Shown here piece after piece: positions 1-64,000 of a stretch of DNA of 64,000 nt. The stretch's first letter is position 1, and each line of letters begins with the position of its first letter. The stretch is from positions 62,001 through 126,000 of the forward strand of contig FCOH02000009.1 of assembly GCA_001544595.2 (NCBI GenBank), in the 5' to 3' direction. The notes beneath the pieces are model-generated. The model made no database searches. It was not told the origin of the DNA and was given only the letters and a program-made list of their open reading frames with translations. The translations under genes were made by a program, and so were the position numbers. The stretch is from Caballeronia peredens (GTDB lineage: Bacteria > Pseudomonadota > Gammaproteobacteria > Burkholderiales > Burkholderiaceae).

Positions 1-13
1 GCGAGGTAATGAA

Positions 14-40
14 GCGACGAGCCACTACACGACTCGTCGC
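14..40 (-). terminator. Stem-loop downstream of the MFS gene
   Basis: A perfect 8-bp inverted repeat (14-21 against 33-40) with an 11-nt loop lies just past the stop codon of the minus-strand MFS gene. There is no real T-run on the minus strand after it, so it may be a weak terminator or only a 3'-end stabiliser. Confidence 0.35.
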
Positions 41-60
41 TGCGCAAATCGCGCGGACGG

Positions 61-1368
61 TTATGCTGCCGCTTGAACTCGAGTCGATTTTGATTCGGCC
101 ACTATCGGCCGGCGTGTCATGGTCAGCACGACCACCGCGCCGAGAACTAGCAGAGCGCCTGCGATAACGAAGGCGTAGTCATAGCTGCCGGTCGCATCGA
201 TGACGTAGCCTGTCGCGATAGGCGCAATCATGCCGAAGATGTTTCCGCCGACGACCACGAACGCCATCGCTTTCGCCACGTCTTTCGAGCTCGGCAGCAA
301 GTCATTCAATAGCGCAAAATTCAGAGACGTTGTCGATGCGATGCCAGTGAGCGTCACCGAGAACACGAGCAGAAGCGCCGCAAGGTTAGTCGTGAACGGA
401 ACGGCCAGGATGGCGGCGCCTGTGAGCATTGCGAGGGCAACCGCATTGCGACGGCGGCCCGTGCCGACACCGCTCTTCTTGAGATAGTGGTCGCTGATAC
501 GGCCGACCACGATGCAGAGAATGACCGCCGCCGCGTAGGGGACTGCGGCGAAGACACCGGTCTTCGAAATACTCATGTGGCGGCTTGCCTGCAGATAGCT
601 TGGCAGCCAAGTCAGAAAGAGGTACTGGGTGTAGACGTTGCAACCCTGCGTCAGTGCGAGGCCCCAGAGCGTCGGGGAACGCAGCAGCGACAGCAGACCT
701 GACGCCGTCTGGCCTGCATCCGCGGTTTCCGAAGTGTTGCGTGCGGCAGGCTTTGAATCGCGCTCACGCATAATCTTTTCGCGCTCGTCAACGGACAGCC
801 ACTTGGCCTTGTCGGGCGAGTTGAAGAAAAGCAGCCATGCTGCCAGCCAAAGAAATCCGATGCCGCCCGCGACGACAAACGAAAAGCGCCATCCGTACAC
901 GGCAACCAGAGCACCGAGGAAGACAGAGCAAATGGCCGGACCCGCGTAAGAGCCGCTATTGAACATCGAGGTGACCATGCCGCGCTCAGACGCAGGAATC
1001 CACTGACGGATGACCTTCGCGCCTACCGGGTTGCTCACCGATTCACCGCCGCCCATCACCAGGCGAGCGAGCAGCAGGCTCGTGAAGTTGCCCGCCGCAC
1101 CGGTCAAGGCTGTTGCGGCTGACCAAATGAAGATGCCGACGCCCGCCATGCGCTTTGCGCCAAAACGGTCAATGAGGATGCCCATCGGGATAAGGAACAG
1201 GGCATAGCTCCAGATGAACGATGAGAACAAGTAGCCCATGCCAACGGCAGACAGCTTGAACTCTGCCGCAATCGGCTTGGCCGCAATCGACAGCGCGATG
1301 CGGTCCATGTAGTTAATCATTGCAAGGGTGAACAAGAAGACTGCAATCCAGCCTCGACGATACGACAT
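61..1368 (-). CDS. MFS transporter, anion:cation symporter type
   Basis: A 435-residue, 12-helix major facilitator of the kind that imports organic anions such as sugar acids or aromatic acids through the inner membrane. The N-terminus has the NYMDR segment typical of the ACS (glucarate/phthalate-type) subfamily, and loop 2-3 has the MFS motif (LIDRFGAKRMAG). The start is supported by GGAGA about 7 nt upstream on the minus strand. Neighbouring genes encode a lactonase and dehydrogenases, which suggests it brings in the substrate of that pathway. The substrate cannot be read from sequence. It appears to be transcribed alone, with 751 bp of gene-free DNA upstream. Confidence 0.85.
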   Translation of the reverse strand: MSYRRGWIAVFLFTLAMINYMDRIALSIAAKPIAAEFKLSAVGMGYLFSSFIWSYALFLIPMGILIDRFGAKRMAGVGIFIWSAATALTGAAGNFTSLLLARLVMGGGESVSNPVGAKVIRQWIPASERGMVTSMFNSGSYAGPAICSVFLGALVAVYGWRFSFVVAGGIGFLWLAAWLLFFNSPDKAKWLSVDEREKIMRERDSKPAARNTSETADAGQTASGLLSLLRSPTLWGLALTQGCNVYTQYLFLTWLPSYLQASRHMSISKTGVFAAVPYAAAVILCIVVGRISDHYLKKSGVGTGRRRNAVALAMLTGAAILAVPFTTNLAALLLVFSVTLTGIASTTSLNFALLNDLLPSSKDVAKAMAFVVVGGNIFGMIAPIATGYVIDATGSYDYAFVIAGALLVLGAVVVLTMTRRPIVAESKSTRVQAAA

Positions 1369-2119
1369 AGTTGTCTCCGAAATTTCAGAGTGCCTGTCCG
1401 GCGCTCGCGGTGTTTCTACAAAGTCCGTTTATGACTGACGGTCGGTCACAAAGGCGCGCCCGTCGAATTGCCTCGTCCGTCACAGGTCGTGTACAGCATT
1501 TTGTTAAGAAAAAACGCACTTTTGTTTTCGTCCTGGCCTACGCGTCACGCCGCGTAAATCGTTGCTCATGTCACCTCGGCATTTTCACAGCCTCTAAGGC
1601 CGATGCTTCCCGCGGTCTGCCTGTTGCAATTGGCGTGAAGTCCGTTTGGTGGCTGACGAAGGCGCCGCCTTATGCCTCACAGACCTCTAAAATCTTACGA
1701 AATCAAAACTGCTTTTTCTAATCATAGAACGCAAAAACCAGCGAGCGCAACAGCGTGGTGCGATTCTTGGTGAAAACACCTACCGGACCCGTCGCAGGCG
1801 CACACTTCATCGACGACATGCGGCACGAGCTAGCGCTGAGGCTTGCTTCGTGCCGGCGGAACACCCCGAAGTCGACAATCGACCGGCGCAACTGACGAGC
1901 GAATCTGGACCGCTCCATGAACTTGACCGGCGACTGGCGAACTGTGAGACGGGAGTTCAGCGTCTACTTGCGATGGACGGTTGTTGGGCCGATTGGCCTG
2001 CGGCGCAATGCTGGACAGGCGCGATTGCGAACTCGGCAGAGGGCCTCAGCAAATGCCAACGTCATTTCCCGGTGATGGAGGTGAAGAGGCGACTGATGTC
2101 GCCTACCACTGCACCGCGG
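1369..2119. other. Gene-free stretch between MFS gene and lactonase gene
   Basis: About 750 bp without a convincing gene. It contains the upstream region of the minus-strand MFS gene (nearest the MFS start, with an AT-rich patch at about 1690-1735) and the downstream region of the lactonase. Open frames here lack ribosome sites and recognisable domains. Confidence 0.5.
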
Positions 2120-3181
2120 TTATTGCTCGCTGAAGACGATGCAGACTGGGCTTCCGGTTTCAATGACTTGCCCGGTCGGCTTGAGCCCACAGGGCGTGAC
2201 GTCGAACTCGATGATGGTGTCGGTCCGTTCGTTGGCCACGAAGAGGTGCTTGTTCTCCCGGTCCAACGCAATGAAACGAGGGAAGTCGCCGAAGCATGCT
2301 GTCCAGTCCGCGGGCCCCGGCATTCCGGCATCGTCCAGTGCAATCAACGCTACCGTATTGCTCCCGCGATTCGAGACGAAGAGTTGTTTGGCATCTGCGG
2401 TAATAACGATTCCGGCGGCGCTCGACTCGCCGCCAAAGTCAGGAGGAAGCACCGAGACTGTGCCGCGCGGTGTGAGCTTTCCGGACTCCGCGTCGAAGTT
2501 CCACACGGTCATCGTGGAATCGAGTTCGTTCGCGACGTAGACCAGGGGAAGCGTGGGGTGGTACGCCGCATGACGCGGACCTGAGCCAGCGCTCCAACGT
2601 TGGCTCACTACTTCGCACGTGCCATTTGAAAGCCAGCGCACTGCAGACACTGAGTCGATACCCTTGTCCGGCACGATGTGCCAATCCGTGTTTGCGGTCG
2701 AGGTCTGGTAACGGGAGATGTGATGGGGGTGCGAGCCTTTCTGCTCCTTCGAGTGAGGCCCCGGAATCCCGGTAAATGTCATCACGTCATTCGACGAACC
2801 GAGGCCTCCGTCCGCTTCGACCGGAATCCTGGTCACATTTCCGGTCGCGTAATTGGCGATGTTGAGCCAGGCCTCGTCTTTCGAGAACGCCAAATGCACG
2901 GGGTTTCTGCCATTGCACGAAACGGTGTTGACGTGAATGAGTCGCCCTGATTCGGGGTCGACCCGGAAACTGCTCGCCTGCTCACCATCTCCGTGCACGG
3001 TGTACAGGAAGGTCTGAGCTCGATTCAGTGCAAGGAAGGATGGATTGTCTGCTGTTGGGAAGACGTCGACGAAACTCCACGCCGCTGTGCGCGCGCAGAT
3101 TTTATACAGCGCGATGCCTTTGCCGCGTGCGTTGCGCTCGCGGGTCGTCCGGCATCCAACATAGGCGAATTTTTGCGACAT
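2120..3181 (-). CDS. Lactonase family protein, 7-bladed beta-propeller (Pgl type)
   Basis: A 353-residue protein with the repeating beta-propeller pattern of the 6-phosphogluconolactonase/muconate-cycloisomerase-like family: recurring segments such as LYTVHGDGEQASSF, GPRHAAYHPTLPLVYVANE, QLFVSNRGSNTVAL and HLFVANERTDTI spaced about 45-50 residues apart. Family members hydrolyse sugar lactones to aldonic acids in the cytoplasm, or act on related lactones. A clear ribosome site (GAGGAAGC) directly precedes the ATG. It is divergent from the GntR regulator across a 190-bp region holding a palindrome, so control by that regulator is likely. The true substrate is unknown. Confidence 0.85.
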   Translation of the reverse strand: MSQKFAYVGCRTTRERNARGKGIALYKICARTAAWSFVDVFPTADNPSFLALNRAQTFLYTVHGDGEQASSFRVDPESGRLIHVNTVSCNGRNPVHLAFSKDEAWLNIANYATGNVTRIPVEADGGLGSSNDVMTFTGIPGPHSKEQKGSHPHHISRYQTSTANTDWHIVPDKGIDSVSAVRWLSNGTCEVVSQRWSAGSGPRHAAYHPTLPLVYVANELDSTMTVWNFDAESGKLTPRGTVSVLPPDFGGESSAAGIVITADAKQLFVSNRGSNTVALIALDDAGMPGPADWTACFGDFPRFIALDRENKHLFVANERTDTIIEFDVTPCGLKPTGQVIETGSPVCIVFSEQ

Positions 3182-3276
3182 GCTTCCTCACACTCAAAGA
3201 GACAAAACTGCGAAATCCCGGGCGCCCATTTGTTGAGCGCTACTTTGCCCACAGGCTTGCTACGCGATAAAGTGCA

Positions 3277-3292
3277 TTTTATGATTATAAAA
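3277..3292. promoter_or_regulatory. Palindrome in lactonase/GntR divergent region
   Basis: TTTTAT and ATAAAA form perfect 6-bp arms around a 4-nt centre (3277-3282 and 3287-3292). On the minus strand the same bases contain a TATAAT hexamer (3289-3284) about 100 nt before the lactonase start. This is a plausible promoter plus operator for the GntR-type regulator; the assignment is inference. Confidence 0.35.
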
Positions 3293-3371
3293 AGCGTTAG
3301 GTAAAGCGGTTATCGTTGAATATTTGGTGCGCATTTACCCTGAGAATGCTCAATCAGAAAGGGAGACAGCT

Positions 3372-4382
3372 ATGGATGTGGCAAAATTGTTGGCGGACCC
3401 CGTGGGGCACGAAAGTGCACTCATCGCCCCTGTCGAGGCACTTTCAGCTGCTGCATCCTGCCCTTCGCGAACGATGTCACTTACTCCGCTTCAAACCCGC
3501 GTGACGCGGGAAATCATCTCTCTCGCCCGTCGGGACGACATGGCAGAGGGCGAACGCTTGGCCGAATCAGTGCTCGCCGAGCGCATTGGCACCTCTCGAA
3601 CTCCGGTGAACGTTGCGTTGAGATACCTCGCCGACATGGGCGTGCTCGTGCACGACCATAATCGCGGTTACTTTCTTGCGAGGCCGGCGCGTGAGCTCAA
3701 CGACATCGCCAAGCAATTCTTCGAAGAGCCTGATGAGCCGCTCTACCTGCAGATTGCGGAAGACCGGCTTGCTCGTCGTTTGCCCGACGTCGTCTCGGAA
3801 GCTGACCTCATGCGGCAGTACAGCGTCGCTCGCAGTGTTTTGCGCAAAGTGTTGTCGTTGATGCAGGAGGAGGGCTGGTTAGAGCGCCAGGTCGGCCACG
3901 GCTGGCAGTTCCTTCCCATGATTGATTCCGTCGAGGCCTACGAAGAAAGCTATTTCTTCCGGGCCGCAATTGAGCCGACGGGCGTGCTATCTCCATCTTT
4001 CAAATGCAATTCAGTGGAATTGGCTCAACTTCGCCGCCGCCAGCAGTACATCGTGGATGGTGGGTATCTCACGATGACATCGATTGAGCTGTTCGAAGCA
4101 AATAGCGAATTGCATGAAACGATTGCGAAGTGGTCGGGCAACCGGTTCATCCTGCAATCGGTTCGGCGTACGGACCGGCTGCGGCGTTTGGTCGAATATC
4201 GGCAGGCGAAAGCGCGGAAACCGAGGCAGCAACAGGCCATCGAGCACCTTGCAATTCTCGACGCAATCGGCGCTCAGGATTTGCTCAAGGCGGCCGGCCT
4301 TCTTCGAGAGCATATTGAAGGAGCGCGTCGGGCCAAGGCCCGGTCTGCAGAGATATTTATGGCAGACACGGAGCGGGTGTAA
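3372..4382 (+). CDS. GntR-family transcriptional regulator
   Basis: A 336-residue regulator. Residues about 35-110 carry a winged helix-turn-helix of GntR type (AESVLAERIGTSRTPVNVALRYLADMG). A second winged-helix-like stretch follows (LMRQYSVARSVLRKVLSLMQEEGWLERQVGHGW), then an alpha-helical FCD-like effector domain (ELHETIAKWSGN ... LREHIEGAR). Two consecutive HTH-like segments make it longer than a usual FadR-subfamily member of about 230 residues. The ATG at 3372 is chosen over an upstream TTG (3324) because AAAGGGAGA lies at the right distance. It sits divergent to the lactonase gene and ends in a strong terminator, so it most likely controls the surrounding catabolic genes in response to a pathway acid. 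Confidence 0.85.
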   Translation: MDVAKLLADPVGHESALIAPVEALSAAASCPSRTMSLTPLQTRVTREIISLARRDDMAEGERLAESVLAERIGTSRTPVNVALRYLADMGVLVHDHNRGYFLARPARELNDIAKQFFEEPDEPLYLQIAEDRLARRLPDVVSEADLMRQYSVARSVLRKVLSLMQEEGWLERQVGHGWQFLPMIDSVEAYEESYFFRAAIEPTGVLSPSFKCNSVELAQLRRRQQYIVDGGYLTMTSIELFEANSELHETIAKWSGNRFILQSVRRTDRLRRLVEYRQAKARKPRQQQAIEHLAILDAIGAQDLLKAAGLLREHIEGARRAKARSAEIFMADTERV

Positions 4383-4387
4383 GCAGT

Positions 4388-4409
4388 GGGGCGTATTCGC
4401 CCCTTTTTT
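4388..4409 (+). terminator. Rho-independent terminator after the GntR gene
   Basis: GGGGCG and CGCCCC pair perfectly around a TATT loop and are followed by six T residues. It begins 6 nt after the stop codon of the GntR gene. Confidence 0.9.
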
Positions 4410-5090
4410 GTCTTTTGCTTGCGTTCGGAGCCTTTCGCCGGAAACCATCGCGCCTTTTGGGGCCCCACCTTGCGCTGAGCGGCATTGTGTACACGCACGT
4501 CTGCCATCACTTGGCTGCCGGCTGCCTGCAGATAGGCAAAGACCTGCTCGTTCCTGCCATTGCGCTCGCAATGGTCGTTGGCTCCGTCATTCTGACATCC
4601 GGAAGCACGCCGCCGTCCTAGCTTGGGTTCACGCTCGCCTTCTGGCATTGCCTCGACCAGGTCAATCAACTTCACCCTTCTCAATACCGCGTCGCGAATG
4701 CCGGCGAAGTCGGGACGGCGATGACGCTTCTCGTCATCGACGGGAATGCACTTTTGCGCCTGGCGCCAATCGCCGGCTGACACGTGATTTAGCGTGCTGG
4801 CGGGGCGCGGCTGCCGTTCAGAATTGCTGGCAGCTTGCCTACTCATCAGGACCGTCGTCATAAGGACCATGACGCGCCCGCCTTGTCGAACCGTTGCGCC
4901 CTGGCTGGTGTCGTGCCTAGGGGAAAACGCCACCCCGTATTGCATTCTGTGCTCACAAAACGCTATACTGATTTCCATGATGTGGTCGAGAAGGCCATCA
5001 CCTGTTGCTCGGAACCGCGCTGGTCGCAGGGCACGAGCAGTTCCCGCTGATGGCTGGACCGCCATCAAGCAAAACATTGGAGGCATCCCC
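4410..5090. other. Gene-free stretch between GntR gene and cupin gene
   Basis: About 680 bp. Several open frames cross it but none has a ribosome site, a recognisable domain or consistent codon use; I read it as non-coding or decayed DNA. Its right end carries the likely promoter of the cupin gene. Confidence 0.5.
4940..4969 (+). promoter_or_regulatory. Candidate sigma-70 promoter for the cupin-Ldh-ALDH genes
   Basis: TTGCAT (4940-4945) and TATACT (4964-4969) are separated by 18 bp, and lie about 120 nt upstream of the cupin start codon. This is the best promoter match in the gap and is oriented toward the catabolic genes. Confidence 0.45.
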
Positions 5091-5510
5091 ATGATTCCGC
5101 GTACTCCCTCTGGCGCCGCACTTCTTCAGCCGGAACACCTCACGACCTACGAACGTGGCGGTGGTGCGCGCACGACGCCGCTGGTGAATCGCGAAGTCGG
5201 AACGTCGAGCTTCATCACGGGCTACACGTCATTTGGCCCGGGCGTCGAAATTCCTTTTCATAGTCACAATGTGCAGGAAAGTGTGGTGCTGATGGAGGGC
5301 AACGCGATTTTGGACATCGACGGTCTCGAATACGAACTGAAGCCGCACGACGTCACTTTCATCCCGCCGAACGTCAATCACCGCTTTCGCAATCTGTCGA
5401 AGACCGAAGGAATGAAAATCCTGTGGATTTACGCGAACCCGCAAGCAACCCGGACGCTGACGGAATCGGGCGCAACGGCTCCGGTCTCTGCAGAACACGT
5501 CAAGCGTTAA
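5091..5510 (+). CDS. Small cupin-domain protein
   Basis: A 139-residue single-domain cupin. The two conserved motifs are visible: motif 1 around residues 48-68 (GVEIPFHSHNVQESVVLMEG, with the metal-ligand histidines and a glutamate) and motif 2 around residues 80-100 (LKPHDVTFIPPNVNHRF, with the last histidine). Such proteins are metal-dependent isomerases or dioxygenases, or sugar-acid binding proteins. The ATG at 5091 is chosen because TTGGAGGC lies 7 nt upstream; the longer open frame upstream is not supported. As first gene of a run with Ldh, ABM and ALDH genes it probably acts on a pathway intermediate. The reaction is not identifiable. Confidence 0.8.
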   Translation: MIPRTPSGAALLQPEHLTTYERGGGARTTPLVNREVGTSSFITGYTSFGPGVEIPFHSHNVQESVVLMEGNAILDIDGLEYELKPHDVTFIPPNVNHRFRNLSKTEGMKILWIYANPQATRTLTESGATAPVSAEHVKR

Positions 5511-5659
5511 GCCCTGAGCGCTGCCGCGATAGCGCCAGCGATTCAACCAACCGCAACCTTCGTCATTGCCACGTCAAGTCACGAGAGCGCTCTGCTGGCG
5601 CTTTCGGCTCATGTAGAACGAGGCAGTTTCAATTAGTGTCTGTTTGACCTGGAGATTTC

Positions 5660-6715
5660 ATGCCATACCTCGTTCAGGCGGAAAGGCTGAGCCGATTCGG
5701 TGAAGCCGTTCTCGAATCTTTAGGCGTCCCCGCCGCTGATGCACACCTACTAGCCGATAGCCTGGTCGTAGCAGAACTGTGGGGACATTCCTCTCACGGG
5801 ATGCTCCGGTTGCCCTGGTACGTCGAGCGCCTGCGTACCGGCGTCATGTCCGCACAGACGAAGCCGGAACTCGTTGTCGACCACGGCGCAATTGCGGTGA
5901 TAGACGGTCACCACGGCATTGGCCAGGTACTCACGGCAAAAGCGGTTGAACTCGGCGTCTCGCGAGCGCGTGAATTCGGAGTCAGCGCGATTGGCGTGCG
6001 CAATTCGAATCACTTTGGCACGGCGGCGTACTTCACGCGTAAGGCAGCTGAGCAGGGTTGCGTCGCAATTCTCGCGACGAACGCGAGTCCTGCGATGGCG
6101 CCTTGGGGTGGCCGCGAGAAGGCCGTAGGCACGAACCCGTGGTCCATTGCTGCTCCGTGCGGCGACCGTGGCGTTGCCGTCCTTGACATCGCCAATACCG
6201 CTGTGGCTCGCGGCAAGATTTATCTGGCAGCAGAGCGCGGTGAGCCCATCCCTAAAGGCTGGGCAGCCGATGAGAACGGCGTGCCGACGACCGACTCCGC
6301 CAAGGCGATTCACGGAATTATTCTGCCGATGGCTGGCCACAAGGGCTACATCATCTCCTTCATGATGGATGTGCTCGCAGGCGTTCTGACCGGAAGCCAC
6401 TTTGGTTCGAAGGTGGTCGGCCCGTACGAAGCGGACAAGGTCTCAGGCGCAGGGCACATGCTCCTCACGATTGACGTGAAGTCGATGATGCCCGCAGATG
6501 AATTCGAGCAACGTATGAAAGAACTCATCGACGACGTCAAGTCTGTGCCGACCGCTCACGGCATCGACGAGATTTTCTTCCCTGGCGAAATCGAAGACCG
6601 CAGCACCGAGCGCCTGCGTAAGTCGGGCATCACGCTCGCGGACAACACCTGGCACTCCATGCAGAAGCTGGCCACCGAGTCCGGCGTCTCCCTTCCTGAA
6701 AATAACGCTGCGTAA
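5660..6715 (+). CDS. Ldh-family NAD(P)-dependent 2-hydroxyacid oxidoreductase
   Basis: A 351-residue member of the malate/L-lactate dehydrogenase family (Ldh_2; AllD, YlbC, YiaK type), which uses a non-Rossmann NAD fold. Diagnostic features are the early WGHSSHGMLRLPWYVERL block with the conserved catalytic-region histidine, RNSNHFGTAAYFTRKA, and the glycine-rich GGREKAVGTNPWSIAAP segment. Family enzymes interconvert 2-hydroxy and 2-keto acids in the cytoplasm, for example malate, lactate, ureidoglycolate or sulfolactate. TGGAG precedes the ATG. It is followed 14 bp later by the monooxygenase-like gene, so they are probably co-transcribed. Its exact substrate is not determinable. Confidence 0.88.
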   Translation: MPYLVQAERLSRFGEAVLESLGVPAADAHLLADSLVVAELWGHSSHGMLRLPWYVERLRTGVMSAQTKPELVVDHGAIAVIDGHHGIGQVLTAKAVELGVSRAREFGVSAIGVRNSNHFGTAAYFTRKAAEQGCVAILATNASPAMAPWGGREKAVGTNPWSIAAPCGDRGVAVLDIANTAVARGKIYLAAERGEPIPKGWAADENGVPTTDSAKAIHGIILPMAGHKGYIISFMMDVLAGVLTGSHFGSKVVGPYEADKVSGAGHMLLTIDVKSMMPADEFEQRMKELIDDVKSVPTAHGIDEIFFPGEIEDRSTERLRKSGITLADNTWHSMQKLATESGVSLPENNAA

Positions 6716-6729
6716 CTAGGACCCAAAGA

Positions 6730-7032
6730 ATGCTCGCTTTGCATGTTTCGTTGCTGGTGCACGAAGACAAACTCGACAAGTTCCTGGCTGCAATCGAGGA
6801 GAACTCGACCCGTACGTTCAATGATGAAGTCGGTTGCCGATATTTCGACGTCTTGCGAGACACGAAAGACCCACTGCATTTCCACTTCTATGAACTGTAC
6901 GACGACGAGGCCGCCATCGACGCGCATCGCGCAGCGCCACATTTCGCCAAATGGCGTGAAGCCGCTGCCGAATGCGTTGTCCCGGGCAGCCAGGTGAACA
7001 CCATCTCCAAGCAGCTCATGCACCTCGCCTGA
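6730..7032 (+). CDS. Putative quinol monooxygenase (ABM domain)
   Basis: A 100-residue antibiotic-biosynthesis-monooxygenase (ABM) fold protein. It shows the family pattern of a beta strand (LALHVSLLVHEDKLDKFLAAIEENS), then GCRYFDVLRDTKDPLHFHFYELYDDEAAIDAHRAAPHFAKW; the last block with its HxxxPHFxxW end is the classical ABM signature. Members such as YgiN oxidise quinols, while related proteins (LsrG type) isomerise phosphorylated sugars. It sits 14 bp after the Ldh gene and 70 bp before the aldehyde dehydrogenase gene, which implies a joint pathway role. Confidence 0.82.
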   Translation: MLALHVSLLVHEDKLDKFLAAIEENSTRTFNDEVGCRYFDVLRDTKDPLHFHFYELYDDEAAIDAHRAAPHFAKWREAAAECVVPGSQVNTISKQLMHLA

Positions 7033-7102
7033 TTCCCCAGGCAGCATTCGTTCAATGAGAAATGCTGCCTTCAAACACCTCAGTAACGTTTAAGTGATTG
7101 CC

Positions 7103-8497
7103 ATGACCAACCAGATTGCCACTATTTGCCCTATCAACGGCGAGCAGCTCAAGACCTACGCATCCATGACCGATGCTGAGATTGAGGACGCTGTCAGCAA
7201 GGGGTATGCGGCTGCAAAGGCGTGGGGTACGCGTCCGCTGAACGTGCGTGTTGCAGCGGTCAGAAAGCTTGCCGAAGAGCTCCGGAAGCAGGCGGATTCG
7301 TTCGCCGCGCTCGTGACCTCTGAGATGGGCAAAGTCACCGCTGAAGCTGCTGGCGAAATGGAAAAGTCCGCAGTCACCGCACTCTACTACGCGGACAATG
7401 CCGAGCGCATTCTCGGCGATGAGGCGGTTTCGATTGACGGCGTCGACGCATGGGTTGCGTACGAACCCATCGGCTTGGTGCTCGCTGTGATGCCGTGGAA
7501 CTTCCCCGTTTGGCAGGTAATGCGTTTTGCCATTCCGTCCATCACGGCGGGCAACGGCGTCCTGCTCAAGCATTCACCGAACGTAACCGGCTGCGCGCTC
7601 GCACTCGAACAGCTATTCAAGGATGCAGGCCTTCCTGAAAACCTCGTAACAACCTTGGTCGTGGCCGAGCCGGAAGTCCCGAACGTCATCGAGCGCCTCA
7701 TCGCCGACGACCGTATTGCTGCTACGACGCTGACCGGTTCGAACCGCGCAGGCGCAGCAGTGGGTGCCGCAGCAGGTCGCGCATCGAAGAAATCGGTCCT
7801 TGAACTTGGTGGTTCGGACGCGTTCGTCGTTCTCGACGATGCGGACCTGTCGAATGCCGTGGCTGCTGCAGTCAAGGCTCGCTTCCACAACGCTGGCCAG
7901 AGTTGCGTTTGCGCGAAACGCTTCATCGTTTCCGAGTCGATTGCTAAGGCGTTCACCGAGCAATTCGTCGCACTGACCAAGGACCTGGTCGTCGGTGACC
8001 CGCGCGAAGTTAGCACGCATGTTGGACCGCTCGCTCGCGGAGACCTGCGCGACGCGCTGGACCGACAGGTCAAGCAATCCGTCGAGGCGGGCGCGAAGCT
8101 CCTGGCTGGCGGCAAGTCGGTCGACGGTCCGGGCTACTACTATGAACCAACAGTGCTCGGCTCGACCGGCCCAGGCATGGTCGCTTTCGACGAAGAAACG
8201 TTTGGCCCGCTGGCCGCGATTGCTGTCGCAAAGAGCGACGAAGATGCGATTCGTTTGGCGAACGCAACGCAGTTCGGCCTCTCGATTAGTGTGTGGTCGA
8301 AGTCGAAGGACCGCGCGCTCGCGGTTGCGCGAGGCGTCACGACCGGCGCCGCATTCATCAATGCAGTGACGGCCTCTGATGCGCGCATTCCGTTCGGCGG
8401 CACGAAGAAGTCCGGGTACGGTCGCGAACTGGCAGCAGCAGGCATTCGCGAATTTACGAACGCCCGTACCTACTGGACGGTCGAGCAGAAGGCGTAA
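7103..8497 (+). CDS. NAD(P)-dependent aldehyde dehydrogenase, Sad/YneI type
   Basis: A 464-residue aldehyde dehydrogenase with all core motifs: the cofactor-site PWNFPVWQVMRFAIP segment, LTGSNRAGAAVG, the general-base glutamate in VLELGGSDAF, and the catalytic cysteine in FHNAGQSCVCAKRF (about Cys268). Its short N-terminus and length resemble succinate-semialdehyde dehydrogenases of the Sad/YneI branch. It would oxidise a semialdehyde or aldehyde made in the pathway. The ATG at 7103 is preferred to a GTG three codons earlier. Downstream lies an 11-bp perfect inverted repeat. Substrate identity is inference only. Confidence 0.9.
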   Translation: MTNQIATICPINGEQLKTYASMTDAEIEDAVSKGYAAAKAWGTRPLNVRVAAVRKLAEELRKQADSFAALVTSEMGKVTAEAAGEMEKSAVTALYYADNAERILGDEAVSIDGVDAWVAYEPIGLVLAVMPWNFPVWQVMRFAIPSITAGNGVLLKHSPNVTGCALALEQLFKDAGLPENLVTTLVVAEPEVPNVIERLIADDRIAATTLTGSNRAGAAVGAAAGRASKKSVLELGGSDAFVVLDDADLSNAVAAAVKARFHNAGQSCVCAKRFIVSESIAKAFTEQFVALTKDLVVGDPREVSTHVGPLARGDLRDALDRQVKQSVEAGAKLLAGGKSVDGPGYYYEPTVLGSTGPGMVAFDEETFGPLAAIAVAKSDEDAIRLANATQFGLSISVWSKSKDRALAVARGVTTGAAFINAVTASDARIPFGGTKKSGYGRELAAAGIREFTNARTYWTVEQKA

Positions 8498-8517
8498 GCA
8501 GACAGCAAACCTACGTG

Positions 8518-8550
8518 GCTTCGAGAGGGTCTAGGCGGTCCTCTCGAAGC
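8518..8550 (+). terminator. Strong stem-loop after the aldehyde dehydrogenase gene
   Basis: A perfect 11-bp inverted repeat (8518-8528 against 8540-8550) with an 11-nt loop begins 20 nt after the stop codon. No T-run follows, so it is either a Rho-assisted terminator or an mRNA 3'-end stabiliser. The rest of the roughly 400-bp gap to the next gene shows nothing else recognisable. Confidence 0.5.
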
Positions 8551-8892
8551 GACATCCCGGCACGGCCGCATTCTCGCGTAGTAGTTCATGTCGGCGTTCA
8601 TTCGCCTCTTCCTTCGCACTTTTGGCCTGGCAGCCTCCGGCAGTCGCCGGCGCCTTCGGTTGCCTCGAGAACCCGAGACCTATCCGGACTGGTGGCGCAA
8701 CGTCAGCGGTGGCGCGAACAACGCACATAAACTCTCGCCGCAGCCTTCCTGCATCCAGGAACGACTGCGCTGTTATCTAGACCCGCGAACGAACTTGACC
8801 GGTTCACGTTCTTCCGCGCGAGTGCTGTCGCCTTGGGTCTGCCCCCTAGGTGGGGCAACTCATTCCGTCAGCGGCAGCTTTGGAGATTGGTA

Positions 8893-10230
8893 ATGCATCG
8901 GATTATTGTCGTCGGAGGGGGTGCGGGCGGACTCGAGTTAGCGACGCGCCTGGGTGACCGCTATGCGTCGAAAAAGCGAGGCGCGAGCGATGGCGTGAAA
9001 ATCACTTTGGTCGACCGCAATCCCACACACGTCTGGAAGCCCCTCCTGCACGAAGTTGCGGCGGGCAGCATGGACCCGTTCACGCAAGAACTCTCCTATG
9101 CTGCGCAGGCACGCTGGCACAATTTCAAGTTTCAGCTTGGTGAACTCATTGGAGTCAATCGGGAGAGCCGTCGGATAACGCTGGGTGCGATTGCCGACGA
9201 GGACAGCGTCGAACTTCTTCCGCGCCGCGAGCTTGAGTACGACACCCTCGTTGTCGCCATCGGGAGCACCACCCACTTCTTTGGCGTCAAAGGAGCTCAA
9301 GAGCACTCCATCGCGCTTGACACGGTCGGGCAGGCGGAACGGTTTCGCAAGCGCCTTATTTCGGCATGCGTTCGCGCCGAGTTCCAATCAAGCGAATGCC
9401 CGACGAAGGCGAATGGAGAGCCGAAAGTCCAGGTCGCAATCGTTGGAGCTGGCGCTACAGGCGTTGAGCTTTCCGCTGAGTTGCGCAACACCGCGCAAGT
9501 CTTGTCGGCATACGGATTGCATAAACTCGACCCTCGTCACGACATCGGCATCGTTCTCATCGAGGCGGGACCGAGAATCCTGCCAGCGTTGTCGGAGCGG
9601 GTCTCGCAGACGACGACCGAACTCCTCACGCAGCTCGGCGTGAAAGTGATGACCGGCGAAGTCGTTGCTGAGGTAGCGCTGGGCTGCCTCCACACTGCAA
9701 GCGGAAACACGATATGGGCAGACCTGACGGTGTGGGCCGCTGGCATCAAGGCCCCGCCTGTCCTCAGTATGCTCGACGGCCTGGCAGTCAACCGACTCGG
9801 ACAGCTCGAAGTGCGCTCGACGCTTCAGACGACGCTTGACGACAATGTTTTCGCGCTCGGCGATTGCGCTGCCTGTCCTTGGCCAGCCCATGAAGGCAAA
9901 AACGTTCCACCGCGTGCGCAGGCCGCTCACCAGCAGGCCAGTTTCCTGTTTCGTTCGCTCCGAGCCCGCATCGAAGGTCGCACGTTGCCGGAGTTCAGCT
10001 ATCGAGACCTCGGTTCCCTTGTTTCGCTTGGACACCACAGCGCAGTCGGAAACCTGATGGGCGGCGTTATCGGCGGAAACATGTTCATCGAGGGGTTGCT
10101 CGCGCGATTCATGTACATGTCTTTGCATCGCATGCACGTCGCCGCGCTACACGGCATTTCCCGCATGGCCTTGGACACCGTCGCTCAGTGGCTGCGCCGC
10201 ACGACGGCGCCGCGCGTCAAGTTGCACTAG
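8893..10230 (+). CDS. Type II NADH:quinone dehydrogenase-like FAD oxidoreductase
   Basis: A 445-residue two-dinucleotide-domain flavoprotein. The N-terminal FAD site is [16 protein letters not shown]; a second Rossmann motif ([17 protein letters not shown], about residue 180) binds NAD(P)H; and the C-terminal FAD contact is [12 protein letters not shown]. The hydrophobic C-terminal helix ([20 protein letters not shown]) is the membrane-anchoring region typical of NDH-2. It passes electrons from NADH to quinone without pumping protons. The ATG at 8893 follows TTTGGAG and gives the canonical N-terminus. In this context it could reoxidise NADH made by the neighbouring Ldh and aldehyde dehydrogenases. 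Confidence 0.88.
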
Positions 10231-10339
10231 CCCGGGCAAAACGTCTGCAAAAACTCACGAGTACATCCACCCGCGCGTCGCGCCAGCAGTTTGTATTGAG
10301 GGTGACGCGCGGCATCGTTTTCCATCGGACGGAGGTCCT

Positions 10340-11665
10340 GTGAACCCTTCATCGCACAACACCACTGACACTAATTTTTCGACCGGCCGTTCCAAGGTAG
10401 GTGCGATTTTGCGGGTCACCAGTGGCAACTTCCTTGAGCAGTTTGACTTCTTCCTGTTCGGGTTCTACGCGACGTACATTTCGAAGGTCTTCTTTCCGAG
10501 CTACAGTGAGTTTGCATCTCTGATGCTCACGTTCGTGGTCTTCGCAGCCGGCTTTCTGATGCGTCCGCTCGGCGCAATCATCCTGGGCGCCTATATCGAC
10601 AAAGTCGGTCGCCGCAAAGGCTTGGTCGTCACGCTGACCTTGATGGCAGCAGGCACGCTTCTCATCGCGTGCGTGCCGGGTTACGCAACGATTGGTATCA
10701 CGGCTCCGATGCTCGTACTCACTGGTCGACTGCTTCAGGGCTTCTCGGCCGGTGCGGAGCTCGGTGGCGTTTCCGTTTATCTCGCGGAGATTGCAACACC
10801 GGGACGCAAGGGCTTTTACACGAGCTGGCAATCCGCAAGCCAGCAGATTTCCATCATTCTGGCGTCCGTGCTCGGCTATGTTCTGAACGAAATGTTCACA
10901 GGCAGTCAAATCCTGGCGTTCGCCTGGCGTATCCCGTTCTTCATCGGCTGTCTCATCGTTCCGCTTCTTTTCATCTTGCGTCGTTCGCTCGACGAGACGG
11001 ATGAATTCAAGGCACGCTCACACCGCCCTGATACCAAGGAGGTCTTCAAGACCACACTGCAGAACCTGCCGACGGTACTCGCAGGCATGTGCCTTATCGC
11101 AATGACGACCACCACGTTCTATTTCATCACGGTGTACACGCCGACGTTTGGAAAGACGGTGCTGAAGCTGACCACCGCCGATAGCCTCATCGTCACAATC
11201 GTGGTCGCCGTGTCGAATTTCATCTGGCTGCCGATTGGCGGTACGCTCTCGGACCGCTTCGGCCGTCGTCCTGTCCTTTCGGTCATCACCATCATGGCAG
11301 TGGTTACAGCCTACCCGACGATGTCGTGGCTCGCCTCGGCCCCGAGTGTTTCTCACCTTGCGGCGGTGCTGCTCTTATTCTCGTTCTACTTCGGCGTCTA
11401 TAACGGCACCGCTACTGCTGCGCTGACCGAGGTGATGCCGGAGCACGTGCGCGTCGCAGGCTTCTCGCTGGCCTACTCGCTCGCAACAGCCGTGTTTGGC
11501 GGTCTCACACCTGCAATTTCCACGTACCTGATTCAAATGACGCGCGACCCGGCCGCCGCGTCGTACTGGCTGTGCGTCGCAGCCCTTTGCGGATTCAGTG
11601 CGACGCAGTTCCTGTACCGAAAAGCTAGTCAGCAAAGTGCAGAGCGCATGTATCAAAGGCATTAA
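10340..11665 (+). CDS. MHS-family MFS transporter (citrate/tricarballylate type)
   Basis: A 441-residue, 12-TM metabolite:H+ symporter. Diagnostic features are [25 protein letters not shown] at the first helix, [25 protein letters not shown] (MFS motif 1) and the [14 protein letters not shown] motif shared by citrate, proline/betaine and tricarballylate carriers. The charge pattern and length are closest to citrate/tricarballylate carriers (CitA/TcuC type). The GTG start is supported by GGAGG 5 nt upstream. It closes the catabolic block and most likely imports a di- or tricarboxylate used by the adjacent enzymes; this is inference. Confidence 0.87.
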
Positions 11666-11956
11666 CGAATCAGTGTGCGTGCGAACGGGACAGTGCTCGG
11701 TGACTTGAACTCTGTTCAATGTATTCACAGCGATTGAACGCCCGCCTTACTTGCTTCGACAGTGTCGCAACGAAGCGTCGAGGGATACCGAACGCCTTTC
11801 AAGCCTTGCCGACTGCGCGAGTTGCTCTTCCCGCCTCATCACGTCGGATTCAATGCTGACGATACACCGGCAAACTCTGGACAATCGCGCTTTAAGGGTG
11901 GTTTGATGGCTCGCGCTGCACATGGTCCAGTCTTACGCCGGAACGGCGGTCGCTGC

Positions 11957-12745
11957 TTAAGCAGTCGGCACTGTCGCCGCCGTCGTAGGTGTGACCTTTT
12001 GAGAATTCGTTTTGCGAGCAGACGCCTTCTTGGCCGCGACGGTTGTCTTTGCCGAAGCTTTCGTCGCAGCTTTCTTCACGCCCGCAGACCTCTTAGATGC
12101 CGCGACCTTATTAGCGCCAACCTTCGTGCTAGCAGCGCGGACCTTCGGCGCAGCTTTCGAGGTGGTCGCCTTGTGAGTCACGGGTGAATCCGATGTAGCG
12201 GCGGGGGCTTGTTCAATCAAAAACTTGGTTCGGTCCTTTGCGGAGGCCAGCCACTTGGGGGCAGGACCCCGACCGCTCCAGCTTGCTCCGGACTTCGGGT
12301 TTCTGTATTTTGCCGGCAGGGCACCTTTTGATTGCACTTCGCGAACCGGAACCTTTCTGCCGGACGCGCCGACCGTCTTTGCTGAAGACGCGGTATCTGG
12401 GCCATCGATAAGGAATTTCGTGCGGTCTTTCACGCCTTTAATCCAAGCCGGCGGCCGAGCATGTCCGCTCCAAGTCTCGCCGGTTTTGGGATTCAAGTAT
12501 TTTGCGGGCAGTTTTCCTTTTGGAGCAGTTGACGCCTTGGAGGCTCGACCGACTGCAGTGCGACCCCCTGCCTTTGCGTCTCTCTTCGCTTTCGCCTTGG
12601 CTTCAATGTCTGCAGTCGTAAGCCCGTGCTTCAGCATCAGTTCACGTATCTGGTCCACTGCGGCTTGAGCTTGTTTCGCAAGAATTGTCTCCGCTTGCGC
12701 CTGAAGCCTCTTCATACGGACCTGAATGTTCTCGAGAGTAGTCAT
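11957..12745 (-). CDS. H-NS-like nucleoid protein with two DNA-binding domains (copy 1)
   Basis: A 262-residue nucleoid-associated protein. Residues 1-50 form the H-NS oligomerisation region (MTTLENIQVRMKRLQAQAE ... LMLKHGLTTADIEAKAKAKR). Two H-NS C-terminal DNA-binding modules follow: YLNPKTGETWSGHARPPAWI (about 82-101) and YRNPKSGASWSGRGPAPKWL (about 145-164), each ending in KDRTKFLI. Residues about 185-262 are a Lys/Ala-rich histone-H1-like tail. A usual H-NS has one DNA-binding module and about 100-135 residues. The ATG at 12745 follows GGAGAAC. A paralogue of the same architecture lies at 49487-50299 on the same strand. Confidence 0.9.
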   Translation of the reverse strand: MTTLENIQVRMKRLQAQAETILAKQAQAAVDQIRELMLKHGLTTADIEAKAKAKRDAKAGGRTAVGRASKASTAPKGKLPAKYLNPKTGETWSGHARPPAWIKGVKDRTKFLIDGPDTASSAKTVGASGRKVPVREVQSKGALPAKYRNPKSGASWSGRGPAPKWLASAKDRTKFLIEQAPAATSDSPVTHKATTSKAAPKVRAASTKVGANKVAASKRSAGVKKAATKASAKTTVAAKKASARKTNSQKVTPTTAATVPTA

Positions 12746-13013
12746 GTTCTCCTCCGTGTGGTAGCAGAAGGAACTATGACACAGCATTCTTGAAAAGAGT
12801 ACCGAAACACCTTTGCTTGTATCAGAAGCTCAATCAGGTTGCTCCCCGAGGCGAGGAGACTTTTGAAGAGTGTGATACGGGACGGAGGGGCAGCCACGGA
12901 GAGGGGGCGGCGAAATTCGACTTCCAAAAATCGACACGCGGCGAAGAAGGCTGGCTGGCTCAAAGACGGACGCTCACCCGACCGCAATCAGACCAGCCTT
13001 CTTAGCTCGAAGA

Positions 13014-13337
13014 CTATTTGCCGGCATCAGCCTCGCACTTTTTCATGAACGACGATTTGGCCGCCCCGGCGAGCGGCTTTCCGTCTTTTCCAACCGCTTT
13101 GCTCGCACACGCAGTGGAGACATTGCTCTTGTTGCCAGCTTCGCACTTCTTGATGAAGGAACTCTTAGCTGCGCCGGCCAGCGGTTTTCCGTTCTTACCG
13201 ATTGCCTGGGACTCACAGCTCGACCCTGCCGCTGTCGGCGCGGATTTGACTGTCGCGGCGGAAGGCGCCGACGTTTGGGCGCACGCGATTCCGACCGAGA
13301 AACATGCTGCCACAGCGACTGCGATAATCTTGTTCAT
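13014..13337 (-). CDS. PsiF-repeat secreted protein
   Basis: A 107-residue exported protein. A signal peptide (MNKIIAVAVAACFSVGIACAQ) is followed by a short linker and two PsiF repeats, each with the pattern C-x3-A-[IV]-GK-x-GKPLAGAAKSSF-x-KKC. The paired cysteines in each repeat suggest disulfides in the periplasm. In E. coli psiF is a phosphate-starvation gene of unknown function. The start at 13337 is chosen over a longer frame because GGAGA precedes it and it begins exactly at the signal peptide. No Pho box was recognised. Confidence 0.85.
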   Translation of the reverse strand: MNKIIAVAVAACFSVGIACAQTSAPSAATVKSAPTAAGSSCESQAIGKNGKPLAGAAKSSFIKKCEAGNKSNVSTACASKAVGKDGKPLAGAAKSSFMKKCEADAGK

Positions 13338-13670
13338 GACTATTCTCCGGGAGATATAAGGCTGTGCGCCTTGCCGGATTAACGTGCGAGAAGGTGCGGC
13401 GTTGACGCTCGACGGTAGAAATCGTTTGTGCAGCGCCATATCGCCACGCTGTTGCCACTCCCTTGAAAGCTTGGTGAAGCTCCACCCCCGGGGACGGGCG
13501 GTTCAATTACTCCATGGAGATGGGCGAGGCGGCTCCGCCGAAGATGTCTCCCAGGTCATCTGAATCGGCTTCGCAGATGTAGGGATAGAATCGTTCCACG
13601 TTCACCATGACGATTTTGGCGTTCAGATGATGAGGCGCAACGCGCATCTGTTACGGAGTGGGAGAAGATT
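13338..13670. other. Gap between the PsiF gene and the small lipoprotein gene
   Basis: About 330 bp holding the divergent upstream regions of both small genes. No further coding sequence or clear regulatory palindrome was recognised. Confidence 0.45.
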
Positions 13671-13964
13671 ATGGTTTCGGCAAACCGCTTGCTCATATTG
13701 ATTTGTCTGTGCGCCTTCGTTTCTGCTTGCAGCGTCGCGCCCGTCGCGGCAACAAAGAAGCCTACCGAAGGGACTTCAAAGGTTCGCGCAGCGATAGAGA
13801 GCGCAGTCGCGTCATCGGATTCAGAGTTAACGAAAGACAGTCCGACGTCAAATGGTCGCCGACAAACGACTGTTCAATGCGACGCGGTTGGCAGCATGTT
13901 CGTTTGCACCGAAGGTGAAGCAATATGCTGGTGGAATCGTCGTACAGGCTACGGCTGCAATTGA
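13671..13964 (+). CDS. Small predicted lipoprotein
   Basis: A 97-residue hypothetical protein with a lipoprotein signal: a hydrophobic segment (LLILICLCAFVSAC) ending in a lipobox-like VSAC at about residue 20. The mature part is polar and carries four cysteines (QCDAVGSMFVCTEGEAICWWNRRTGYGC), which probably form two disulfides in the periplasm. The ATG follows GGAGAAGATT. I do not recognise the family. Being alone and divergent from the PsiF gene, it offers no context clue. Confidence 0.6.
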   Translation: MVSANRLLILICLCAFVSACSVAPVAATKKPTEGTSKVRAAIESAVASSDSELTKDSPTSNGRRQTTVQCDAVGSMFVCTEGEAICWWNRRTGYGCN

Positions 13965-14355
13965 CCGTAGATTCATTCCGTCAGGCACGTCCATATCGGG
14001 TTAGACGGAGGCCAGTCTTTCGTGCCGTCAGCTGCGCCCGCGCAAGTCACATCAGCGGTTAGCGTGTTGCTAGGCAGGCGTCGTTCTCGAGTTAGACGGA
14101 ACAGCCCAAAACTGATGGGCTAAGTTGATGTGCTCTGTAGTAGTTGACGCACCTGACCGCCGGATGTTCGATTCCCTACCAAAGAATCCTGCAGGCGAGC
14201 GCAGACAAGGGTCGGCTTCAGTTTGCGCCGCGTCACGCGAAAAACGGCGAGCTGGATGTCCCCGTAGACACACGCGCTTGGACAGAGCTGCATTGCGCTC
14301 TAGCGTCGCGGCACGAACGCGTACTACCAATTCATAAGCGACGGTTTGACGTCAA
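13965..14355. other. Gene-free stretch before the receiver gene
   Basis: About 390 bp. Open frames in this stretch lack ribosome sites and known domains; I see nothing to annotate. Confidence 0.4.
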
Positions 14356-14739
14356 TCAAAGTGAGCCAGTCGTCAGCGTTAGCTGTCCGACCTGGCGTGG
14401 GCATATTTGCTCAACCAAACCAAGAAGTAAAGCGGCCGGTACCGGCTTCTGAAGTATCGCGCTCACTGGAATTGGAGAGGTAGCCACCAATCCGGACATT
14501 AGGATGACCGGTATATCTCGGAAATCCGGCGCCGACCTTAAGATTCGCACGACTTCCGGTCCCTCTATGAAAGGCATATTCACATCTGACAAGATAACGT
14601 CCGGTCGGTGAGTGACAGCTGCGTGCAGTGCCTCAATGCCGTTGCTCGCGGTGGTTACGAGGTAACCGCAACTAACTAGCAAGTCTGCTAGGGCATCGCG
14701 AAGATTTGAGTCGTCGTCCGCGATTAAAATATGAACCAT
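14356..14739 (-). CDS. Single-domain response regulator (CheY-like receiver)
   Basis: A 127-residue stand-alone receiver domain. The acidic pocket (ADDD, residues 7-10), phospho-acceptor Asp52 (LSDVNMP), the conserved Ser/Thr position (LMSG, about 81-84) and Lys98 (LQKP) are all present, so it should be phosphorylatable. There is no output domain. No kinase gene lies next to it, so it is an orphan whose partner is elsewhere. It is surrounded by decayed DNA on both sides but is itself intact. Confidence 0.85.
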   Translation of the reverse strand: MVHILIADDDSNLRDALADLLVSCGYLVTTASNGIEALHAAVTHRPDVILSDVNMPFIEGPEVVRILRSAPDFRDIPVILMSGLVATSPIPVSAILQKPVPAALLLGLVEQICPRQVGQLTLTTGSL

Positions 14740-15299
14740 TTGCGTTCTCGCATGCGCTTACCGGTTTGGTTGTTACCTCCCATCAGGTACGGAATTTGGC
14801 GCTTTTTGTTGTTGACGTTACCGCGCGCATGTCGCCACAAAGGGGAAACGAAGATTTCTCTAGCTATCCTCCCTGTGGAAGGAATACGTATAAATTCTTC
14901 CCCGAATCGAGGTGATGCAATCTTCCGGCACTCGACCCTATTGCCAAGCGTACCCTGCAACCAGTTCGCAGAATTGATGCATCGACACCTGAGAAAACGG
15001 TTCAAGCGGGCTCCTTCAGCATCGCCACCAAGTGACCAAATGAACGACGATGCTCGGGATATTCGGCACGATAGTCAATATGGACCCGCTCGGACATAGA
15101 CTTAATGCAGCCTCTGAAGGTCAATGCCAGGGCACTCGACGGCGTCATATTTGTATGTTCACGGCCACTCCGTCCGGACAAATACTGGCATATTTGCGGA
15201 GCCAAATAAAGCAGCGAATCGGATACTCTCTGTCGCTTCTAGAGCGCCAATTGCCTGTTGTGTTTTCAACGCTATCCTCAGTCACATGGCCGCGAGTAG
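14740..15299. other. Gene-free stretch, decayed DNA
   Basis: About 560 bp between the receiver gene and the transposase remnant. It includes the receiver gene's upstream region. Open frames on both strands are short and without ribosome sites, and it is probably remnant sequence. Confidence 0.4.
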
Positions 15300-15710
15300 G
15301 TGTCCGACACGGTTAAACCTATACTTCACGACGAACTCTGGACGCTCATCGAACCTTTGCTGCCCACTCCAAAACACGTCGGCACCGTTGTCCAGGATGC
15401 AAGCTCTCGACAATTGTGCAGTGCTTACAGGCATCCTCTTTGTCTTGCAGATTGGCCTGCGCTGCGACCTACTTCCTCGCGAGATGGGTTGCGGCAGCGG
15501 CGTGAGTCGCTGGCGCCGCCTGCGTAATTGGCAGGACGCAGGCGTCCGGGAGCAGTTCCACGAGTGGCTGCTTGCGCAACTACGCGCGGCCGACCAAAGC
15601 GACTGGTCTAGTTGACGCACCCATAAGCGCAATCTTCGCCCGAAAGCGCAGACGCTATTGACCCGGTCGGCCAATCCGGCGAATCAATGGACGCATGCAA
15701 ATGGATGCTG
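15300..15710 (+). pseudogene. IS5-family transposase remnant
   Basis: Pieces of an IS5-type transposase N-terminus remain in different frames. One frame from 15300 reads LHDELWTLIEPLLPTPK. Another, from about 15395 to 15615, reads NCAVLTGILFVLQIGL, then REMGCGSGVSRWRRLRNWQDAG and EWLLAQLRAADQSDW, the usual order in this family. A third frame near 15660 gives a degraded TRSANPAN block where intact members have a TGPNPT-like block. The DDE catalytic core is absent and the frame is broken at least twice, so it is inactive. No terminal inverted repeats were recognised. Confidence 0.75.
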
Positions 15711-16509
15711 TTCGGTAATTTCGAAATATATCTTCGCCAAAATCCAACAATGTGATTGTCATGTGCAGACAACGTCACCGCCACTGCGCATTCGGTCGGG
15801 GCCATTGAGGCCGGGACGACTTCGCGTCAGGAAAACTACGACGGGCGGAAAGCGTGCCGCAGCACACTGTCCGCGCGTAATCATGATTCACCTTCCCCCA
15901 AAATTGGGTGGCGACTTCAGGGACATAAGGCGCTGAGACTTCGCTTTGTTTGCCGTTTCCTGCACATCTCCCCAATCGATGCACCGAAAGTTTCAAGGCA
16001 AGTTGTGACTCTGCCCGCGCGCATCTGGCGATGCGCGCAAATTCCTCGACGTCAGAGGACCCACCTGCGGTGAAGCATTGATTGAGCCGTTCCTTGGTAT
16101 CGAGTGCCTTCGTAGAAACTTAGGTTGTACACGAGGCGGACGTGTTTTTCGGAGTCGGGCCATACTGCGCCCCATCGAGTTCGCAATGAGGCTCCGTTCA
16201 TGTTAGTCCACCGATTTAATAAGCTCCCTTGGGGATGACTCGGCAAGCCTAGCGACAGGCGTCCGAGAGTAGGGTTGTCGAACTTAAACATGCCGCGACA
16301 AACGAGACCGCACATATGCTTCTCGTCGATTTTTGCTGAATTTCGCATAGGACAGTTTCAGCTGCTGCATTGAAGTTGTGTAGCTTTCGAACGAATATGC
16401 CTCGCGACGAATGTCGTCGTAATACCGATTCATAAATGCCGAAGCTGTGAATCTACCGGACGCCACACATCTTCCCATCCAAACTCACTCGTTGAACGAG
16501 CGCTCGAAC
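15711..16509. other. Gene-poor stretch before the porin
   Basis: About 800 bp. Two overlapping minus-strand open frames at about 16052-16433 could be one small frameshifted gene, but no ribosome site or domain supports this. The right end is the upstream region of the porin gene. Confidence 0.35.
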
Positions 16510-17661
16510 ATGAGAATCAGAACTCCTCTTGCATACGCATTTGTAGCAACGGCTCTGGCATTTGCCACGTCGGCACAGGCGCAATCCTCTGTCACTTTGT
16601 ATGGACTCGTTGACGCTGGCGTTGGTTACCTCCGTACCAACACCGGAAACCAGTTCTCCCTGCTTAGCGGTGCCCTCCATGGCGACCGTTGGGGCATAAG
16701 AGGCATCGAAGACCTTGGCGGAGGCTTGAGCGCCATCTTTACGCTCGAGAACGGATTCAACATCTCGACAGGTGCCTTTAACCAGGGCGGCCGTGAATTT
16801 GGTCGGCAAGCCTTTGTAGGCCTCCAGAGCCGTTCTCTTGGGACGGTGACTTTTGGTAGGCAATATGACCCCGTTGTCGACCTGGTTCAGGGCGCAACGG
16901 CTGACCCGATATACGGGGGTACGTTTGGCACGCCCGGCGACATCGACAACTACGATAACAACGCCCGTATCAATAATGCAGTGAAATACAAGTCACCAAC
17001 ATACCGCGGGCTGACCTTCGAAGCTCTTTATGGATTCAGTGGAACTGCCGGCGCTCCAGGCCAAGGGCAGAGTTGGGGGTCGGCTTTGCAGTACGCGTCT
17101 GGGCCGGTCACGTTGGCAGCTGGATACTTCTATAGCTCCAATGCGTCGAGCAGTGCCATCCGTACCACCTGGTCAGCGCCGACCGCTGATTCGTTGTTCA
17201 AAAGTCCCATCAACGACGGGTACCAGTCGGCAAGTGCGATGTCGATTGCGAGAGCATCCGGCCGCTACGCAATCGGAACTTTCACTCTGGGAGCCTCCTA
17301 CAGTAACGTGCAATACAAACATGATGCACAGTCATCGTTTCATTCTGGTGAGCATATCAATGCTGCGAACTTCTTCGTCTCAGACCATGTTACACGTTCC
17401 ACGTCTGTCGGCGTTGGCTACACGTTCACCAAGGCGAGTGGCGATACATCTGCGACTTATCACCAGGCAAACGTCGGCGTACTTTACGACCTGTCGCGCA
17501 CCACTACGCTTTACGCTCTTGGTGGATATCAGCACGCGAGCGGTCAACAGCGGATGCCGGGCGGTGGGATTCGTGAGGCGCAGGCGTCTATCGGCTCGCT
17601 CGGCGTGACCGGCGGCACCAGTCAGGAGCTAGCAGTCGTCGGTATGCTCCATCGTTTCTGA
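16510..17661 (+). CDS. Gram-negative porin, Burkholderia OmpC-like
   Basis: A 383-residue outer-membrane trimeric porin precursor. The signal peptide MRIRTPLAYAFVATALAFATSAQAQ is followed directly by SSVTLYGLVDAGVGY, the standard first strand of betaproteobacterial porins. Further hallmarks are GDRWGIRGIEDLGGGLSAIFTLENGF, GREFGRQAFVGLQS with the GTVTFGRQYDP strand, and a C-terminal phenylalanine (VVGMLHRF) recognised by the BAM complex. It allows passive diffusion of small solutes. The ATG at 16510 is chosen because it places the signal peptide at the N-terminus. It appears monocistronic. Confidence 0.92.
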   Translation: MRIRTPLAYAFVATALAFATSAQAQSSVTLYGLVDAGVGYLRTNTGNQFSLLSGALHGDRWGIRGIEDLGGGLSAIFTLENGFNISTGAFNQGGREFGRQAFVGLQSRSLGTVTFGRQYDPVVDLVQGATADPIYGGTFGTPGDIDNYDNNARINNAVKYKSPTYRGLTFEALYGFSGTAGAPGQGQSWGSALQYASGPVTLAAGYFYSSNASSSAIRTTWSAPTADSLFKSPINDGYQSASAMSIARASGRYAIGTFTLGASYSNVQYKHDAQSSFHSGEHINAANFFVSDHVTRSTSVGVGYTFTKASGDTSATYHQANVGVLYDLSRTTTLYALGGYQHASGQQRMPGGGIREAQASIGSLGVTGGTSQELAVVGMLHRF

Positions 17662-17738
17662 GGTAAGCGGCGACACAGGGTTGGTGGCCGGGCGGTCATC
17701 GACGGAAATTCAATCTGTAGTAAGTTAAGGAGCTATTC

Positions 17739-18014
17739 GTGAGGACAGCGAATTTGGTAAAGATTTTCACGGCAAGCGTTTTTTTTACGACAAGCGTTCT
17801 GGTGAGTGACCTAGCTACCGCGCAGGCCCAACAGAGCACTGAAACAAAAGCGCAGACGGTTGTTGGCACTAACGTACAGACGTCCGAATCCGCACCACCG
17901 CTTGCGCCCGACGTGACGCTTCGCGGAGGTTACAACGTCGGACCCGGCACGGCTTCTCGCGTTCCGGGTTGCACCGGGCCGGTCAGCTTCTGCAATATGT
18001 ATAGCGGTAGTTGA
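17739..18014 (+). CDS. Small secreted protein of unknown function
   Basis: A 91-residue protein starting at a GTG preceded by AAGGAG at ideal spacing. An N-terminal hydrophobic segment (TASVFFTTSVLVSDLATAQAQ) looks like a Sec signal peptide with AxA-type cleavage. The mature part is short and polar with two cysteines (VPGCTGPVSFCNMYSGS) near the end. I do not recognise the family. It follows the porin by 77 bp and may share its transcript. Confidence 0.55.
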   Translation: MRTANLVKIFTASVFFTTSVLVSDLATAQAQQSTETKAQTVVGTNVQTSESAPPLAPDVTLRGGYNVGPGTASRVPGCTGPVSFCNMYSGS

Positions 18015-18469
18015 AGTCGATTCAATTTCCCCGGCACGTTTCGCTGCGCCACCGTGTGCCTCACTGCCGAGACGTGCCAACACACTTGGAACACGACGGC
18101 GGAGCATATCGAGATACTCATGGGTGAGGGAAAGCCCTCGCGCGGTCACTGGCGACCTAGTCATGGACCGACACGGAATCCTGGTAAGCCCCGCCGTTGG
18201 CGAACAATGTCTGCGAGGGCCGATTGACCACTGAAAATTGGAGTCAGGGCGCTGGAGAGAAACGCGGTCAGCGCATCTGCGGTCATTACGCAGTCTCTTG
18301 GAGACAGCACAACGCGAAGGGCTTCAATCCGTAAGTATTGACCGCGCAGATAACAACAGTCCTGTACGGGAGCTCTTCTTAATTCGAATTAGTCTCCCAC
18401 CTAGACTGTAATCACTAGCCGAGGGCAGGGCTGCCCGGGCAGCGAACCAAAATGTCGAGGTAAACCTCC
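18015..18469. other. Gene-free stretch
   Basis: About 455 bp between the small secreted protein and the DUF4148 gene. No supported coding sequence, repeat or terminator was seen. Confidence 0.4.
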
Positions 18470-18817
18470 ATGAAGTACATTATCCGAGCTTTCATTATCA
18501 GCGCGACACTCGTAGCTCCTGTCATCTCCTTCGGGCAATCGACTGCACCATTGACTCGCGCGCAAGTTCGCGCAGAACTGATTGAACTCGAGCAAGCCGG
18601 ATATAAGCCTTGGGCCACGAGCGATGCGACCTATCCTGCCGAAATTCAGGCCGCCCAGGCAAGGGTAGCTCAAAAGCGTGCGAACCTCGCTGCAGCCAAG
18701 ACTCAGAATTCTGCTTCCAACGATACCGGCGATGTCGTCGCGGGCACGTCAGAATCAGGAGCTAACCGCCCCACCGGAGCTCATGACGGAATGAAGCCAA
18801 TCTATTCAGGGCATTAA
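18470..18817 (+). CDS. DUF4148 domain protein, exported
   Basis: A 115-residue protein with a signal peptide (MKYIIRAFIISATLVAPVISFGQ) followed by the DUF4148 core: LTRAQVRAELIELEQAGYKP, then TYPAEIQAAQARVA. This family is widespread and multi-copy in Burkholderiaceae, is predicted periplasmic, and has no established function. The C-terminal third is low-complexity and polar. A ribosome-like GAGG lies upstream of the ATG. It appears to be a single-gene unit. Confidence 0.85.
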   Translation: MKYIIRAFIISATLVAPVISFGQSTAPLTRAQVRAELIELEQAGYKPWATSDATYPAEIQAAQARVAQKRANLAAAKTQNSASNDTGDVVAGTSESGANRPTGAHDGMKPIYSGH

Positions 18818-19201
18818 ACGTTTGTCGCGTAGCACGTGCCTGTCCTAAAAGACGGGTTCTTTGCTCTTGGGGGTTTGCTCGACCGTCCATGCTTATTGGA
18901 TAGGGCATCGGGCAACTCCCGGCATTGCTAAGTTAATGATGTTGACTGAGAAAATGAACGGCGTCACGGCGATTCCGACCACCGGGAGGACGGACGAACG
19001 TCGTCAGCTTTGAGATTGACGACGGAACTTGCGCCAAAGCCGCGCTCCATCTCTATCGAAGCATGTCGCCTAGCAATAGATGCTCGCAGCGAATAGCCAA
19101 GCCACTGCCATCGCTATACTTAAACTGTCGTCCGCAATGCCCAGATGGTCTCAAGGCGGTATCATTAGCGAAGCCTCTCATATACAAACGGCGGACGTCA
19201 A
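18818..19201. other. Gap between DUF4148 gene and LysR gene
   Basis: About 385 bp with no recognisable gene. The right part is the upstream region of the LysR regulator. Confidence 0.4.
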
Positions 19202-20149
19202 ATGGACACCATCAATCAGATGCGTATCTTCGTACGTGTCGTAGATATGCGCACCTTCACTGGTGCGGCGGATTCGATGGATACAAGTCCAGGAGCGATT
19301 TCGAGGGCGGTATCAGAGCTCGAACAACGCCTGCGCACACGATTGTTCAACCGGACAACACGGAAGGTCGCCCTCACGCCGGTTGGGGCCGTCTATTTTG
19401 AACGCTGCAAGCATATCCTTGCCGAAATCGAAAAGGCGGAAGAAGAAGCCGGCGATGCGCAGCAACGCCCGCTCGGCAAACTTCAAATACATAGTTTTAC
19501 AGGCTTCGGACAGTATTACGTTCTGCCTGCAGTAAAGGAATATCGCAAGCTTTACCCGGAAGTCGAGGTCGATTTAACGCTGTCGCACCTCGTGCCGAAA
19601 CTGTATGAGGGAACCTCCGACGTGGCGATTGTGGCAACCTCCTCGCTTTTGCCAGATTCCGAGGTGGTCTCGCACCTCCTCGGCGCCTCGTTTAGCGTGC
19701 TCTGTGCATCTCCTGAATTTCTAAAAGCCCGTGGACGCCCTCAGACGCCGGAGGAGCTGGCGAATTACGAATGCCTCATCCTCGATACGCCGGCGTTCCC
19801 TGCATATGAATGGCTGTTGGAAACATCGAAGGGCACCGAATCGATGCGAGTAGCAGGTCCCGTAAAATTAAATACGGTCGAGTCAATGGCGGCTGCTACT
19901 CGCGCGAGCATGGGAATTGGCGTACTGCCTGTCTATGCCGCTCTTGATGGACTAGCTGACGGTAGCCTGGTCAGAATCCTGCCCGAGTACACCCTGCAGA
20001 AGATAAATATCTTCGCGTTAAACCCGTCGCGCAAGTTTACGGATGCGCGAATCCGTACGTGGATTGAATTCTTGCGCAATTACTTACCCACAGCAACCAC
20101 TCGCGATGTTCGCCAACTTGAACAGCACAGCCATCGCGCAACCACTTAG
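19202..20149 (+). CDS. LysR-family transcriptional regulator
   Basis: A 315-residue LTTR. The N-terminal winged HTH is canonical (MRIFVRVVDMRTFTGAADSM ... AISRAVSELEQRLRTRLFNRTTRKVALTPVG). The effector domain starts at about residue 90 (GKLQIHSFTGFGQYYVLPAV) with the usual DVAIV and GIGVLPVYAA segments. It belongs to the large subgroup that usually controls nearby oxidoreductases or transporters. No divergent neighbour exists; the nearest genes downstream (GST and MFS, minus strand) are about 1 kb away, so its target is not evident. Confidence 0.88.
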   Translation: MDTINQMRIFVRVVDMRTFTGAADSMDTSPGAISRAVSELEQRLRTRLFNRTTRKVALTPVGAVYFERCKHILAEIEKAEEEAGDAQQRPLGKLQIHSFTGFGQYYVLPAVKEYRKLYPEVEVDLTLSHLVPKLYEGTSDVAIVATSSLLPDSEVVSHLLGASFSVLCASPEFLKARGRPQTPEELANYECLILDTPAFPAYEWLLETSKGTESMRVAGPVKLNTVESMAAATRASMGIGVLPVYAALDGLADGSLVRILPEYTLQKINIFALNPSRKFTDARIRTWIEFLRNYLPTATTRDVRQLEQHSHRATT

Positions 20150-21149
20150 CTTCGGCGCGTTGTGATGCTTTGACTTGCGCCCTGACTAGAGAACTTCTCT
20201 CGCACAAGGGAAACCCAGTTTGGGCGGATAGACCAATTCAGTTCGAATCTTCCATCGAAATCACGCGAGGTAAGCGCACCGGAAATCGCGCGACCCGGCG
20301 GGAAGTCTGCGTCTTCGCGCCCTTCAACTTGGTGTTCTCGATACAGCCTACTGGCATGTACGGCCTTACGCGCTTGCTGTTCAGCTAGAACATGAAAGAC
20401 AAGTCAGGATTTCGCAGCCATAACGTCGGCCCGCCCTCGTTCGAGCAGAGTCTCTCCGCCGGACACTCACCTTCCGCGGGCGATTGCTGCCGACACGAAA
20501 AAAGGACGTGCCTTTTTTCTGCAAAATAAGTAAAGGCACCATCGAATACAAGCGGATTTACTAATTTGAATGATTCCCTGCAGCGCCTTTAGACAAAGAG
20601 ATTTCCTTTGATGGGTCGATTTGTGAAGACCGCGCCTCTGTTCCTTGCCAAACGAATGACAGTTCTTTCGCTTGTCCAGATTGATAGCACTCAGCACATC
20701 AAGTGCAGGTCCGGAGAACCGCACCCCATCTGCCTCACCTTGTTCGGGTTAGCCCAAAAGCGCTTTCAAACAGGTAGCTTTGTTCGGTGTCGAGCCGAAC
20801 GCCGTCGATTCCAGTCATCTCCCGGTTGATACAGCGTCGAAGCGTTCGGCAGCTAAGGATGGGTAGTAGGCGCAGTGCATGCCGAGGGCATGCCAACTTT
20901 CGCGGAGTTTTGACACATAGGCCGAACGGAGCAGCGCGTTTTCGGCTTCCCATTGGGAAGCGCGTCACGTAGGATGCGTTACTCTTGAGGTCATGGCTAT
21001 GTCTGCCCGGCTAGAGTATCGAACTAGCAGCGTGACACTGGTTCGTTGGGTGCTACCGCAGCGGTGAGTTATGCGAAGTCACAAATTGGCTCCTCGCTGC
21101 GAAGCGAGGAGTTATTGGCCCGGGTGTCGGACAGCGTCAGCAATTCCCG
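20150..21149. other. 1-kb gene-free stretch
   Basis: No open frame here has a ribosome site or known domain. Its one clear element is the A-tract/T-tract hairpin at 20498-20518. The rest is either regulatory DNA or decayed sequence. Confidence 0.45.
20498..20518. terminator. Bidirectional terminator-like hairpin
   Basis: Six A and GG pair with CC and six T around a 5-nt loop (20498-20505 and 20511-20518). It has a U-tract in both directions and could stop transcription leaving the LysR gene or coming from the right. The stem is weak because it is mostly A:T. Confidence 0.4.
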
Positions 21150-21788
21150 TTATGCCGCCAGTTTTTCTTTGTGCAGTGCGACGAGTTCCGCTTCGTCCTT
21201 CAAGGCCTTTTGTACCGCGGGGCGGGCTTCGATACGCTCAATGAAGGCAGCCAAGTTCTTGAGGTGGTCAAGGTTGACGCCCGAACGCTCGTGCCACATC
21301 GTTGCCCACACGTAAGCGTCGGCAACTGTGAACTGTTCGCCGGTCAGATACGAACGCCCGTCGGACAACTGTTCGTCGAGCACACCGTAGGCCGTGAGCA
21401 ACTTGTTCGTATGAAATTCGATGCCTTCCGGAGTCATCAGCTTGCGCATCAAGGGAATGTGTTTCTGTGCGATTTCGGTGGCGATGAAGGTCAGCAACTC
21501 GTCCATACGGGCACGCTCAATCGTGCCGTGAGTCGGAATCAATTTCGCTTCCGGATGTTGGTCTGCGAGGTAGGACGTGATGGTGATGGTCTCAGTCAGA
21601 GCTTCCCTTTCGCCGTCCAGAACTAATGCCGGCACGTAGAGAAGCGGGTTGACTTCAGAGAACCTCGAACCGTCGGAGGTCGACTTCCCAAATACGTCAA
21701 AGTGGACCAGTTCCGGTGTCAGACCGATTTCGTTGGCGATTGCCTGCGCGGCGAGGGAACAAGTAGCTTGGGCGATGTAGAGCTTCAT
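21150..21788 (-). CDS. Glutathione S-transferase family protein
   Basis: A 212-residue cytosolic GST-like protein. The N-terminal thioredoxin-fold domain starts MKLYIAQATCSLAAQAIANEIGL, with a Ser/Cys-containing active-site loop as in bacterial beta-class GSTs. The segment NPLLYVPALVLDGEREALTETITITSYLAD holds the cis-proline (VPAL) and the glutathione-binding TET region. The C-terminal helical domain includes YLTGEQFTVADAYVWATMWH. Its probable role is conjugation or reduction of electrophiles. The start at 21788 is preferred over the adjacent ATG three bases upstream because GGAAGAG is better spaced. Confidence 0.88.
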   Translation of the reverse strand: MKLYIAQATCSLAAQAIANEIGLTPELVHFDVFGKSTSDGSRFSEVNPLLYVPALVLDGEREALTETITITSYLADQHPEAKLIPTHGTIERARMDELLTFIATEIAQKHIPLMRKLMTPEGIEFHTNKLLTAYGVLDEQLSDGRSYLTGEQFTVADAYVWATMWHERSGVNLDHLKNLAAFIERIEARPAVQKALKDEAELVALHKEKLAA

Positions 21789-21910
21789 CATTTTCTCTTC
21801 CTACGAGGATAAGTGACCGGTTTGTTCCGGGTTTCAGATGGTGCGCTGTAGCGCACCGCTAAGATGAAGTATGGTTAAAGTTGGGCCTTCGATAAACAGC
21901 GGTTCAAGAG

Positions 21911-22972
21911 TCAGTCTGTAGAATCGCGAGCGACAATCTGCGTGCGCACATCTACGTGAGTGAGTTGTCCGGCAGTGGCCGCTAGCGACGCAATTGTCAG
22001 CGCGAAACCGCTTAGAAGAACTCCCATAGGACCGAACGAATCCATAAAAACAGAGGCGAGTGAGACCCCGAGCAGTACGCCTGCGCACCCGGCCGATACG
22101 TGCAGGGCGTTGGCGACCTCTTGCGCACGCGGAGCGAGCGCGACTAGGAACGAACGCGTTATCACCGTGCCTGCGTTGTGCGTAGCACCCCATAGCAGGA
22201 CTGCGGTTGCCATAGCGACACCTGGAGTGTGGTCGAGCACAAAAAGAAGGACGTAGCAGAGCGCGAGGACTAGAGGCTGGGCAAGAGCCGTCGAGGCCGA
22301 GTGACCTGCGAGCAGGCGCCCGCCCAACGTAGCACCTAGCACGCCACCGACTCCGAAAACCACCATTAGGAACGCCGCTGATGGCTCGTCAAATGCCGAC
22401 TGGTTCACTAGGTAAGAATATGCATTGCTAAACACGGCGAACATTGCGGCGTACTGCAAAACCGTTGCCAATATTGCAAGCAGCAGTTCGCGAGTGATAC
22501 GAATCGACAGCACGCCATACTGCGCGCGTGGCGGTCGCCCGGTCTTGCTGCCTGTAAGCATCGACAGACCAACGACGGCAGTGATGCACGCGAACACCGA
22601 AAAGGCTGACTGACGAGGCAACCCGGTGGACGATAGCCACGTCGCCATGGGGAGGCCCAGCAGAAGGCCAAATGTAGCCACCCGACCCGCAAACACGCCT
22701 TTCCAAAACGAGGTGCGAGGGCTCGCACAGGAGCAGGTGCTCGAGACGGCTCCCGCCAACAATACCGGGTGAAACAACGCGACACGCTGACTAGGTTCAT
22801 ACCACCACTTAGAGCTTAACTCTGGAGGAGCGGCAGAAAGACATGCAAGGGTGGCAAGGGAAAACAGAACGATTGACAGAGTGCGGCGTCTCCCTTTCAC
22901 AGGAAAGAAAATTGTGGTGATAGGCGCAATTCCAGCGAACGCTAAAGCAAGCTTCTCCATACTGACTCTCAA
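21911..22972 (-). CDS. MFS transporter lacking the first transmembrane helix
   Basis: A 353-residue DHA1-like major facilitator. The sequence opens at what is normally helix 2 (KLALAFAGIAPITTIFFPVKGRRRTLSIVLFSLATLAC), and the usual helix 1 is missing; about 45 residues are absent compared with family members of about 390-400. Later helices and the second half (VVFGVGGVLGATLGGRLLAG, GVLLGVSLASVFMDSFGPMG) look intact. No helix 1 was found in another frame upstream. It may be N-terminally truncated and non-functional. It is on the same strand as the GST gene, 122 bp away. Confidence 0.65.
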   Translation of the reverse strand: MRVSMEKLALAFAGIAPITTIFFPVKGRRRTLSIVLFSLATLACLSAAPPELSSKWWYEPSQRVALFHPVLLAGAVSSTCSCASPRTSFWKGVFAGRVATFGLLLGLPMATWLSSTGLPRQSAFSVFACITAVVGLSMLTGSKTGRPPRAQYGVLSIRITRELLLAILATVLQYAAMFAVFSNAYSYLVNQSAFDEPSAAFLMVVFGVGGVLGATLGGRLLAGHSASTALAQPLVLALCYVLLFVLDHTPGVAMATAVLLWGATHNAGTVITRSFLVALAPRAQEVANALHVSAGCAGVLLGVSLASVFMDSFGPMGVLLSGFALTIASLAATAGQLTHVDVRTQIVARDSTD

Positions 22973-23165
22973 ATGTGCCGGCTAGGGAGCGGAGTTTGAT
23001 TTCCCGGAAGAAGGCCAAGTAACTTGCGTACCGTTCGTTTTTGACAGTATCAGGCAACGGATGTCATCGCACACGAATGCGGCGGAACCGAGCTGGCCGT
23101 TCGAAAAATGCCAAGTCAACGAGATTGCACAACCGGCTTCTTTTCACTTTGGCACAAGCGTTGCA

Positions 23166-23831
23166 TTACAGACTGTTGGTGCCAAGACTGGTCAGTTCAC
23201 GGGCCAACTCGTCGATGTAGCCGTCGGTCATTCCACAGTCGATGAGCGCACGCTTCAGTCTAAAGACGTACTCGGAATTTTTTCCGAGCGACCCGGAAGC
23301 GGCTGCTATGAGCGGTGCAATTGACTTCGGTCGGGAGTCTGCATCAAATTGAGCCTGAAGCGGGTTAGCAACAAATACGAGGGCCATCGCCTCTCCGCCG
23401 GACTTGAATCTAACAGGCGCCCACGTCGGAGTGTAGGCCCCGGTCACCATTTCGCGTATCCAGAGAATGCGGAGTTCCTCAGTCAGATTTGCTTCAGGGA
23501 TGCGAAGGGCAACCCCGTCGGTCGAGCCGCCTGGTTCGAGTGAGAGCATTCTTCCCGGGTTTCTAGGGCTACCACGTCCGGCGAGGAGCCGGATACAAAA
23601 ACTGCGATGCCAATTATCTAGCGTCGCTGTTACACGGCAGTCGTATTCGGAGATGGGGTTCCACATCAATGAGCCGTAAGCAAACACCCAAAGGTCCGTT
23701 TGTTCCGGACGTCGGGTCATAGTATCCGCGAGCGAATGGTCGATTTGCGATTGCGTCCAGAGAATATCTGGGGGCAGCGAGTCGAAACTCTCAAGATACG
23801 CTCCCGAGCTGATAACACTACGGTTCAACAT
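23166..23831 (-). CDS. chaC: ChaC-type gamma-glutamylcyclotransferase
   Basis: A 221-residue GGCT-fold protein of the ChaC group, which splits glutathione into 5-oxoproline and Cys-Gly in the cytoplasm. The family pocket motif is VFAYGSLMWNP (the YGSL loop), followed by HRSFCIRLLAGRGSPRNPGRMLSLEPGGSTDGVALRI and ELRILWIREMVTGAYTPTWAPV, whose glutamate in REM corresponds to the catalytic glutamate region. The end reads GYIDELARELTSL. The start at 23831 gives the usual length; longer frames upstream are unsupported. A broken paralogous copy lies at 39069-39640. The nearby GST suggests a glutathione-linked neighbourhood. Confidence 0.85.
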   Translation of the reverse strand: MLNRSVISSGAYLESFDSLPPDILWTQSQIDHSLADTMTRRPEQTDLWVFAYGSLMWNPISEYDCRVTATLDNWHRSFCIRLLAGRGSPRNPGRMLSLEPGGSTDGVALRIPEANLTEELRILWIREMVTGAYTPTWAPVRFKSGGEAMALVFVANPLQAQFDADSRPKSIAPLIAAASGSLGKNSEYVFRLKRALIDCGMTDGYIDELARELTSLGTNSL

Positions 23832-24482
23832 GTCTCTTGTCTCATAACGTTCGCCTCCAAGCTGTGCGCAGTGAGGCCGCGAGCAAACGGTTTCATCGGC
23901 TTGTGGTTTGTTGTGCGTTTGGTGAAGGAACAACAAGTTCAAATTATGAGGGTTGCGACATCTCAGATAAATATCTACCGGAGAGACACACAGTCTGCGC
24001 GAAAGAGACAATGCACACGATGTGACTAGCTTAGGAAAACGTAGTAAGTCGGAATGGACAACCAGGACCTTGTCGAGGGGTTTCGCCAAGGAGCCTCATT
24101 AAACACTCCCGATTCAGCGGCATTCTTTGGTGGCGGGGAGGAGGGGTACACGGACTAGCCAACACTTTATGGTGTGCCCGTCACCTCAAGATAACGCGAG
24201 CCACTCTACGAAGGCGGCCAACGTCGCAGGAGTGTTGTTCTCACGAAGGTGGCCGGAGCGCAAGTGCATGCCGGTCGACATGGAATCGACGCCATGTCTT
24301 CGAATGCTTATGAGCACTCGGTGGCGCTCGAATGAGTGGGTGTTTCGCGTTTTACCCGAGCCGAGTGAATTTGATTTTCGTCCTTTAAGACCGTAAATTT
24401 CGCCGAGGAAATGGCACTTGGGGTTTCCGGGTGCCATTCGCGTTAGCACAGGCTGCCAGTCAGCAATCGCGTCTCTGATGTG
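23832..24482. other. Gene-free stretch between chaC and the epoxide hydrolase gene
   Basis: About 650 bp. A minus-strand frame at 24186-24449 ends in a protein-like ATLAAFVEWL segment and could be a remnant, but it has no recognisable domain or ribosome site. The rest is the upstream region of chaC. Confidence 0.4.
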
Positions 24483-25658
24483 TCAGTTTGGCGTAGGTGC
24501 CAAGACATTGCTCTTGACGTGCGATTCGCGCATCTTCGTGAAAGCCGCGCGCACTTCCGCCGCGAAGATTTTGGGCTGTTCGAAGGCGGCGAAGTGGCCC
24601 CCTTCAGTGGGTTGGTTCCAGTAGACCATGTTGGTGAACGTGCGCTCAGCCCATTCCTTCGGTGGCGTGTAGATTTCCCCAGGGAACACGCTGACGGCGA
24701 CGGGGATGTCAACTTGCACTGCAGCGAAGGTCAGACCCGGATGCTCCGCGTACATACGTGCTGAGGACGCACCGCTGTTCGTCAGCCAGTACAGCGTGAT
24801 GTTGTCGAGCATCTGGTCGTAGGAGAACACGCGTTCCGGGACACCGTTGCTATGGCTCCAGGCACCGAGCTTCTCGTAAATCCATGCCGCGAGACCGGTG
24901 GGTGAGTCGGACAAGGAGTAGCCGATGGTTTGCGGCCGCGTCGTTTGGAGGTGGTGGTAGAAGGAGCCATCGTTTGCGAATCGCAGGCATTGGTCAATGG
25001 CTATCTGCTCTTCTGGCGTGGGCACATCTGGGAACTGGGCCGGTGCAACAAACGGCAGATTCACGTGAATTGCGCGCAGGCCCTCGAGCTTGATGCGTCC
25101 CATCTCGGTCGTGATGACACTGCCCCAGTCGCCACCTTGGGCAACATATTCGGTGTAGCCGAGGCCTTTCATGATGCTATCCCATGCACGGCCAATGCGG
25201 TTACGCTCCCACCCCTTCGTAGTCGGTTTGTCGCTGAAGCCGTAGCCAGGAATTGACGGCAATACGAGGTGGAAGGCATCTTCCGCCTTGCCCCCGTGCG
25301 CCGTCGGGTTGACGAGCAGGTCAATTACATCAAGGAATTCGACGACGGACCCTGGCCACCCGTGAGTCATTACAAGCGGCAGTGCATCCTCGTGCTTCGA
25401 ACGAATATGCAGGAAGTGGATGCCGAGGCCTTCAATAATTGTTTTGAACTGGGGGTAGCTGTTAATGCGAGCTTCGACACGACGCCAATCGTACCGAGTG
25501 CGCCAGTATTCAATGAGCTTTCGAACCGGGTCCAGTTGCGCTCCCTGGGACTGGTCGTCCACGGTCTCGCGCTCGGGAAAGCGGGTTTCGTCCAGACGCT
25601 TTTTCAGGTCATCAAGGTCGGACTGCGGAATGTCAATGCGAAACGGTGTGATGTTCAT
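24483..25658 (-). CDS. Epoxide hydrolase (alpha/beta-hydrolase, EHN type)
   Basis: A 391-residue enzyme. Residues 1-110 are the epoxide-hydrolase N-terminal domain (FRIDIPQSDLDDLKKRLDETRFPE). The alpha/beta-hydrolase core has the oxyanion motif HGWPGS, the nucleophile motif GGDWGS with aspartate in place of serine, and the terminal histidine in GGHFAAFEQP. These enzymes open epoxides by water via an aspartyl ester. The ATG at 25658 begins at the conserved N-terminus; the longer frame upstream is not supported. It is divergent from the DHA2-type exporter gene, so the two may share control against a reactive compound. Confidence 0.9.
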   Translation of the reverse strand: MNITPFRIDIPQSDLDDLKKRLDETRFPERETVDDQSQGAQLDPVRKLIEYWRTRYDWRRVEARINSYPQFKTIIEGLGIHFLHIRSKHEDALPLVMTHGWPGSVVEFLDVIDLLVNPTAHGGKAEDAFHLVLPSIPGYGFSDKPTTKGWERNRIGRAWDSIMKGLGYTEYVAQGGDWGSVITTEMGRIKLEGLRAIHVNLPFVAPAQFPDVPTPEEQIAIDQCLRFANDGSFYHHLQTTRPQTIGYSLSDSPTGLAAWIYEKLGAWSHSNGVPERVFSYDQMLDNITLYWLTNSGASSARMYAEHPGLTFAAVQVDIPVAVSVFPGEIYTPPKEWAERTFTNMVYWNQPTEGGHFAAFEQPKIFAAEVRAAFTKMRESHVKSNVLAPTPN

Positions 25659-25945
25659 AATCGAACTTGCCTCGTGTCTAGCCTGGAAAGGGCTAGTCAT
25701 CCTAGGCGAGCCGGCCGGTTTGAGAAAGATGTCCTCCGGAGACGCAGAGTCGCTTGTTGGGAGACAGTCGCCGAACTGTCCTTTTCACGCTGAGAGATGA
25801 ATTGTCGCCTGAGGGGAGACGCTCTAACCACCGAAGCGTTGTTTATCTTTGATGACTGGTTGTTCAGAATGGCGTGCTTCGAAGGCTTCATCGCGCGTGA
25901 GCCGGTCGACATGCCTCACAATTCAACCACTCCACAGGTTCACCG

Positions 25946-27523
25946 ATGAACACCGCTACGTCATCCGGAACAGATAGTAACAAGCTACTAATTCTTGCAG
26001 CCGTTTGTCTGTCCGCGCTTGTTTTACCTCTCGCCTTTTCAGGGGGTGCTGTCGCTACGCCCGCAATTGGACGAGACCTGGGCGGCAGCCCCGCTATGCT
26101 CACGTGGGTAACTAACGCGTTCATGTTGAGCTTTGGCAGCCTTTTGATGGCCGCCGGCGCGCTCGCTGACCAATTCGGCCGCAAGAGAATTTTCGTCCTC
26201 GGGCTGGGTGGCTTCATCATCATTTCGTTTGCTATGAGCTTCGCGCCCTCCGTGCTGTGGCTCGATATTCTGCGCGGTGTTCAAGGCATCGCGGCTGCGG
26301 CGTCGCTTTCTAGCGGCGGAGCATCACTTGCGCAAGAGTTCGACGGTCACGCGCGTACGCGGGCGTTCAGCATGCTTGGTACGAGCTTCGGCATCGGTCT
26401 GGCATTCGGTCCTCTAATGGCTGGGACGCTCATCGAACATTTTGGATGGCGTTCAATTTTTCTCGTTATCGCTGCGATTGGCGTTGTCGCCTTCGTCTTT
26501 GGGGTGCCGCGAATGAGGGAGACGCGTGACCCCAATGCGACGGGACTAGACTACCCTGGCACAGTCACGTTCACCGCAACGCTCGCATTGTTTACTTTCG
26601 GCGTGATTCAGGCGCCGGAAAGCGGATGGGGTAGCCCGCTGGTTGTGACTCTTCTCCTTTCATCAGCTGTCTTTCTCGCAGCATTCGTCACGGTCGAAAC
26701 GCGCGTCAAGCGACCAATGCTCGAGTTGAGCCTATTCAAGTATCCGCGCTTCGTCGGCGTGCAGATTCTGCCAGTCGGCACCTGCTACTGCTACATCGTG
26801 CTAATCGTGATGCTGCCGCTGCGCTTTATCGGCGCTGAAGGGTTGAACGAGATAGACGCTGGCATGCTGATGATTGCCCTCTCAGCGCCAATGCTCGTTG
26901 TACCGATGCTGGTTGCTTCGTTCACACGCTGGATGTCCGCTGGCGTGCTGTCGGGTATCGGTTTCTTGATTGCGGCCGCAGGCCTGTACTGGTTGAGCCT
27001 GGTCGACTTTGGTGGCCCTAAGACTGAACTCATCATGCCAATGCTAGTGATTGGTATTGGAGCGGGCATGCCTTGGGGGCTGATGGACGGTCTGTCGGTT
27101 AGCGTGGTGCCAAAAGAGCGAGCAGGTATGGCTTCGGGCATCTTCAGCACGACCCGCGTGGCAGGAGAGGGCATTGCTTTAGCAATTGCGACCGCCGTGC
27201 TTGGGGCGCTGGCGCATACGAGTCTTTCCCGCGTCATTTCCGACAACGGTGGTGACATTGCCGCACGTGTTGCAGAGGCCGCACAACGTGTCACCACCGG
27301 CGACATGGTGCGCGCTGCTTCGACTTTGCCCGAAGTAACCCGGCATGCTTTGTCGTCAAGCTATGCGGATGCATTCACGAGCCTTTTGCACGTGCTGATT
27401 GTCATAACCCTGCTCTCGGCAATTGCAACCTTCGCGTTCCTGAGCAAAACTGAGCCTCAGGATAACGAGCCGGGCACGAAGTCTGACAAGAAGGACGTCG
27501 GTGAGAAGGTTGCTAGTGCATAA
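25946..27523 (+). CDS. DHA2-family MFS drug exporter, 14 TM
   Basis: A 525-residue exporter of the EmrB/QacA type. Motif A is in loop 2-3 (GALADQFGRKRIFVLGLGGF), followed by the FGIGLAFGPLMAGTLIEHFGWRSIFLV region (motif C in helix 5 and the WRW-like turn) and an extra pair of central helices typical of 14-TM carriers. It should expel amphiphilic or cationic compounds using the proton gradient. It is divergent from epoxide hydrolase across about 290 bp and precedes egtD by about 210 bp. The drug range cannot be inferred. Confidence 0.88.
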   Translation: MNTATSSGTDSNKLLILAAVCLSALVLPLAFSGGAVATPAIGRDLGGSPAMLTWVTNAFMLSFGSLLMAAGALADQFGRKRIFVLGLGGFIIISFAMSFAPSVLWLDILRGVQGIAAAASLSSGGASLAQEFDGHARTRAFSMLGTSFGIGLAFGPLMAGTLIEHFGWRSIFLVIAAIGVVAFVFGVPRMRETRDPNATGLDYPGTVTFTATLALFTFGVIQAPESGWGSPLVVTLLLSSAVFLAAFVTVETRVKRPMLELSLFKYPRFVGVQILPVGTCYCYIVLIVMLPLRFIGAEGLNEIDAGMLMIALSAPMLVVPMLVASFTRWMSAGVLSGIGFLIAAAGLYWLSLVDFGGPKTELIMPMLVIGIGAGMPWGLMDGLSVSVVPKERAGMASGIFSTTRVAGEGIALAIATAVLGALAHTSLSRVISDNGGDIAARVAEAAQRVTTGDMVRAASTLPEVTRHALSSSYADAFTSLLHVLIVITLLSAIATFAFLSKTEPQDNEPGTKSDKKDVGEKVASA

Positions 27524-27736
27524 CGCTTGAGGGGAAAGGAAAACGGACTGACTTGCAACAGTGGCATCCGAGTTCTCGGCCGTTGCCCCGCGTTGCGGCG
27601 AAATGCTACGGCGGATTTATAGTCGGGCAGCAGGCGCTCCGTCGTCGCAGCATCACCAAGCCAATATTGCAAACGCGTCGACGGTTCCGCAATTTCTTCC
27701 TGCCGGCGGCGCGCCGGCAATTTTCGGGAGTGGGTC

Positions 27737-28753
27737 TTGTTAGGAACATCTGAACGCCAGGCGTTGCTTAACGCTGGGCGCGAATCCATTCAGGCAGTCC
27801 ACAAAAGCGACTACGGGCACGACCTACTCTTGGGGTTATCCAGGTTGCCCAGGAGCGTCGCTCCAAAGTATTTTTATGATTCGACGGGCTCAGCTCTCTT
27901 TGACCGGATTTGCGAGCTGCCGGAATACTATCCAGCGCGGACCGAGTTCAACATCCTGCGCTCCAATGCCTCGCAGATTGTTGAGCAGATGGGTGCTCAC
28001 GTGAACATCATCGAATTTGGGGCAGGCTCGCTCGCGAAGATACGTGTTCTGCTCGACGCCTTTTCGCCAGATATGGCGCCGGACCGATTCATTCCAATCG
28101 ACATCTCGGTACAACATCTGGAGGATTCGGCACAGAGTCTGCGCCGAGCATACCCGTGCCTGGAGGTTCTACCTATCCCTGCTGACTACATGAAGTCAGA
28201 ACAGCTTGCATACGTCGAAGAGATGCGCGGGCGCAAAGTCGGCTTTTTTCCGGGCTCGAGCATCGGAAATTTTACGCCGCATGAGACTGTGGCCTTCCTA
28301 CGCCGAGCGCAGAAAATGCTTGCAGGCGGAGGTCTGCTGGTAGGCGTTGACCTCATTAAGGATGGCCAGATTTTGCATCATGCCTACAACGATAGTGCGG
28401 GAATAACCGCAGCATTCAACCTCAATCTTCTCGTGCGTGCGAATGCGGAATTGGGAGCAGACTTTGACCTGGGCCGCTTCGAGCATAGAGCATTCTATAA
28501 CGAGCCCATGCAGCGTATGGAAATGCACCTAGTAAGTTTAAGACGGCAGACTGTCCGTGTCGCCGGCCACGACTTTCGTTTCGACGAAGGTGAGACCATT
28601 CACACGGAGAATTCATACAAGTTCACGGTCGAGGGGTTTCAGGACATTGCGACAGCCGCCGGATTCAGGCCTGGTCCAGTGTGGGTGGATGACGCATGTC
28701 TGTTTAGCGTTCACTGGCTTGAAAGCCCGCACAACACACTTGTGCCCCGATGA
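27737..28753 (+). CDS. egtD: L-histidine N(alpha)-methyltransferase EgtD
   Basis: A 338-residue SAM-dependent enzyme that trimethylates histidine to hercynine, the first ergothioneine step. Family blocks present are SRLPRSVAPKYFYDSTGSALFDRICELPEYYPARTE, the SAM-binding EFGAGSLAKIRVLLDAF, IDIS, and FFPGSSIGNFTPHETVAFLRRA with the substrate-contacting Asn; the C-terminus has FDEGETIHTENSYKF. The start is a TTG with GGGAG 6 nt upstream. No egtB or other ergothioneine gene is next to it, so either the pathway is completed elsewhere or hercynine is the product. Confidence 0.9.
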   Translation: MLGTSERQALLNAGRESIQAVHKSDYGHDLLLGLSRLPRSVAPKYFYDSTGSALFDRICELPEYYPARTEFNILRSNASQIVEQMGAHVNIIEFGAGSLAKIRVLLDAFSPDMAPDRFIPIDISVQHLEDSAQSLRRAYPCLEVLPIPADYMKSEQLAYVEEMRGRKVGFFPGSSIGNFTPHETVAFLRRAQKMLAGGGLLVGVDLIKDGQILHHAYNDSAGITAAFNLNLLVRANAELGADFDLGRFEHRAFYNEPMQRMEMHLVSLRRQTVRVAGHDFRFDEGETIHTENSYKFTVEGFQDIATAAGFRPGPVWVDDACLFSVHWLESPHNTLVPR

Positions 28754-28830
28754 CTGCACACAGCGCACGCGCTTGCGGCTGCCGTCGGCTACATTCTTTT
28801 ATTTCCCACCTTGCGTAATGGGGCGACGAG

Positions 28831-29736
28831 ATGAGCGAGCGGATAGATGCACCCATAAATGAGATTGCGGTTTTTGTGGCCGTGGCCCAATCTGGGAGCT
28901 TTACGCGGGCGGCAGAGGAAATCGGGAGCAGTAAGTCCAATGTTGGGAAGGCTGTCCAGCGTCTTGAAGCCCGACTCGGCTCCCAACTCTTCCAGCGCAC
29001 GACCCGCGCCGTCCGGCTGACTGAAGACGGCGAGACGTACCTCCTTGCTGCGCAGGAGGCGCTCGAAGGCCTTCGTGAAGCGGAGCAGCAACTCGCATCA
29101 CGGCGGGCTGAGCCCACTGGTCGAGTCAAGATTGACCTGCCCGCAGGGTTTGGACGTCTGTTGCTGCCGAGTTTCATCGAGCTTCGCGAAAAGTACCCCA
29201 AGCTTACGGTGGAGATGGCTCTGACGGACCGGATGTCCGACCCGGTTGGAGAGGGCTGGGACGTGGTTGTTCGAATTGGCGCATTACCAGACGACTGTGA
29301 GTTCACCGTGCGTAAGCTCTGCGACCTGAGGCTTGGGCTCTACGCGTCGTCGGCGTATCTCGCGCGTCGGGGCGCCGTGAAGACGCTCGCAGAGTTGACC
29401 GACCATGACGCGATTGTGTTTCGAGGGCCTACGGGTCGACTACGTTCATGGACAGTGCGAGGAAGCGATACCTTGCGGGAAATCGTCCCGCACCCGGTTC
29501 TAGTGCTTGCAGACGGTCAGGCGCTCGTCGAGGCAGCGGTTGCAGGTTTCGGCATTGCGCAGATACATGACCGCGTTGCGTTGCCCCACGTTCGTGCTGC
29601 TCGGCTTGTACACCTACTGCCCGAAGCGGATGTTGATGGGCCGCCCGTGCATGCAATCATCTCGCTTGGCCAGAAAATGACAGCCAAAACCCGGGCGGTG
29701 GTTAATCATCTTGCCGAGATGTTGCAGAAGGGTTAA
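28831..29736 (+). CDS. LysR-family transcriptional regulator
   Basis: A 301-residue LTTR. The N-terminal HTH is clear (EIAVFVAVAQSGSFTRAAEEI ... SNVGKAVQRLEARLGSQLFQRTTRAVRLTEDG), then the effector domain from about residue 90 (GRVKIDLPAGFGRLLLPSFIELREKYP) with WDVVVRIG and AAVAGFGIAQIHD. It lies 77 bp after egtD in the same direction. It may control the exporter-egtD region, but no divergent target is present. Confidence 0.88.
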   Translation: MSERIDAPINEIAVFVAVAQSGSFTRAAEEIGSSKSNVGKAVQRLEARLGSQLFQRTTRAVRLTEDGETYLLAAQEALEGLREAEQQLASRRAEPTGRVKIDLPAGFGRLLLPSFIELREKYPKLTVEMALTDRMSDPVGEGWDVVVRIGALPDDCEFTVRKLCDLRLGLYASSAYLARRGAVKTLAELTDHDAIVFRGPTGRLRSWTVRGSDTLREIVPHPVLVLADGQALVEAAVAGFGIAQIHDRVALPHVRAARLVHLLPEADVDGPPVHAIISLGQKMTAKTRAVVNHLAEMLQKG

Positions 29737-29757
29737 CAAGAGGAGGCACGCGGTCAG

Positions 29758-29871
29758 ATGTTTGACCTAACCGAGATGCTCGACCTTGTTCGTATCATTT
29801 CGGACAATTCGACGAAGACATCGGCGGAAGCTGAGTCAATGGAATTGATTGTTCTTCGAGCCTTTCACTAA
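29758..29871 (+). CDS. Possible 37-residue small protein
   Basis: A short frame begins at an ATG 11 nt after GAGGAGG. The peptide (MFDLTEMLDLVRIISD, then an Asn/Ser/Thr/Glu-rich stretch) has protein-like amphipathic composition. No family is recognised and it could be the N-terminal remnant of a lost gene. Length and lack of homology knowledge keep confidence low. Confidence 0.3.
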   Translation: MFDLTEMLDLVRIISDNSTKTSAEAESMELIVLRAFH

Positions 29872-30209
29872 ACCCCGATAATCCATCGCTTCCATTTCTT
29901 CAGATTACGTGGAGGAAGAGTGGGCTTCATCGTTTTGACCGGGCTGCCATCTGTGCGTTGCTTCTTGCTGAAGAACGTAGTATGTATTCGCTGTTCCTGA
30001 AGAGCCTGCACCGGCATAGCCACAGCCAACGACGTGCCACCTGTCGAATGATGGCTGGGAACTGTCATCGTATGGCGAGCGTGGTGACGGCGTCGGAAGT
30101 CGTGCTCGAGAGGGATAGCATGACGGCGGAGCCGAGCCGGCTTCGACGTAGAGATGATGCGTTGAACTTTTGGACGGCGCGATAGACTGCAACCAGGGGC
30201 ACATTTTAA
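29872..30209. other. Gap before the zinc-ribbon gene
   Basis: About 340 bp with no supported gene. Minus-strand open frames here lack ribosome sites. Confidence 0.4.
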
Positions 30210-30410
30210 ATGTCCAAATTTGACATCGCGCTGCCGGTCGAGTGCGAAATCTGTGGCTCGGCGGACGTTTCGGTGGTCGCCGCCGAGGAGGCAAAGGTGA
30301 TGTTCGAGTTCGTTAGGGACAACGCAACTGAGCGCACAAAAGGTCTCTCAATGTCGACAATGGTTCTCTCGTGTTCCGATTGCGGTATGGCCTACGAACT
30401 CCAATCTTGA
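30210..30410 (+). CDS. Small zinc-ribbon-like protein
   Basis: A 66-residue protein with two CxxC knuckles: CEIC near residue 12 and CSDC near residue 55. This is the layout of a small zinc ribbon. Between them lies a helical charged region (EEAKVMFEFVRDNATERTKG). The ATG follows AGGGGC at a loose distance. It could be a nucleic-acid or protein-binding accessory factor. Family unknown, and neighbours give no clue. Confidence 0.5.
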   Translation: MSKFDIALPVECEICGSADVSVVAAEEAKVMFEFVRDNATERTKGLSMSTMVLSCSDCGMAYELQS

Positions 30411-30780
30411 TTCCGTCGGACCAAAGAAGCGTCACCGCGGCAACCTCGCGCTTTCTTATTCCCTACCGCTCCGGTTAGAAGAAAGCTGGCTCGACCTAGT
30501 TCGAAATCCGTGTTCGCAACGTGCAGGCCTTAGGTCGCCGTGCCATAGCCGATAACATCAGCATAGTCTGACTGTGCCCCACGCGATGAGGGCGAGACGC
30601 GGGATTCTCGTGAAACAGGGGTGTCGAATAACGATAAAATGAGCCCCGACATCAAATTCAGCCAATATGCCGGCCGAGAATCGTGCCTGTCACAGCTGAT
30701 TTCATGACGTCACCCAAGAAACCGACGGGTCCATCCGATTCTGGATGGGCCCGCATAATGCTCGACTCACATGGCCACTG
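30411..30780. other. Gap before the RND efflux operon end
   Basis: About 370 bp. Apart from the stem-loop at 30727-30752 nothing is recognised. Confidence 0.4.
30727..30752 (-). terminator. Stem-loop downstream of the RND operon
   Basis: GGGTCCATCC and GGATGGGCCC can pair with one G:T wobble around a 6-nt loop, 28 nt beyond the stop codon of the outer-membrane factor gene. There is no T-run, so termination strength is doubtful. Confidence 0.35.
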
Positions 30781-32331
30781 TTACTTCTGTGCCACGGCTG
30801 TTTTCGTCGGTGTTGAGGGGGCAGCCTGTCCAATGGCCGGTTGCGCAGGCGGTGGCACTACATCTCCCCAACCGCCGCCAAGCGCGCGAATCAGATTGAC
30901 CGTGGAGGCCGCCTGCACCCCCTGTAACTGCACGGCTGAACGGCGAGCTTGCAGGACCGTCCGTTCCGCGTCGATAACGTCGAGGTAGTTCACTGCCCCC
31001 TCTGTGTACTGGGAACGAGAAAGGTCTGCTGCTCGTTGCGATGCCTTTACCGCTTCGTCCTGCGTCGTCGTCTGGTCTTCCAGGATACGCATATCCGAAA
31101 GGTTATCTTCGACCTCACGAAACGCTACGAGAACCTGCTGGCGATAGTTCGCGACGTCCTCTTCGTAGACGGCGCGCGCATTAGCGAGGTTGCCCTTGCG
31201 GCGTCCCCCATCAAAAATCGGAATATTAAGCGCCGTTCCGGCAAGAGGTCCAAGCAGGAAAGCGCGGCTGCTCCATTTGAAGAGGTCGCCAATCGTCGCT
31301 GACTCGAAGCCACCTGTTCCCGTTATGGTGAGTGATGGGAAGAAGGCGGCTTTTGCGACGCCGATACGCGAGTTCGCCGCGGCCATCGCCCGCTCGGCGG
31401 CGGCGATGTCCGGCCGGCGCTCGAGCAACGACGAGGGCAAACCCGGCGGCACCCTAAGGTTGACCGGTTTGATGGGGTTCGCCGCCATCGAGAACTCGGC
31501 CGGTGCCTTGCCCAGCAACACAGCGAGGCTATGCTCAGAGGTGGCTCGCAGACGCTGCACTGTCATTGCATCCGACTGTGCAGTGGCAAGCTCCGCTTTG
31601 GCGCGGGAGAGGTCGAGTTCGGTAATCTCGCCCTCGGCGTAACGACGCTGAACCAGTTTCAGTGCCTGTTGCCGCAAGTCGACCGCGTTCTTGAATACCT
31701 CGGACTCGGCGTCGAGCTCGCACAGCGCAAAGTAGTTTTGCGCGACGTCCGCCTGCAGGGCTAGCATCACTGAACGAAAGAGCGCCTCACTGCGCTGCGT
31801 GTCGGCGCGCGCAGCATCAACTGTCGACGCAACGCGACCGAACAGGTCAACCTCGTACGAAGCGCTCGCTTGGGCGCGCCAGAAGGTCTGTTGCGGCACA
31901 TTCGTGCCATCCGGCTGGAAGAGGGACGCGGCGGAGACGCGTTGGCGCGTCGGACCAAATCCAGCGTCGAGGGACGGGAACATACCGGCGCGTGCAGCCT
32001 GGTTCATTGCCCGTGCTTCCTTCACACGGGCAGTAGCCGCTTTGAGGTTCTGGTTCGCATCCAGCGCTTGCTGTTCGAGGTCGTTCAGCTTCTCGTCCCC
32101 GAACACCTTCCACCACTCACCTCGGGCGGCGTCCTCTGACGGTTGCGCCGTCTTCCAGGTACCAGCTTCTTCCGGAGACAGAGGTTGGCGCGGTGCTTCC
32201 TTGAAGGTCGCGGTTGTCGGCGTGGATGGAACCTCGTACTTCGGTGCCAGCGAGCATCCGGCCAGAATCAGCAGGGTGCCCATCAAAAGGGAGCCAGCAA
32301 AGCCTTCCCTCATTGAAAAACTCATTTTCAT
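30781..32331 (-). CDS. RND efflux outer-membrane factor (OprC/OpcM-like lipoprotein)
   Basis: A 516-residue NodT/OprM-family channel. The N-terminus is a lipoprotein signal (GTLLILAGCSLAPKYEVP, lipidated Cys), followed by two repeats of the outer-membrane efflux domain: the WWKVFGDEKLNDLEQQALDANQNLKAA block and the later LLERRPDIAAAERAMAAANSRIGVAKAAFFPSLTITG block. It forms the trimeric duct through which the RND pump exports drugs. The ATG at 32331 has TAAGG 8 nt before it; an ATG at 32349 overlapping the pump's stop codon is an alternative. By gene order it corresponds to OprC of BpeEF-OprC or OpcM of CeoAB-OpcM. Confidence 0.88.
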   Translation of the reverse strand: MKMSFSMREGFAGSLLMGTLLILAGCSLAPKYEVPSTPTTATFKEAPRQPLSPEEAGTWKTAQPSEDAARGEWWKVFGDEKLNDLEQQALDANQNLKAATARVKEARAMNQAARAGMFPSLDAGFGPTRQRVSAASLFQPDGTNVPQQTFWRAQASASYEVDLFGRVASTVDAARADTQRSEALFRSVMLALQADVAQNYFALCELDAESEVFKNAVDLRQQALKLVQRRYAEGEITELDLSRAKAELATAQSDAMTVQRLRATSEHSLAVLLGKAPAEFSMAANPIKPVNLRVPPGLPSSLLERRPDIAAAERAMAAANSRIGVAKAAFFPSLTITGTGGFESATIGDLFKWSSRAFLLGPLAGTALNIPIFDGGRRKGNLANARAVYEEDVANYRQQVLVAFREVEDNLSDMRILEDQTTTQDEAVKASQRAADLSRSQYTEGAVNYLDVIDAERTVLQARRSAVQLQGVQAASTVNLIRALGGGWGDVVPPPAQPAIGQAAPSTPTKTAVAQK

Positions 32332-32341
32332 AATGGTCGCC

Positions 32342-35300
32342 TTATTCATCGAATGCCGGTTCAGGAACCTTCTCGCGCGGTTTCCCAGAGATGCCCGCAG
32401 AGGCGACGCCAGCGTCGGTGCCACCATCGTGGACGTCTGGGCCACGGAAGTGGGGATGGTTGCCATGCTTGTCCGTGAGCTGTTTGCCACCGGAGAGTTT
32501 GCGGAGAATTACATAGAATACGGGCGTGAGTATCAGGCCGAAGAACGTCACACCTAACATCCCAAAGAACACCGCGATACCCATTGCACGACGCATTTCC
32601 GAACCGGCGCCGGTGGAAATAACTAGAGGTATTACACCCATGATGAACGCGATAGATGTCATCAGAATTGGGCGCAGACGTAGACGGCAAGCTTCAATCG
32701 CGGCGTGAACAATCGTGCGGCCCTGCATTTCGAGCTCGCGTGCGAATTCCACAATCAGAATCGCGTTCTTCGCCGAAAGCCCCACCAGCACCATCAGACC
32801 GATTTGGGTGAAGATGTTGTTATCGCCACCTGTGAGCCAGACCCCGAAGAGCGCGGACAGAATGCTCATCGGCACAATCAGCAGAATCGCAAGGGGCAAG
32901 GTCAAGCTTTCATACATGGCGGCGAGTACGAGGAACACGAGCAGAACACTGATAGGGAACACCCAGAAGGCCGCGTTGCCGGTCAGAATTTGCTGGTAGG
33001 TCAAGTCCGTCCATTCGAACTTGATGCCGCGGGGTAGCGTTTCGGCTGCAATGCGTTCGACGGCCGCCATGGCCTGGCCAGATGAATACCCCGGTGCCGG
33101 TCCTCCGTTGATGTCTGCTGCGAGGAAGCCGTTGTACCGAATCACCGTCTCAGGACCGAACGTCGGTGTTACTTTGATGAGTGACGACAATGGCACCATC
33201 TCACCGGCGGCATTGCGGGTCTTGAGTTCAAGAATGCTTTCAGCCGAGGTACGGAACGGGGCATCGGCCTGCGCACGAACCTGGTAGACGCGACCGAACT
33301 TGTTGAAGTCGTTGACATACAGCGAGCCAAGGTAGATTTGCATCGTGTCGAACACATCAGTCACGGAGACACCCAACTGCTTGGCCTTCTCGCGGTCCAA
33401 TTCGACGTTTAGCTGCGGTACGTTAATCTGGTAGCTGGAGAACGACGGGCCCAGTTCCGGTGCCTTCGCTGCGGCCGCAAGGAACGACTGGACGGCCTTG
33501 TTCAGCGCTTCGTAGCCAAGTGCACCACGGTCCTCGATTTGCAGTTTGAATCCGCCGATAGTCCCCAAGCCCGAGACCGGAGGAGGAGGAAAGGTTGCAA
33601 TCATTGCGTCCTTGATACCACCATATTCTTTGTTCAGGTTGCCGACAATTGCAGCTGCTGATTCATCTTTGGTGCGATGCTTCGACGGGCTCATGACCGG
33701 AAACACCAGGCCGCTGCTCGAAGAATTCATCAGCCCGGTCACGTTCAGGCCTGGAAACTCCGGCGAGTGCACGACCCCCGGCTGTTTGCGGGCGATGATG
33801 CCCATTTCATGAACGACTTTTTCTGTCCGGTCAAGCGATGCGCCCGGGGGCAACTGCAAAATGCTAACGAGGTAGTCCTTGTCCTGACCAGGTACAAATC
33901 CACCTGGCACGACCTTGCCGAACAGGAACGTGCCGCCCAGCAAAATACCGTAGACAAGCATCATCGCGGCCTTGCGATTGATGATGCCGCCAACGCCCTT
34001 ACCGTAGGCTTCTGAGCCCCGGTGGAACACTTTGTTGAACACGTTGAAGAACGGTCCAAGAATGCGGTCCATGACCCGGGTCAGCCAGTCTTTAGGTGCG
34101 CGATGGTCCTTGAGCAGCAGTGCCGAAAGGGCAGGCGACAAGGTGAGCGAGTTGAACGCCGAAATGACGGTCGAAATCGCAATGGTCATCGCGAACTGCT
34201 TGTAGAACTGACCAGTCAATCCCGACATGAATGCCAGCGGAACAAACACTGCAACCAACGTCAGCGCAATTGCGATAATTGGTCCGCTCACTTCCCGCAT
34301 CGCTGCATACGATGCTTCAAGCGGCGTCAGGCCCGCGGCGATGTTCCGCTCGACGTTCTCCACAACCACAATCGCGTCGTCGACCACAATCCCGATGGCG
34401 AGTACCATGCCGAACAGCGACAGCGCGTTTATAGTGAAGCCGAATGCCAGCATGAGCGAGAAGGTGCCCACAATCGACACTGGCACTGCCAGTAGTGGAA
34501 TCAGCGACGCACGCCAGTTTTGCAGAAAGATGATGACGACGATAACGACCAGAACAATAGCTTCAAAGAGGGTGTGGACGACAGCATCGATACTCTCCCG
34601 GACAAACTGCGTCGGGTCGTAGACAATCTTCGCTTCAACACCTTCAGGCATGTCCTTTTGCAATTCAGCGGTGATGCGCCGAACATCGGTCGAAATCTGC
34701 AAAGAGTTCGCGTTGGGCTGCTGAAAGATGATGAGTTGTACCCCGGGCTTTCCGTCAAGGCTCGCTCGAAGGGCATACTCTGCCGCGCCCATTTCCACCC
34801 GGGCCACGTCGCTCAGATGCGTTACTGCGCCGTCTCGAGATGTCTTCAGGATGATGCTGCGAAACTCTTCTTCAGTCTTCAGGCGCCCCTGAGCGTTCAC
34901 GCTAAGCTGCATCGGAACGTTCGTCGTCATCGGAGCTCCGCCGACGATACCCGCCGCGACCTGGACGTTCTGCTCACGGATTGCCTTGACCACATCCGTT
35001 GCGGTAAGGTTCTGACGGGCGACCTTTGTCGGGTCCAGCCAGACGCGCATGGAGTAGTCGCCAGCGCCCCACATCGCCACTTCACCAACGCCCGGGACCT
35101 GAGCGAGCCGGTCTTTGACGTTGATGAGAGCATAGTTGCGCAGATATGTGAGGTCGTATCGTCCATTTGGCGAGACGAGGTTCACGCCCATGGTGAGGGT
35201 GGGCGACGACTTGATTGTGGTCACGCCGAGGCGCTGCACGTCCTCTGGAAGACGGGGCATGGCCTGCGAAACCCGGTTTTGGACGAGTTGCTGCGCCTTA

Positions 35301-35608
35301 TCTGGGTCGGTGCCAAGCTTGAACGTCACAGTCGTTGTCATGGCACCGTCGCTATTCGCCTGCGACTGCATGTACAGCATGTTTTCGACGCCGTTAATCT
35401 GCTCTTCGATTGGAGAGGCGACGGTTTCGGCGATAACCTTCGGGTTCGCGCCCGGATACTGGGCGCGAACTACGACCGACGGCGGTACCACTTCTGGGTA
35501 TTCGGCCGTCGGCAATTTTGTAAGCGCGATGAAGCCCGCCAACACAATTACCACCGACAGAACGGCCGCAAAGATTGGCCTGTCGATGAAAAATTTTGAG
35601 ATGTTCAT
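32342..35608 (-). CDS. RND multidrug efflux pump, inner-membrane subunit (BpeF/CeoB-like)
   Basis: A 1088-residue HAE1-family proton-driven pump. It starts MNISKFFIDRPIFAAVLSVV, as the family does. TM4 has the proton-relay aspartates in GIVVDDAIVVVENVERN, and the C-terminal half has the matching MVLVGLSAKNAILIVEFARE with the conserved Lys. Two large periplasmic loops (about residues 40-330 and 560-870) form the drug-binding pore. Overall it resembles the MexF/OqxB/BpeF branch, whose members export chloramphenicol, trimethoprim and fluoroquinolones. It lies 17 bp after the adaptor gene, with the outer-membrane factor right behind, in one operon. Confidence 0.92.
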   Translation of the reverse strand: MNISKFFIDRPIFAAVLSVVIVLAGFIALTKLPTAEYPEVVPPSVVVRAQYPGANPKVIAETVASPIEEQINGVENMLYMQSQANSDGAMTTTVTFKLGTDPDKAQQLVQNRVSQAMPRLPEDVQRLGVTTIKSSPTLTMGVNLVSPNGRYDLTYLRNYALINVKDRLAQVPGVGEVAMWGAGDYSMRVWLDPTKVARQNLTATDVVKAIREQNVQVAAGIVGGAPMTTNVPMQLSVNAQGRLKTEEEFRSIILKTSRDGAVTHLSDVARVEMGAAEYALRASLDGKPGVQLIIFQQPNANSLQISTDVRRITAELQKDMPEGVEAKIVYDPTQFVRESIDAVVHTLFEAIVLVVIVVIIFLQNWRASLIPLLAVPVSIVGTFSLMLAFGFTINALSLFGMVLAIGIVVDDAIVVVENVERNIAAGLTPLEASYAAMREVSGPIIAIALTLVAVFVPLAFMSGLTGQFYKQFAMTIAISTVISAFNSLTLSPALSALLLKDHRAPKDWLTRVMDRILGPFFNVFNKVFHRGSEAYGKGVGGIINRKAAMMLVYGILLGGTFLFGKVVPGGFVPGQDKDYLVSILQLPPGASLDRTEKVVHEMGIIARKQPGVVHSPEFPGLNVTGLMNSSSSGLVFPVMSPSKHRTKDESAAAIVGNLNKEYGGIKDAMIATFPPPPVSGLGTIGGFKLQIEDRGALGYEALNKAVQSFLAAAAKAPELGPSFSSYQINVPQLNVELDREKAKQLGVSVTDVFDTMQIYLGSLYVNDFNKFGRVYQVRAQADAPFRTSAESILELKTRNAAGEMVPLSSLIKVTPTFGPETVIRYNGFLAADINGGPAPGYSSGQAMAAVERIAAETLPRGIKFEWTDLTYQQILTGNAAFWVFPISVLLVFLVLAAMYESLTLPLAILLIVPMSILSALFGVWLTGGDNNIFTQIGLMVLVGLSAKNAILIVEFARELEMQGRTIVHAAIEACRLRLRPILMTSIAFIMGVIPLVISTGAGSEMRRAMGIAVFFGMLGVTFFGLILTPVFYVILRKLSGGKQLTDKHGNHPHFRGPDVHDGGTDAGVASAGISGKPREKVPEPAFDE

Positions 35609-35625
35609 GATGACCTTCGTGCCTG

Positions 35626-36801
35626 TTACGCGCCGGACTTGGTAGCGTCGGCCATGTCGACCATGTGGGGGCTGACGGTGTCGCTCGGCTTGGCATGCAT
35701 CATTCCGTTCACGACAATGCGCTCACCATCCTTAAGTCCCGAGGTCACGACACGGAGCTTGTCGTGCAGGCCGCCAAGCTGAACTTCCCGGTAGACGACC
35801 TTGTTCGCGCCGTCCACGACTAACACAAACTTCTTCGCTTGGTCAGTGCCGACGGCTGCATCGTCAATCAGAATGGCGGGATGGGCCTCGCCGCCACCAA
35901 CTTTGACCCTCGCATAGAGACCAGGTACAAGCGCTCCGTCTGCGTTGTCAATAGTCGCGCGCACTCGGATGGTGCCGGACGACGTGTCGAGCCTGTTATC
36001 GACAGACGTCACGGCGCCCTTGCGGGAGTATCCGTCTTCGTTCGCGAGGCCCAGCGACACGGGTACCTTGGAATTGCGGTCACGGCCCAGGTATTGCAGA
36101 TACGTTTGTTCGTCAACTTCGAACGAGGCATAAATCGGCGAAACTGAAACCAGTGTCGTGAGCAAAGGCGCGCTGGAACCAATGGAAACAACATTGCCGA
36201 CTGTGAGTTCAGCGCGGGAAACACGGCCCGTGACAGGGGCGGTAATTCGGGTGTATCCGAGATTGACCTGAGCAGCTTCGAGGGCCGCCTCGGCAGCCTT
36301 TACGCCTGCGCCGGCTTCGCGAGAAGCGTTTTGCTTTTCGTCGTAGTCGCGTTTCGCAATGGCGTTGTCGGCGAGCAGTCGTTCGGCACGCGCGGCATCA
36401 GTCGACGTGTAAGTGGCGCGTGCCTTGGCAGCCGCAACTTGTGCTGCAGCACGGTCGACTTCAGCCTGGTAGGGGCGCGGGTCAATCGTGAAAAGCGGGT
36501 CGCCCTTTTTGACCAGTGCGCCGTCCTTGAAATAAACGGCAGTAATAGTACCGGCAACCAGTGGTCGAACCTCGACGTGGTCGATGGCTTCAAGCCGCCC
36601 AGAATAGCTTTGCCAGTCCGTGATGGTCTGTGAGAGGACGGTTGCGACATCTACCTGTGTCGGAGGCGACGGCGCGTTAGCGGCCTGAGCTTCACTCACG
36701 GGACCTGATGTGGTCCCGTGAGTGAAGCCAATTCCCGCGACAGCCCCGACAGCAGCAAGTGCACCCAGCGCAGCAGCGAATCGTTTGCGATTGATGAACA
36801 T
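35626..36801 (-). CDS. RND efflux periplasmic adaptor (BpeE/CeoA-like)
   Basis: A 391-residue membrane-fusion protein bridging pump and outer-membrane channel. Order of parts: a hydrophobic N-terminal export segment (ALGALAAVGAVAGIGF), the first lipoyl half (VRPLVAGTITAVYFKDGALVKKGDPLFTIDPRPY), an alpha-hairpin (about 100-175, rich in Ala and charged residues), the second lipoyl half (LGYTRITAPVTGRVSRAELTVGNVV), then beta-barrel and membrane-proximal domains. A good ribosome site (GGAGAA) precedes the ATG. Unusually, codons 25-38 form a perfect 16-bp inverted repeat (36690-36727). It is the first pump gene, about 190 bp after llpE. Confidence 0.9.
   Translation of the reverse strand: MFINRKRFAAALGALAAVGAVAGIGFTHGTTSGPVSEAQAANAPSPPTQVDVATVLSQTITDWQSYSGRLEAIDHVEVRPLVAGTITAVYFKDGALVKKGDPLFTIDPRPYQAEVDRAAAQVAAAKARATYTSTDAARAERLLADNAIAKRDYDEKQNASREAGAGVKAAEAALEAAQVNLGYTRITAPVTGRVSRAELTVGNVVSIGSSAPLLTTLVSVSPIYASFEVDEQTYLQYLGRDRNSKVPVSLGLANEDGYSRKGAVTSVDNRLDTSSGTIRVRATIDNADGALVPGLYARVKVGGGEAHPAILIDDAAVGTDQAKKFVLVVDGANKVVYREVQLGGLHDKLRVVTSGLKDGERIVVNGMMHAKPSDTVSPHMVDMADATKSGA
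36690..36727 (-). promoter_or_regulatory. Perfect 16-bp hairpin inside the adaptor coding sequence
   Basis: Bases 36690-36705 and 36712-36727 are exact reverse complements around a 6-nt loop (TGATGT on the plus strand). On the mRNA the hairpin lies 75-112 nt after the start codon of the adaptor gene and is GC-rich, so it should fold stably. It encodes the linker just after the export segment. It could affect transcription or translation early in the gene; any role is inference. Confidence 0.6.
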
Positions 36802-36991
36802 TTAGTTCTCCGTACGGATACAAATTGGTCTATAAAAAATTCGACAGGTCTGGATTTCAGTTCATATCCATATCGGCTCCACATCCATCTCTGGGTGCAT
36901 AGCGTTTACGGAAGTATGGACTCCGTGTTTCTAGTTATAAAGTAGGGAAGAGTGGTTTCTTTGTATCCATTGAAGCGACAATTCTGCGCGG

Positions 36992-37780
36992 TCACTCAGG
37001 TGCGAATCGCTTGCGCAAAAAATCGACCACGTCGTTGAGGGCCGGCGCGTGCGAGACAAGTTCACCATGGGACACCCCGCCATGTCGCGTCATCTCGACA
37101 GGCACGCCTGCTGTAATAAGCTCTCTCGCATAAGTCTCCCCGTCTGCGCGCACAAGCGACTGTTCGGCGGTTGCTATCAGCGTTGGAGGCAGGGTGGCAA
37201 GGCGTCGGGATTCGAGCGGCGCTGCGTAAGGATGAATACGGTGGGTTGCGCTGGGCAGATAGGCGCGGTAAGAGCGCGCGCAATCCTCCGCAGCAAGGTC
37301 ACTCCTGCCTGGGCATTGTCCAACCATAAGCCGCGTCATGCTCGGGTCAAGCAGTGGCGCGAGTAGTGCCTGTGCCGCTAGGCGTCGCACACCGCGGTCG
37401 CGTGCGATGGCGCAAAGTCCAGCCGCGATATTGCCTCCCGCGTCATGCCCGACCACCGCAATCCGGGTTGAGTCTGCGCGATACTCGAGAGCGCTTTCCA
37501 CCGCCCACTTGAGAGCCAGGTGCGCGTCCTCGGTTGCGGCCGGAAACGGGAACTCTGGCGCGAGCGAATAGCCTACGGCAATGACCCATGCCGGAACTCT
37601 TGCTGCAATGAGTGACGCCGCTTCGCTGGCTTCTTTTAGCGAACCTTCGACAAAGCCGCCGCCATGGAAATACAGGACGATAGGTGCAGCATTGTTAGTG
37701 CACGGATGGAAGCTACGCAGAGTAATGTCTTGTGCGTGTCCCGAAATCGTGATGTCCGTGATGTCCAACTTGGCTTTCAT
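36992..37780 (-). CDS. llpE: LlpE-like alpha/beta hydrolase with altered catalytic triad
   Basis: A 262-residue protein of the hormone-sensitive-lipase group, equivalent by position to llpE in the bpeEF-oprC and ceoAB-opcM loci. The oxyanion motif HGGG is at residues 39-42. The nucleophile elbow, normally GDSAG, reads GHDAG with Asp113 where serine should be. The usual acid position aligns with Ser208, while the histidine is kept (SHGEL, His238). It may therefore not be a normal esterase. The start at 37780 is chosen because the fold begins there and the operator-like palindrome lies upstream; a longer frame to 37915 exists. Its role in efflux is unknown in the literature I can recall. Confidence 0.75.
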   Translation of the reverse strand: MKAKLDITDITISGHAQDITLRSFHPCTNNAAPIVLYFHGGGFVEGSLKEASEAASLIAARVPAWVIAVGYSLAPEFPFPAATEDAHLALKWAVESALEYRADSTRIAVVGHDAGGNIAAGLCAIARDRGVRRLAAQALLAPLLDPSMTRLMVGQCPGRSDLAAEDCARSYRAYLPSATHRIHPYAAPLESRRLATLPPTLIATAEQSLVRADGETYARELITAGVPVEMTRHGGVSHGELVSHAPALNDVVDFLRKRFAPE

Positions 37781-37879
37781 CAAAGGGTCTGCGCTATGCG
37801 CCAATAGTAGAATAGGTTGAAGCAGCCGGCATTCTGCATACGTCGTGCGACCCGATAAACATTTCACTTTCGATAAGAC

Positions 37880-37900
37880 AATTCGCTCGCAGCGAATTGT
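37880..37900 (-). promoter_or_regulatory. LysR-type operator before llpE
   Basis: A perfect palindrome with 9-bp arms (CAATTCGCT and AGCGAATTG) and a 3-nt centre lies 100 bp upstream of the llpE start. Inside it, ATTC-N9-GAAT fits the LysR-family box (T-N11-A). It is the likely site where the upstream LysR regulator controls the llpE-efflux operon, consistent with BpeT and CeoR biology. Confidence 0.6.
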
Positions 37901-37953
37901 GCTGTGAAGGAGCACACGTCACTCGGTGGCGCTTCAACCTCCTACAAGGCTCT

Positions 37954-38982
37954 TCACATCTGCGCCATGGTCCCGTCGCGCGCCTTTGGTGCCCGCGCGG
38001 ACTCTGGCACGGGGCGTGCAGCCCGCGAGGATTGGCGATGCTTGACATACTTGGCGATGCCGGTCGGAAGTACGTTGTCTGCGCGAAGCAGTTGACAGTT
38101 CTCAAACAGTTCCGCAACCCACTCGACAAATACCCGGACTTGCGGAGAGAGGTGACGATTCTGTGGATAGACGGCCGAAATTGGAAAAGGGCTGGGTCGC
38201 CATTTTTCAAGCACTTCGACCAGTGAGCCCGATTCCAGGTGGGGCAGCGCAAGGAAGTGAGGAACCTGCACGAGTCCTAAGCCTCGTAATCCGCACTGGA
38301 GGTAGGCGTCGCCATCGTTGGCCGCGAGCTTTGAGCGCATGCGGATTTCGACAGGCTTGCCGTCCACCACGAAGTCCATCTCCACAATGCGTCCATTTCG
38401 ACTGGAGAAGTAATTGACCGCGGTGTGCGCTTCCAGGTCTTCTAGTGATGATGGCGCGCCGTTGCGGGCGAGGTATTCGGGGCTCGCGGCAGTAACGAAC
38501 TCGGACACGCCTATCCGCCTCGCGACAAGTGTGGAATCCTGCATCGGTCCAATGCGGATGGCGCAGTCGACGCTATCCTGAACTAAGTCCACGGCCCTGT
38601 CTCCGACGCCAAGCATAAGGTCAATCTCTGGATATCGGGAATGGAAGTCATCCAGAGCAGGGACCACTATGAGGCGGCCAATTGAGCCTGGCATGTCAAC
38701 TTTGAGCTTACCTCGAGGGAATGCCGTCCGTGAAAACGAACTTTCCGAATCGGCGACCTCCGCAAGAATGCGCGAGCAGCGCTCATAGTAGGCGGCTCCG
38801 TCTGGAGTGAGACTGATGCGGCGCGTCGTGCGGTTGAGCAGGCGCACCTTAAGGTAAGCCTCGAGTCCCTGAATAATGGTTGTCACCGACGAGCGAGTCA
38901 TGTGCATGGCGTCAGCCGCGCCGGAAAAGCTGTTTGTGTCTACAACGCGTATGAAGACCTGCATCGCTTGAAGTTTGTCCAT
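37954..38982 (-). CDS. LysR-family regulator of the efflux locus (BpeT/CeoR-like)
   Basis: A 342-residue LTTR. The HTH is residues about 1-60 (MQVFIRVVDTNSFSGAADAM ... SSVTTIIQGLEAYLKVRLLNRTTRRISLTPDG), with the effector domain from about 90 (GKLKVDMPGSIGRLIVVPAL) and a long polar C-terminal tail. It is encoded just upstream of llpE and the RND genes on the same strand, as expected for BpeT/CeoR, which activate the pump in response to drugs or salicylate. An ATG at 38982 is used; a GTG three codons upstream is possible. The tail (ARPVPESARAPKARDG) is longer than usual. Confidence 0.85.
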   Translation of the reverse strand: MDKLQAMQVFIRVVDTNSFSGAADAMHMTRSSVTTIIQGLEAYLKVRLLNRTTRRISLTPDGAAYYERCSRILAEVADSESSFSRTAFPRGKLKVDMPGSIGRLIVVPALDDFHSRYPEIDLMLGVGDRAVDLVQDSVDCAIRIGPMQDSTLVARRIGVSEFVTAASPEYLARNGAPSSLEDLEAHTAVNYFSSRNGRIVEMDFVVDGKPVEIRMRSKLAANDGDAYLQCGLRGLGLVQVPHFLALPHLESGSLVEVLEKWRPSPFPISAVYPQNRHLSPQVRVFVEWVAELFENCQLLRADNVLPTGIAKYVKHRQSSRAARPVPESARAPKARDGTMAQM

Positions 38983-39068
38983 GATTCTCACTTATGGCAA
39001 TTTGGCTAGGCGCGTCGTTCTCTCCGCCACAGTCATTTATTTGCGTCCGTCACTTCGCTGCACGCCTG

Positions 39069-39640
39069 TCACGACAGACGGTCAAGCTCGTTCGCGAGCT
39101 GCCGAACTCTCCCGTTGCGGTGCCGATGGGCGGCGCAACGGTCGCTGCGCTTGAATCTGCATCAAGCTGTTCGTGACCTTCATCGGCGACGAAGGCAATT
39201 GCTTGTGTTTCTGCGCCATCGCCGAGTGTTACGGACACCCACGTTGGCCGATACGACCCGAGCACCATCTTCCGCACCCAGATTAGACGGAGCTCTTCGT
39301 CGAGCGTGGCGCGGTAACTTAAACGCGACGCCCTTTGTGTACCCGCCGCGCTCCCATGCAAGGATGCGACTTGGACCTTCAGAGCTACCTCGGCTCGCGA
39401 GCATCCGCAGGCAAAAGCTGATGCCAACCGTGCACTATCGCCGTCTCCTGCGCCTCGGAATCGACCACCGGGTTCGACATCGGGGAGCCGTAAGAGAAAA
39501 TCCACCCGCCGGCCGCGGCGGCGGCGGGTCTGTTCTGCATGGTTTCCGTAAGCGAACTCTCAGTTCGCTCGTGGGCCCATAAGTTGGATAGCGACTCGAA
39601 ATGCTCGAGGTACGTACCCGTCGAGGCGGGACCACGGCGC
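39069..39640 (-). pseudogene. Decayed second copy of chaC
   Basis: Reading the minus strand from about 39630 gives TYLEHFESLSNLWAHERTES, then GGWIFSYGSPMSNPVVDSEA, matching the N-terminus and YGSL loop of the intact ChaC at 23166-23831. The frame then breaks: FCLRMLASRGSSEGPSRIL needs a 1-nt shift near 39418, and ATLDEELRLIWVRKMVLGSY another near 39320. The tail ends LANELDRLS after loss of about 15-20 codons. At least two frameshifts and a deletion make it non-functional. It diverges clearly from the intact copy, so the duplication is old. Confidence 0.85.
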
Positions 39641-41059
39641 CGGAATGACGGCTCCCACGTCCGGCGACAGTATGACGGCTGAGGTACATCCGATAAATCT
39701 GCCTTTGGGAGACGCTCTGACCACTCTGAAGCGACAATCCAGACGTTGGCAGAAATCGTTCGAGAAGACCTCAGCCGCCCGATACGTGGTTGGCAAGGAG
39801 TCTCGGACGACTACCGACACGCCGTTAGCTCTCGCGTAACGGAGAAAGTGCAGACGCGAGAATCATTGCGTCAGCGTTCAAGGGTGCTATCCGACCGCGT
39901 GTCTGAGGACGGTACACAGTGTCGCCCCTGCGGATACAAGCCCCGGAGAGCGCGCAATGTCCAGAGCGACGGGCCAGAGCCGGCGCCCAGACCTGTTCCT
40001 CATAATTGCACAAGGTCGAGTCGTGCCAAGAGAGACAAACGCGCGAATTGTGCATGTACTCCAATACAGTTACGGTGAACGACTGGGCGCGGGTGCTGTC
40101 GGCAGGCGTCCGAGCTGGCGCATACCGATATCCGGGTAGCCCGAAGGGGTTGAGCGATTCGTCCGGCGACGCTGAAAAATTCAGAATCGCAGCCAGCGTT
40201 CGTGGCCAAGGGTCAGTCCTGGCGGGCGTAGTTGTATCGGGAGATGGACGGCGGCCCCGTGTTGCTGGTAGAAGACTGGCGGAATCTGGCTCGTTCGACT
40301 CAATCGAAGAGTCCGCAGGACCTGCAGGTGCTTGAACGTTCAACATCATCATCCTCGTGTCCAGAGTGTGGATGCAGTCATACGAACAATCTGTGTGAGG
40401 CTGTGAACGTCTATTGAAGGCAAACGTGTTTGTAGTCCACGGTTCTCCTGTAGAGGCTCCTACCGAGCCAGGAGACGAAGGTGTATTCGACGTACGCGTT
40501 TGCGCCGATGTATATCCAGTTATGCAGGGTGTGTGACATGACCATCTCCTCGAGGCGGGTGCGACATTGAGGAAGAGCGGTCCGGTAAGGCTGCTCATGG
40601 GCGCAAGTACCGGTTTGCCGCATCGCTAGAAAGCACCCTGAGGCGAGGATGGCAGCGTGGGACGACGAAGGTCCGTAGTGTCATCAGCCAAGCGCTAGTT
40701 GCGATGACTGAAGAGTAGATGGGGCCAACTGTTGAATCTATTCTACGGTAGGGTATGGCAATGCCGCGATGGCGTAATCGCGGTATACAACCATATAAGC
40801 CAGCGAGTCAGCCTTGCGTTTTTGCAAAGCCGAACTTCGGGGGAAACGAGTAGTTCAGATTACACTGCTCTTATATGTTTGTATATGATGCTATCTGTAC
40901 ACGTCGCATAGAATTGCCGTTTTCTTTCAAACGTGTAAAGCCATTCAGGTCTGTTGAGCAGGCCAGGCCAGCAGGGGCGTGTCGCGCGGCGGTTCCACTT
41001 TATACGGGAGCTGACGCGGATGACGAGGGGAAAGCCAACGGAAAGCCACGGGAGGTAGC
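39641..41059. other. 1.4-kb gene-poor stretch upstream of the histidine kinase
   Basis: Open frames on both strands are long in places but lack domains and ribosome sites; most look like decayed DNA. The one exception is the small minus-strand frame at 40411-40539. The right end holds an inverted repeat (CCGCGAT-6 nt-ATCGCGG near 40764-40783) and a TATACAACC motif (40784-40792) that recurs upstream of the receiver gene. Confidence 0.45.
40411..40539 (-). CDS. Possible 42-residue small protein
   Basis: A short frame with a good ribosome site (GAGGAG 6 nt before the ATG). The peptide MSHTLHNWIYIGANAYVEYT continues with aromatic and basic residues. No family is known to me. The ribosome site is the main support; the surroundings are otherwise decayed. 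Confidence 0.3.
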   Translation of the reverse strand: MSHTLHNWIYIGANAYVEYTFVSWLGRSLYRRTVDYKHVCLQ

Positions 41060-42901
41060 GTGGATGGCAAACTAGGTTCGTCGGACAAGAGCAGTCAGTG
41101 GGGTTACCTGGTGACCCTATGGGTTGGCGGCAGCCTCGTCTTGTGTGCCGTCGCGTGGCTTTGTCTGAGTCTCCAGCTCAGAATCGCCACCACCGGTTTC
41201 GGCATGCTGATTGTCATCGTGTTGCTATCTCTTCTCGACAGCTTTGTTTCGTCGGCAATCTTCTCTGTTGTCGGGGGCTTGCTGCTCAACATCTATTTCA
41301 CGCCCCCCATTTACAGTCTCGCAATTGATAAACCGCAGGACATCCTTCCCATAGTGGCATTTCTCATCACTTCGATTTCCATTACATCTCTTGTGCGGCG
41401 CATCCGCTCGGCCGAACGCTTGCAGCGTGAGCAGGCAAGGCTGCTTGACCTGACGCACGACACGGTCCTGGTACGTGACCGGCAGGACGTGATTACATAC
41501 TGGAATCACGCGGCGGAGGTGCTCTACGGATGGGGTAAGGATGAAGCTCTCGGCAAGGTCGTTGATGAACTACTCAAAACTGTTTTTCTCGTGCCGCGGG
41601 TCGAAATACATCGGGTACTGTCGCGTGATGGATACTGGGAAGGCGACCTTGTACATACCAAGCGCGATGGCTCCACAGTCATTGTGGCGAGCCGCTGGAC
41701 TCTGCAGTACGACGGTCGTGGCGAACCGTGCGCAACGCTGGAGACGAACAACGATATAACGCAGCGCAGGCAGGCGGAAGAACTTGTCAGAAATAGTCAG
41801 GCACAGTACCTTGCTGAAGCCCAGAAACTTAGCCACACAGGGAGCTTTGGCTGGAACATCGCTACCGGCGAACTTTTCTGGTCCGAGGAGGCCTTCCGAA
41901 TCTTCGAATGCGACCCAGCGTGTGCGCCAACGCTTGAGACGGTCCGAGAACGGCTCCATCCGGAGGACATCCATATTTTCGAACGCATGCTTTCGCAGGT
42001 AAGCGGCGCGCCCAATGACTTTGACATTGAGCATCGCCTGCTCTTCGAAGACGACCGAGTAAAGCATCTGCACGTTGTTGCGCACACCTCCGACGTGGCA
42101 GGCGGCAGCCGCTGGTTCATCGGTGCTGTGATGGACGTGACGGACGCACGTGAGACCGAGACCCAACTTCGTCAAGCGCAGAACGACCTCGCCCGCGCGA
42201 GCCGAATTTCCGCTTTGGGCGAGCTGAGCGCCTCGATTGCACATGAAGTCGGCCAGCCCCTCGCGGCCATTATAACGAGCGGCGACGCATGCCTGCGTTG
42301 GTTGCATCGCGATTCGCCCAACCTGGTAGAAATCGAATATTGCGTAAATGAGATGACAAGCGAAGGTACCCGCGCCGCAGAAATAGTCCAACGGGTGAGG
42401 AGAATGATGAAGGGGGAAGCTCCCGAACACGCTCCGTTAGAAGTTAACGAGTTGGTCAACGAAGTGATTGCGCTCACGAGAGGCGAGCTCGAAAGGCACG
42501 GCTGCTGCCTTGTTCGAGACCTCTCGCCAGAGCTTCCCGCGGTGTCTGGAGACCGCGTTCAGCTCCAGCAGGTTCTTATCAATATCATCATTAACGGACT
42601 GCAGTCCATGGCGACCGTTTCGGGCAAACATAGGCTGACACTGAGCTCTTCAACTAATTCGGATGGGGACGTTGTCCTCTCTCTACGCGATAACGGCCCC
42701 GGAATCAGTGAGGAAAACCTGCCCCAACTTTTTGATGCATTCTTTACCACTCGCGGCACGGGTATCGGCATGGGCCTCGCTATCTGCACCTCAATCGTTG
42801 AAGCACACGGCGGCGAGATAAATGCTTCAAACAATCCAGAGGGTGGCGCGACTTTTCGTGTGACGCTGCCTCGTTCCCAATCGGCCGTCGTAGTGAAGTA
42901 A
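41060..42901 (+). CDS. Membrane sensor histidine kinase with DUF4118-like and PAS domains
   Basis: A 613-residue kinase. Residues about 15-110 hold a KdpD-like four-helix membrane region (including IFSVVGGLLLNIYFTPPIYS). Two PAS domains follow: about 125-235 (LLDLTHDTVLVRDRQDVITYWN) and about 250-370 (LSHTGSFGWNIATGELFWSEE). The HisKA motif SALGELSASIAHEVGQPLAAI puts the phospho-acceptor at His395. The HATPase domain has NIIINGLQSM, DNGPGIS and GTGIGMGLAICTSIVEAHGG. The start is a GTG with GGGAGG upstream. It should phosphorylate the receiver gene product directly downstream and/or the FixJ-type regulator beyond it. Confidence 0.9.
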   Translation: MDGKLGSSDKSSQWGYLVTLWVGGSLVLCAVAWLCLSLQLRIATTGFGMLIVIVLLSLLDSFVSSAIFSVVGGLLLNIYFTPPIYSLAIDKPQDILPIVAFLITSISITSLVRRIRSAERLQREQARLLDLTHDTVLVRDRQDVITYWNHAAEVLYGWGKDEALGKVVDELLKTVFLVPRVEIHRVLSRDGYWEGDLVHTKRDGSTVIVASRWTLQYDGRGEPCATLETNNDITQRRQAEELVRNSQAQYLAEAQKLSHTGSFGWNIATGELFWSEEAFRIFECDPACAPTLETVRERLHPEDIHIFERMLSQVSGAPNDFDIEHRLLFEDDRVKHLHVVAHTSDVAGGSRWFIGAVMDVTDARETETQLRQAQNDLARASRISALGELSASIAHEVGQPLAAIITSGDACLRWLHRDSPNLVEIEYCVNEMTSEGTRAAEIVQRVRRMMKGEAPEHAPLEVNELVNEVIALTRGELERHGCCLVRDLSPELPAVSGDRVQLQQVLINIIINGLQSMATVSGKHRLTLSSSTNSDGDVVLSLRDNGPGISEENLPQLFDAFFTTRGTGIGMGLAICTSIVEAHGGEINASNNPEGGATFRVTLPRSQSAVVVK

Positions 42902-43074
42902 CTACCAGCACGGCTGACCGGTTAGCGAAAGGCGAAATTCCTCCGGTACAACCCGCTTATACAACCGTATCATCGCGCCAGACGCGCCTGTAAGGTAGTC
43001 TGTAGGAGACAAGACGGACGGGCGCGACTCACCGCCCCGTTATCCCTTGGAAGAAGGAAGTAGGGGGTGCGCTT

Positions 43075-43446
43075 TTGCACACAACGCCTGTGGTATCCAT
43101 TGTCGACGATGACCAGGCGGTACGTCGCGCGCTGAGTAGTCTTGTACGCTCACTTGGCTGGGAGGCCCGACTCTTTGAGTCAGCTGAAGCATTTCTCGCG
43201 TCCGGTGAAGCTGCCGTCACGGCCTGCCTGATTTCAGACATCCGGATGTCCGGCATTTCCGGAGTAGAGATGCATGAACGCTTGGTTGCTCAGGGCGCAG
43301 CACCGGCAACTATTTTTATCAGCGCGTATCCGACGCCGGCCTTGCATGCGCGTGCTACCGGAAACGGAGCTCTTGTTCTTTTACAAAAGCCTTATCAGCC
43401 TTCTGCGATGACTCATTGGCTCTCAGTTGCGCTCGGCAATCCTTAG
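43075..43446 (+). CDS. Stand-alone receiver domain protein
   Basis: A 123-residue response regulator with only a receiver. The acidic pocket (VDDD, residues 10-13), phospho-acceptor Asp55 (SDIRMSG), a conserved Ser (FISAYP) and the terminal lysine (LQKPY) are present. The start is a TTG after an AGGGGGTG ribosome site. It follows the kinase gene by 173 bp in the same direction. Lacking an output domain, it may relay phosphate or act as a sink competing with the FixJ-type regulator. Confidence 0.82.
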   Translation: MHTTPVVSIVDDDQAVRRALSSLVRSLGWEARLFESAEAFLASGEAAVTACLISDIRMSGISGVEMHERLVAQGAAPATIFISAYPTPALHARATGNGALVLLQKPYQPSAMTHWLSVALGNP

Positions 43447-43479
43447 GCGAGTCAAATTGACGTTTACTGTCGGCTTCTC

Positions 43480-44181
43480 CTAATCCCCACGGCGACTCTG
43501 TGAGCCGGACAACTCATGTGGCTCGATTCCGAGTGCCTCGGCCTTGCGAACGAGGTCCGGCAGTGAGCGAGCTCCAAGCTTGCGCATCACCTGTCCGCGA
43601 TGGACCTTAACAGTGATTTCGCTAAGATTCATTGCCGAGGCAATTTGTTTGTTGAGCAGACCGGCTAGTATGAACGGCAATACCTCTTTTTCGCGAGGCG
43701 ACAACGTGTGGTAGGAGGCTCGGAGCGCAGCGACAGTGTGTTCGGATGCCAAGCGGGTTGCGTCCTTGGCAAGAGCCTGGCCGACAGCGTCCAAGATGTC
43801 CTGGTCCCGAAAGGGTTTCGCGAAGAAGTCTATTGCACCCGCTTTCATGGCCTTGACGCTCATCTCAATGTCGCCATGACCGGTCATGAACAGAACAGGA
43901 ATGCGCAGTCCGCATCGCACAATCTCCTGATGAAAAGCGATACCATTCTTATTTCGTAATCGTACATCCAGAATGAGGCAACTCGGCACCAAGGGACGGG
44001 GATGCTGCAAGAATTCCTCCGGAGAGGCGAATGTCTCAACGTGCATGTCCACCGAGCGCATGAGCGTCGCCAGTGCACGACGTATCGGTGCCTCGTCGTC
44101 GACGACGTACACGATGGCCTCATACTTATCCGAATTGCTGAAAACCTTCACGGTTGATTCGCCGGCAAGTCCATTCGACAT
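43480..44181 (-). CDS. FixJ-type response regulator (REC plus LuxR HTH)
   Basis: A 233-residue two-domain regulator. The receiver (residues about 20-140) has VVDDE, phospho-acceptor Asp72 (LDVRLRNKNG), FMTGHGDIEMSVKAMKAGAIDFFAKPF with the conserved lysine. The C-terminal LuxR-type HTH reads LSPREKEVLPFILAGLLNKQIASAMNLSEITVKVHRGQVMRKLGARS. This layout is that of FixJ, NodW and TodT. The ATG at 44181 is chosen over an upstream GTG-like frame because it starts close to the receiver. It is convergent with the stand-alone receiver gene, and the adjacent PAS kinase is the probable partner. Confidence 0.9.
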   Translation of the reverse strand: MSNGLAGESTVKVFSNSDKYEAIVYVVDDEAPIRRALATLMRSVDMHVETFASPEEFLQHPRPLVPSCLILDVRLRNKNGIAFHQEIVRCGLRIPVLFMTGHGDIEMSVKAMKAGAIDFFAKPFRDQDILDAVGQALAKDATRLASEHTVAALRASYHTLSPREKEVLPFILAGLLNKQIASAMNLSEITVKVHRGQVMRKLGARSLPDLVRKAEALGIEPHELSGSQSRRGD

Positions 44182-44450
44182 CTCGCCACACCCCCGCTGG
44201 AGCCCACAGTCCTTGACGCGCATCCGTTATCGCGCGTGTAGTGTGCGATGCTCCGCAACGCATGTATAGAACGGGAGTACAGTGGATTTGTACGTGGCGC
44301 TACCGTTGATTTACAACCGAATTACGAATTTTTGACGCTTAGCCTGGATGCTGCCGGTGCGCGGGCTCATCGGTGAATAACACGGCAAATCTGCCACCAT
44401 AAATAACGCTTACTGGGGACGTGCAAATCTACGGATAGCAGGAGGCTGCA

Positions 44451-45482
44451 ATGGTGACTAAGCGCGGAACGACGTCTTCGTCGAAGCCTGACGCGGAATT
44501 GGCGAACGCCACGGACGAAAGCGGGAGTTCTTCGCTGAGGCACAGTGTTGACGGGACATTGCGCGTCGCGACGTCGAGAGCTGCGACCAATGCCTACGTT
44601 CGGGAGTTTGCCCACCTGTTCAACGTCGAAACCGCGCACACGTTGACAACTACCAGCCTGAAAACTGCCCAGCTGACGGCCACGCACATGTCCTCGTTGG
44701 TGCACGGGCTAGGAAAGAGTACGCCCCTGCCGACCGAAGACGCATACATTCTCTCAGTGCAATTGCAGCATTCAGGCGAAGCCGAGCTTTGGAAACGGGG
44801 AAGACTTGTCCCAACGGACCCTTTTTCACCGGGGTCGATAATGTTAGGGCACCTTTTTGAGGAGCCTGTGGCGAATCTGCCCGACCCTTTCGAATGCGTA
44901 CTTTTTCATTTTCCGCGGGCTGCTTTTGACGAGCTCTGCTGTCTGTCCGCTTTGCCACCGGTGGGAGAGCTACAAGACGTAAACCGCGGGATTGACCCGG
45001 TTCTGCATCATCTTAGCCTTGCCCTTGTTCCAGCTATGGCAGACCCTCAACTTGCCGGCGGCCTTTTCTTCGACCATGTGGCCCACGCAATCTATGAGCG
45101 CCTGGCCACCGCGTACGGCCACGTTCGGGCGCCAGCAGCGACGCATTCTGGTCTTCTCTCAAAGACACAGGAGCGCATCGCCAAAGAGTTGCTGGTAGCA
45201 GACCTCTCGGTTGAGCCTAAACTTCTCGACATTGCGGCTGCCTGCGGGCTGCCGGTGCGTCAGTTTGTCAGCGCGTTTCGTAAAACGACTGGAGTACCGC
45301 CGTTCAGATGGGTGCGTGCCTTTCGGGTCGAACGCTCAAAGGAGTTGCTTCGCGGGACTTCCCTGTCCTTGGCTGCTATCGCAGCCGCGTGCGGTTTTGC
45401 CGACCAGAGCCATTTCACAAGAACGTTCTCAGCTGCAACCGGAACTACTCCTGGAAGCTGGCGTCGCGAAAGCGGCGGATAA
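44451..45482 (+). CDS. AraC-family transcriptional regulator
   Basis: A 343-residue regulator. The N-terminal 230 residues form an AraC ligand-binding-like domain of the type seen in AraC-binding-like regulators (LQLQHSGEAELWKRGRLVP). The C-terminal double HTH is canonical: ELLVADLSVEPKLLDIAAACGLPVRQFVSAFRKTTGVPPFRWVRAFRVERSKELL, then LAAIAAACGFADQSHFTRTFSAATGTTPGSWRR. AGGAGG lies 7 nt before the ATG. It diverges from the FixJ-type gene and converges on an MHS transporter gene; it may be a target of the two-component system. Confidence 0.88.
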   Translation: MVTKRGTTSSSKPDAELANATDESGSSSLRHSVDGTLRVATSRAATNAYVREFAHLFNVETAHTLTTTSLKTAQLTATHMSSLVHGLGKSTPLPTEDAYILSVQLQHSGEAELWKRGRLVPTDPFSPGSIMLGHLFEEPVANLPDPFECVLFHFPRAAFDELCCLSALPPVGELQDVNRGIDPVLHHLSLALVPAMADPQLAGGLFFDHVAHAIYERLATAYGHVRAPAATHSGLLSKTQERIAKELLVADLSVEPKLLDIAAACGLPVRQFVSAFRKTTGVPPFRWVRAFRVERSKELLRGTSLSLAAIAAACGFADQSHFTRTFSAATGTTPGSWRRESGG

Positions 45483-45863
45483 CATTAGAAATTGCTATCG
45501 GCCGCAGCCAAGTTCCACCGAGTTTCCTAACGGCGACCTGGCATCTAAGGCCTACACATGCTTTCCCACACACTCATCAGGCTCACGTACAGACCGTCAA
45601 GGCGCGTCGGTACGTCGAAAGTACGTGCATCGACCCCCCACACCCACTGTGCTGTGCAGTCCGCCGGAGTTGTGTGAGCAGACCATTCGCTGCGATTGGC
45701 GGGCTTAGTGCATATCGTCCGGAGCCGGAGTTGTGGAGCGCGTAGATTACGGAAATCTTTGAAATCCCACGACGCGACTCGTGGGGCACCGGTATGAACG
45801 CGACAGAAAAAGCAGCAGGCATGAGTCTTTAACGCTTCGTGTCTTACTTAGAAGCGTGTCGCG
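45483..45863. other. Convergent gap between the AraC gene and the MHS gene
   Basis: About 380 bp between two convergent stop codons. No gene or clear terminator hairpin was recognised. Confidence 0.4.
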
Positions 45864-47168
45864 CTAATGCTCGTGACGTAAATAACCTTCCTTCGATGTA
45901 TCACGCATGCAAAACGAAACCAGGAAAGAGAGTGCGCAGAGTGCTGTGACATACCAGTAAAACGTCGATTCGCTGCCGGCCTGCTTGAACCATAGTGCGA
46001 CGTATTCAGCGGTGCCACCAAACATCGCGTTACCGACCGCGTAAGAAAGGCCCACACCCAGTGCGCGCACTTCAGGTGGGAACATTTCTGCCTTGATGAG
46101 GCCGCTGATAGAGGTATAGAGGCTGACGATGGTCAAGGCGATAGTCACAAAAATGAAAGCTAGCACGGGACTCGATACATCTTTGAGAGCGTGTAGGAGC
46201 GGTACTGTGGAGAGCGTTGCGAGCGCGCCAAATGTTAGCATCGAATTTCGGCGACCAATCCTGTCCGAGAGTACGCCGAAGACAGGTTGAAGACACATGA
46301 AAACGAACAGTGCGCCCGTCATCACATTGCTCGCGGTTTTCGCGTGCATCCCAGCAGTGTTCACGAGGTACTTTTGCATGTAGGTGGTGAACGTGTAAAA
46401 GATAAGCGAGCCGCCAGCGGTGAACCCTACAACGGATGCGAATGCCTTGCGATGCTGCCACAGGCCGCGCAGCGTTCCGGCTTCCTTCAGGCGACGAGAT
46501 TCCACTGTCGTCGTCTCTTCGAGCGATTTGCGCAGGTAGAGCGCGACAAGGGCGGCGCCGGCGCCGACTACAAACGGAATCCGCCATCCCCATGACTTAA
46601 GGTCTTCAACGGAAAGGGTTTGCTGCAGGATGATGAGCACGAGCAGCGCGCACAACTGGCCGCCGATTAGCGTCACATACTGGAACGATGAGAAGAAGCC
46701 GCGCCGGCCCTTGAGCGCAACTTCGCTCATGTAGGTTGCGCTCGTGCCGTATTCTCCTCCCACAGAAAGGCCCTGAAACAGACGCGCTACAAGGAGAAGA
46801 GCTGGAGCAAACGCTCCAATCTGCGCGTATGTCGGCAGGAATGCGATGGCCATCGAACCACCGCACATCATGTAGACAGATACGAGCATCGATTTCTTCC
46901 GACCGTGCTTGTCGGCTAGTCGGCCAAAGAACCAGCCACCAATTGGGCGCATTAGAAAACCCGCGGCGAACACGCCGGCCGTATTAAGCAACTGCGTTGT
47001 GCTGTTGCCACTCGGAAAGAACGCGGGAGCGAAATAGATGGCGCAAAACGAGTAGATGTAAAAGTCGAACCATTCGACAAGATTGCCAGATGAGGCGCCG
47101 ACGATGGCGAGAACACGCCGTCGAGTATCGTGCGTCGAGACGACCTGCGCGTCTTTGAAATCAGTCAT
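45864..47168 (-). CDS. MHS-family MFS transporter (ProP/KgtP-like)
   Basis: A 434-residue proton symporter of the metabolite:H+ symporter family. Diagnostic segments are [52 protein letters not shown] and [25 protein letters not shown], a pattern shared with the alpha-ketoglutarate and proline/betaine carriers. AAGGA precedes the ATG. It probably imports a small carboxylate or zwitterion; the substrate is unassigned. Its proximity to a PAS kinase, two response regulators and an AraC protein suggests inducible uptake. Confidence 0.88.
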
Positions 47169-48026
47169 GCTTGGTCTATCCTTCGGGCCTTAGGTCTTAA
47201 ACATCTGGCGACAAGTCGCAGCTTCTGGTGGTGTTGACAGCCATGCCATAAAGTGGTGCCACGCTAAGAATTGGCTCTACTCTTGGCATGAAAAATTGAA
47301 AAGAACAATTTGCGGAAGACAGGCGCGAATCTGAACGACTGGCACCTCCTAACGATAATAAAATGCTACGGCCAGAACTGCGCGCAGCGGCGACGAGGAT
47401 AGGACTCGCCCCCTGCAAGACGATAAGGTATCCTATTCTCGTGCCAGCACGTTTAATATAAAGCAAACTCGAGCGCGACATGCTTTAGGCTACGCAAAAT
47501 CTCGGGTTGTGGAAAGCTCGACATACAGAAAACACATATCGCTAGTTTTGAACAATGGTAGGTTGCCTCTTGAGCTTCCGCTGTTCTTCCGCGTTGGTCG
47601 TGCCGGCGACGATTCATCGCCGAGGCGCATTCCAGGTGGGTCGGTAGAAGTATTCCTCGACGACCATCAATATCTTGTCTGCAATGCCTGTAGGCGCATT
47701 AACTGAGCGAGCGCGTCATGCCCGCTGCACCGTCTGCGTTCTCTCGAAATGTCGATGCGACACATCACCTATGGGGACGCGGCAGCCTCACGGTAGACTA
47801 TGATTGCTTCCAGTGATGAGTGGGTCAGTTTCCGGTACAAATCAACAGGCAGCTGAATTCTGCACCTTAGAGGCCGACTCGACGACAATCGGACCAACCG
47901 TCTCCGCGTTTGTCCAAATTGGACGCTGCGAGGACTGTTTGTCTCTCAGCTTTCTTTGAGTGTACGACCGACTTCGGAACCAGACATATAAGCGCGGAGC
48001 CTGCCATCATCTCCTCGAAGACGCGT
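47169..48026. other. Gene-free stretch of about 860 bp
   Basis: It contains the upstream region of the MHS transporter and several open frames without ribosome sites or domains. A 65-residue plus-strand frame at 47509-47706 is not convincing. Confidence 0.4.
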
Positions 48027-48055
48027 AGAAAAATGAGCCCCGCGTCGCGGGGCTC
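48027..48055 (-). terminator. Rho-independent terminator of the small gene at 48060
   Basis: GAGCCCCGCG and CGCGGGGCTC (48035-48055) form a near-perfect hairpin; on the minus strand it is followed by ATTTTTCTA. It sits 4 nt beyond the stop codon of the minus-strand gene. Confidence 0.85.
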
Positions 48056-48059
48056 GTAA

Positions 48060-48593
48060 TCAAGCGATATGCTCGTCGTGGTAGTCCGGGTGCCGCGGGT
48101 CATCTGTTGGCAAATCTTCGAGCGAAACGTGGGCTATTCCGCTGTCTGTGAGAACCTCATAGTCAGTGAAATCGTCAGTCCACCAGTCTGGGACCTCGCC
48201 CTCTGATTGCATGGCTTCCAAGACATGTCGCAGTTGAACCCAGATTGCATCGTCGCTACACGTCCATACCACATGGCGGTTCCCGTCGAGGGTCTCAATA
48301 ATGCGGCAACCGAATTCCTGCTCGTGACCGAGTCCGTAGCTTGCTAACTCTCGGCAGCAGTCAGTCAACGATTGACCACCATACCCGAGTTCGTCGCCCG
48401 CACATTTCAGTAGAAGAAGCAGAAGGTTGACCGCCGTGTCATCGCTCGACTCGAATTTTGCAATTGCCTCCTCGATAGTCGTGCATTCCGAGCGCTCGCT
48501 TTGCGCATACCAGTATCGCGCGTACGCTTCGAGCTTCTGTGCGTCGATGCTATCGCCTGTGGCTTTACCGAAAGTCGTCTTGTATTCATCGTG
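48060..48593 (-). pseudogene. Small acidic protein gene, start out of frame
   Basis: A continuous minus-strand frame of about 177 codons runs from 48593 to the stop at 48060. It begins HDEYKTTFGKATGDSIDAQK and continues through YARYWYAQSERSECTT, LLLLLLKCAGDELGYGG, RHVVWTCSDDAIW and PDWWTDDFTDYEVL to an acidic end (DDPRHPDYHDEHIA). A stop codon (48594-48596) closes it upstream and there is no ATG, GTG or TTG before codon 75. The only well-placed ATG (48587-48589, AGGT upstream) is in the wrong frame by one base. A 1-nt indel just after the start is the simple explanation. I do not recognise the family; the small acidic, Trp-rich character is immunity-protein-like. Confidence 0.6.
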
Positions 48594-49228
48594 TTACCTG
48601 TGGTTGTTGAGCTAGCCGTTATTTCCTTCACAACCCATATAGCTACCGGTTTCAACTGCTAAAATTTCGCCAGTGGAAAAAGAAATACAGCGAGGCTTGG
48701 CACTGACGATGCCCACTGGACTTTGATGAGGACCAGGCAGAAAGCTGTTGACGAGTCGCTATCGAGGGCGCGAATCAGGAGCCGCCGCTAGCTGTGTATG
48801 CGGCAGGGATGTGTTATCGAATCGAAAACTGCTAGCAACTCCAGGAATCGCACAATGCCGTTCAGCGTCACTCAACGCCGGCGCTCGCGGTGAATATGGT
48901 CAGCGATGCTCGAGCGAACCCGAGTCAGCCGCACACGGTTCCGTCGTACGCAAGCCGCGAGACAATGGATAAAAAGGAGCTGCACTGCCTTTTTCGAGGT
49001 GCAACAGGAAGCAAGCCGTCGAAAAGTCGCTGACGCGAAGGGGGATGCTTGTCCGCAATGACCATGGGTCCCAAGCAGGCCACGGTGTCTGGCCGATGGG
49101 CTTGCCGGCCTTGCAGTTGATGCGACGGAGGACGTCACCTGCTTCCAAGGCGGACACGGTCGACTGAATATAGGGGAAAGGCTGGTGAAGACTTTATAGA
49201 CAGGTTCGCGACGCTTTAGCGCCCCGCT
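48594..49228. other. Gene-free stretch before the LivK remnant
   Basis: About 635 bp with no supported gene. Frames on both strands are broken and look like decayed sequence. Confidence 0.4.
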
Positions 49229-49433
49229 CAAATCGTCGCCCCGCTCACGTTCGACGCAGCGTACATCATCGTGCACGCCGCAAAGCGTGCGAACTCAGCC
49301 GACCAAGGCGAGCGTGCTGGTAGCCATGCCGGCAACAAACTATGTCAGCATGGCGGCGGAAACACAATTCGACGCTGACGGCGACCTATTGCACCGCGTG
49401 GTCTCGATGAATGCCTACAAGGCTGGACGTTGA
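49229..49433 (+). pseudogene. C-terminal remnant of a LivK-type amino-acid binding protein
   Basis: The plus strand reads QIVAPLTFDAAYIIVHAAKR-ANSAD, then, after a 1-nt frame change near 49305, VLVAMPATNYVSMAAETQFD, then GDLLHRVVSMNAYKAGR and a stop at 49431-49433. This is the ordered C-terminal end of branched-chain amino-acid ABC transporter substrate-binding proteins. The N-terminal four fifths of the gene and any transporter genes are absent. It is a dead fragment lying 54 bp from H-NS paralogue 2. Confidence 0.75.
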
Positions 49434-49486
49434 TGGAGTCCACTCACAAACATCCGCGAGAAGGAGCGCCGCTTGCATCGACATTC

Positions 49487-50299
49487 TCACGCAGATGCAG
49501 CTCTCACTGCGTCAAGTGCCGCCGCTGTCGCTGCGGTCGTAGGCGCGACCTTGCGCGGAGTCTTTTTGCGAGCAGTAACCGTTTTTGCAGTGACGGTTGA
49601 CTTTGCCGAAGCCTTCGTCGCGGCCTTCTTCACGCCTGCAGACTTCTTGGATGCCACCGCCTCCTTGGCGCCAACCTTCTTGGTCGCAGCGCGGACCTTC
49701 GGTGCGGCGTTCGACGGGCTCGATTCGTGAGTCGCCGACGAATCTGCCGGAGCGGACGATACCTGTTCAATCAAAAACTTGGTCCGGTCTTTGGCGGAGG
49801 CCAGCCATCTCGGAGCAGGGCCGCGACCGCTCCATGTAGCTCCGGACTTCGGGTCACCATATTTCGCAGGCAACGCACCTGTTGATTGCACTTTGCGAAC
49901 CGGGGTTTTGCCGCCGCCTGCGCCGACCGTCTTTGTTGAAGACGCGGTACCGGCGCCGTCAAGGAGGAATTTCGTCCGGTCTTTCACGTCTTTAATCCAA
50001 GCGGGCGGTCGAGCATGCCCGCTCCAAGTCTCGCCGGTTTTTGGATTCAAGTATTTTGCGGGCAGCTTTCCTTTGGTAGCGGCGAGTGTCTTAAGGCCTC
50101 GACTGGCGGCAGTGCGGCCGCTTGCCTTTGCGTCTCTCTTCGCTTTCGCCTTAGCTTCGATGTCGGCGGTGGTCAACCCGTGCTTCAGCATCAATTTGCG
50201 AATCTGGTCGACCGCGGATTGTGCGTTCTTGGCCAGGAGGGCTTCCGCTTGTGCTTGCAGTTTTTTCACCCGAGCCTGAATGTTCTCGAGGGTCGTCAT
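49487..50299 (-). CDS. H-NS-like nucleoid protein with two DNA-binding domains (copy 2)
   Basis: A 270-residue paralogue of the protein at 11957-12745. The N-terminal oligomerisation segment (MTTLENIQARVKKLQAQAE ... LMLKHGLTTADIEAKAKAKR) is nearly identical. Two DNA-binding modules follow: YLNPKTGETWSGHARPPAWI (about residues 82-101) and YGDPKSGATWSGRGPAPRWL. The second has GD in place of RN at the start of the motif. The tail is Lys/Ala-rich. A ribosome site (GGAGGTGA) precedes the ATG. It sits at the left edge of the defence island, where an H-NS protein could silence horizontally acquired DNA; that link is inference. Confidence 0.9.
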   Translation of the reverse strand: MTTLENIQARVKKLQAQAEALLAKNAQSAVDQIRKLMLKHGLTTADIEAKAKAKRDAKASGRTAASRGLKTLAATKGKLPAKYLNPKTGETWSGHARPPAWIKDVKDRTKFLLDGAGTASSTKTVGAGGGKTPVRKVQSTGALPAKYGDPKSGATWSGRGPAPRWLASAKDRTKFLIEQVSSAPADSSATHESSPSNAAPKVRAATKKVGAKEAVASKKSAGVKKAATKASAKSTVTAKTVTARKKTPRKVAPTTAATAAALDAVRAASA

Positions 50300-50921
50300 G
50301 TTCACCTCCAACTGGTAACGCAATGAACTATGACCTAAGCGGCGCTACGATAGTACGGGAATTATCTAAGCGTAGTCATCGATGTAGGAGAATCGAGCGT
50401 TTTCGCAAGAGACGAGTTCACAACAGCGGAAGAATGAGGGTTGGCCCCTGGACTAACGACATGCCGACAATATGGTCGCCCGCTGAGAAAGTCATCACTT
50501 TCCCTCAAGTTCTGGGTTAGTGTGCCGATATAGCCCGGGTGGTATCCGCCAGCGCAATCAAGGATACCCCCCGTGAAACGTTGGCTTCCAAAGCTCTCCC
50601 CGGCTCGTCGGGGTCATTGGCCAATCGCGCCAGCGCGTCGCTAGACGAGGCTTGGGGCGACTTGGGCTCCCAGCGCCCAAATCGTGACTTCGCGCAGTCT
50701 CGGTTAGTCGGCGCGCGCTTGCCGCACTTGCTCTAATTCAGAAAATTTCTCCTTCGTTAAAATCTTAAAACCACCAAAAACGCCAACGAAAGCAGTATTA
50801 TTTGGGACCTGACAGCGCCCCGGACGAGGTCGCTGTGAACGAGAGAGGTCACCGTGAGCTGTCGTGCAGATGCATCACGGGGGCAGGATGTTTAAATTGA
50901 GAATAAAACTGGGCCCAGCAC
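50300..50921. other. Gap at the left edge of the defence island
   Basis: About 620 bp. At about 50735-50805 the composition turns AT-rich, and a TATTAT hexamer (50796-50801) may be the -10 of the promoter for the ABC-3C operon. No gene, tRNA or integrase was recognised. Confidence 0.4.
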
Positions 50922-52136
50922 GTGGCACAAGAGAAAAGCTTCGCCGATACAACCAGTGCTGACGATAAAAGTATCGGGTTTGACTACCAGTACTATTACT
51001 TCCTTCATCGCATCCTGAATCTAGGCGTCGGGCAAAGCGTTGGCCTCGAGATTTTGGACGACGTACACACTGAGCTAGACGCCAGCTTCATCGTTCTCTT
51101 TCAGCTTAAGCATACTGTTCGCACCAGTGCATCCGGCCTCCCCGTCGCCTTAAAGGAACTTGATTCGGACCTCTGGAAGACTCTTTACAACTGGGCGAGG
51201 ATAATCGGCGATGTCGCTGAAAGGCGTGCCACGGTCCCGGCACAGTTGAAGTTCGTCGACAAAGCAGAGTTTCATCTCGTATCGAATAAGTCCCATAGCA
51301 AGAGGAATCACTTCCTTGCCGCGCTAATCGACTTCCAGGGCGGCACGATAGAGTTTTCCGAAATCCGCGACTGCATCTTGGCCCTGCAAGGGAAAACGAC
51401 GGATGCTGAGATACAAAAGTACATCGCTGCAGTCGTGGATTTGGACGATTCGGTGCTGCAGAAATACTTGAGTAACATTCGATTCGAGCTCGGCCTTGAC
51501 GACATCATCGGGCTAGTCAAGCGCTCAATTGCAGAAACATTCATTGACGACGGGAAGATTGATTCGACTTTCGAGCGGCTCGACTCAAATATTCGCGAAG
51601 ACAACTTTATTGCTATCAAGAAAGGCGAAAAGATTGTTATCAGCTTCGAGGATTTCAGAAAGCGCTACTGGAAGATATTTGACGACGCACGTAGCAAGAA
51701 GCTTGTGCAGTATCCCTTCAAGCCGGAATTGCCGAACGATATATTCGACCAGCGTTTCATCCGCCGATTGATGGATATTTCCGTCTTATCCGCTTCCGAT
51801 GTTGAAAGTGCCGTGAAGTATACGACGCTGAAACTTCAAATCGCCAAGTATCTTGAAAAATGGGTGCAAGAAGGCTCTCTCGTTAGTGCCGACGTCTCGG
51901 ACTTGCATGACGACGTTATCACGCAATGGGAGAATGAGTTCATTCATGCGTTTGAGGGCTACGAAACCGACGAGGCGATAAAGGGAGTTGCTAAGGAAAT
52001 ACTTCGGGTATTGAGACGCGTGTCCTTCAAGTTGGGCGAAAGTAGCTTGAACATAATGCTTAGCAACGGCGAGCTGTATTACTTGTCGGACATGGGGCGC
52101 ATCGGGTGGCACAGAGATTGGGAGCAGCATGATTGA
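50922..52136 (+). CDS. ABC-3C system effector with REase-like N-terminal domain
   Basis: A 404-residue first gene of a three-gene operon. The N-terminus resembles DUF4297/PD-(D/E)xK nucleases: a helix (GFDYQYYYFLHRIL), then LEILDDVHTELD with acidic residues 46-47, and FQLKH with the Q61-x-K63 catalytic pair. The rest is alpha-helical and ends in the region that in ABC-three-component (ABC-3C) systems couples the effector to the ATPase. It is predicted to cut nucleic acid when the ATPase senses infection. The start is a GTG without a strong ribosome site. It overlaps the next gene by 8 nt, so the two are translationally coupled. Confidence 0.75.
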   Translation: MAQEKSFADTTSADDKSIGFDYQYYYFLHRILNLGVGQSVGLEILDDVHTELDASFIVLFQLKHTVRTSASGLPVALKELDSDLWKTLYNWARIIGDVAERRATVPAQLKFVDKAEFHLVSNKSHSKRNHFLAALIDFQGGTIEFSEIRDCILALQGKTTDAEIQKYIAAVVDLDDSVLQKYLSNIRFELGLDDIIGLVKRSIAETFIDDGKIDSTFERLDSNIREDNFIAIKKGEKIVISFEDFRKRYWKIFDDARSKKLVQYPFKPELPNDIFDQRFIRRLMDISVLSASDVESAVKYTTLKLQIAKYLEKWVQEGSLVSADVSDLHDDVITQWENEFIHAFEGYETDEAIKGVAKEILRVLRRVSFKLGESSLNIMLSNGELYYLSDMGRIGWHRDWEQHD

Positions 52137-52575
52137 ACGATGGTCCGGATACAACAACGTCGGAATTGGCGCCACAGCATTGTTGGCAGTTATGGCGCAC
52201 ACCCCTCGGTTGAGCCTCCCGAAAGCATTGCTGGTGATGCCCTTGGTCATGCACGACGCGACCGTGAAATACCTGGGCCACGGTGGCGTTGCATGGCGAG
52301 GCGCCGCAACACTTGCAGCTTCCCGGCCTGACCTGTTCTTCAATTTCGATTCGAGATTCGCCGAAAGTCTGGTCACGTCTGTGAACGCTATTCAACTGAT
52401 TATCGAAGCAGAGTACGTAAAGTTTGACGGCAAGCTTATTCTAGTCAACCCGGTGAAAATTGACCCAAGCTTCGGCAAGCGAGCGCAGCGGATAGCGAAG
52501 GCAGCTGAGCATATTGCCGCGCTGTTGAAAAGTCCGGTCGATGAACTATATTTGAACTTTCGGGTGAAGCTTTGA
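52129..52575 (+). CDS. ABC-3C system middle component
   Basis: A 148-residue helical protein of the three-component ABC system middle-component family. Typical blocks are NVGIGATALLAVMAHTPRLSLPKALLVMPLVMH and FDSRFAESLVTSVNAIQLII, and a late AQRIAKAAEHIAALL helix. It lies between effector and ATPase genes and is thought to bridge them physically. It overlaps its upstream neighbour by 8 nt and the downstream ATPase gene by 4 nt (TTGA), so all three products should be made in step. Confidence 0.82.
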   Translation: MIERWSGYNNVGIGATALLAVMAHTPRLSLPKALLVMPLVMHDATVKYLGHGGVAWRGAATLAASRPDLFFNFDSRFAESLVTSVNAIQLIIEAEYVKFDGKLILVNPVKIDPSFGKRAQRIAKAAEHIAALLKSPVDELYLNFRVKL

Positions 52576-54428
52576 AATTCGGATTTGATGCTATTATTTT
52601 GTGGTCGAAGACGGGTGAGCGCCGGTCTCTTGAGTTCCATCGCAATCGAGTCAATGTTCTTTCGGGTGGCAGTAAGACGGGCAAGAGCGCGTTGCTCGAC
52701 ATCATTGACTACTGCTTTCTTGCCAGCTCGCACAAGCTGCCCGACAGCATCATTAACGAGAATGTCGACTGGTACGGGCTCAAGTTCTATGTGAATGACA
52801 AGACGTTCGCGCTTGCGCGCCGGAGTCCCACTGGCAACAAGGTGGGGTCCGAGTATCACTTCTCGCCAAACGGGTTTGTACCGGATATTCCGGAGGACAA
52901 CATTCGTGAAGCTGACCTCCGGGAGCTTATTGAAAGCGAGTTTTCCATCGATGAGAAGGTGTCGATGCCATTTGGCGGAAAAGCGATAAAGAAGAACTCA
53001 AAGATTTCCTTTCGCTACTTTTTGCTGTTCAACACCATCTCGGAAGACATCATCATCAACAGCAAGACGTTCTTCGATAAGCAGGTCGAAGAGCGCTATC
53101 GGGAGGCTTTGCCGAGGATATTCGACATTGCGCTCGGAATCGACGACCTTGAGAACATCAGCGCTCGGGAGCAAAAAGAGCTGCTCGAGCGGGAACTGAG
53201 ACGGACGGAACGAAAGAACGCTCAGGTGCGCGCTGGGCGCTCGGATTTCGACGAGGAAGTCCGTGATATTGCAGTCAAGGCAGCAGAGTATGGGCTCTTC
53301 CAGGCAGACCCGAAGAGCCTCTCGCATGATGCTGTAAAGAACGCAATCAACTCGGCGGCTTCCGTTGATACCGGCAAAGCGCTAGACCGCTACGCCGAGG
53401 TGACGGCGCAGCTGTTCACGGTAGACCGGAGGCTTCGGAGGCTCAGTCAGTTCACGACGGAATACCGCGGCTACAAAGATACGTTGAAGAACGCTGAAGA
53501 TAGTCTGCTCCCCATCCAGCAGCTCCTTGCGCGGTCTACAGCGCTTGTAAAATCGGAGGTCTTCAGCGAACTCATAAGTACGCTTAAGTCGGACCTGCTG
53601 GAGGTGAAGAAGTCGACATCGCGGAGTCAGCCATTGACTGCTCAGATTAGCACCATGTCTCGGGAACTCCAGGCCGAGAAGGCAGCGTTAGAGAAGGAAT
53701 TGAGCGTCCTCCCGCAGGAGCCAGCATCATTCGCGTCTGAACGGGACAAATGGCTATTCATCGGAGAAGCGAAAGGGCGATTTCGGACGTTCGACTCGGT
53801 CAGCGGCCCCGCCGTCCTTCATCAAATTGCGGGGCCCACGGAGGACTCTCTCCAAGCGCAGATTGACGGTATCAACGTTCGTGATGTGGACGAGAAGCGG
53901 AGCGCAGTTATTTCTATGATTAACGAGATTGCGCAGGGATTGCTTGCGGATACACGCAATGCGCTGGCGAACTACGCGACCTACCTTACCGACTTTTCAT
54001 ACACCGAGAAGCGTCTGAGATTGCGCAAACCTCGTTCATCTCTGATTGAGAACGTTGGCAGCAGCTCGAACCACATGTTCTTGCATCTGCTGCAGTTCCT
54101 TGCGTTGCATGAGGTGGCGGTAAGCCACAAGTCTCCGTTCGTTCCAACCTTCCTCGTCATCGACCAGCCGAGTCGTCCGTACTACCCTAACAAGAAGGCT
54201 GACGATAAAGTTAAGCTTACGGACAGTGACAGCGAAGAGGTGGCAATTGCCTTCCAACTTCTCAATGACTTCATTGGACGCATGAACACAGAGTATGAGT
54301 CTGAGTTCCAGATAATTGTGTTCGAACACGTGCCGGCGGACACATTTGACGGCATGGAATTTGTGCACCTGCTGAAGCAGTTTCGCAATGGTGAGGCGCT
54401 GATTCCAAAGTCATGGCAACGAGGCTAA
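52572..54428 (+). CDS. ABC-3C system DUF3732 ABC ATPase
   Basis: A 618-residue SMC/RecN-like ATPase. Walker A is GGSKTGKSALLDIIDY (residues 32-47), as in DUF3732 proteins. A long alpha-helical, probably coiled-coil middle runs from about 195 to 460 (LLERELRRTERKNAQ ... LQAEKAALEKELSVL). The C-terminal Walker-B-like strand is FLVIDQPSRPYYP (about 525-537), with Gln in place of the usual Glu, which is normal for this family. The start is a TTG overlapping the middle-component stop codon. It is the predicted sensor/motor of the system. Confidence 0.88.
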   Translation: MKFGFDAIILWSKTGERRSLEFHRNRVNVLSGGSKTGKSALLDIIDYCFLASSHKLPDSIINENVDWYGLKFYVNDKTFALARRSPTGNKVGSEYHFSPNGFVPDIPEDNIREADLRELIESEFSIDEKVSMPFGGKAIKKNSKISFRYFLLFNTISEDIIINSKTFFDKQVEERYREALPRIFDIALGIDDLENISAREQKELLERELRRTERKNAQVRAGRSDFDEEVRDIAVKAAEYGLFQADPKSLSHDAVKNAINSAASVDTGKALDRYAEVTAQLFTVDRRLRRLSQFTTEYRGYKDTLKNAEDSLLPIQQLLARSTALVKSEVFSELISTLKSDLLEVKKSTSRSQPLTAQISTMSRELQAEKAALEKELSVLPQEPASFASERDKWLFIGEAKGRFRTFDSVSGPAVLHQIAGPTEDSLQAQIDGINVRDVDEKRSAVISMINEIAQGLLADTRNALANYATYLTDFSYTEKRLRLRKPRSSLIENVGSSSNHMFLHLLQFLALHEVAVSHKSPFVPTFLVIDQPSRPYYPNKKADDKVKLTDSDSEEVAIAFQLLNDFIGRMNTEYESEFQIIVFEHVPADTFDGMEFVHLLKQFRNGEALIPKSWQRG

Positions 54429-54521
54429 CGAAGCGAGCATGTCGGCTCGGCGTTGTTCGCTGCGCGCATGGAAGAAGCAACTAGCGTTGGCTTCGTTCAT
54501 TTCTTGTCTTGCGGATAGGTT

Positions 54522-56216
54522 ATGGCAGCATCCAAAAGCGGCAACAGGGGTCCGAAGTTCAGAGTGATGTTTCGACGTTCTGAGCCCACCGACGATGAGA
54601 TTCGTCCTTACACCGTTTTCGTCGTTCCGAGCGAAGGGGCGAGGACGGATTTTGGGTTTCGGACGCAGGTCGAACTGCATGTCGGGCGTCTTGACGACCT
54701 TGCGTCGATGGTTGTCAGCTCCTTTATCGGATTCATTCCCGCGTCGGCGGGCGGACCGAGCGACTTGAATGCACTGGAGTCATTGTTCGACTCCAATGGT
54801 GGTTCGGCCATCGACTCGAGCAAGGTAGGTGAGTTCTTCACCATGTTGCCTGCGCTGGACGATTACCGACGAGTTGTCGGTGTGCTGGGAACAGACATCG
54901 CCGCGCGGTTGCTGCTTGCAGTCAACGACATCGTAGCCCTGGGCGCATATGAGGCACGTTCCCCCCTGTTGAAGGCGGCGCCGGGCATGGAGGTGTTTCA
55001 GAAGTCCTTCCTGCGAACGTCGGAGTCGTTCTTCGCTTTCAAGAACGCCGGGCCAATCCTGCGAGGTACGCAGATGGAAGAGTTCGGGAACATGACGCAG
55101 CGCGTCGGGTTGCGCTTTTCGCTGGCTGGTAGCGAGCCCGAACGCCTTCTTGAATTCAATTTCGACCACGAGGCAGACTTACCGAAGCGAATCGCCGTTA
55201 TGATTGGGAAGAACGGCGTCGGAAAGAGCCTCGCGCTTGGGCAGATTGCGCGGTCAGCGTTAAGCGGGGACGACAAAGCGCTCATCGATTTGAGCAATCA
55301 GGGGCGTGTTCTTATCAATCGGCTCTTGGCGTTTGCACCGACGAACGAGTCAGCATCGGTTTTCCCGGCCGACCGACGCAAGAATGCCCGAGTATGGTAC
55401 CGAAGGTTCGCGTTGAACCGCGTTGGCCGGTCACGACGAGGAAACGGTGTGACGGACACTGTGCTTCAAGTCGCCCGTTCCGAAGAGAGGTTAGGGGGCG
55501 ACACGAGATGGCGCCTGTTCGTATCAGCGCTTACGGCAATTTCCGGATGGGAGCATTTGGCTCTACCACGCACGGACAAAACGGCGCCGCCGGTGCAGAT
55601 AGCGACGCTCCTGGACGGCCGGGAAGAAGCGGATGCGCTTGAGCTATTTGCGTCCATTGACTCGAATAGCGACCCCGTCCGGATGGTTGCCGACAAGGGG
55701 TATCTCCTCAGTAGCGGCGAAATCTCGTTTCTGCGCTTCGCAGCGCAAGCAAGTATGTTCATCGAGAATGGTTCACTGCTCCTACTCGACGAGCCAGAGA
55801 CGCACTTGCATCCGAATTTTATAAGTCAGTTCGTGGCACTGCTCGACGGGCTGCTTTCCCGTACGGGGTCTGCGGCTGTGATTGCAACGCACTCGGCTTA
55901 CTTCGTCCGGGAGGTGTTTCGAGAGCAAGTGACAGTGCTACGCACCGACGAGCAAGGGCTCCTGACGACAAGCCCGCTTCGGCTGCAAACCTTCGGTGCG
56001 GATGTTGGCTCGATTTCCTATTTCGTTTTTGGCGAGGATGAGCCTTCACGGCTCGCCGCGGAGGTCGAGGACCGATTGCTGAAGCGGTATCAGAGCTGGG
56101 AGCAACTCTATGGGCGTTACAAGCACGAGTTGTCTTCCGAGATGCTTGGGTCGCTGAGAGTGGCGTTGGAGTCAGAGAAGGACGAGCCCGCCGCGGAGCC
56201 CGACGCAGGTGAATAA
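54522..56216 (+). CDS. ABC/OLD-like ATPase of an ATPase-HNH pair
   Basis: A 564-residue ATPase. Walker A is IGKNGVGKS (residues about 228-236), the ABC signature is LSSGEISFLRF (about 396), Walker B is LLLLDEPETHLHP (about 420-432), and the H-loop is ATHS (about 456). The preceding 220 residues have no motif I recognise, and this differs from PtuA of Septu, where Walker A is near the N-terminus. The C-terminal 110 residues are charged and helical. It overlaps the HNH nuclease gene by 8 nt. The pair is predicted to be an antiphage unit in which ATPase activity gates the nuclease. Confidence 0.85.
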   Translation: MAASKSGNRGPKFRVMFRRSEPTDDEIRPYTVFVVPSEGARTDFGFRTQVELHVGRLDDLASMVVSSFIGFIPASAGGPSDLNALESLFDSNGGSAIDSSKVGEFFTMLPALDDYRRVVGVLGTDIAARLLLAVNDIVALGAYEARSPLLKAAPGMEVFQKSFLRTSESFFAFKNAGPILRGTQMEEFGNMTQRVGLRFSLAGSEPERLLEFNFDHEADLPKRIAVMIGKNGVGKSLALGQIARSALSGDDKALIDLSNQGRVLINRLLAFAPTNESASVFPADRRKNARVWYRRFALNRVGRSRRGNGVTDTVLQVARSEERLGGDTRWRLFVSALTAISGWEHLALPRTDKTAPPVQIATLLDGREEADALELFASIDSNSDPVRMVADKGYLLSSGEISFLRFAAQASMFIENGSLLLLDEPETHLHPNFISQFVALLDGLLSRTGSAAVIATHSAYFVREVFREQVTVLRTDEQGLLTTSPLRLQTFGADVGSISYFVFGEDEPSRLAAEVEDRLLKRYQSWEQLYGRYKHELSSEMLGSLRVALESEKDEPAAEPDAGE

Positions 56217-57075
56217 GCTTCCCAGGCCCGACAACAACGATGCAGCTGCCTTCCAGAACGTGGCATCCGATGCCCGGCTAGCGAGCTATCCAAATCTGCA
56301 ACCAATCGTGCCGGCGGTTCTGGCAGGATATGCGCAATACGCCGCGTCGAATGGCAATGTCGCGAGAATTGCGGGTGTGCCGATAAGCGGAGCAGAGAAG
56401 GCTTTGCTTCTCGGGCACTACAACCGGCCACCGAGAGCGCTCGCCCACATCGCGAACCTACGAAAGGACGGCGAGCACCGCGTGTGTCCCATGTGCGGGT
56501 CGCTTCACAGCGGCACGTTGGACCACATCCTGCCAAAAGAGACGCATGCTGCATTCGCCGTCTTCTCGTTGAATCTGGTCCCAGCCTGTAAGTGCAATAC
56601 TCGGCGTGGCACGACGACGACCGGCGCAGGCGTAGACGAGCGCATTCTGCATCCGTATTTTGACGAATGCCTGTCGGACCGGTTGTTGGCCGCACGCTTC
56701 GATGACTTGGGTCGCGTTCCCTCGATTAGCTTGCAGATTCTGCTCCCGCCCAACCATCCGGAATTCTCGGCAGTTTCATTTCACGTCGAACGAATCGTTG
56801 GGAAGACTTCCGTGCTGGAGTATTTGATTGAGCGCTGGACCCATCTCTGCCAGAAGCCCTCGCGAATAGTTCGTGCCTTGGCGAATGAGCCTCAAACCGC
56901 AGAAGCACTTCAAGAGATAGTGCTGAGCGACTTGCAGTTGACAGACGAGACTCATGGCGGCAAAAACAACTGGAATTCTCTTTTCCTTGCGGGCTTGCTG
57001 GATGCACATGTGCTGCAATGGCTTACAGAGCGGTTCACGACACCCGGACGCGTTTCAGGGACGCCGCTTGTTTAA
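56209..57075 (+). CDS. HNH endonuclease, PtuB-like
   Basis: A 288-residue nuclease. The HNH fold is clear: zinc knuckle CPMC (Cys93, Cys96), catalytic LDHILPK (Asp105-His106), SLNLVPAC with Asn122, and second knuckle CKCN (Cys127, Cys129, Asn130). The spacing matches PtuB-type HNH proteins. The remaining C-terminal 150 residues are of unknown fold and may bind the ATPase. The start is a GTG in the last codons of the ATPase gene, an arrangement implying translational coupling. It is probably toxic unless held by its partner. Confidence 0.82.
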   Translation: MNKLPRPDNNDAAAFQNVASDARLASYPNLQPIVPAVLAGYAQYAASNGNVARIAGVPISGAEKALLLGHYNRPPRALAHIANLRKDGEHRVCPMCGSLHSGTLDHILPKETHAAFAVFSLNLVPACKCNTRRGTTTTGAGVDERILHPYFDECLSDRLLAARFDDLGRVPSISLQILLPPNHPEFSAVSFHVERIVGKTSVLEYLIERWTHLCQKPSRIVRALANEPQTAEALQEIVLSDLQLTDETHGGKNNWNSLFLAGLLDAHVLQWLTERFTTPGRVSGTPLV

Positions 57076-57306
57076 TTACAATAAAGACCAAAGCGCAATC
57101 GCTCGTCGGAGAAGGTGACAGCAAGGTTGTCGACCAAGCGGGCGAAGCTCCAAAGCGCCTCCGCTGGTCTCAGTGACGCGCGCAGCCATGGCGATTTGCA
57201 CGGATTCGCGCGTTGCGCGAGGCATACACAATCAACGACATCAATAAGGACGAAGGCTCCGGCTGTTCGGAGCTTAGTGGGCAAAAACTGATAACAAGAA
57301 TGAACT

Positions 57307-58221
57307 ATGAACAACATACTGATGGATATCCCGCCACCGTCGTACTGGCAGGAGTTTGAGCGACTCACACTTGATGTCTGCCGCATCCGATGGAAAGATG
57401 ACTACGCGGAGCGACACGGTCGGGACGGACAGTCTCAGTCGGGAGTCGACGTGTATGGCCACAACCATGCTTCATCGTGTGAGCTCAGTGGAGTGCAATG
57501 TAAGAAGCGCAAGAATAAGTCGAAAGGCCTGGAGGTACCGGCTCATTCACTGTCTACTGAGGAAATCGACGAGGAAATTTCGGCGGCATCGAGCTTTCAG
57601 CCGCACCTTCGTCGATTCATCATTGCAACCACGGGGGAGCGGGACGAGAAGATGCAGGGGCACGTCCGGCTTTTGAACGCTGCGAATAAGCATCCGTTTC
57701 AAGTTGCTCTTTGGTTTTGGGACGACTACGTCGATTTCCTCAATTGCAACGAGAACGTGATGTACAAATACTTCTCCTCGGTTCTCCGGTATCGCAAAAC
57801 CTATTCGGAAGACGAGCATTACCTCAGAATGCTTGCCTTAGCGTTCGACAGACCCGCGATTCGTACCACATTTCGTTTGGAGAACCGCGCAACAGATTTT
57901 ATTGCTGCGATTTCCGGTTTGCAGCAGGCCGTAAAAACAGGAACGCTGAAGGACCGCGATGGCCACACAATAGATGAGGCGAGGCGACCATCTAAGCTCG
58001 GTCCCGAACTCAAAGCGATTGGTAGGCTGCTGACGGACGTTAGAAATCTTGCGACTGACGGGTTGGTTCGCGGCGCGATTGTCGACCATGGTACGGTCAT
58101 CGAGATACGAGAGGAATCACTTCAGCACAGGTTGAACGCCTTGCGCAGAGATGTCGTTGACACTTTGAACATTCTTCTTCACCACGCGAACATCGAACCG
58201 GTGGAAGTCGAGAATTTCTGA
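57307..58221 (+). CDS. Stand-alone Mrr-like restriction endonuclease
   Basis: A 304-residue protein. Residues about 13-140 form a restriction-endonuclease-like domain: WQEFERLTLDVCRIRW (first helix), SGVDVYG with Asp48, and GVQCKK with Gln64-x-Lys66, followed by RRFIIATTGERDEKM (a core strand and helix). This is the D...QxK variant of the PD-(D/E)xK site. The C-terminal half (LRMLALAFDRPAIRTTFRLE onward) is helical and unassigned; it may sense a target. It has its own upstream gap of 231 bp, so it is probably an independent module. No methyltransferase is nearby, so it may be type IV-like. Confidence 0.75.
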   Translation: MNNILMDIPPPSYWQEFERLTLDVCRIRWKDDYAERHGRDGQSQSGVDVYGHNHASSCELSGVQCKKRKNKSKGLEVPAHSLSTEEIDEEISAASSFQPHLRRFIIATTGERDEKMQGHVRLLNAANKHPFQVALWFWDDYVDFLNCNENVMYKYFSSVLRYRKTYSEDEHYLRMLALAFDRPAIRTTFRLENRATDFIAAISGLQQAVKTGTLKDRDGHTIDEARRPSKLGPELKAIGRLLTDVRNLATDGLVRGAIVDHGTVIEIREESLQHRLNALRRDVVDTLNILLHHANIEPVEVENF

Positions 58222-58378
58222 AAGGGAAACATGTCGCCGGAAGTGCTAGGCATGTTTGGGTTGGGGCCTCAATGACGCCAACCTCGAAGGCGATATGTAG
58301 CACGCTCTTTGCGCATCCAACGATGCTTATTGTCTCGTCGCGCCTATGAGGTCAATTCGGTTTCGCATTTTATCCAAC

Positions 58379-58400
58379 AGAGGACATAAAAACGTCCTCT
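58379..58400. terminator. Stem-loop after the Mrr-like gene
   Basis: AGAGGAC and GTCCTCT form a perfect 7-bp stem around an 8-nt loop about 160 nt after the stop codon. No T-run follows, so termination is doubtful. Confidence 0.3.
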
Positions 58401-58534
58401 AATCAGATTTGCGCTTTTACGGCCTGGTGTCTAAGCTAAAGCGCGGGTCGCGTTGACACGCTGTGGCGCGGCTGGAGTTTGTCCGTCAGGTTACCTGTGA
58501 GTGGCGAAGCGAGCGAGTCAATCAGGAGGAAGCG

Positions 58535-58930
58535 ATGAGGATTAGCGGAACGAGGCCGGACCAGTACACGTGGCCTGTGACGGGAGAGGAACATCGAAAG
58601 CTCATGAAGGCTTTGGGAGCGGCGTTTGGTCACTCCAGTCCTTCAGCGGCGGAGCGGTACGTTCGTACAATTGACCAGCTACCGCGCGACCCTCTGTCAA
58701 TGGAACGCTTCGCTCGTGAGATGAAAGCATTTCACATCTGGCTGCAATTGTTGACCAACCCAAAACGTATGCACGAAATCATGGTCGTGGGCGGCGACAC
58801 CGGCGTAGAGGATAGCGTGGCGGATATGGCACCGGGGCTGCTCAAGCAGGCGAGTGACCTGTCGTGCCCCGACTTCTTGAACACTCACCTGGCTGCGCTA
58901 GACGCAAATCTCCGCAGCTTGAATCGCTAG
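58535..58930 (+). CDS. Unrecognised 131-residue protein
   Basis: The ATG at 58535 is preceded by AGGAGG at ideal distance, so translation is likely; a longer frame from 58463 is not needed. The protein is soluble and helical (AAERYVRTIDQLPRDPLSMERFAREMKAFHIWLQLL). A glycine-containing segment near the middle reads MVVGGDTGVEDSVADMAPGLL. I do not recognise a family. It lies between the Mrr-like nuclease and the reverse transcriptase and ends in a strong hairpin, so it appears to be its own transcription unit. Confidence 0.65.
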   Translation: MRISGTRPDQYTWPVTGEEHRKLMKALGAAFGHSSPSAAERYVRTIDQLPRDPLSMERFAREMKAFHIWLQLLTNPKRMHEIMVVGGDTGVEDSVADMAPGLLKQASDLSCPDFLNTHLAALDANLRSLNR

Positions 58931-58963
58931 CGGTTAAGCGAGAAACGACCAAACACTCGAGAG

Positions 58964-58991
58964 CGACCGCTGAGGCCCAGCGGTCGATTTT
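58964..58991 (+). terminator. Terminator after the 131-residue protein gene
   Basis: CGACCGCTG and CAGCGGTCG pair perfectly around a 5-nt loop (58964-58986) and are followed by ATTTT. It begins 34 nt after the stop codon and separates that gene from the reverse transcriptase. Confidence 0.8.
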
Positions 58992-59305
58992 GCTTTGGGA
59001 CCGCCTTTCGCTGCCAGCGTCTAGCTCGCGGAACGATGCTGTTGAAATCGCAAACAACAGTCGGGCGGACCTCGAATTGGTCGGAAGACGAGACCGTCGA
59101 ACGAGTTGCTCGCTGTTCGCGCCGTGCGGGATTGGGTAGGTCCAAACATCACTAAAAAGCTTGAGCGCCTCGACCATTTAGCTACCTCACCTTCCAACTC
59201 GGGCGGAATTGACGCCGAAGCCCTTACCCTCAGAAAGGCGTAAGCGCCGCACCGTCACGGTCTTGCGGTTAATATTGGTGACCACCAAACTCAAGAGTTC
59301 GCTTG
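58992..59305 (+). other. Leader region of the reverse transcriptase gene
   Basis: About 310 bp without a gene, downstream of a terminator and directly before the reverse transcriptase start. Retrons and some DRT systems encode a non-coding RNA here. I see no clear retron msr/msd inverted repeats, but the position justifies noting it as a candidate RNA region. Confidence 0.3.
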
Positions 59306-60961
59306 ATGATTTTTGACGACAATCGCTGGGTGTACGAGGGTCTCTCGCGGTTCAACTTTTTCCCCAACCAAAAGGCGCCTATCGGCGAACTGCCTCCATG
59401 TATTACGAGTCGCCAATTGACGCCAGAGGTGGCTGAGTTAGTGCTCGCCGAAGAAGGGCCAAAAGCGCGAGACGCTACCGTCGGATACGACGAGGTCTCG
59501 TACTTGATGACAAGGCATGACAACATTCCGCGGCGTCTCTCGCTCATTCATCCCGTTCCTTATCTCCGAATGGCAGGTCACATCTGGACGCATTGGAACG
59601 AGATTTCGTCGGCGGTCGGGAGCGAAAACAGTGCAATCAAACCCGAAAGACACGATGACGCTCGCATCCTGATAATGAACTACGAGGACGTGCTATCAAA
59701 GTCTCGGCATATCCTGTCAGCAAGTTTTGGGAAGCGCTTTAAGGTTGAAACGGATATTGCGAGCTGTTTCAACAGCATTTATTCGCACTCTATCCCTTGG
59801 GCGGTCGTGGGCTTTGAGGCCGAGAAAGCACGACTTCGTGGAGAAGGAGTTTCTCACTGGAGCGACCGGCTCGATTTAATGCAGCGAACCGCGAAGCGGA
59901 AAGAAACCGTCGGAGTATCGATTGGACCTGGAACATCAAGTATTATCGTTGAGATAATCCTCGGAAAGGTCGATGCCCGTCTTCGGGAAAAAGGCTACGA
60001 ATTTCGCCGGTTCATCGATGACTACATTTGTTTCGCCGAGACGCACGATAAGGCGCAAAGCTTTTTGTCGGACGTCGGTCGCTTTCTTTCGGACTACAGG
60101 CTGCATTTGAACTTGCAGAAGACATCTATAGTGGAGTTGCCGCAACCACTGAGCGCATCTTGGGTTACCGAATTGAGCAACGCGCTCGAAAGTCTTATGT
60201 TGGTCGCGAGTGAGCAAGAGGATGCAAAAATCTTCGCTAACGGTGCAACGCAATATCTTGACCTTGCCATAAAATTAAATCGAGAGACTCGCGATGGCAG
60301 CATTTTGAAGTACGCTTTTGGCTCGCTCATCGCTTGGATTCACGAAAACGCGCTATATGATGTTTCGGAGTATCTAATCAATCTAGCTTGGCACTATCCG
60401 GCGTTGCTTCCTTATCTCGACTCGCTTCACGATAAGTTTCCGGAGAGTCTGAACTCATATGAGCCACAATTGAATGCAATAATCATTGAGAACGCGAAGC
60501 ATCGACGTTCTGATGGCATGGCTTGGCCACTTCATTTAATGCGTAAGACGGGTCTTAAGCTTACCAGCGAAACCATTGAAAGCATTCTGGCTTCTCGTGA
60601 TTGCGTCGCCTACACCTTGCTGTTCGAGATGCATCAAGCGGACGACCAAATCATTGCTTTTGCGAAGGACCTTCTCGACCAAGATTATCTTGAGCGTGAC
60701 GAGTATTGGTTGTTGCTTTACCAACTGGCCTATCACGATGTGATTCCTTTGCATGAGAATGAAAAGGGCTTCGCGGTAATGCTTGAGCACAAGGTGAATT
60801 TCGTGCCTGCTGACGACACGAAGACCACCACAGAGGCATATTGCGATTATCTGAATAACCCGTTTTGGGAGGAGGGCGAGGGACCGCTTTCGATGAGCGA
60901 TTGGATTCTGGAGCAGGCGAAACTGGGGCGAGAGGTTAAAGACGACCCGTTAGGCTCATGA
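59306..60961 (+). CDS. Defence-type reverse transcriptase with helical C-terminal domain
   Basis: A 551-residue RNA-directed DNA polymerase. RT motif A is FKVETDIASCFNSIYSHSIPWA (catalytic Asp150), the motif B-like turn is SIGPGTSS (205-212), and motif C is RRFIDDYICF with Asp238-Asp239. The IDD box and the HSIPWA block are typical of Abi/UG (DRT) reverse transcriptases rather than group II introns. Residues about 290-551 are alpha-helical, like the repeat domains of AbiA/AbiK-type proteins. No maturase or nuclease domain is seen. I cannot assign it to a named DRT class. ATG at 59306 directly follows an in-frame TTG. Confidence 0.85.
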   Translation: MIFDDNRWVYEGLSRFNFFPNQKAPIGELPPCITSRQLTPEVAELVLAEEGPKARDATVGYDEVSYLMTRHDNIPRRLSLIHPVPYLRMAGHIWTHWNEISSAVGSENSAIKPERHDDARILIMNYEDVLSKSRHILSASFGKRFKVETDIASCFNSIYSHSIPWAVVGFEAEKARLRGEGVSHWSDRLDLMQRTAKRKETVGVSIGPGTSSIIVEIILGKVDARLREKGYEFRRFIDDYICFAETHDKAQSFLSDVGRFLSDYRLHLNLQKTSIVELPQPLSASWVTELSNALESLMLVASEQEDAKIFANGATQYLDLAIKLNRETRDGSILKYAFGSLIAWIHENALYDVSEYLINLAWHYPALLPYLDSLHDKFPESLNSYEPQLNAIIIENAKHRRSDGMAWPLHLMRKTGLKLTSETIESILASRDCVAYTLLFEMHQADDQIIAFAKDLLDQDYLERDEYWLLLYQLAYHDVIPLHENEKGFAVMLEHKVNFVPADDTKTTTEAYCDYLNNPFWEEGEGPLSMSDWILEQAKLGREVKDDPLGS

Positions 60962-60983
60962 CCGATTTGCTATTGGGCTCAAA

Positions 60984-61253
60984 TCACTCCCACTTCCCCT
61001 TAGCGAGCTTGTCCTTCAGGTCGCTGATTTTTCGCTGAGCCTCGGGCCGCGGCGTTGCCAACACTTCGATGGGAATGGTGACGCCAAGGATTTTCGCGAG
61101 ATTGGAAACATAGGGGCGGCGCTCCCCTGGAATGTCTGCTCGGGCCCGTTTGACCCGTTTGATGCCACAAACTGAAATCAGATACTCAAGCGTTCTCTGG
61201 TCACGGCCGGACTCCACGATTACGTCCAGGCTCTGCAGGTCTTCTGGTCGCAT
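60984..61253 (-). CDS. Small unrecognised protein convergent with the RT gene
   Basis: An 89-residue protein starting MRPEDLQSLDVIVESGRDQR. Its charged helical body reads YLISVCGIKRVKRARADIPG, then RRPYVSNLAKILGVTIP, and ends in a basic KISDLKDKLAKGKWE. The YVSNLAKILGVTIP stretch looks like the recognition part of a small HTH, so DNA binding is possible. It converges on the RT gene with 22 bp between stop codons. The start at 61253 is preferred to a longer frame because the upstream extension is not protein-like. Family not recognised. Confidence 0.5.
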   Translation of the reverse strand: MRPEDLQSLDVIVESGRDQRTLEYLISVCGIKRVKRARADIPGERRPYVSNLAKILGVTIPIEVLATPRPEAQRKISDLKDKLAKGKWE

Positions 61254-61531
61254 GGTAGGCTCGCTGCGAATGGTTGGGCACCAATCGGTTACAGGACGGG
61301 CGGCTTGGTGCCAGCGGGGTCTCGTAGGGGCACAAAACTTTCGCAAATGGACTTGACGACATAAGCTGGGTAGGCGAAGTGCGTAGCCCGACGGACAAGA
61401 GTCAGACGACAACGTATCATACTCATCCACTTGGTTCGTGGCGGCCAAGTCGTTTTTATTGAGCCATTGATGTGACGATTTGACTTCACAGTGTCCTTTT
61501 TGTCGCCGCCGCGCTTACGTGGGGGAGTTCG

Positions 61532-62971
61532 ATGATTGAGGTCAGCAACAGCGTCCCGGTTCGCACCGTCTTCGCTTCGTTGAAAAGTGTCAAGCCGTTT
61601 GAACGCCTCTCGGAACTTGAAGCGCACTTCGGGACTTCGCTGCGAGCTACGGGCGGCGTACCTGTTCGCCTCGCTTTGGCCGCTGCCAGAGATGGAGCAC
61701 GAGCGGTTCAGCGCGACCTGTTTGATTTTGCGCCGGCGGCGTCCGTCATCAGTCTCGTACATGAACTGGGCCCTGAAGAATCGCCTCAGATAGCCGAAGC
61801 GCTCGCTGATGTTATTCCCAACTTCGAGTGTTTTCGGTGGAACATCTCGTCTTTGGGGCAGTATCAACAAGTGGTGAACAGATTCAACGAGGATGCCCTA
61901 ATTCCCGTGTTGAATCTCTCACTCTCTAGTGACCAGAATGTTGGTTGGGTAGACCCCCACGACGGTCTCGTTGATGTGGCGAGTAGTTCGTTTCGGCTGA
62001 CGCTACGGCATTACATTTCCCGCTCCCTGGATGTCCGACAACGACTTAGCGTTCTCATGGCTGCGGTCAGATATTTGCAAGTATTAGCTTTAGCTGGACT
62101 ATCGGAGGAGCAATATGGCTTTCAGCCTGGATGGAACATAATATCCGCGCTCATTGAGATGTTTGAAGAAGAGGACGTGCGCGAGTTGATTTACTTCGGC
62201 GCGTCGCAAACAGTTCTATTGAATGCTATCCAGTCATTGATGACTTCCGCAAACAGCTTAGAATTTGTCGGCGCTCTCGATTCTCCTCTTCTGCAACTCT
62301 TCTCTCCATCGACAATACCGGCGTTCTTCTCCAAGTTAAATAATCTCGTTAATCAGCCGAAGTTCTCGGGAACCGACGCAACAGTTGCAACTTGGCCTTG
62401 CTATGTGTGGTCGTGGAAGTTTGAATCTCGATTCCCTATTTGCGAGCCCGAATTCATGAGCTTGGTTCCGAAGAAATGTATGAAAGAATTCGAGGAAATG
62501 TCCGAGCTTAAGGAAAAGAAAATCGAGCGGTTTGGACGCAGCGTGACACATCTGGACGAGAGTCAGCAAGTAGTTGCTGCGAGCCCTAATATTTTTGTGC
62601 TCTTCGAACAATCTAGTACCTCAGAATATTCGGACGATACCTTTGGCTACGTTGAAAACGATAAGTTCGTATTCGCTGTCCTTTGGGTTCCAACCTCTGT
62701 ATTGAAAAACGCCGAGGATAGCGACATTTCGGTCTTAGTGTACGTGTCATTCCCCGAGCCAGAGTTAATTTCTATTCCTTATGCCGTCAGTTCCGAGCGG
62801 TTCGATTATGGCGGACGACACTGTCGTAAACTGAACATTCGTCTCAATTTTTCTGATTTTCTACGCACGCGGTCTTCGACGTCGCCGTCTGAAAAAGGTT
62901 ACCGCGTCAGCTTTGGTCTGATTATCGAGAAGAACAATGAGTTCTTATGCGCCGGCGATAACGCCATTTGA
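61532..62971 (+). CDS. Unrecognised 479-residue protein, first gene of a two-gene unit
   Basis: The start has a strong ribosome site (GGGGGAG). The N-terminal 150 residues look globular alpha/beta (VISLVHELGPEESPQIAEAL), the middle (about 165-300) is helical (SLDVRQRLSVLMAAVRYLQV), and the last 150 residues seem beta-rich (FVFAVLWVPTSVLKNAEDSD, then ISVLVYVSFPEPELIS). No transmembrane helix, Walker motif or nuclease motif is visible, and I do not recognise the family. Its end overlaps the hydrolase gene by 35 nt, which implies co-translation and a shared task. Base composition is AT-richer than the catabolic genes to the left. Confidence 0.7.
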   Translation: MIEVSNSVPVRTVFASLKSVKPFERLSELEAHFGTSLRATGGVPVRLALAAARDGARAVQRDLFDFAPAASVISLVHELGPEESPQIAEALADVIPNFECFRWNISSLGQYQQVVNRFNEDALIPVLNLSLSSDQNVGWVDPHDGLVDVASSSFRLTLRHYISRSLDVRQRLSVLMAAVRYLQVLALAGLSEEQYGFQPGWNIISALIEMFEEEDVRELIYFGASQTVLLNAIQSLMTSANSLEFVGALDSPLLQLFSPSTIPAFFSKLNNLVNQPKFSGTDATVATWPCYVWSWKFESRFPICEPEFMSLVPKKCMKEFEEMSELKEKKIERFGRSVTHLDESQQVVAASPNIFVLFEQSSTSEYSDDTFGYVENDKFVFAVLWVPTSVLKNAEDSDISVLVYVSFPEPELISIPYAVSSERFDYGGRHCRKLNIRLNFSDFLRTRSSTSPSEKGYRVSFGLIIEKNNEFLCAGDNAI

Positions 62972-63923
62972 CACGAATCTCACAGCAGTCAGCGGCAGCC
63001 CTCCAAGGCACGCGCTTGTGTTTGTGCATGGAATTTTATCCTCGCACGTTACGTTTCTGAAGGCATATAAGTACTTCAGACGCGTGTCGAAAAATCTCGG
63101 GACGGAGCTTGCGTATTTCGACTACGATTATCGACTTGGCTTAGTCGAAAACGGTAGAGCTCTGGGAACTGCGTTGAAGTCGAGGTACGGGCATGGAGAA
63201 ACAACGGTTTCTTTGGTTTGTCATAGTATGGGAGGTTTAATCGGTCGCCTGTCCATTCTTGCGAACGATTCTCCAATGCCATTTTTGCGAGCGTTATTCA
63301 TGCTAGGGACACCAAATCGTGGTGCCTTCCACTCTCGTCAACTCGACCCGCTCTTTGCTGCGATGCTAGAGAGTGGAATTCCCGCAAGAGCTGTCCAAAG
63401 GCGCGCTCGCGGCATATTAGAGTTGACGGATGCTTATTCCATATTAAACGGATTCGAAAGTAAGTCTAAGTTCGCTAACGATATCTTCTACATCTCGATA
63501 CCGGGTTGTTTCTTTCATGAAAGGCGCGCTATCTATAAAAGAAACGAGGTGCCGGAAAAACTTTTTTGGCTGGTTAACTTGACCGCAGCTCTGTCTGAGA
63601 GGCTTCCAATAATCTCCGTCCGGCTAAATCGTCCTCACGACGGGGTCGTTGAGCGGGTTAGCAATTCGTTGATACCGTGTGATTCAGGGCAGTGGTCTGA
63701 GAAAGCATCGAGTGTTAACTTTAGAGGCAATCCCGACCCTACCTATGTTCATGTGCAGCATAGGGTATGCGATGAACTCACCCATGGGCGAATACAGTCC
63801 TCATACCCGCTGCTGCGAATAATGTGGGAGATGATGCTCGCGGGTTCAATTTCCGGCTGGATTGACGAACTCACACCGGATGATTTCGGAAAATTGTTTT
63901 ATTGGACCGAAAATGCATCTTGA
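62937..63923 (+). CDS. Lipase-like alpha/beta hydrolase, second gene of the unit
   Basis: A 328-residue soluble serine hydrolase of the lipase/DUF676/PGAP1-like kind. The oxyanion strand is LVFVHGILSS (His31-Gly32), the nucleophile elbow is CHSMGG (Ser97), and the segment MLGTPNRG is the lid-region turn typical of lipases. Candidate acid and histidine are Asp in RPHDGVV (about residue 233) and His in HVQHRV or LTHG. It could hydrolyse lipid or other esters, so as a toxin it might damage membranes. The ATG lies inside the upstream gene (35-nt overlap). It ends before the window edge; nothing further is seen after 63923. Confidence 0.82.
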   Translation: MSSYAPAITPFDTNLTAVSGSPPRHALVFVHGILSSHVTFLKAYKYFRRVSKNLGTELAYFDYDYRLGLVENGRALGTALKSRYGHGETTVSLVCHSMGGLIGRLSILANDSPMPFLRALFMLGTPNRGAFHSRQLDPLFAAMLESGIPARAVQRRARGILELTDAYSILNGFESKSKFANDIFYISIPGCFFHERRAIYKRNEVPEKLFWLVNLTAALSERLPIISVRLNRPHDGVVERVSNSLIPCDSGQWSEKASSVNFRGNPDPTYVHVQHRVCDELTHGRIQSSYPLLRIMWEMMLAGSISGWIDELTPDDFGKLFYWTENAS

Positions 63924-64000
63924 ACTTGGTTGCTTCCTCCCAGTTCATTATTCGTAACGTACGCGACTTTGTTTCCCAGCGGCGAGTGGGGCCGCCCGCG

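What the first reader, a model, noticed from the sequence alone, without database searches (positions are those of the whole stretch)
61532..63923. Overlapping unknown protein plus lipase-like hydrolase: candidate undescribed defence unit
A 479-residue protein with no motif I recognise overlaps by 35 nt a serine hydrolase with a complete-looking CHSMGG site. They sit at the end of a run of known-type defence genes, are AT-rich, and share one strong ribosome site at the front. A sensor plus a membrane- or ester-attacking effector is a known logic in antiphage biology, but I know no named system with this pairing. The defence role is inference from context.
Basis: partly seen in the sequence, partly recalled or inferred. 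Interest (0 to 1): 0.8.

Follow-up and report, generated by a model that had tools for sequence, protein, structure and literature searches.

The report
Orphan hydrolase pair in mobile-element cassette
Two overlapping bacterial genes, one of unknown kind and one encoding an apparently intact serine hydrolase, sit as a small bounded unit at the tip of a mobile island whose end carries antiphage genes, so they are a good but unproven candidate for a new two-gene defence system.

Summary
Gene A (61532-62971, 479 aa) overlaps gene B (62937-63923, 328 aa) by 35 nt. B is an alpha/beta hydrolase with nucleophile S97 and acid D235; the histidine is probably H283. A matches nothing in Pfam, PADLOC, NCBIfam, PHROGs or PDB sequences. 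No relative of A was found; B has only distant hydrolase-core relatives.

The surroundings add most. The pair lies at the right end of a ~115.5-kb island inserted inside a FemAB-like gene. A 13-base tip sequence occurs exactly twice in the 6.73-Mb genome: just before A, and after B at the island/host junction. A-B is thus bounded as a 3.18-kb unit whose only long genes are A and B. One sister element in the same genus sits at the same site with the same terminus but other cargo beside it: a retron-type RT, Hachiman and two candidate defence genes.

Best reading: a two-gene defence-type module, B an effector hitting the cell's own lipids or acyl groups, A its sensor or restraint. Position and bounded unit are shown; defence and both roles are inferred. 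Without homologues, co-occurrence and defence enrichment could not be tested. A's structure prediction was poor (pLDDT 43); B's could not be run.

The parts
61532..62971 (+). Gene A, 479 aa, unknown protein; partner of B (proposed sensor/restraint)
   Evidence: ORF; not chance; no family match; poor AlphaFold model, helix-rich 1-340 then strand-rich 345-478 (low confidence)
62937..63923 (+). Gene B, 328 aa, alpha/beta hydrolase; HG 31-32, S97, D235, probable H283
   Evidence: family, below Pfam cut-offs; triad columns; 67 and 85 place the histidine differently
61353..61365 (+). First copy of the element tip TTGACGACATAAG; second copy lies outside the window at C44:126534-126546
   Evidence: exactly two matches in the whole genome; 0.07-0.2 expected
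61032..61320 (.). First copy of the element's right-end sequence, repeated after B at C44:126097-126384 (84% identity)
60984..61253 (-). Small 89-aa ORF of the right-end sequence; the copy after B is frameshifted; 66% identical copy at the same place in G431
61366..61531 (.). Spacer between first tip and gene A, with an SD-like GGGGGAG before A
   Evidence: matches nothing else in the pieces searched
63924..64000 (.). Start of the stretch that leads from B to the second right-end copy and the island/host junction (continues outside the window to C44:126546)
50922..60961 (+). Neighbouring defence genes inside the same island (Lamassu, PDC-M01, DRT4); context, not part of the pair

Best explanation
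A-B is a self-contained two-gene module, carried as a 3.18-kb bounded unit at the cargo tip of a site-specific mobile island, and most likely works as an abortive-infection-type antiphage system. Shown: the genes overlap; B has the hydrolase nucleophile and acid and no export signal by eye; the pair is bounded by two identical element tips; the same slot holds defence genes in one sister element. Inferred: B stays in the cytoplasm and, once released or activated, cuts ester or acyl bonds of the cell's own lipids (or acyl-proteins), damaging the membrane and stopping phage growth; A, translated first and in coupled amounts, binds B, keeps it inactive and responds to infection.
For: Overlap of 35 nt. 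Nucleophile, oxyanion HG and acid conserved with relatives. Island of ~115.5 kb inside a FemAB-like gene. Exact 13-base tip on both sides of A-B and nowhere else in the genome. Sister element at the same site with RT, HamA, HamB, PDC-S26 and PDC-S14 next to the terminus: 5 of 6 ORFs scanned, chosen from 14 ORF rows listed there. Defence genes also lie left of the pair and at C44:31446-34022 (PDC-M62A/B). Among B's better-scoring relatives are hydrolase domains joined to CHAT and to a trypsin-like protease, and alpha/beta hydrolases are predicted lipid-attacking effectors in published conflict systems (passages).
Against: No homologue of the pair, so no co-occurrence or enrichment statistics. 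PADLOC finds nothing for A or B, and of 22 aligned hydrolases only one has a weak match (LmuA, 0.0072). Most of B's other relatives are ordinary lipase-like proteins without such fusions. About half of the island in the window is metabolic-looking (MFS, RND efflux, LysR; labels by eye), so island cargo is not defence alone. The sister comparison is n = 1. Nothing shows that A and B interact.
Confidence: 0.45

Rival explanations
1. Toxin-antitoxin or addiction module: B is a self-toxic hydrolase and A only its inhibitor, stabilising the island; any phage effect is incidental.
For: Upstream partner overlapping the enzyme gene, two genes only, on a mobile element. Addiction modules are reported as frequent cargo of GInt islands (passage).
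Against: A is large (479 aa) for an antitoxin; the slot in the sister element holds defence genes rather than addiction genes.
Confidence: 0.25
2. Non-defence cargo: B is an intracellular lipase/esterase of lipid or xenobiotic metabolism and A an accessory or folding partner.
For: B's Pfam matches are general hydrolase families; much of the island is metabolic-looking; two other ORFs near the left part of the island had no PADLOC match.
Against: No curated metabolic family reaches its cut-off; position between defence genes and the element tip.
Confidence: 0.17
3. The unit is not a cassette: the repeated terminus arose by recombination between related islands or by decay of a nested element, and A-B's isolation between the tips is accidental.
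For: The terminus copies are only 84% identical; no left-end-like sequence follows the first tip; copy 1 diverges from copy 2 and the G431 terminus between the small ORF and the 13-base tip; the small ORF next to B is frameshifted.
Against: Exact 13-base tip at both ends, same strand, nowhere else in the genome.
Confidence: 0.4
4. Antibacterial lipase effector with an immunity or adaptor partner (type VI secretion-like).
For: Lipase effectors with partners are a known kind (recalled).
Against: No secretion-system gene was seen by eye among the neighbouring ORFs; A has no signal peptide by eye, unlike the periplasmic immunity proteins recalled for such effectors.
Confidence: 0.05

Closest known systems
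Predicted alpha/beta-hydrolase effectors of bacterial conflict systems (PMC7159879, PMC8195603; passages read)
   Same: Alpha/beta hydrolase proposed to attack membrane lipids, encoded beside or fused to other conflict proteins
   Different: There the hydrolase goes with caspase-like proteins, MoxR-vWA, GTPase or Death-like domains; A shows no match to any Pfam domain
Lamassu variants with a hydrolase effector (name 'Lamassu-Hydrolase' seen in a search listing only, PMC12447246; otherwise recalled)
   Same: Hydrolase as effector of an antiphage system
   Different: B is not with LmuB/LmuC: the window's Lamassu has its own LmuA and lies ~7 kb away, on the other side of the first element tip
CBASS phospholipase effectors such as CapV/CapE (recalled)
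   Same: Works-like: intracellular lipid hydrolase that kills the infected cell
   Different: Those are patatin-type and come with a nucleotide cyclase (recalled); none among the neighbours here
GInt islands (PMC5385486; abstract, outline and passages) and Gamma-Mobile-Trio elements (second-hand passage; original not held), for the island
   Same: Block of recombinase-type genes at one end, variable cargo including restriction or defence genes, short other end, site-specific insertion
   Different: Target is a FemAB-like gene; element carries a FemAB-like paralogue and a RecD2-like gene; no NCBIfam match for the first three genes

Membership tests
Known or candidate defence system in PADLOC-DB 2.0.0 (2023) | Match to a PADLOC protein model | tested here: not met
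   0 families for A and B at E <= 0.1
Alpha/beta hydrolase superfamily (B) | Nucleophile elbow, oxyanion HG, acid and histidine | tested here: met
   S97, H31-G32, D235 and H283 invariant in 9 sequences; S97 also in 6 and 22. The histidine is H283 but column H272 and no invariant histidine after S97, so its identity is probable, not certain
A named Pfam/NCBIfam lipase family (B) | Score above the curated cut-off | tested here: not met
   Best DUF7379 23 bits of 33 and DUF676 19.6 of 20.3; NCBIfam none at E <= 1
Two-gene antiphage system | Protection against phage needing both genes | not testable with these tools
   Needs plaque assays
Two-gene antiphage system | The two genes co-occur across genomes and are enriched near defence genes | tested here: inconclusive
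   No second copy found, so no statistics; one locus only
Lamassu with hydrolase effector | Hydrolase encoded with LmuB/LmuC | tested here: not met
   Lamassu at 50922-54428 has its own LmuA; B lies at 62937
GInt / Gamma-Mobile-Trio (island) | Their specific recombinase operon | tested here: inconclusive
   First gene has a weak Phage_integrase match (E 0.011); no NCBIfam match for genes 1-3; reference sequences of those operons were not compared

The most novel reading that the evidence does not exclude
A-B is the first known member of a two-gene antiphage type, a protein of wholly new kind controlling a cytoplasmic alpha/beta hydrolase, and the host island grows by adding defence modules at its right tip, each bounded by the same short tip sequence, somewhat as integrons add cassettes.
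Probability: 0.22. Interest if true: 0.72.

Novelty: new variant of a known kind. Interest (0 to 1): 0.48.

Why it matters
If right, it gives a small, complete, cloneable two-gene unit with an easily mutated catalytic serine and a partner protein of unknown kind. The border sequence also gives a handle for finding further unknown defence modules in the same terminal slot of related islands. If A-B proves to be an addiction or metabolic pair, the island tip still stands as a described place where defence cargo sits in two related elements.

Tried and rejected
Relatives of A: 399 Burkholderiales (own copy plus G309, rejected because the matching frame is antisense to a gene that looks like methionyl-tRNA synthetase); 58 genus genomes (23); 398 Pseudomonadota (24); 398 of the family (76); 355 of the class (77); plasmids, phages; viral and genome contigs by exact 8-residue words (14, 15; 1 and 37 stretches matched a word, none a relative). 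The samples overlap, and the contig scans see only close relatives.

Relatives of B: in the genome samples only stretches of about 50-180 residues at 26-45% identity (23, 24, 76, 77); none in viral contigs by single protein (25); 1 locus in viral contigs (65) and 38 in genome contigs (68) with alignments; one plasmid record at 29% over half of B (11). No A-like ORF in the DNA held around them: 0 matches at E <= 10 in the 39 loci; in the 116 loci the only match at E <= 1 was again the G309 locus. Too distant for a co-occurrence test.

Structure: A alone gave pLDDT 42.7, pTM 0.28 (62), so no fold search was made. B with alignment A3 could not be started (queue full in 86, 89, 92, 96, 99, 102, 105, 108, 110, 112).

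Rejected: B as effector of the neighbouring Lamassu; the 89-aa terminal ORF as a third component (it belongs to the terminus and is frameshifted next to B, 57); filing the island as GInt or Gamma-Mobile-Trio (52). The promoter/terminator scan was near its shuffles (4 against 2.6, 5 against 3.9). Nine paper searches were answered. Those on hydrolase or lipase antiphage systems listed nothing that I recognised as this pair, seen as listings only; the library lacks most subscription journals.

Mended from my notes: the sister insertion in G431 was noted as about 94 kb; the two junctions put it near 107 kb. 'No TM' for A was too strong: one stretch (172-190) reaches a Kyte-Doolittle mean of 1.79 (93).

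Full report
What is there. The window is positions 62001-126000 of contig C44 of a 6.73-Mb genome. The genus is Caballeronia: a 314-aa gene of a same-genus genome (G408) is identical in DNA to one of Caballeronia fortuita. Gene A (61532-62971) and gene B (62937-63923) are as described and overlap by 35 nt. Their frames are far longer than in simulations of this sequence. A has no match in Pfam even at E 10, nor in PADLOC, NCBIfam, PHROGs or PDB sequences. The AlphaFold model of A is too poor to use (mean pLDDT 42.7); at most it hints at a helix-rich first two thirds and a strand-rich end.

Gene B. B matches alpha/beta hydrolase families weakly (DUF7379 8.4e-5, DUF676 6.8e-4, PGAP1 1.2e-3; all below the curated cut-offs) and the solved esterase BlEst2 (2.1e-4). 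The oxyanion HG (31-32), S97, D235 and H283 are invariant in a 9-sequence alignment. In other alignments S97 stays invariant, but the histidine falls on H272 (6 sequences) or on no invariant column (22 sequences), so nucleophile and acid are well supported and the histidine is probable. B shows no strong hydrophobic segment (maximum 19-residue mean 1.45) and no signal peptide by eye; A has one borderline stretch (1.79 at 172-190). Among B's better-scoring relatives are hydrolase domains joined to a CHAT protease (L064) and to a trypsin-like protease (L069). Related hydrolases have been predicted as membrane-lipid-attacking effectors of bacterial conflict systems (PMC8195603, PMC7159879; passages). 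Many other relatives are small lipase-like proteins without such fusions, and of 22 aligned hydrolases only one has even a weak PADLOC match.

Rarity. Besides its own copy no true relative of A was found in samples of 399, 58, 398, 398 and 355 genomes (the samples overlap; the G309 hit is antisense to another gene), in plasmids or phages, or in viral and genome contigs by exact 8-residue words. B has no close relative in the same searches, the best being 26-45% over parts of the core. This is a small share of known genomes, so the pair may be rare rather than unique. It blocks the co-occurrence test.

The island. The FemAB-like gene (PF04339) next to the pair has a match in 55 of 58 genus genomes. 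In the closest relative its upstream flank is one piece with the gene; in this genome that flank ends at C44:11002 and the rest of the gene begins at about C44:126542, so ~115.5 kb is inserted inside it, with no clear duplication of the target. Of 20 relatives' stretches fetched beside this gene (7.2-20 kb each), none holds the window's defence genes. The C-terminal part of the gene has an open frame of 300 aa here and 299 aa in G431, against 382 or more elsewhere, apart from two fragments in the incomplete genome G424. The left end of the insertion holds a five-gene block: 635 aa with a weak phage-integrase match, 783 aa, 207 aa, a RecD2-like protein, and a tyrosine-recombinase-like protein (last label by eye). 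An intact FemAB-like paralogue follows.

The bounded unit. The sequence just before A (61032-61320) is repeated after B at C44:126097-126384 with 84% identity, and with it a small 89-aa minus-strand ORF, frameshifted in the copy next to B. The tip TTGACGACATAAG stands at 61353-61365 and at C44:126534-126546, where the island meets the host gene; these are its only two exact occurrences in the genome, against 0.07-0.2 expected. The 3181 nt between them hold A, B and the second terminus copy. Against a simple cassette: the first copy diverges from the other two termini between the small ORF and the tip, and nothing like the island's left end follows the first tip. Cassette, decayed nested element and recombination product all remain possible.

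The sister element. G431, same genus, has an insertion of roughly 107 kb at the same place, with the same terminus (small ORF 66% identical, tip GTTGACGACATAAG) and the same five-gene block at 29-36% identity. A and B are absent from the whole of G431; DRT4, LmuA, LmuB and PDC-M01A/B are absent from the two end regions searched. Next to its terminus lie a retron-type RT (1.4e-17), HamA (7.1e-116), HamB (1.5e-236), PDC-S26 (2.7e-24) and PDC-S14 (2.5e-40): 5 of the 6 ORFs scanned, which I chose from 14 rows listed, several of them overlapping on opposite strands or part of the terminus and host gene. So in the only comparison available the slot of A-B is a defence slot.

How it most likely works. 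I favour a two-gene abortive-infection-type module: B a lipase/esterase-type effector acting inside its own cell, A translated first and in step with B as its restraint and sensor. Shown: overlap, nucleophile and acid, island position, bounded unit, defence genes in the sister slot. Inferred: phage sensing, lipids as the target, A's role, A-B contact. An addiction module would look the same in sequence and is the main rival.

Novelty. The logic, a partner plus a hydrolase effector, is known; this pairing and protein A are not in the libraries searched. I call it a new variant of a known kind, with function open.

Noticed in passing
G000 C44:11003-126541 (window is C44:62001-126000): A ~115.5-kb island splits a FemAB-like gene and carries an intact FemAB-like paralogue (C44:19864-21057, minus) near its left end, perhaps replacing the gene it breaks; G431 shows the same arrangement.
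   Followed up: partly
C44:31446-34022 (L050:11446-14022, minus): A further two-gene AAA plus HNH-type pair matching PDC-M62A (3.5e-33) and PDC-M62B (2.8e-54), so defence cargo is not only at the right end.
   Followed up: no
window 57307-58221: 304-aa protein without Pfam or PADLOC match but matching phrog_8991 of unknown function (8.9e-24), between PDC-M01 and DRT4.
   Followed up: no
window 58463-58930: 155-aa ORF without any family match next to DRT4.
   Followed up: no
window 11957-12787 and 49487-50323, both minus: Two similar alanine/lysine-rich H-NS-like proteins (label recalled, similarity by eye), the second just left of the defence run.
   Followed up: no
L064:357-3491: Verrucomicrobial 1045-aa protein joining an alpha/beta hydrolase, a peptidase M17 N-terminal domain and a CHAT protease, a possible single-chain conflict protein.
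   Followed up: no
L069:7629-10232 and similar loci L067, L068, L070-L073: Marivita-type proteins of 849-906 aa with a B-like hydrolase core; the one scanned (L069) also has a trypsin-like domain.
   Followed up: no
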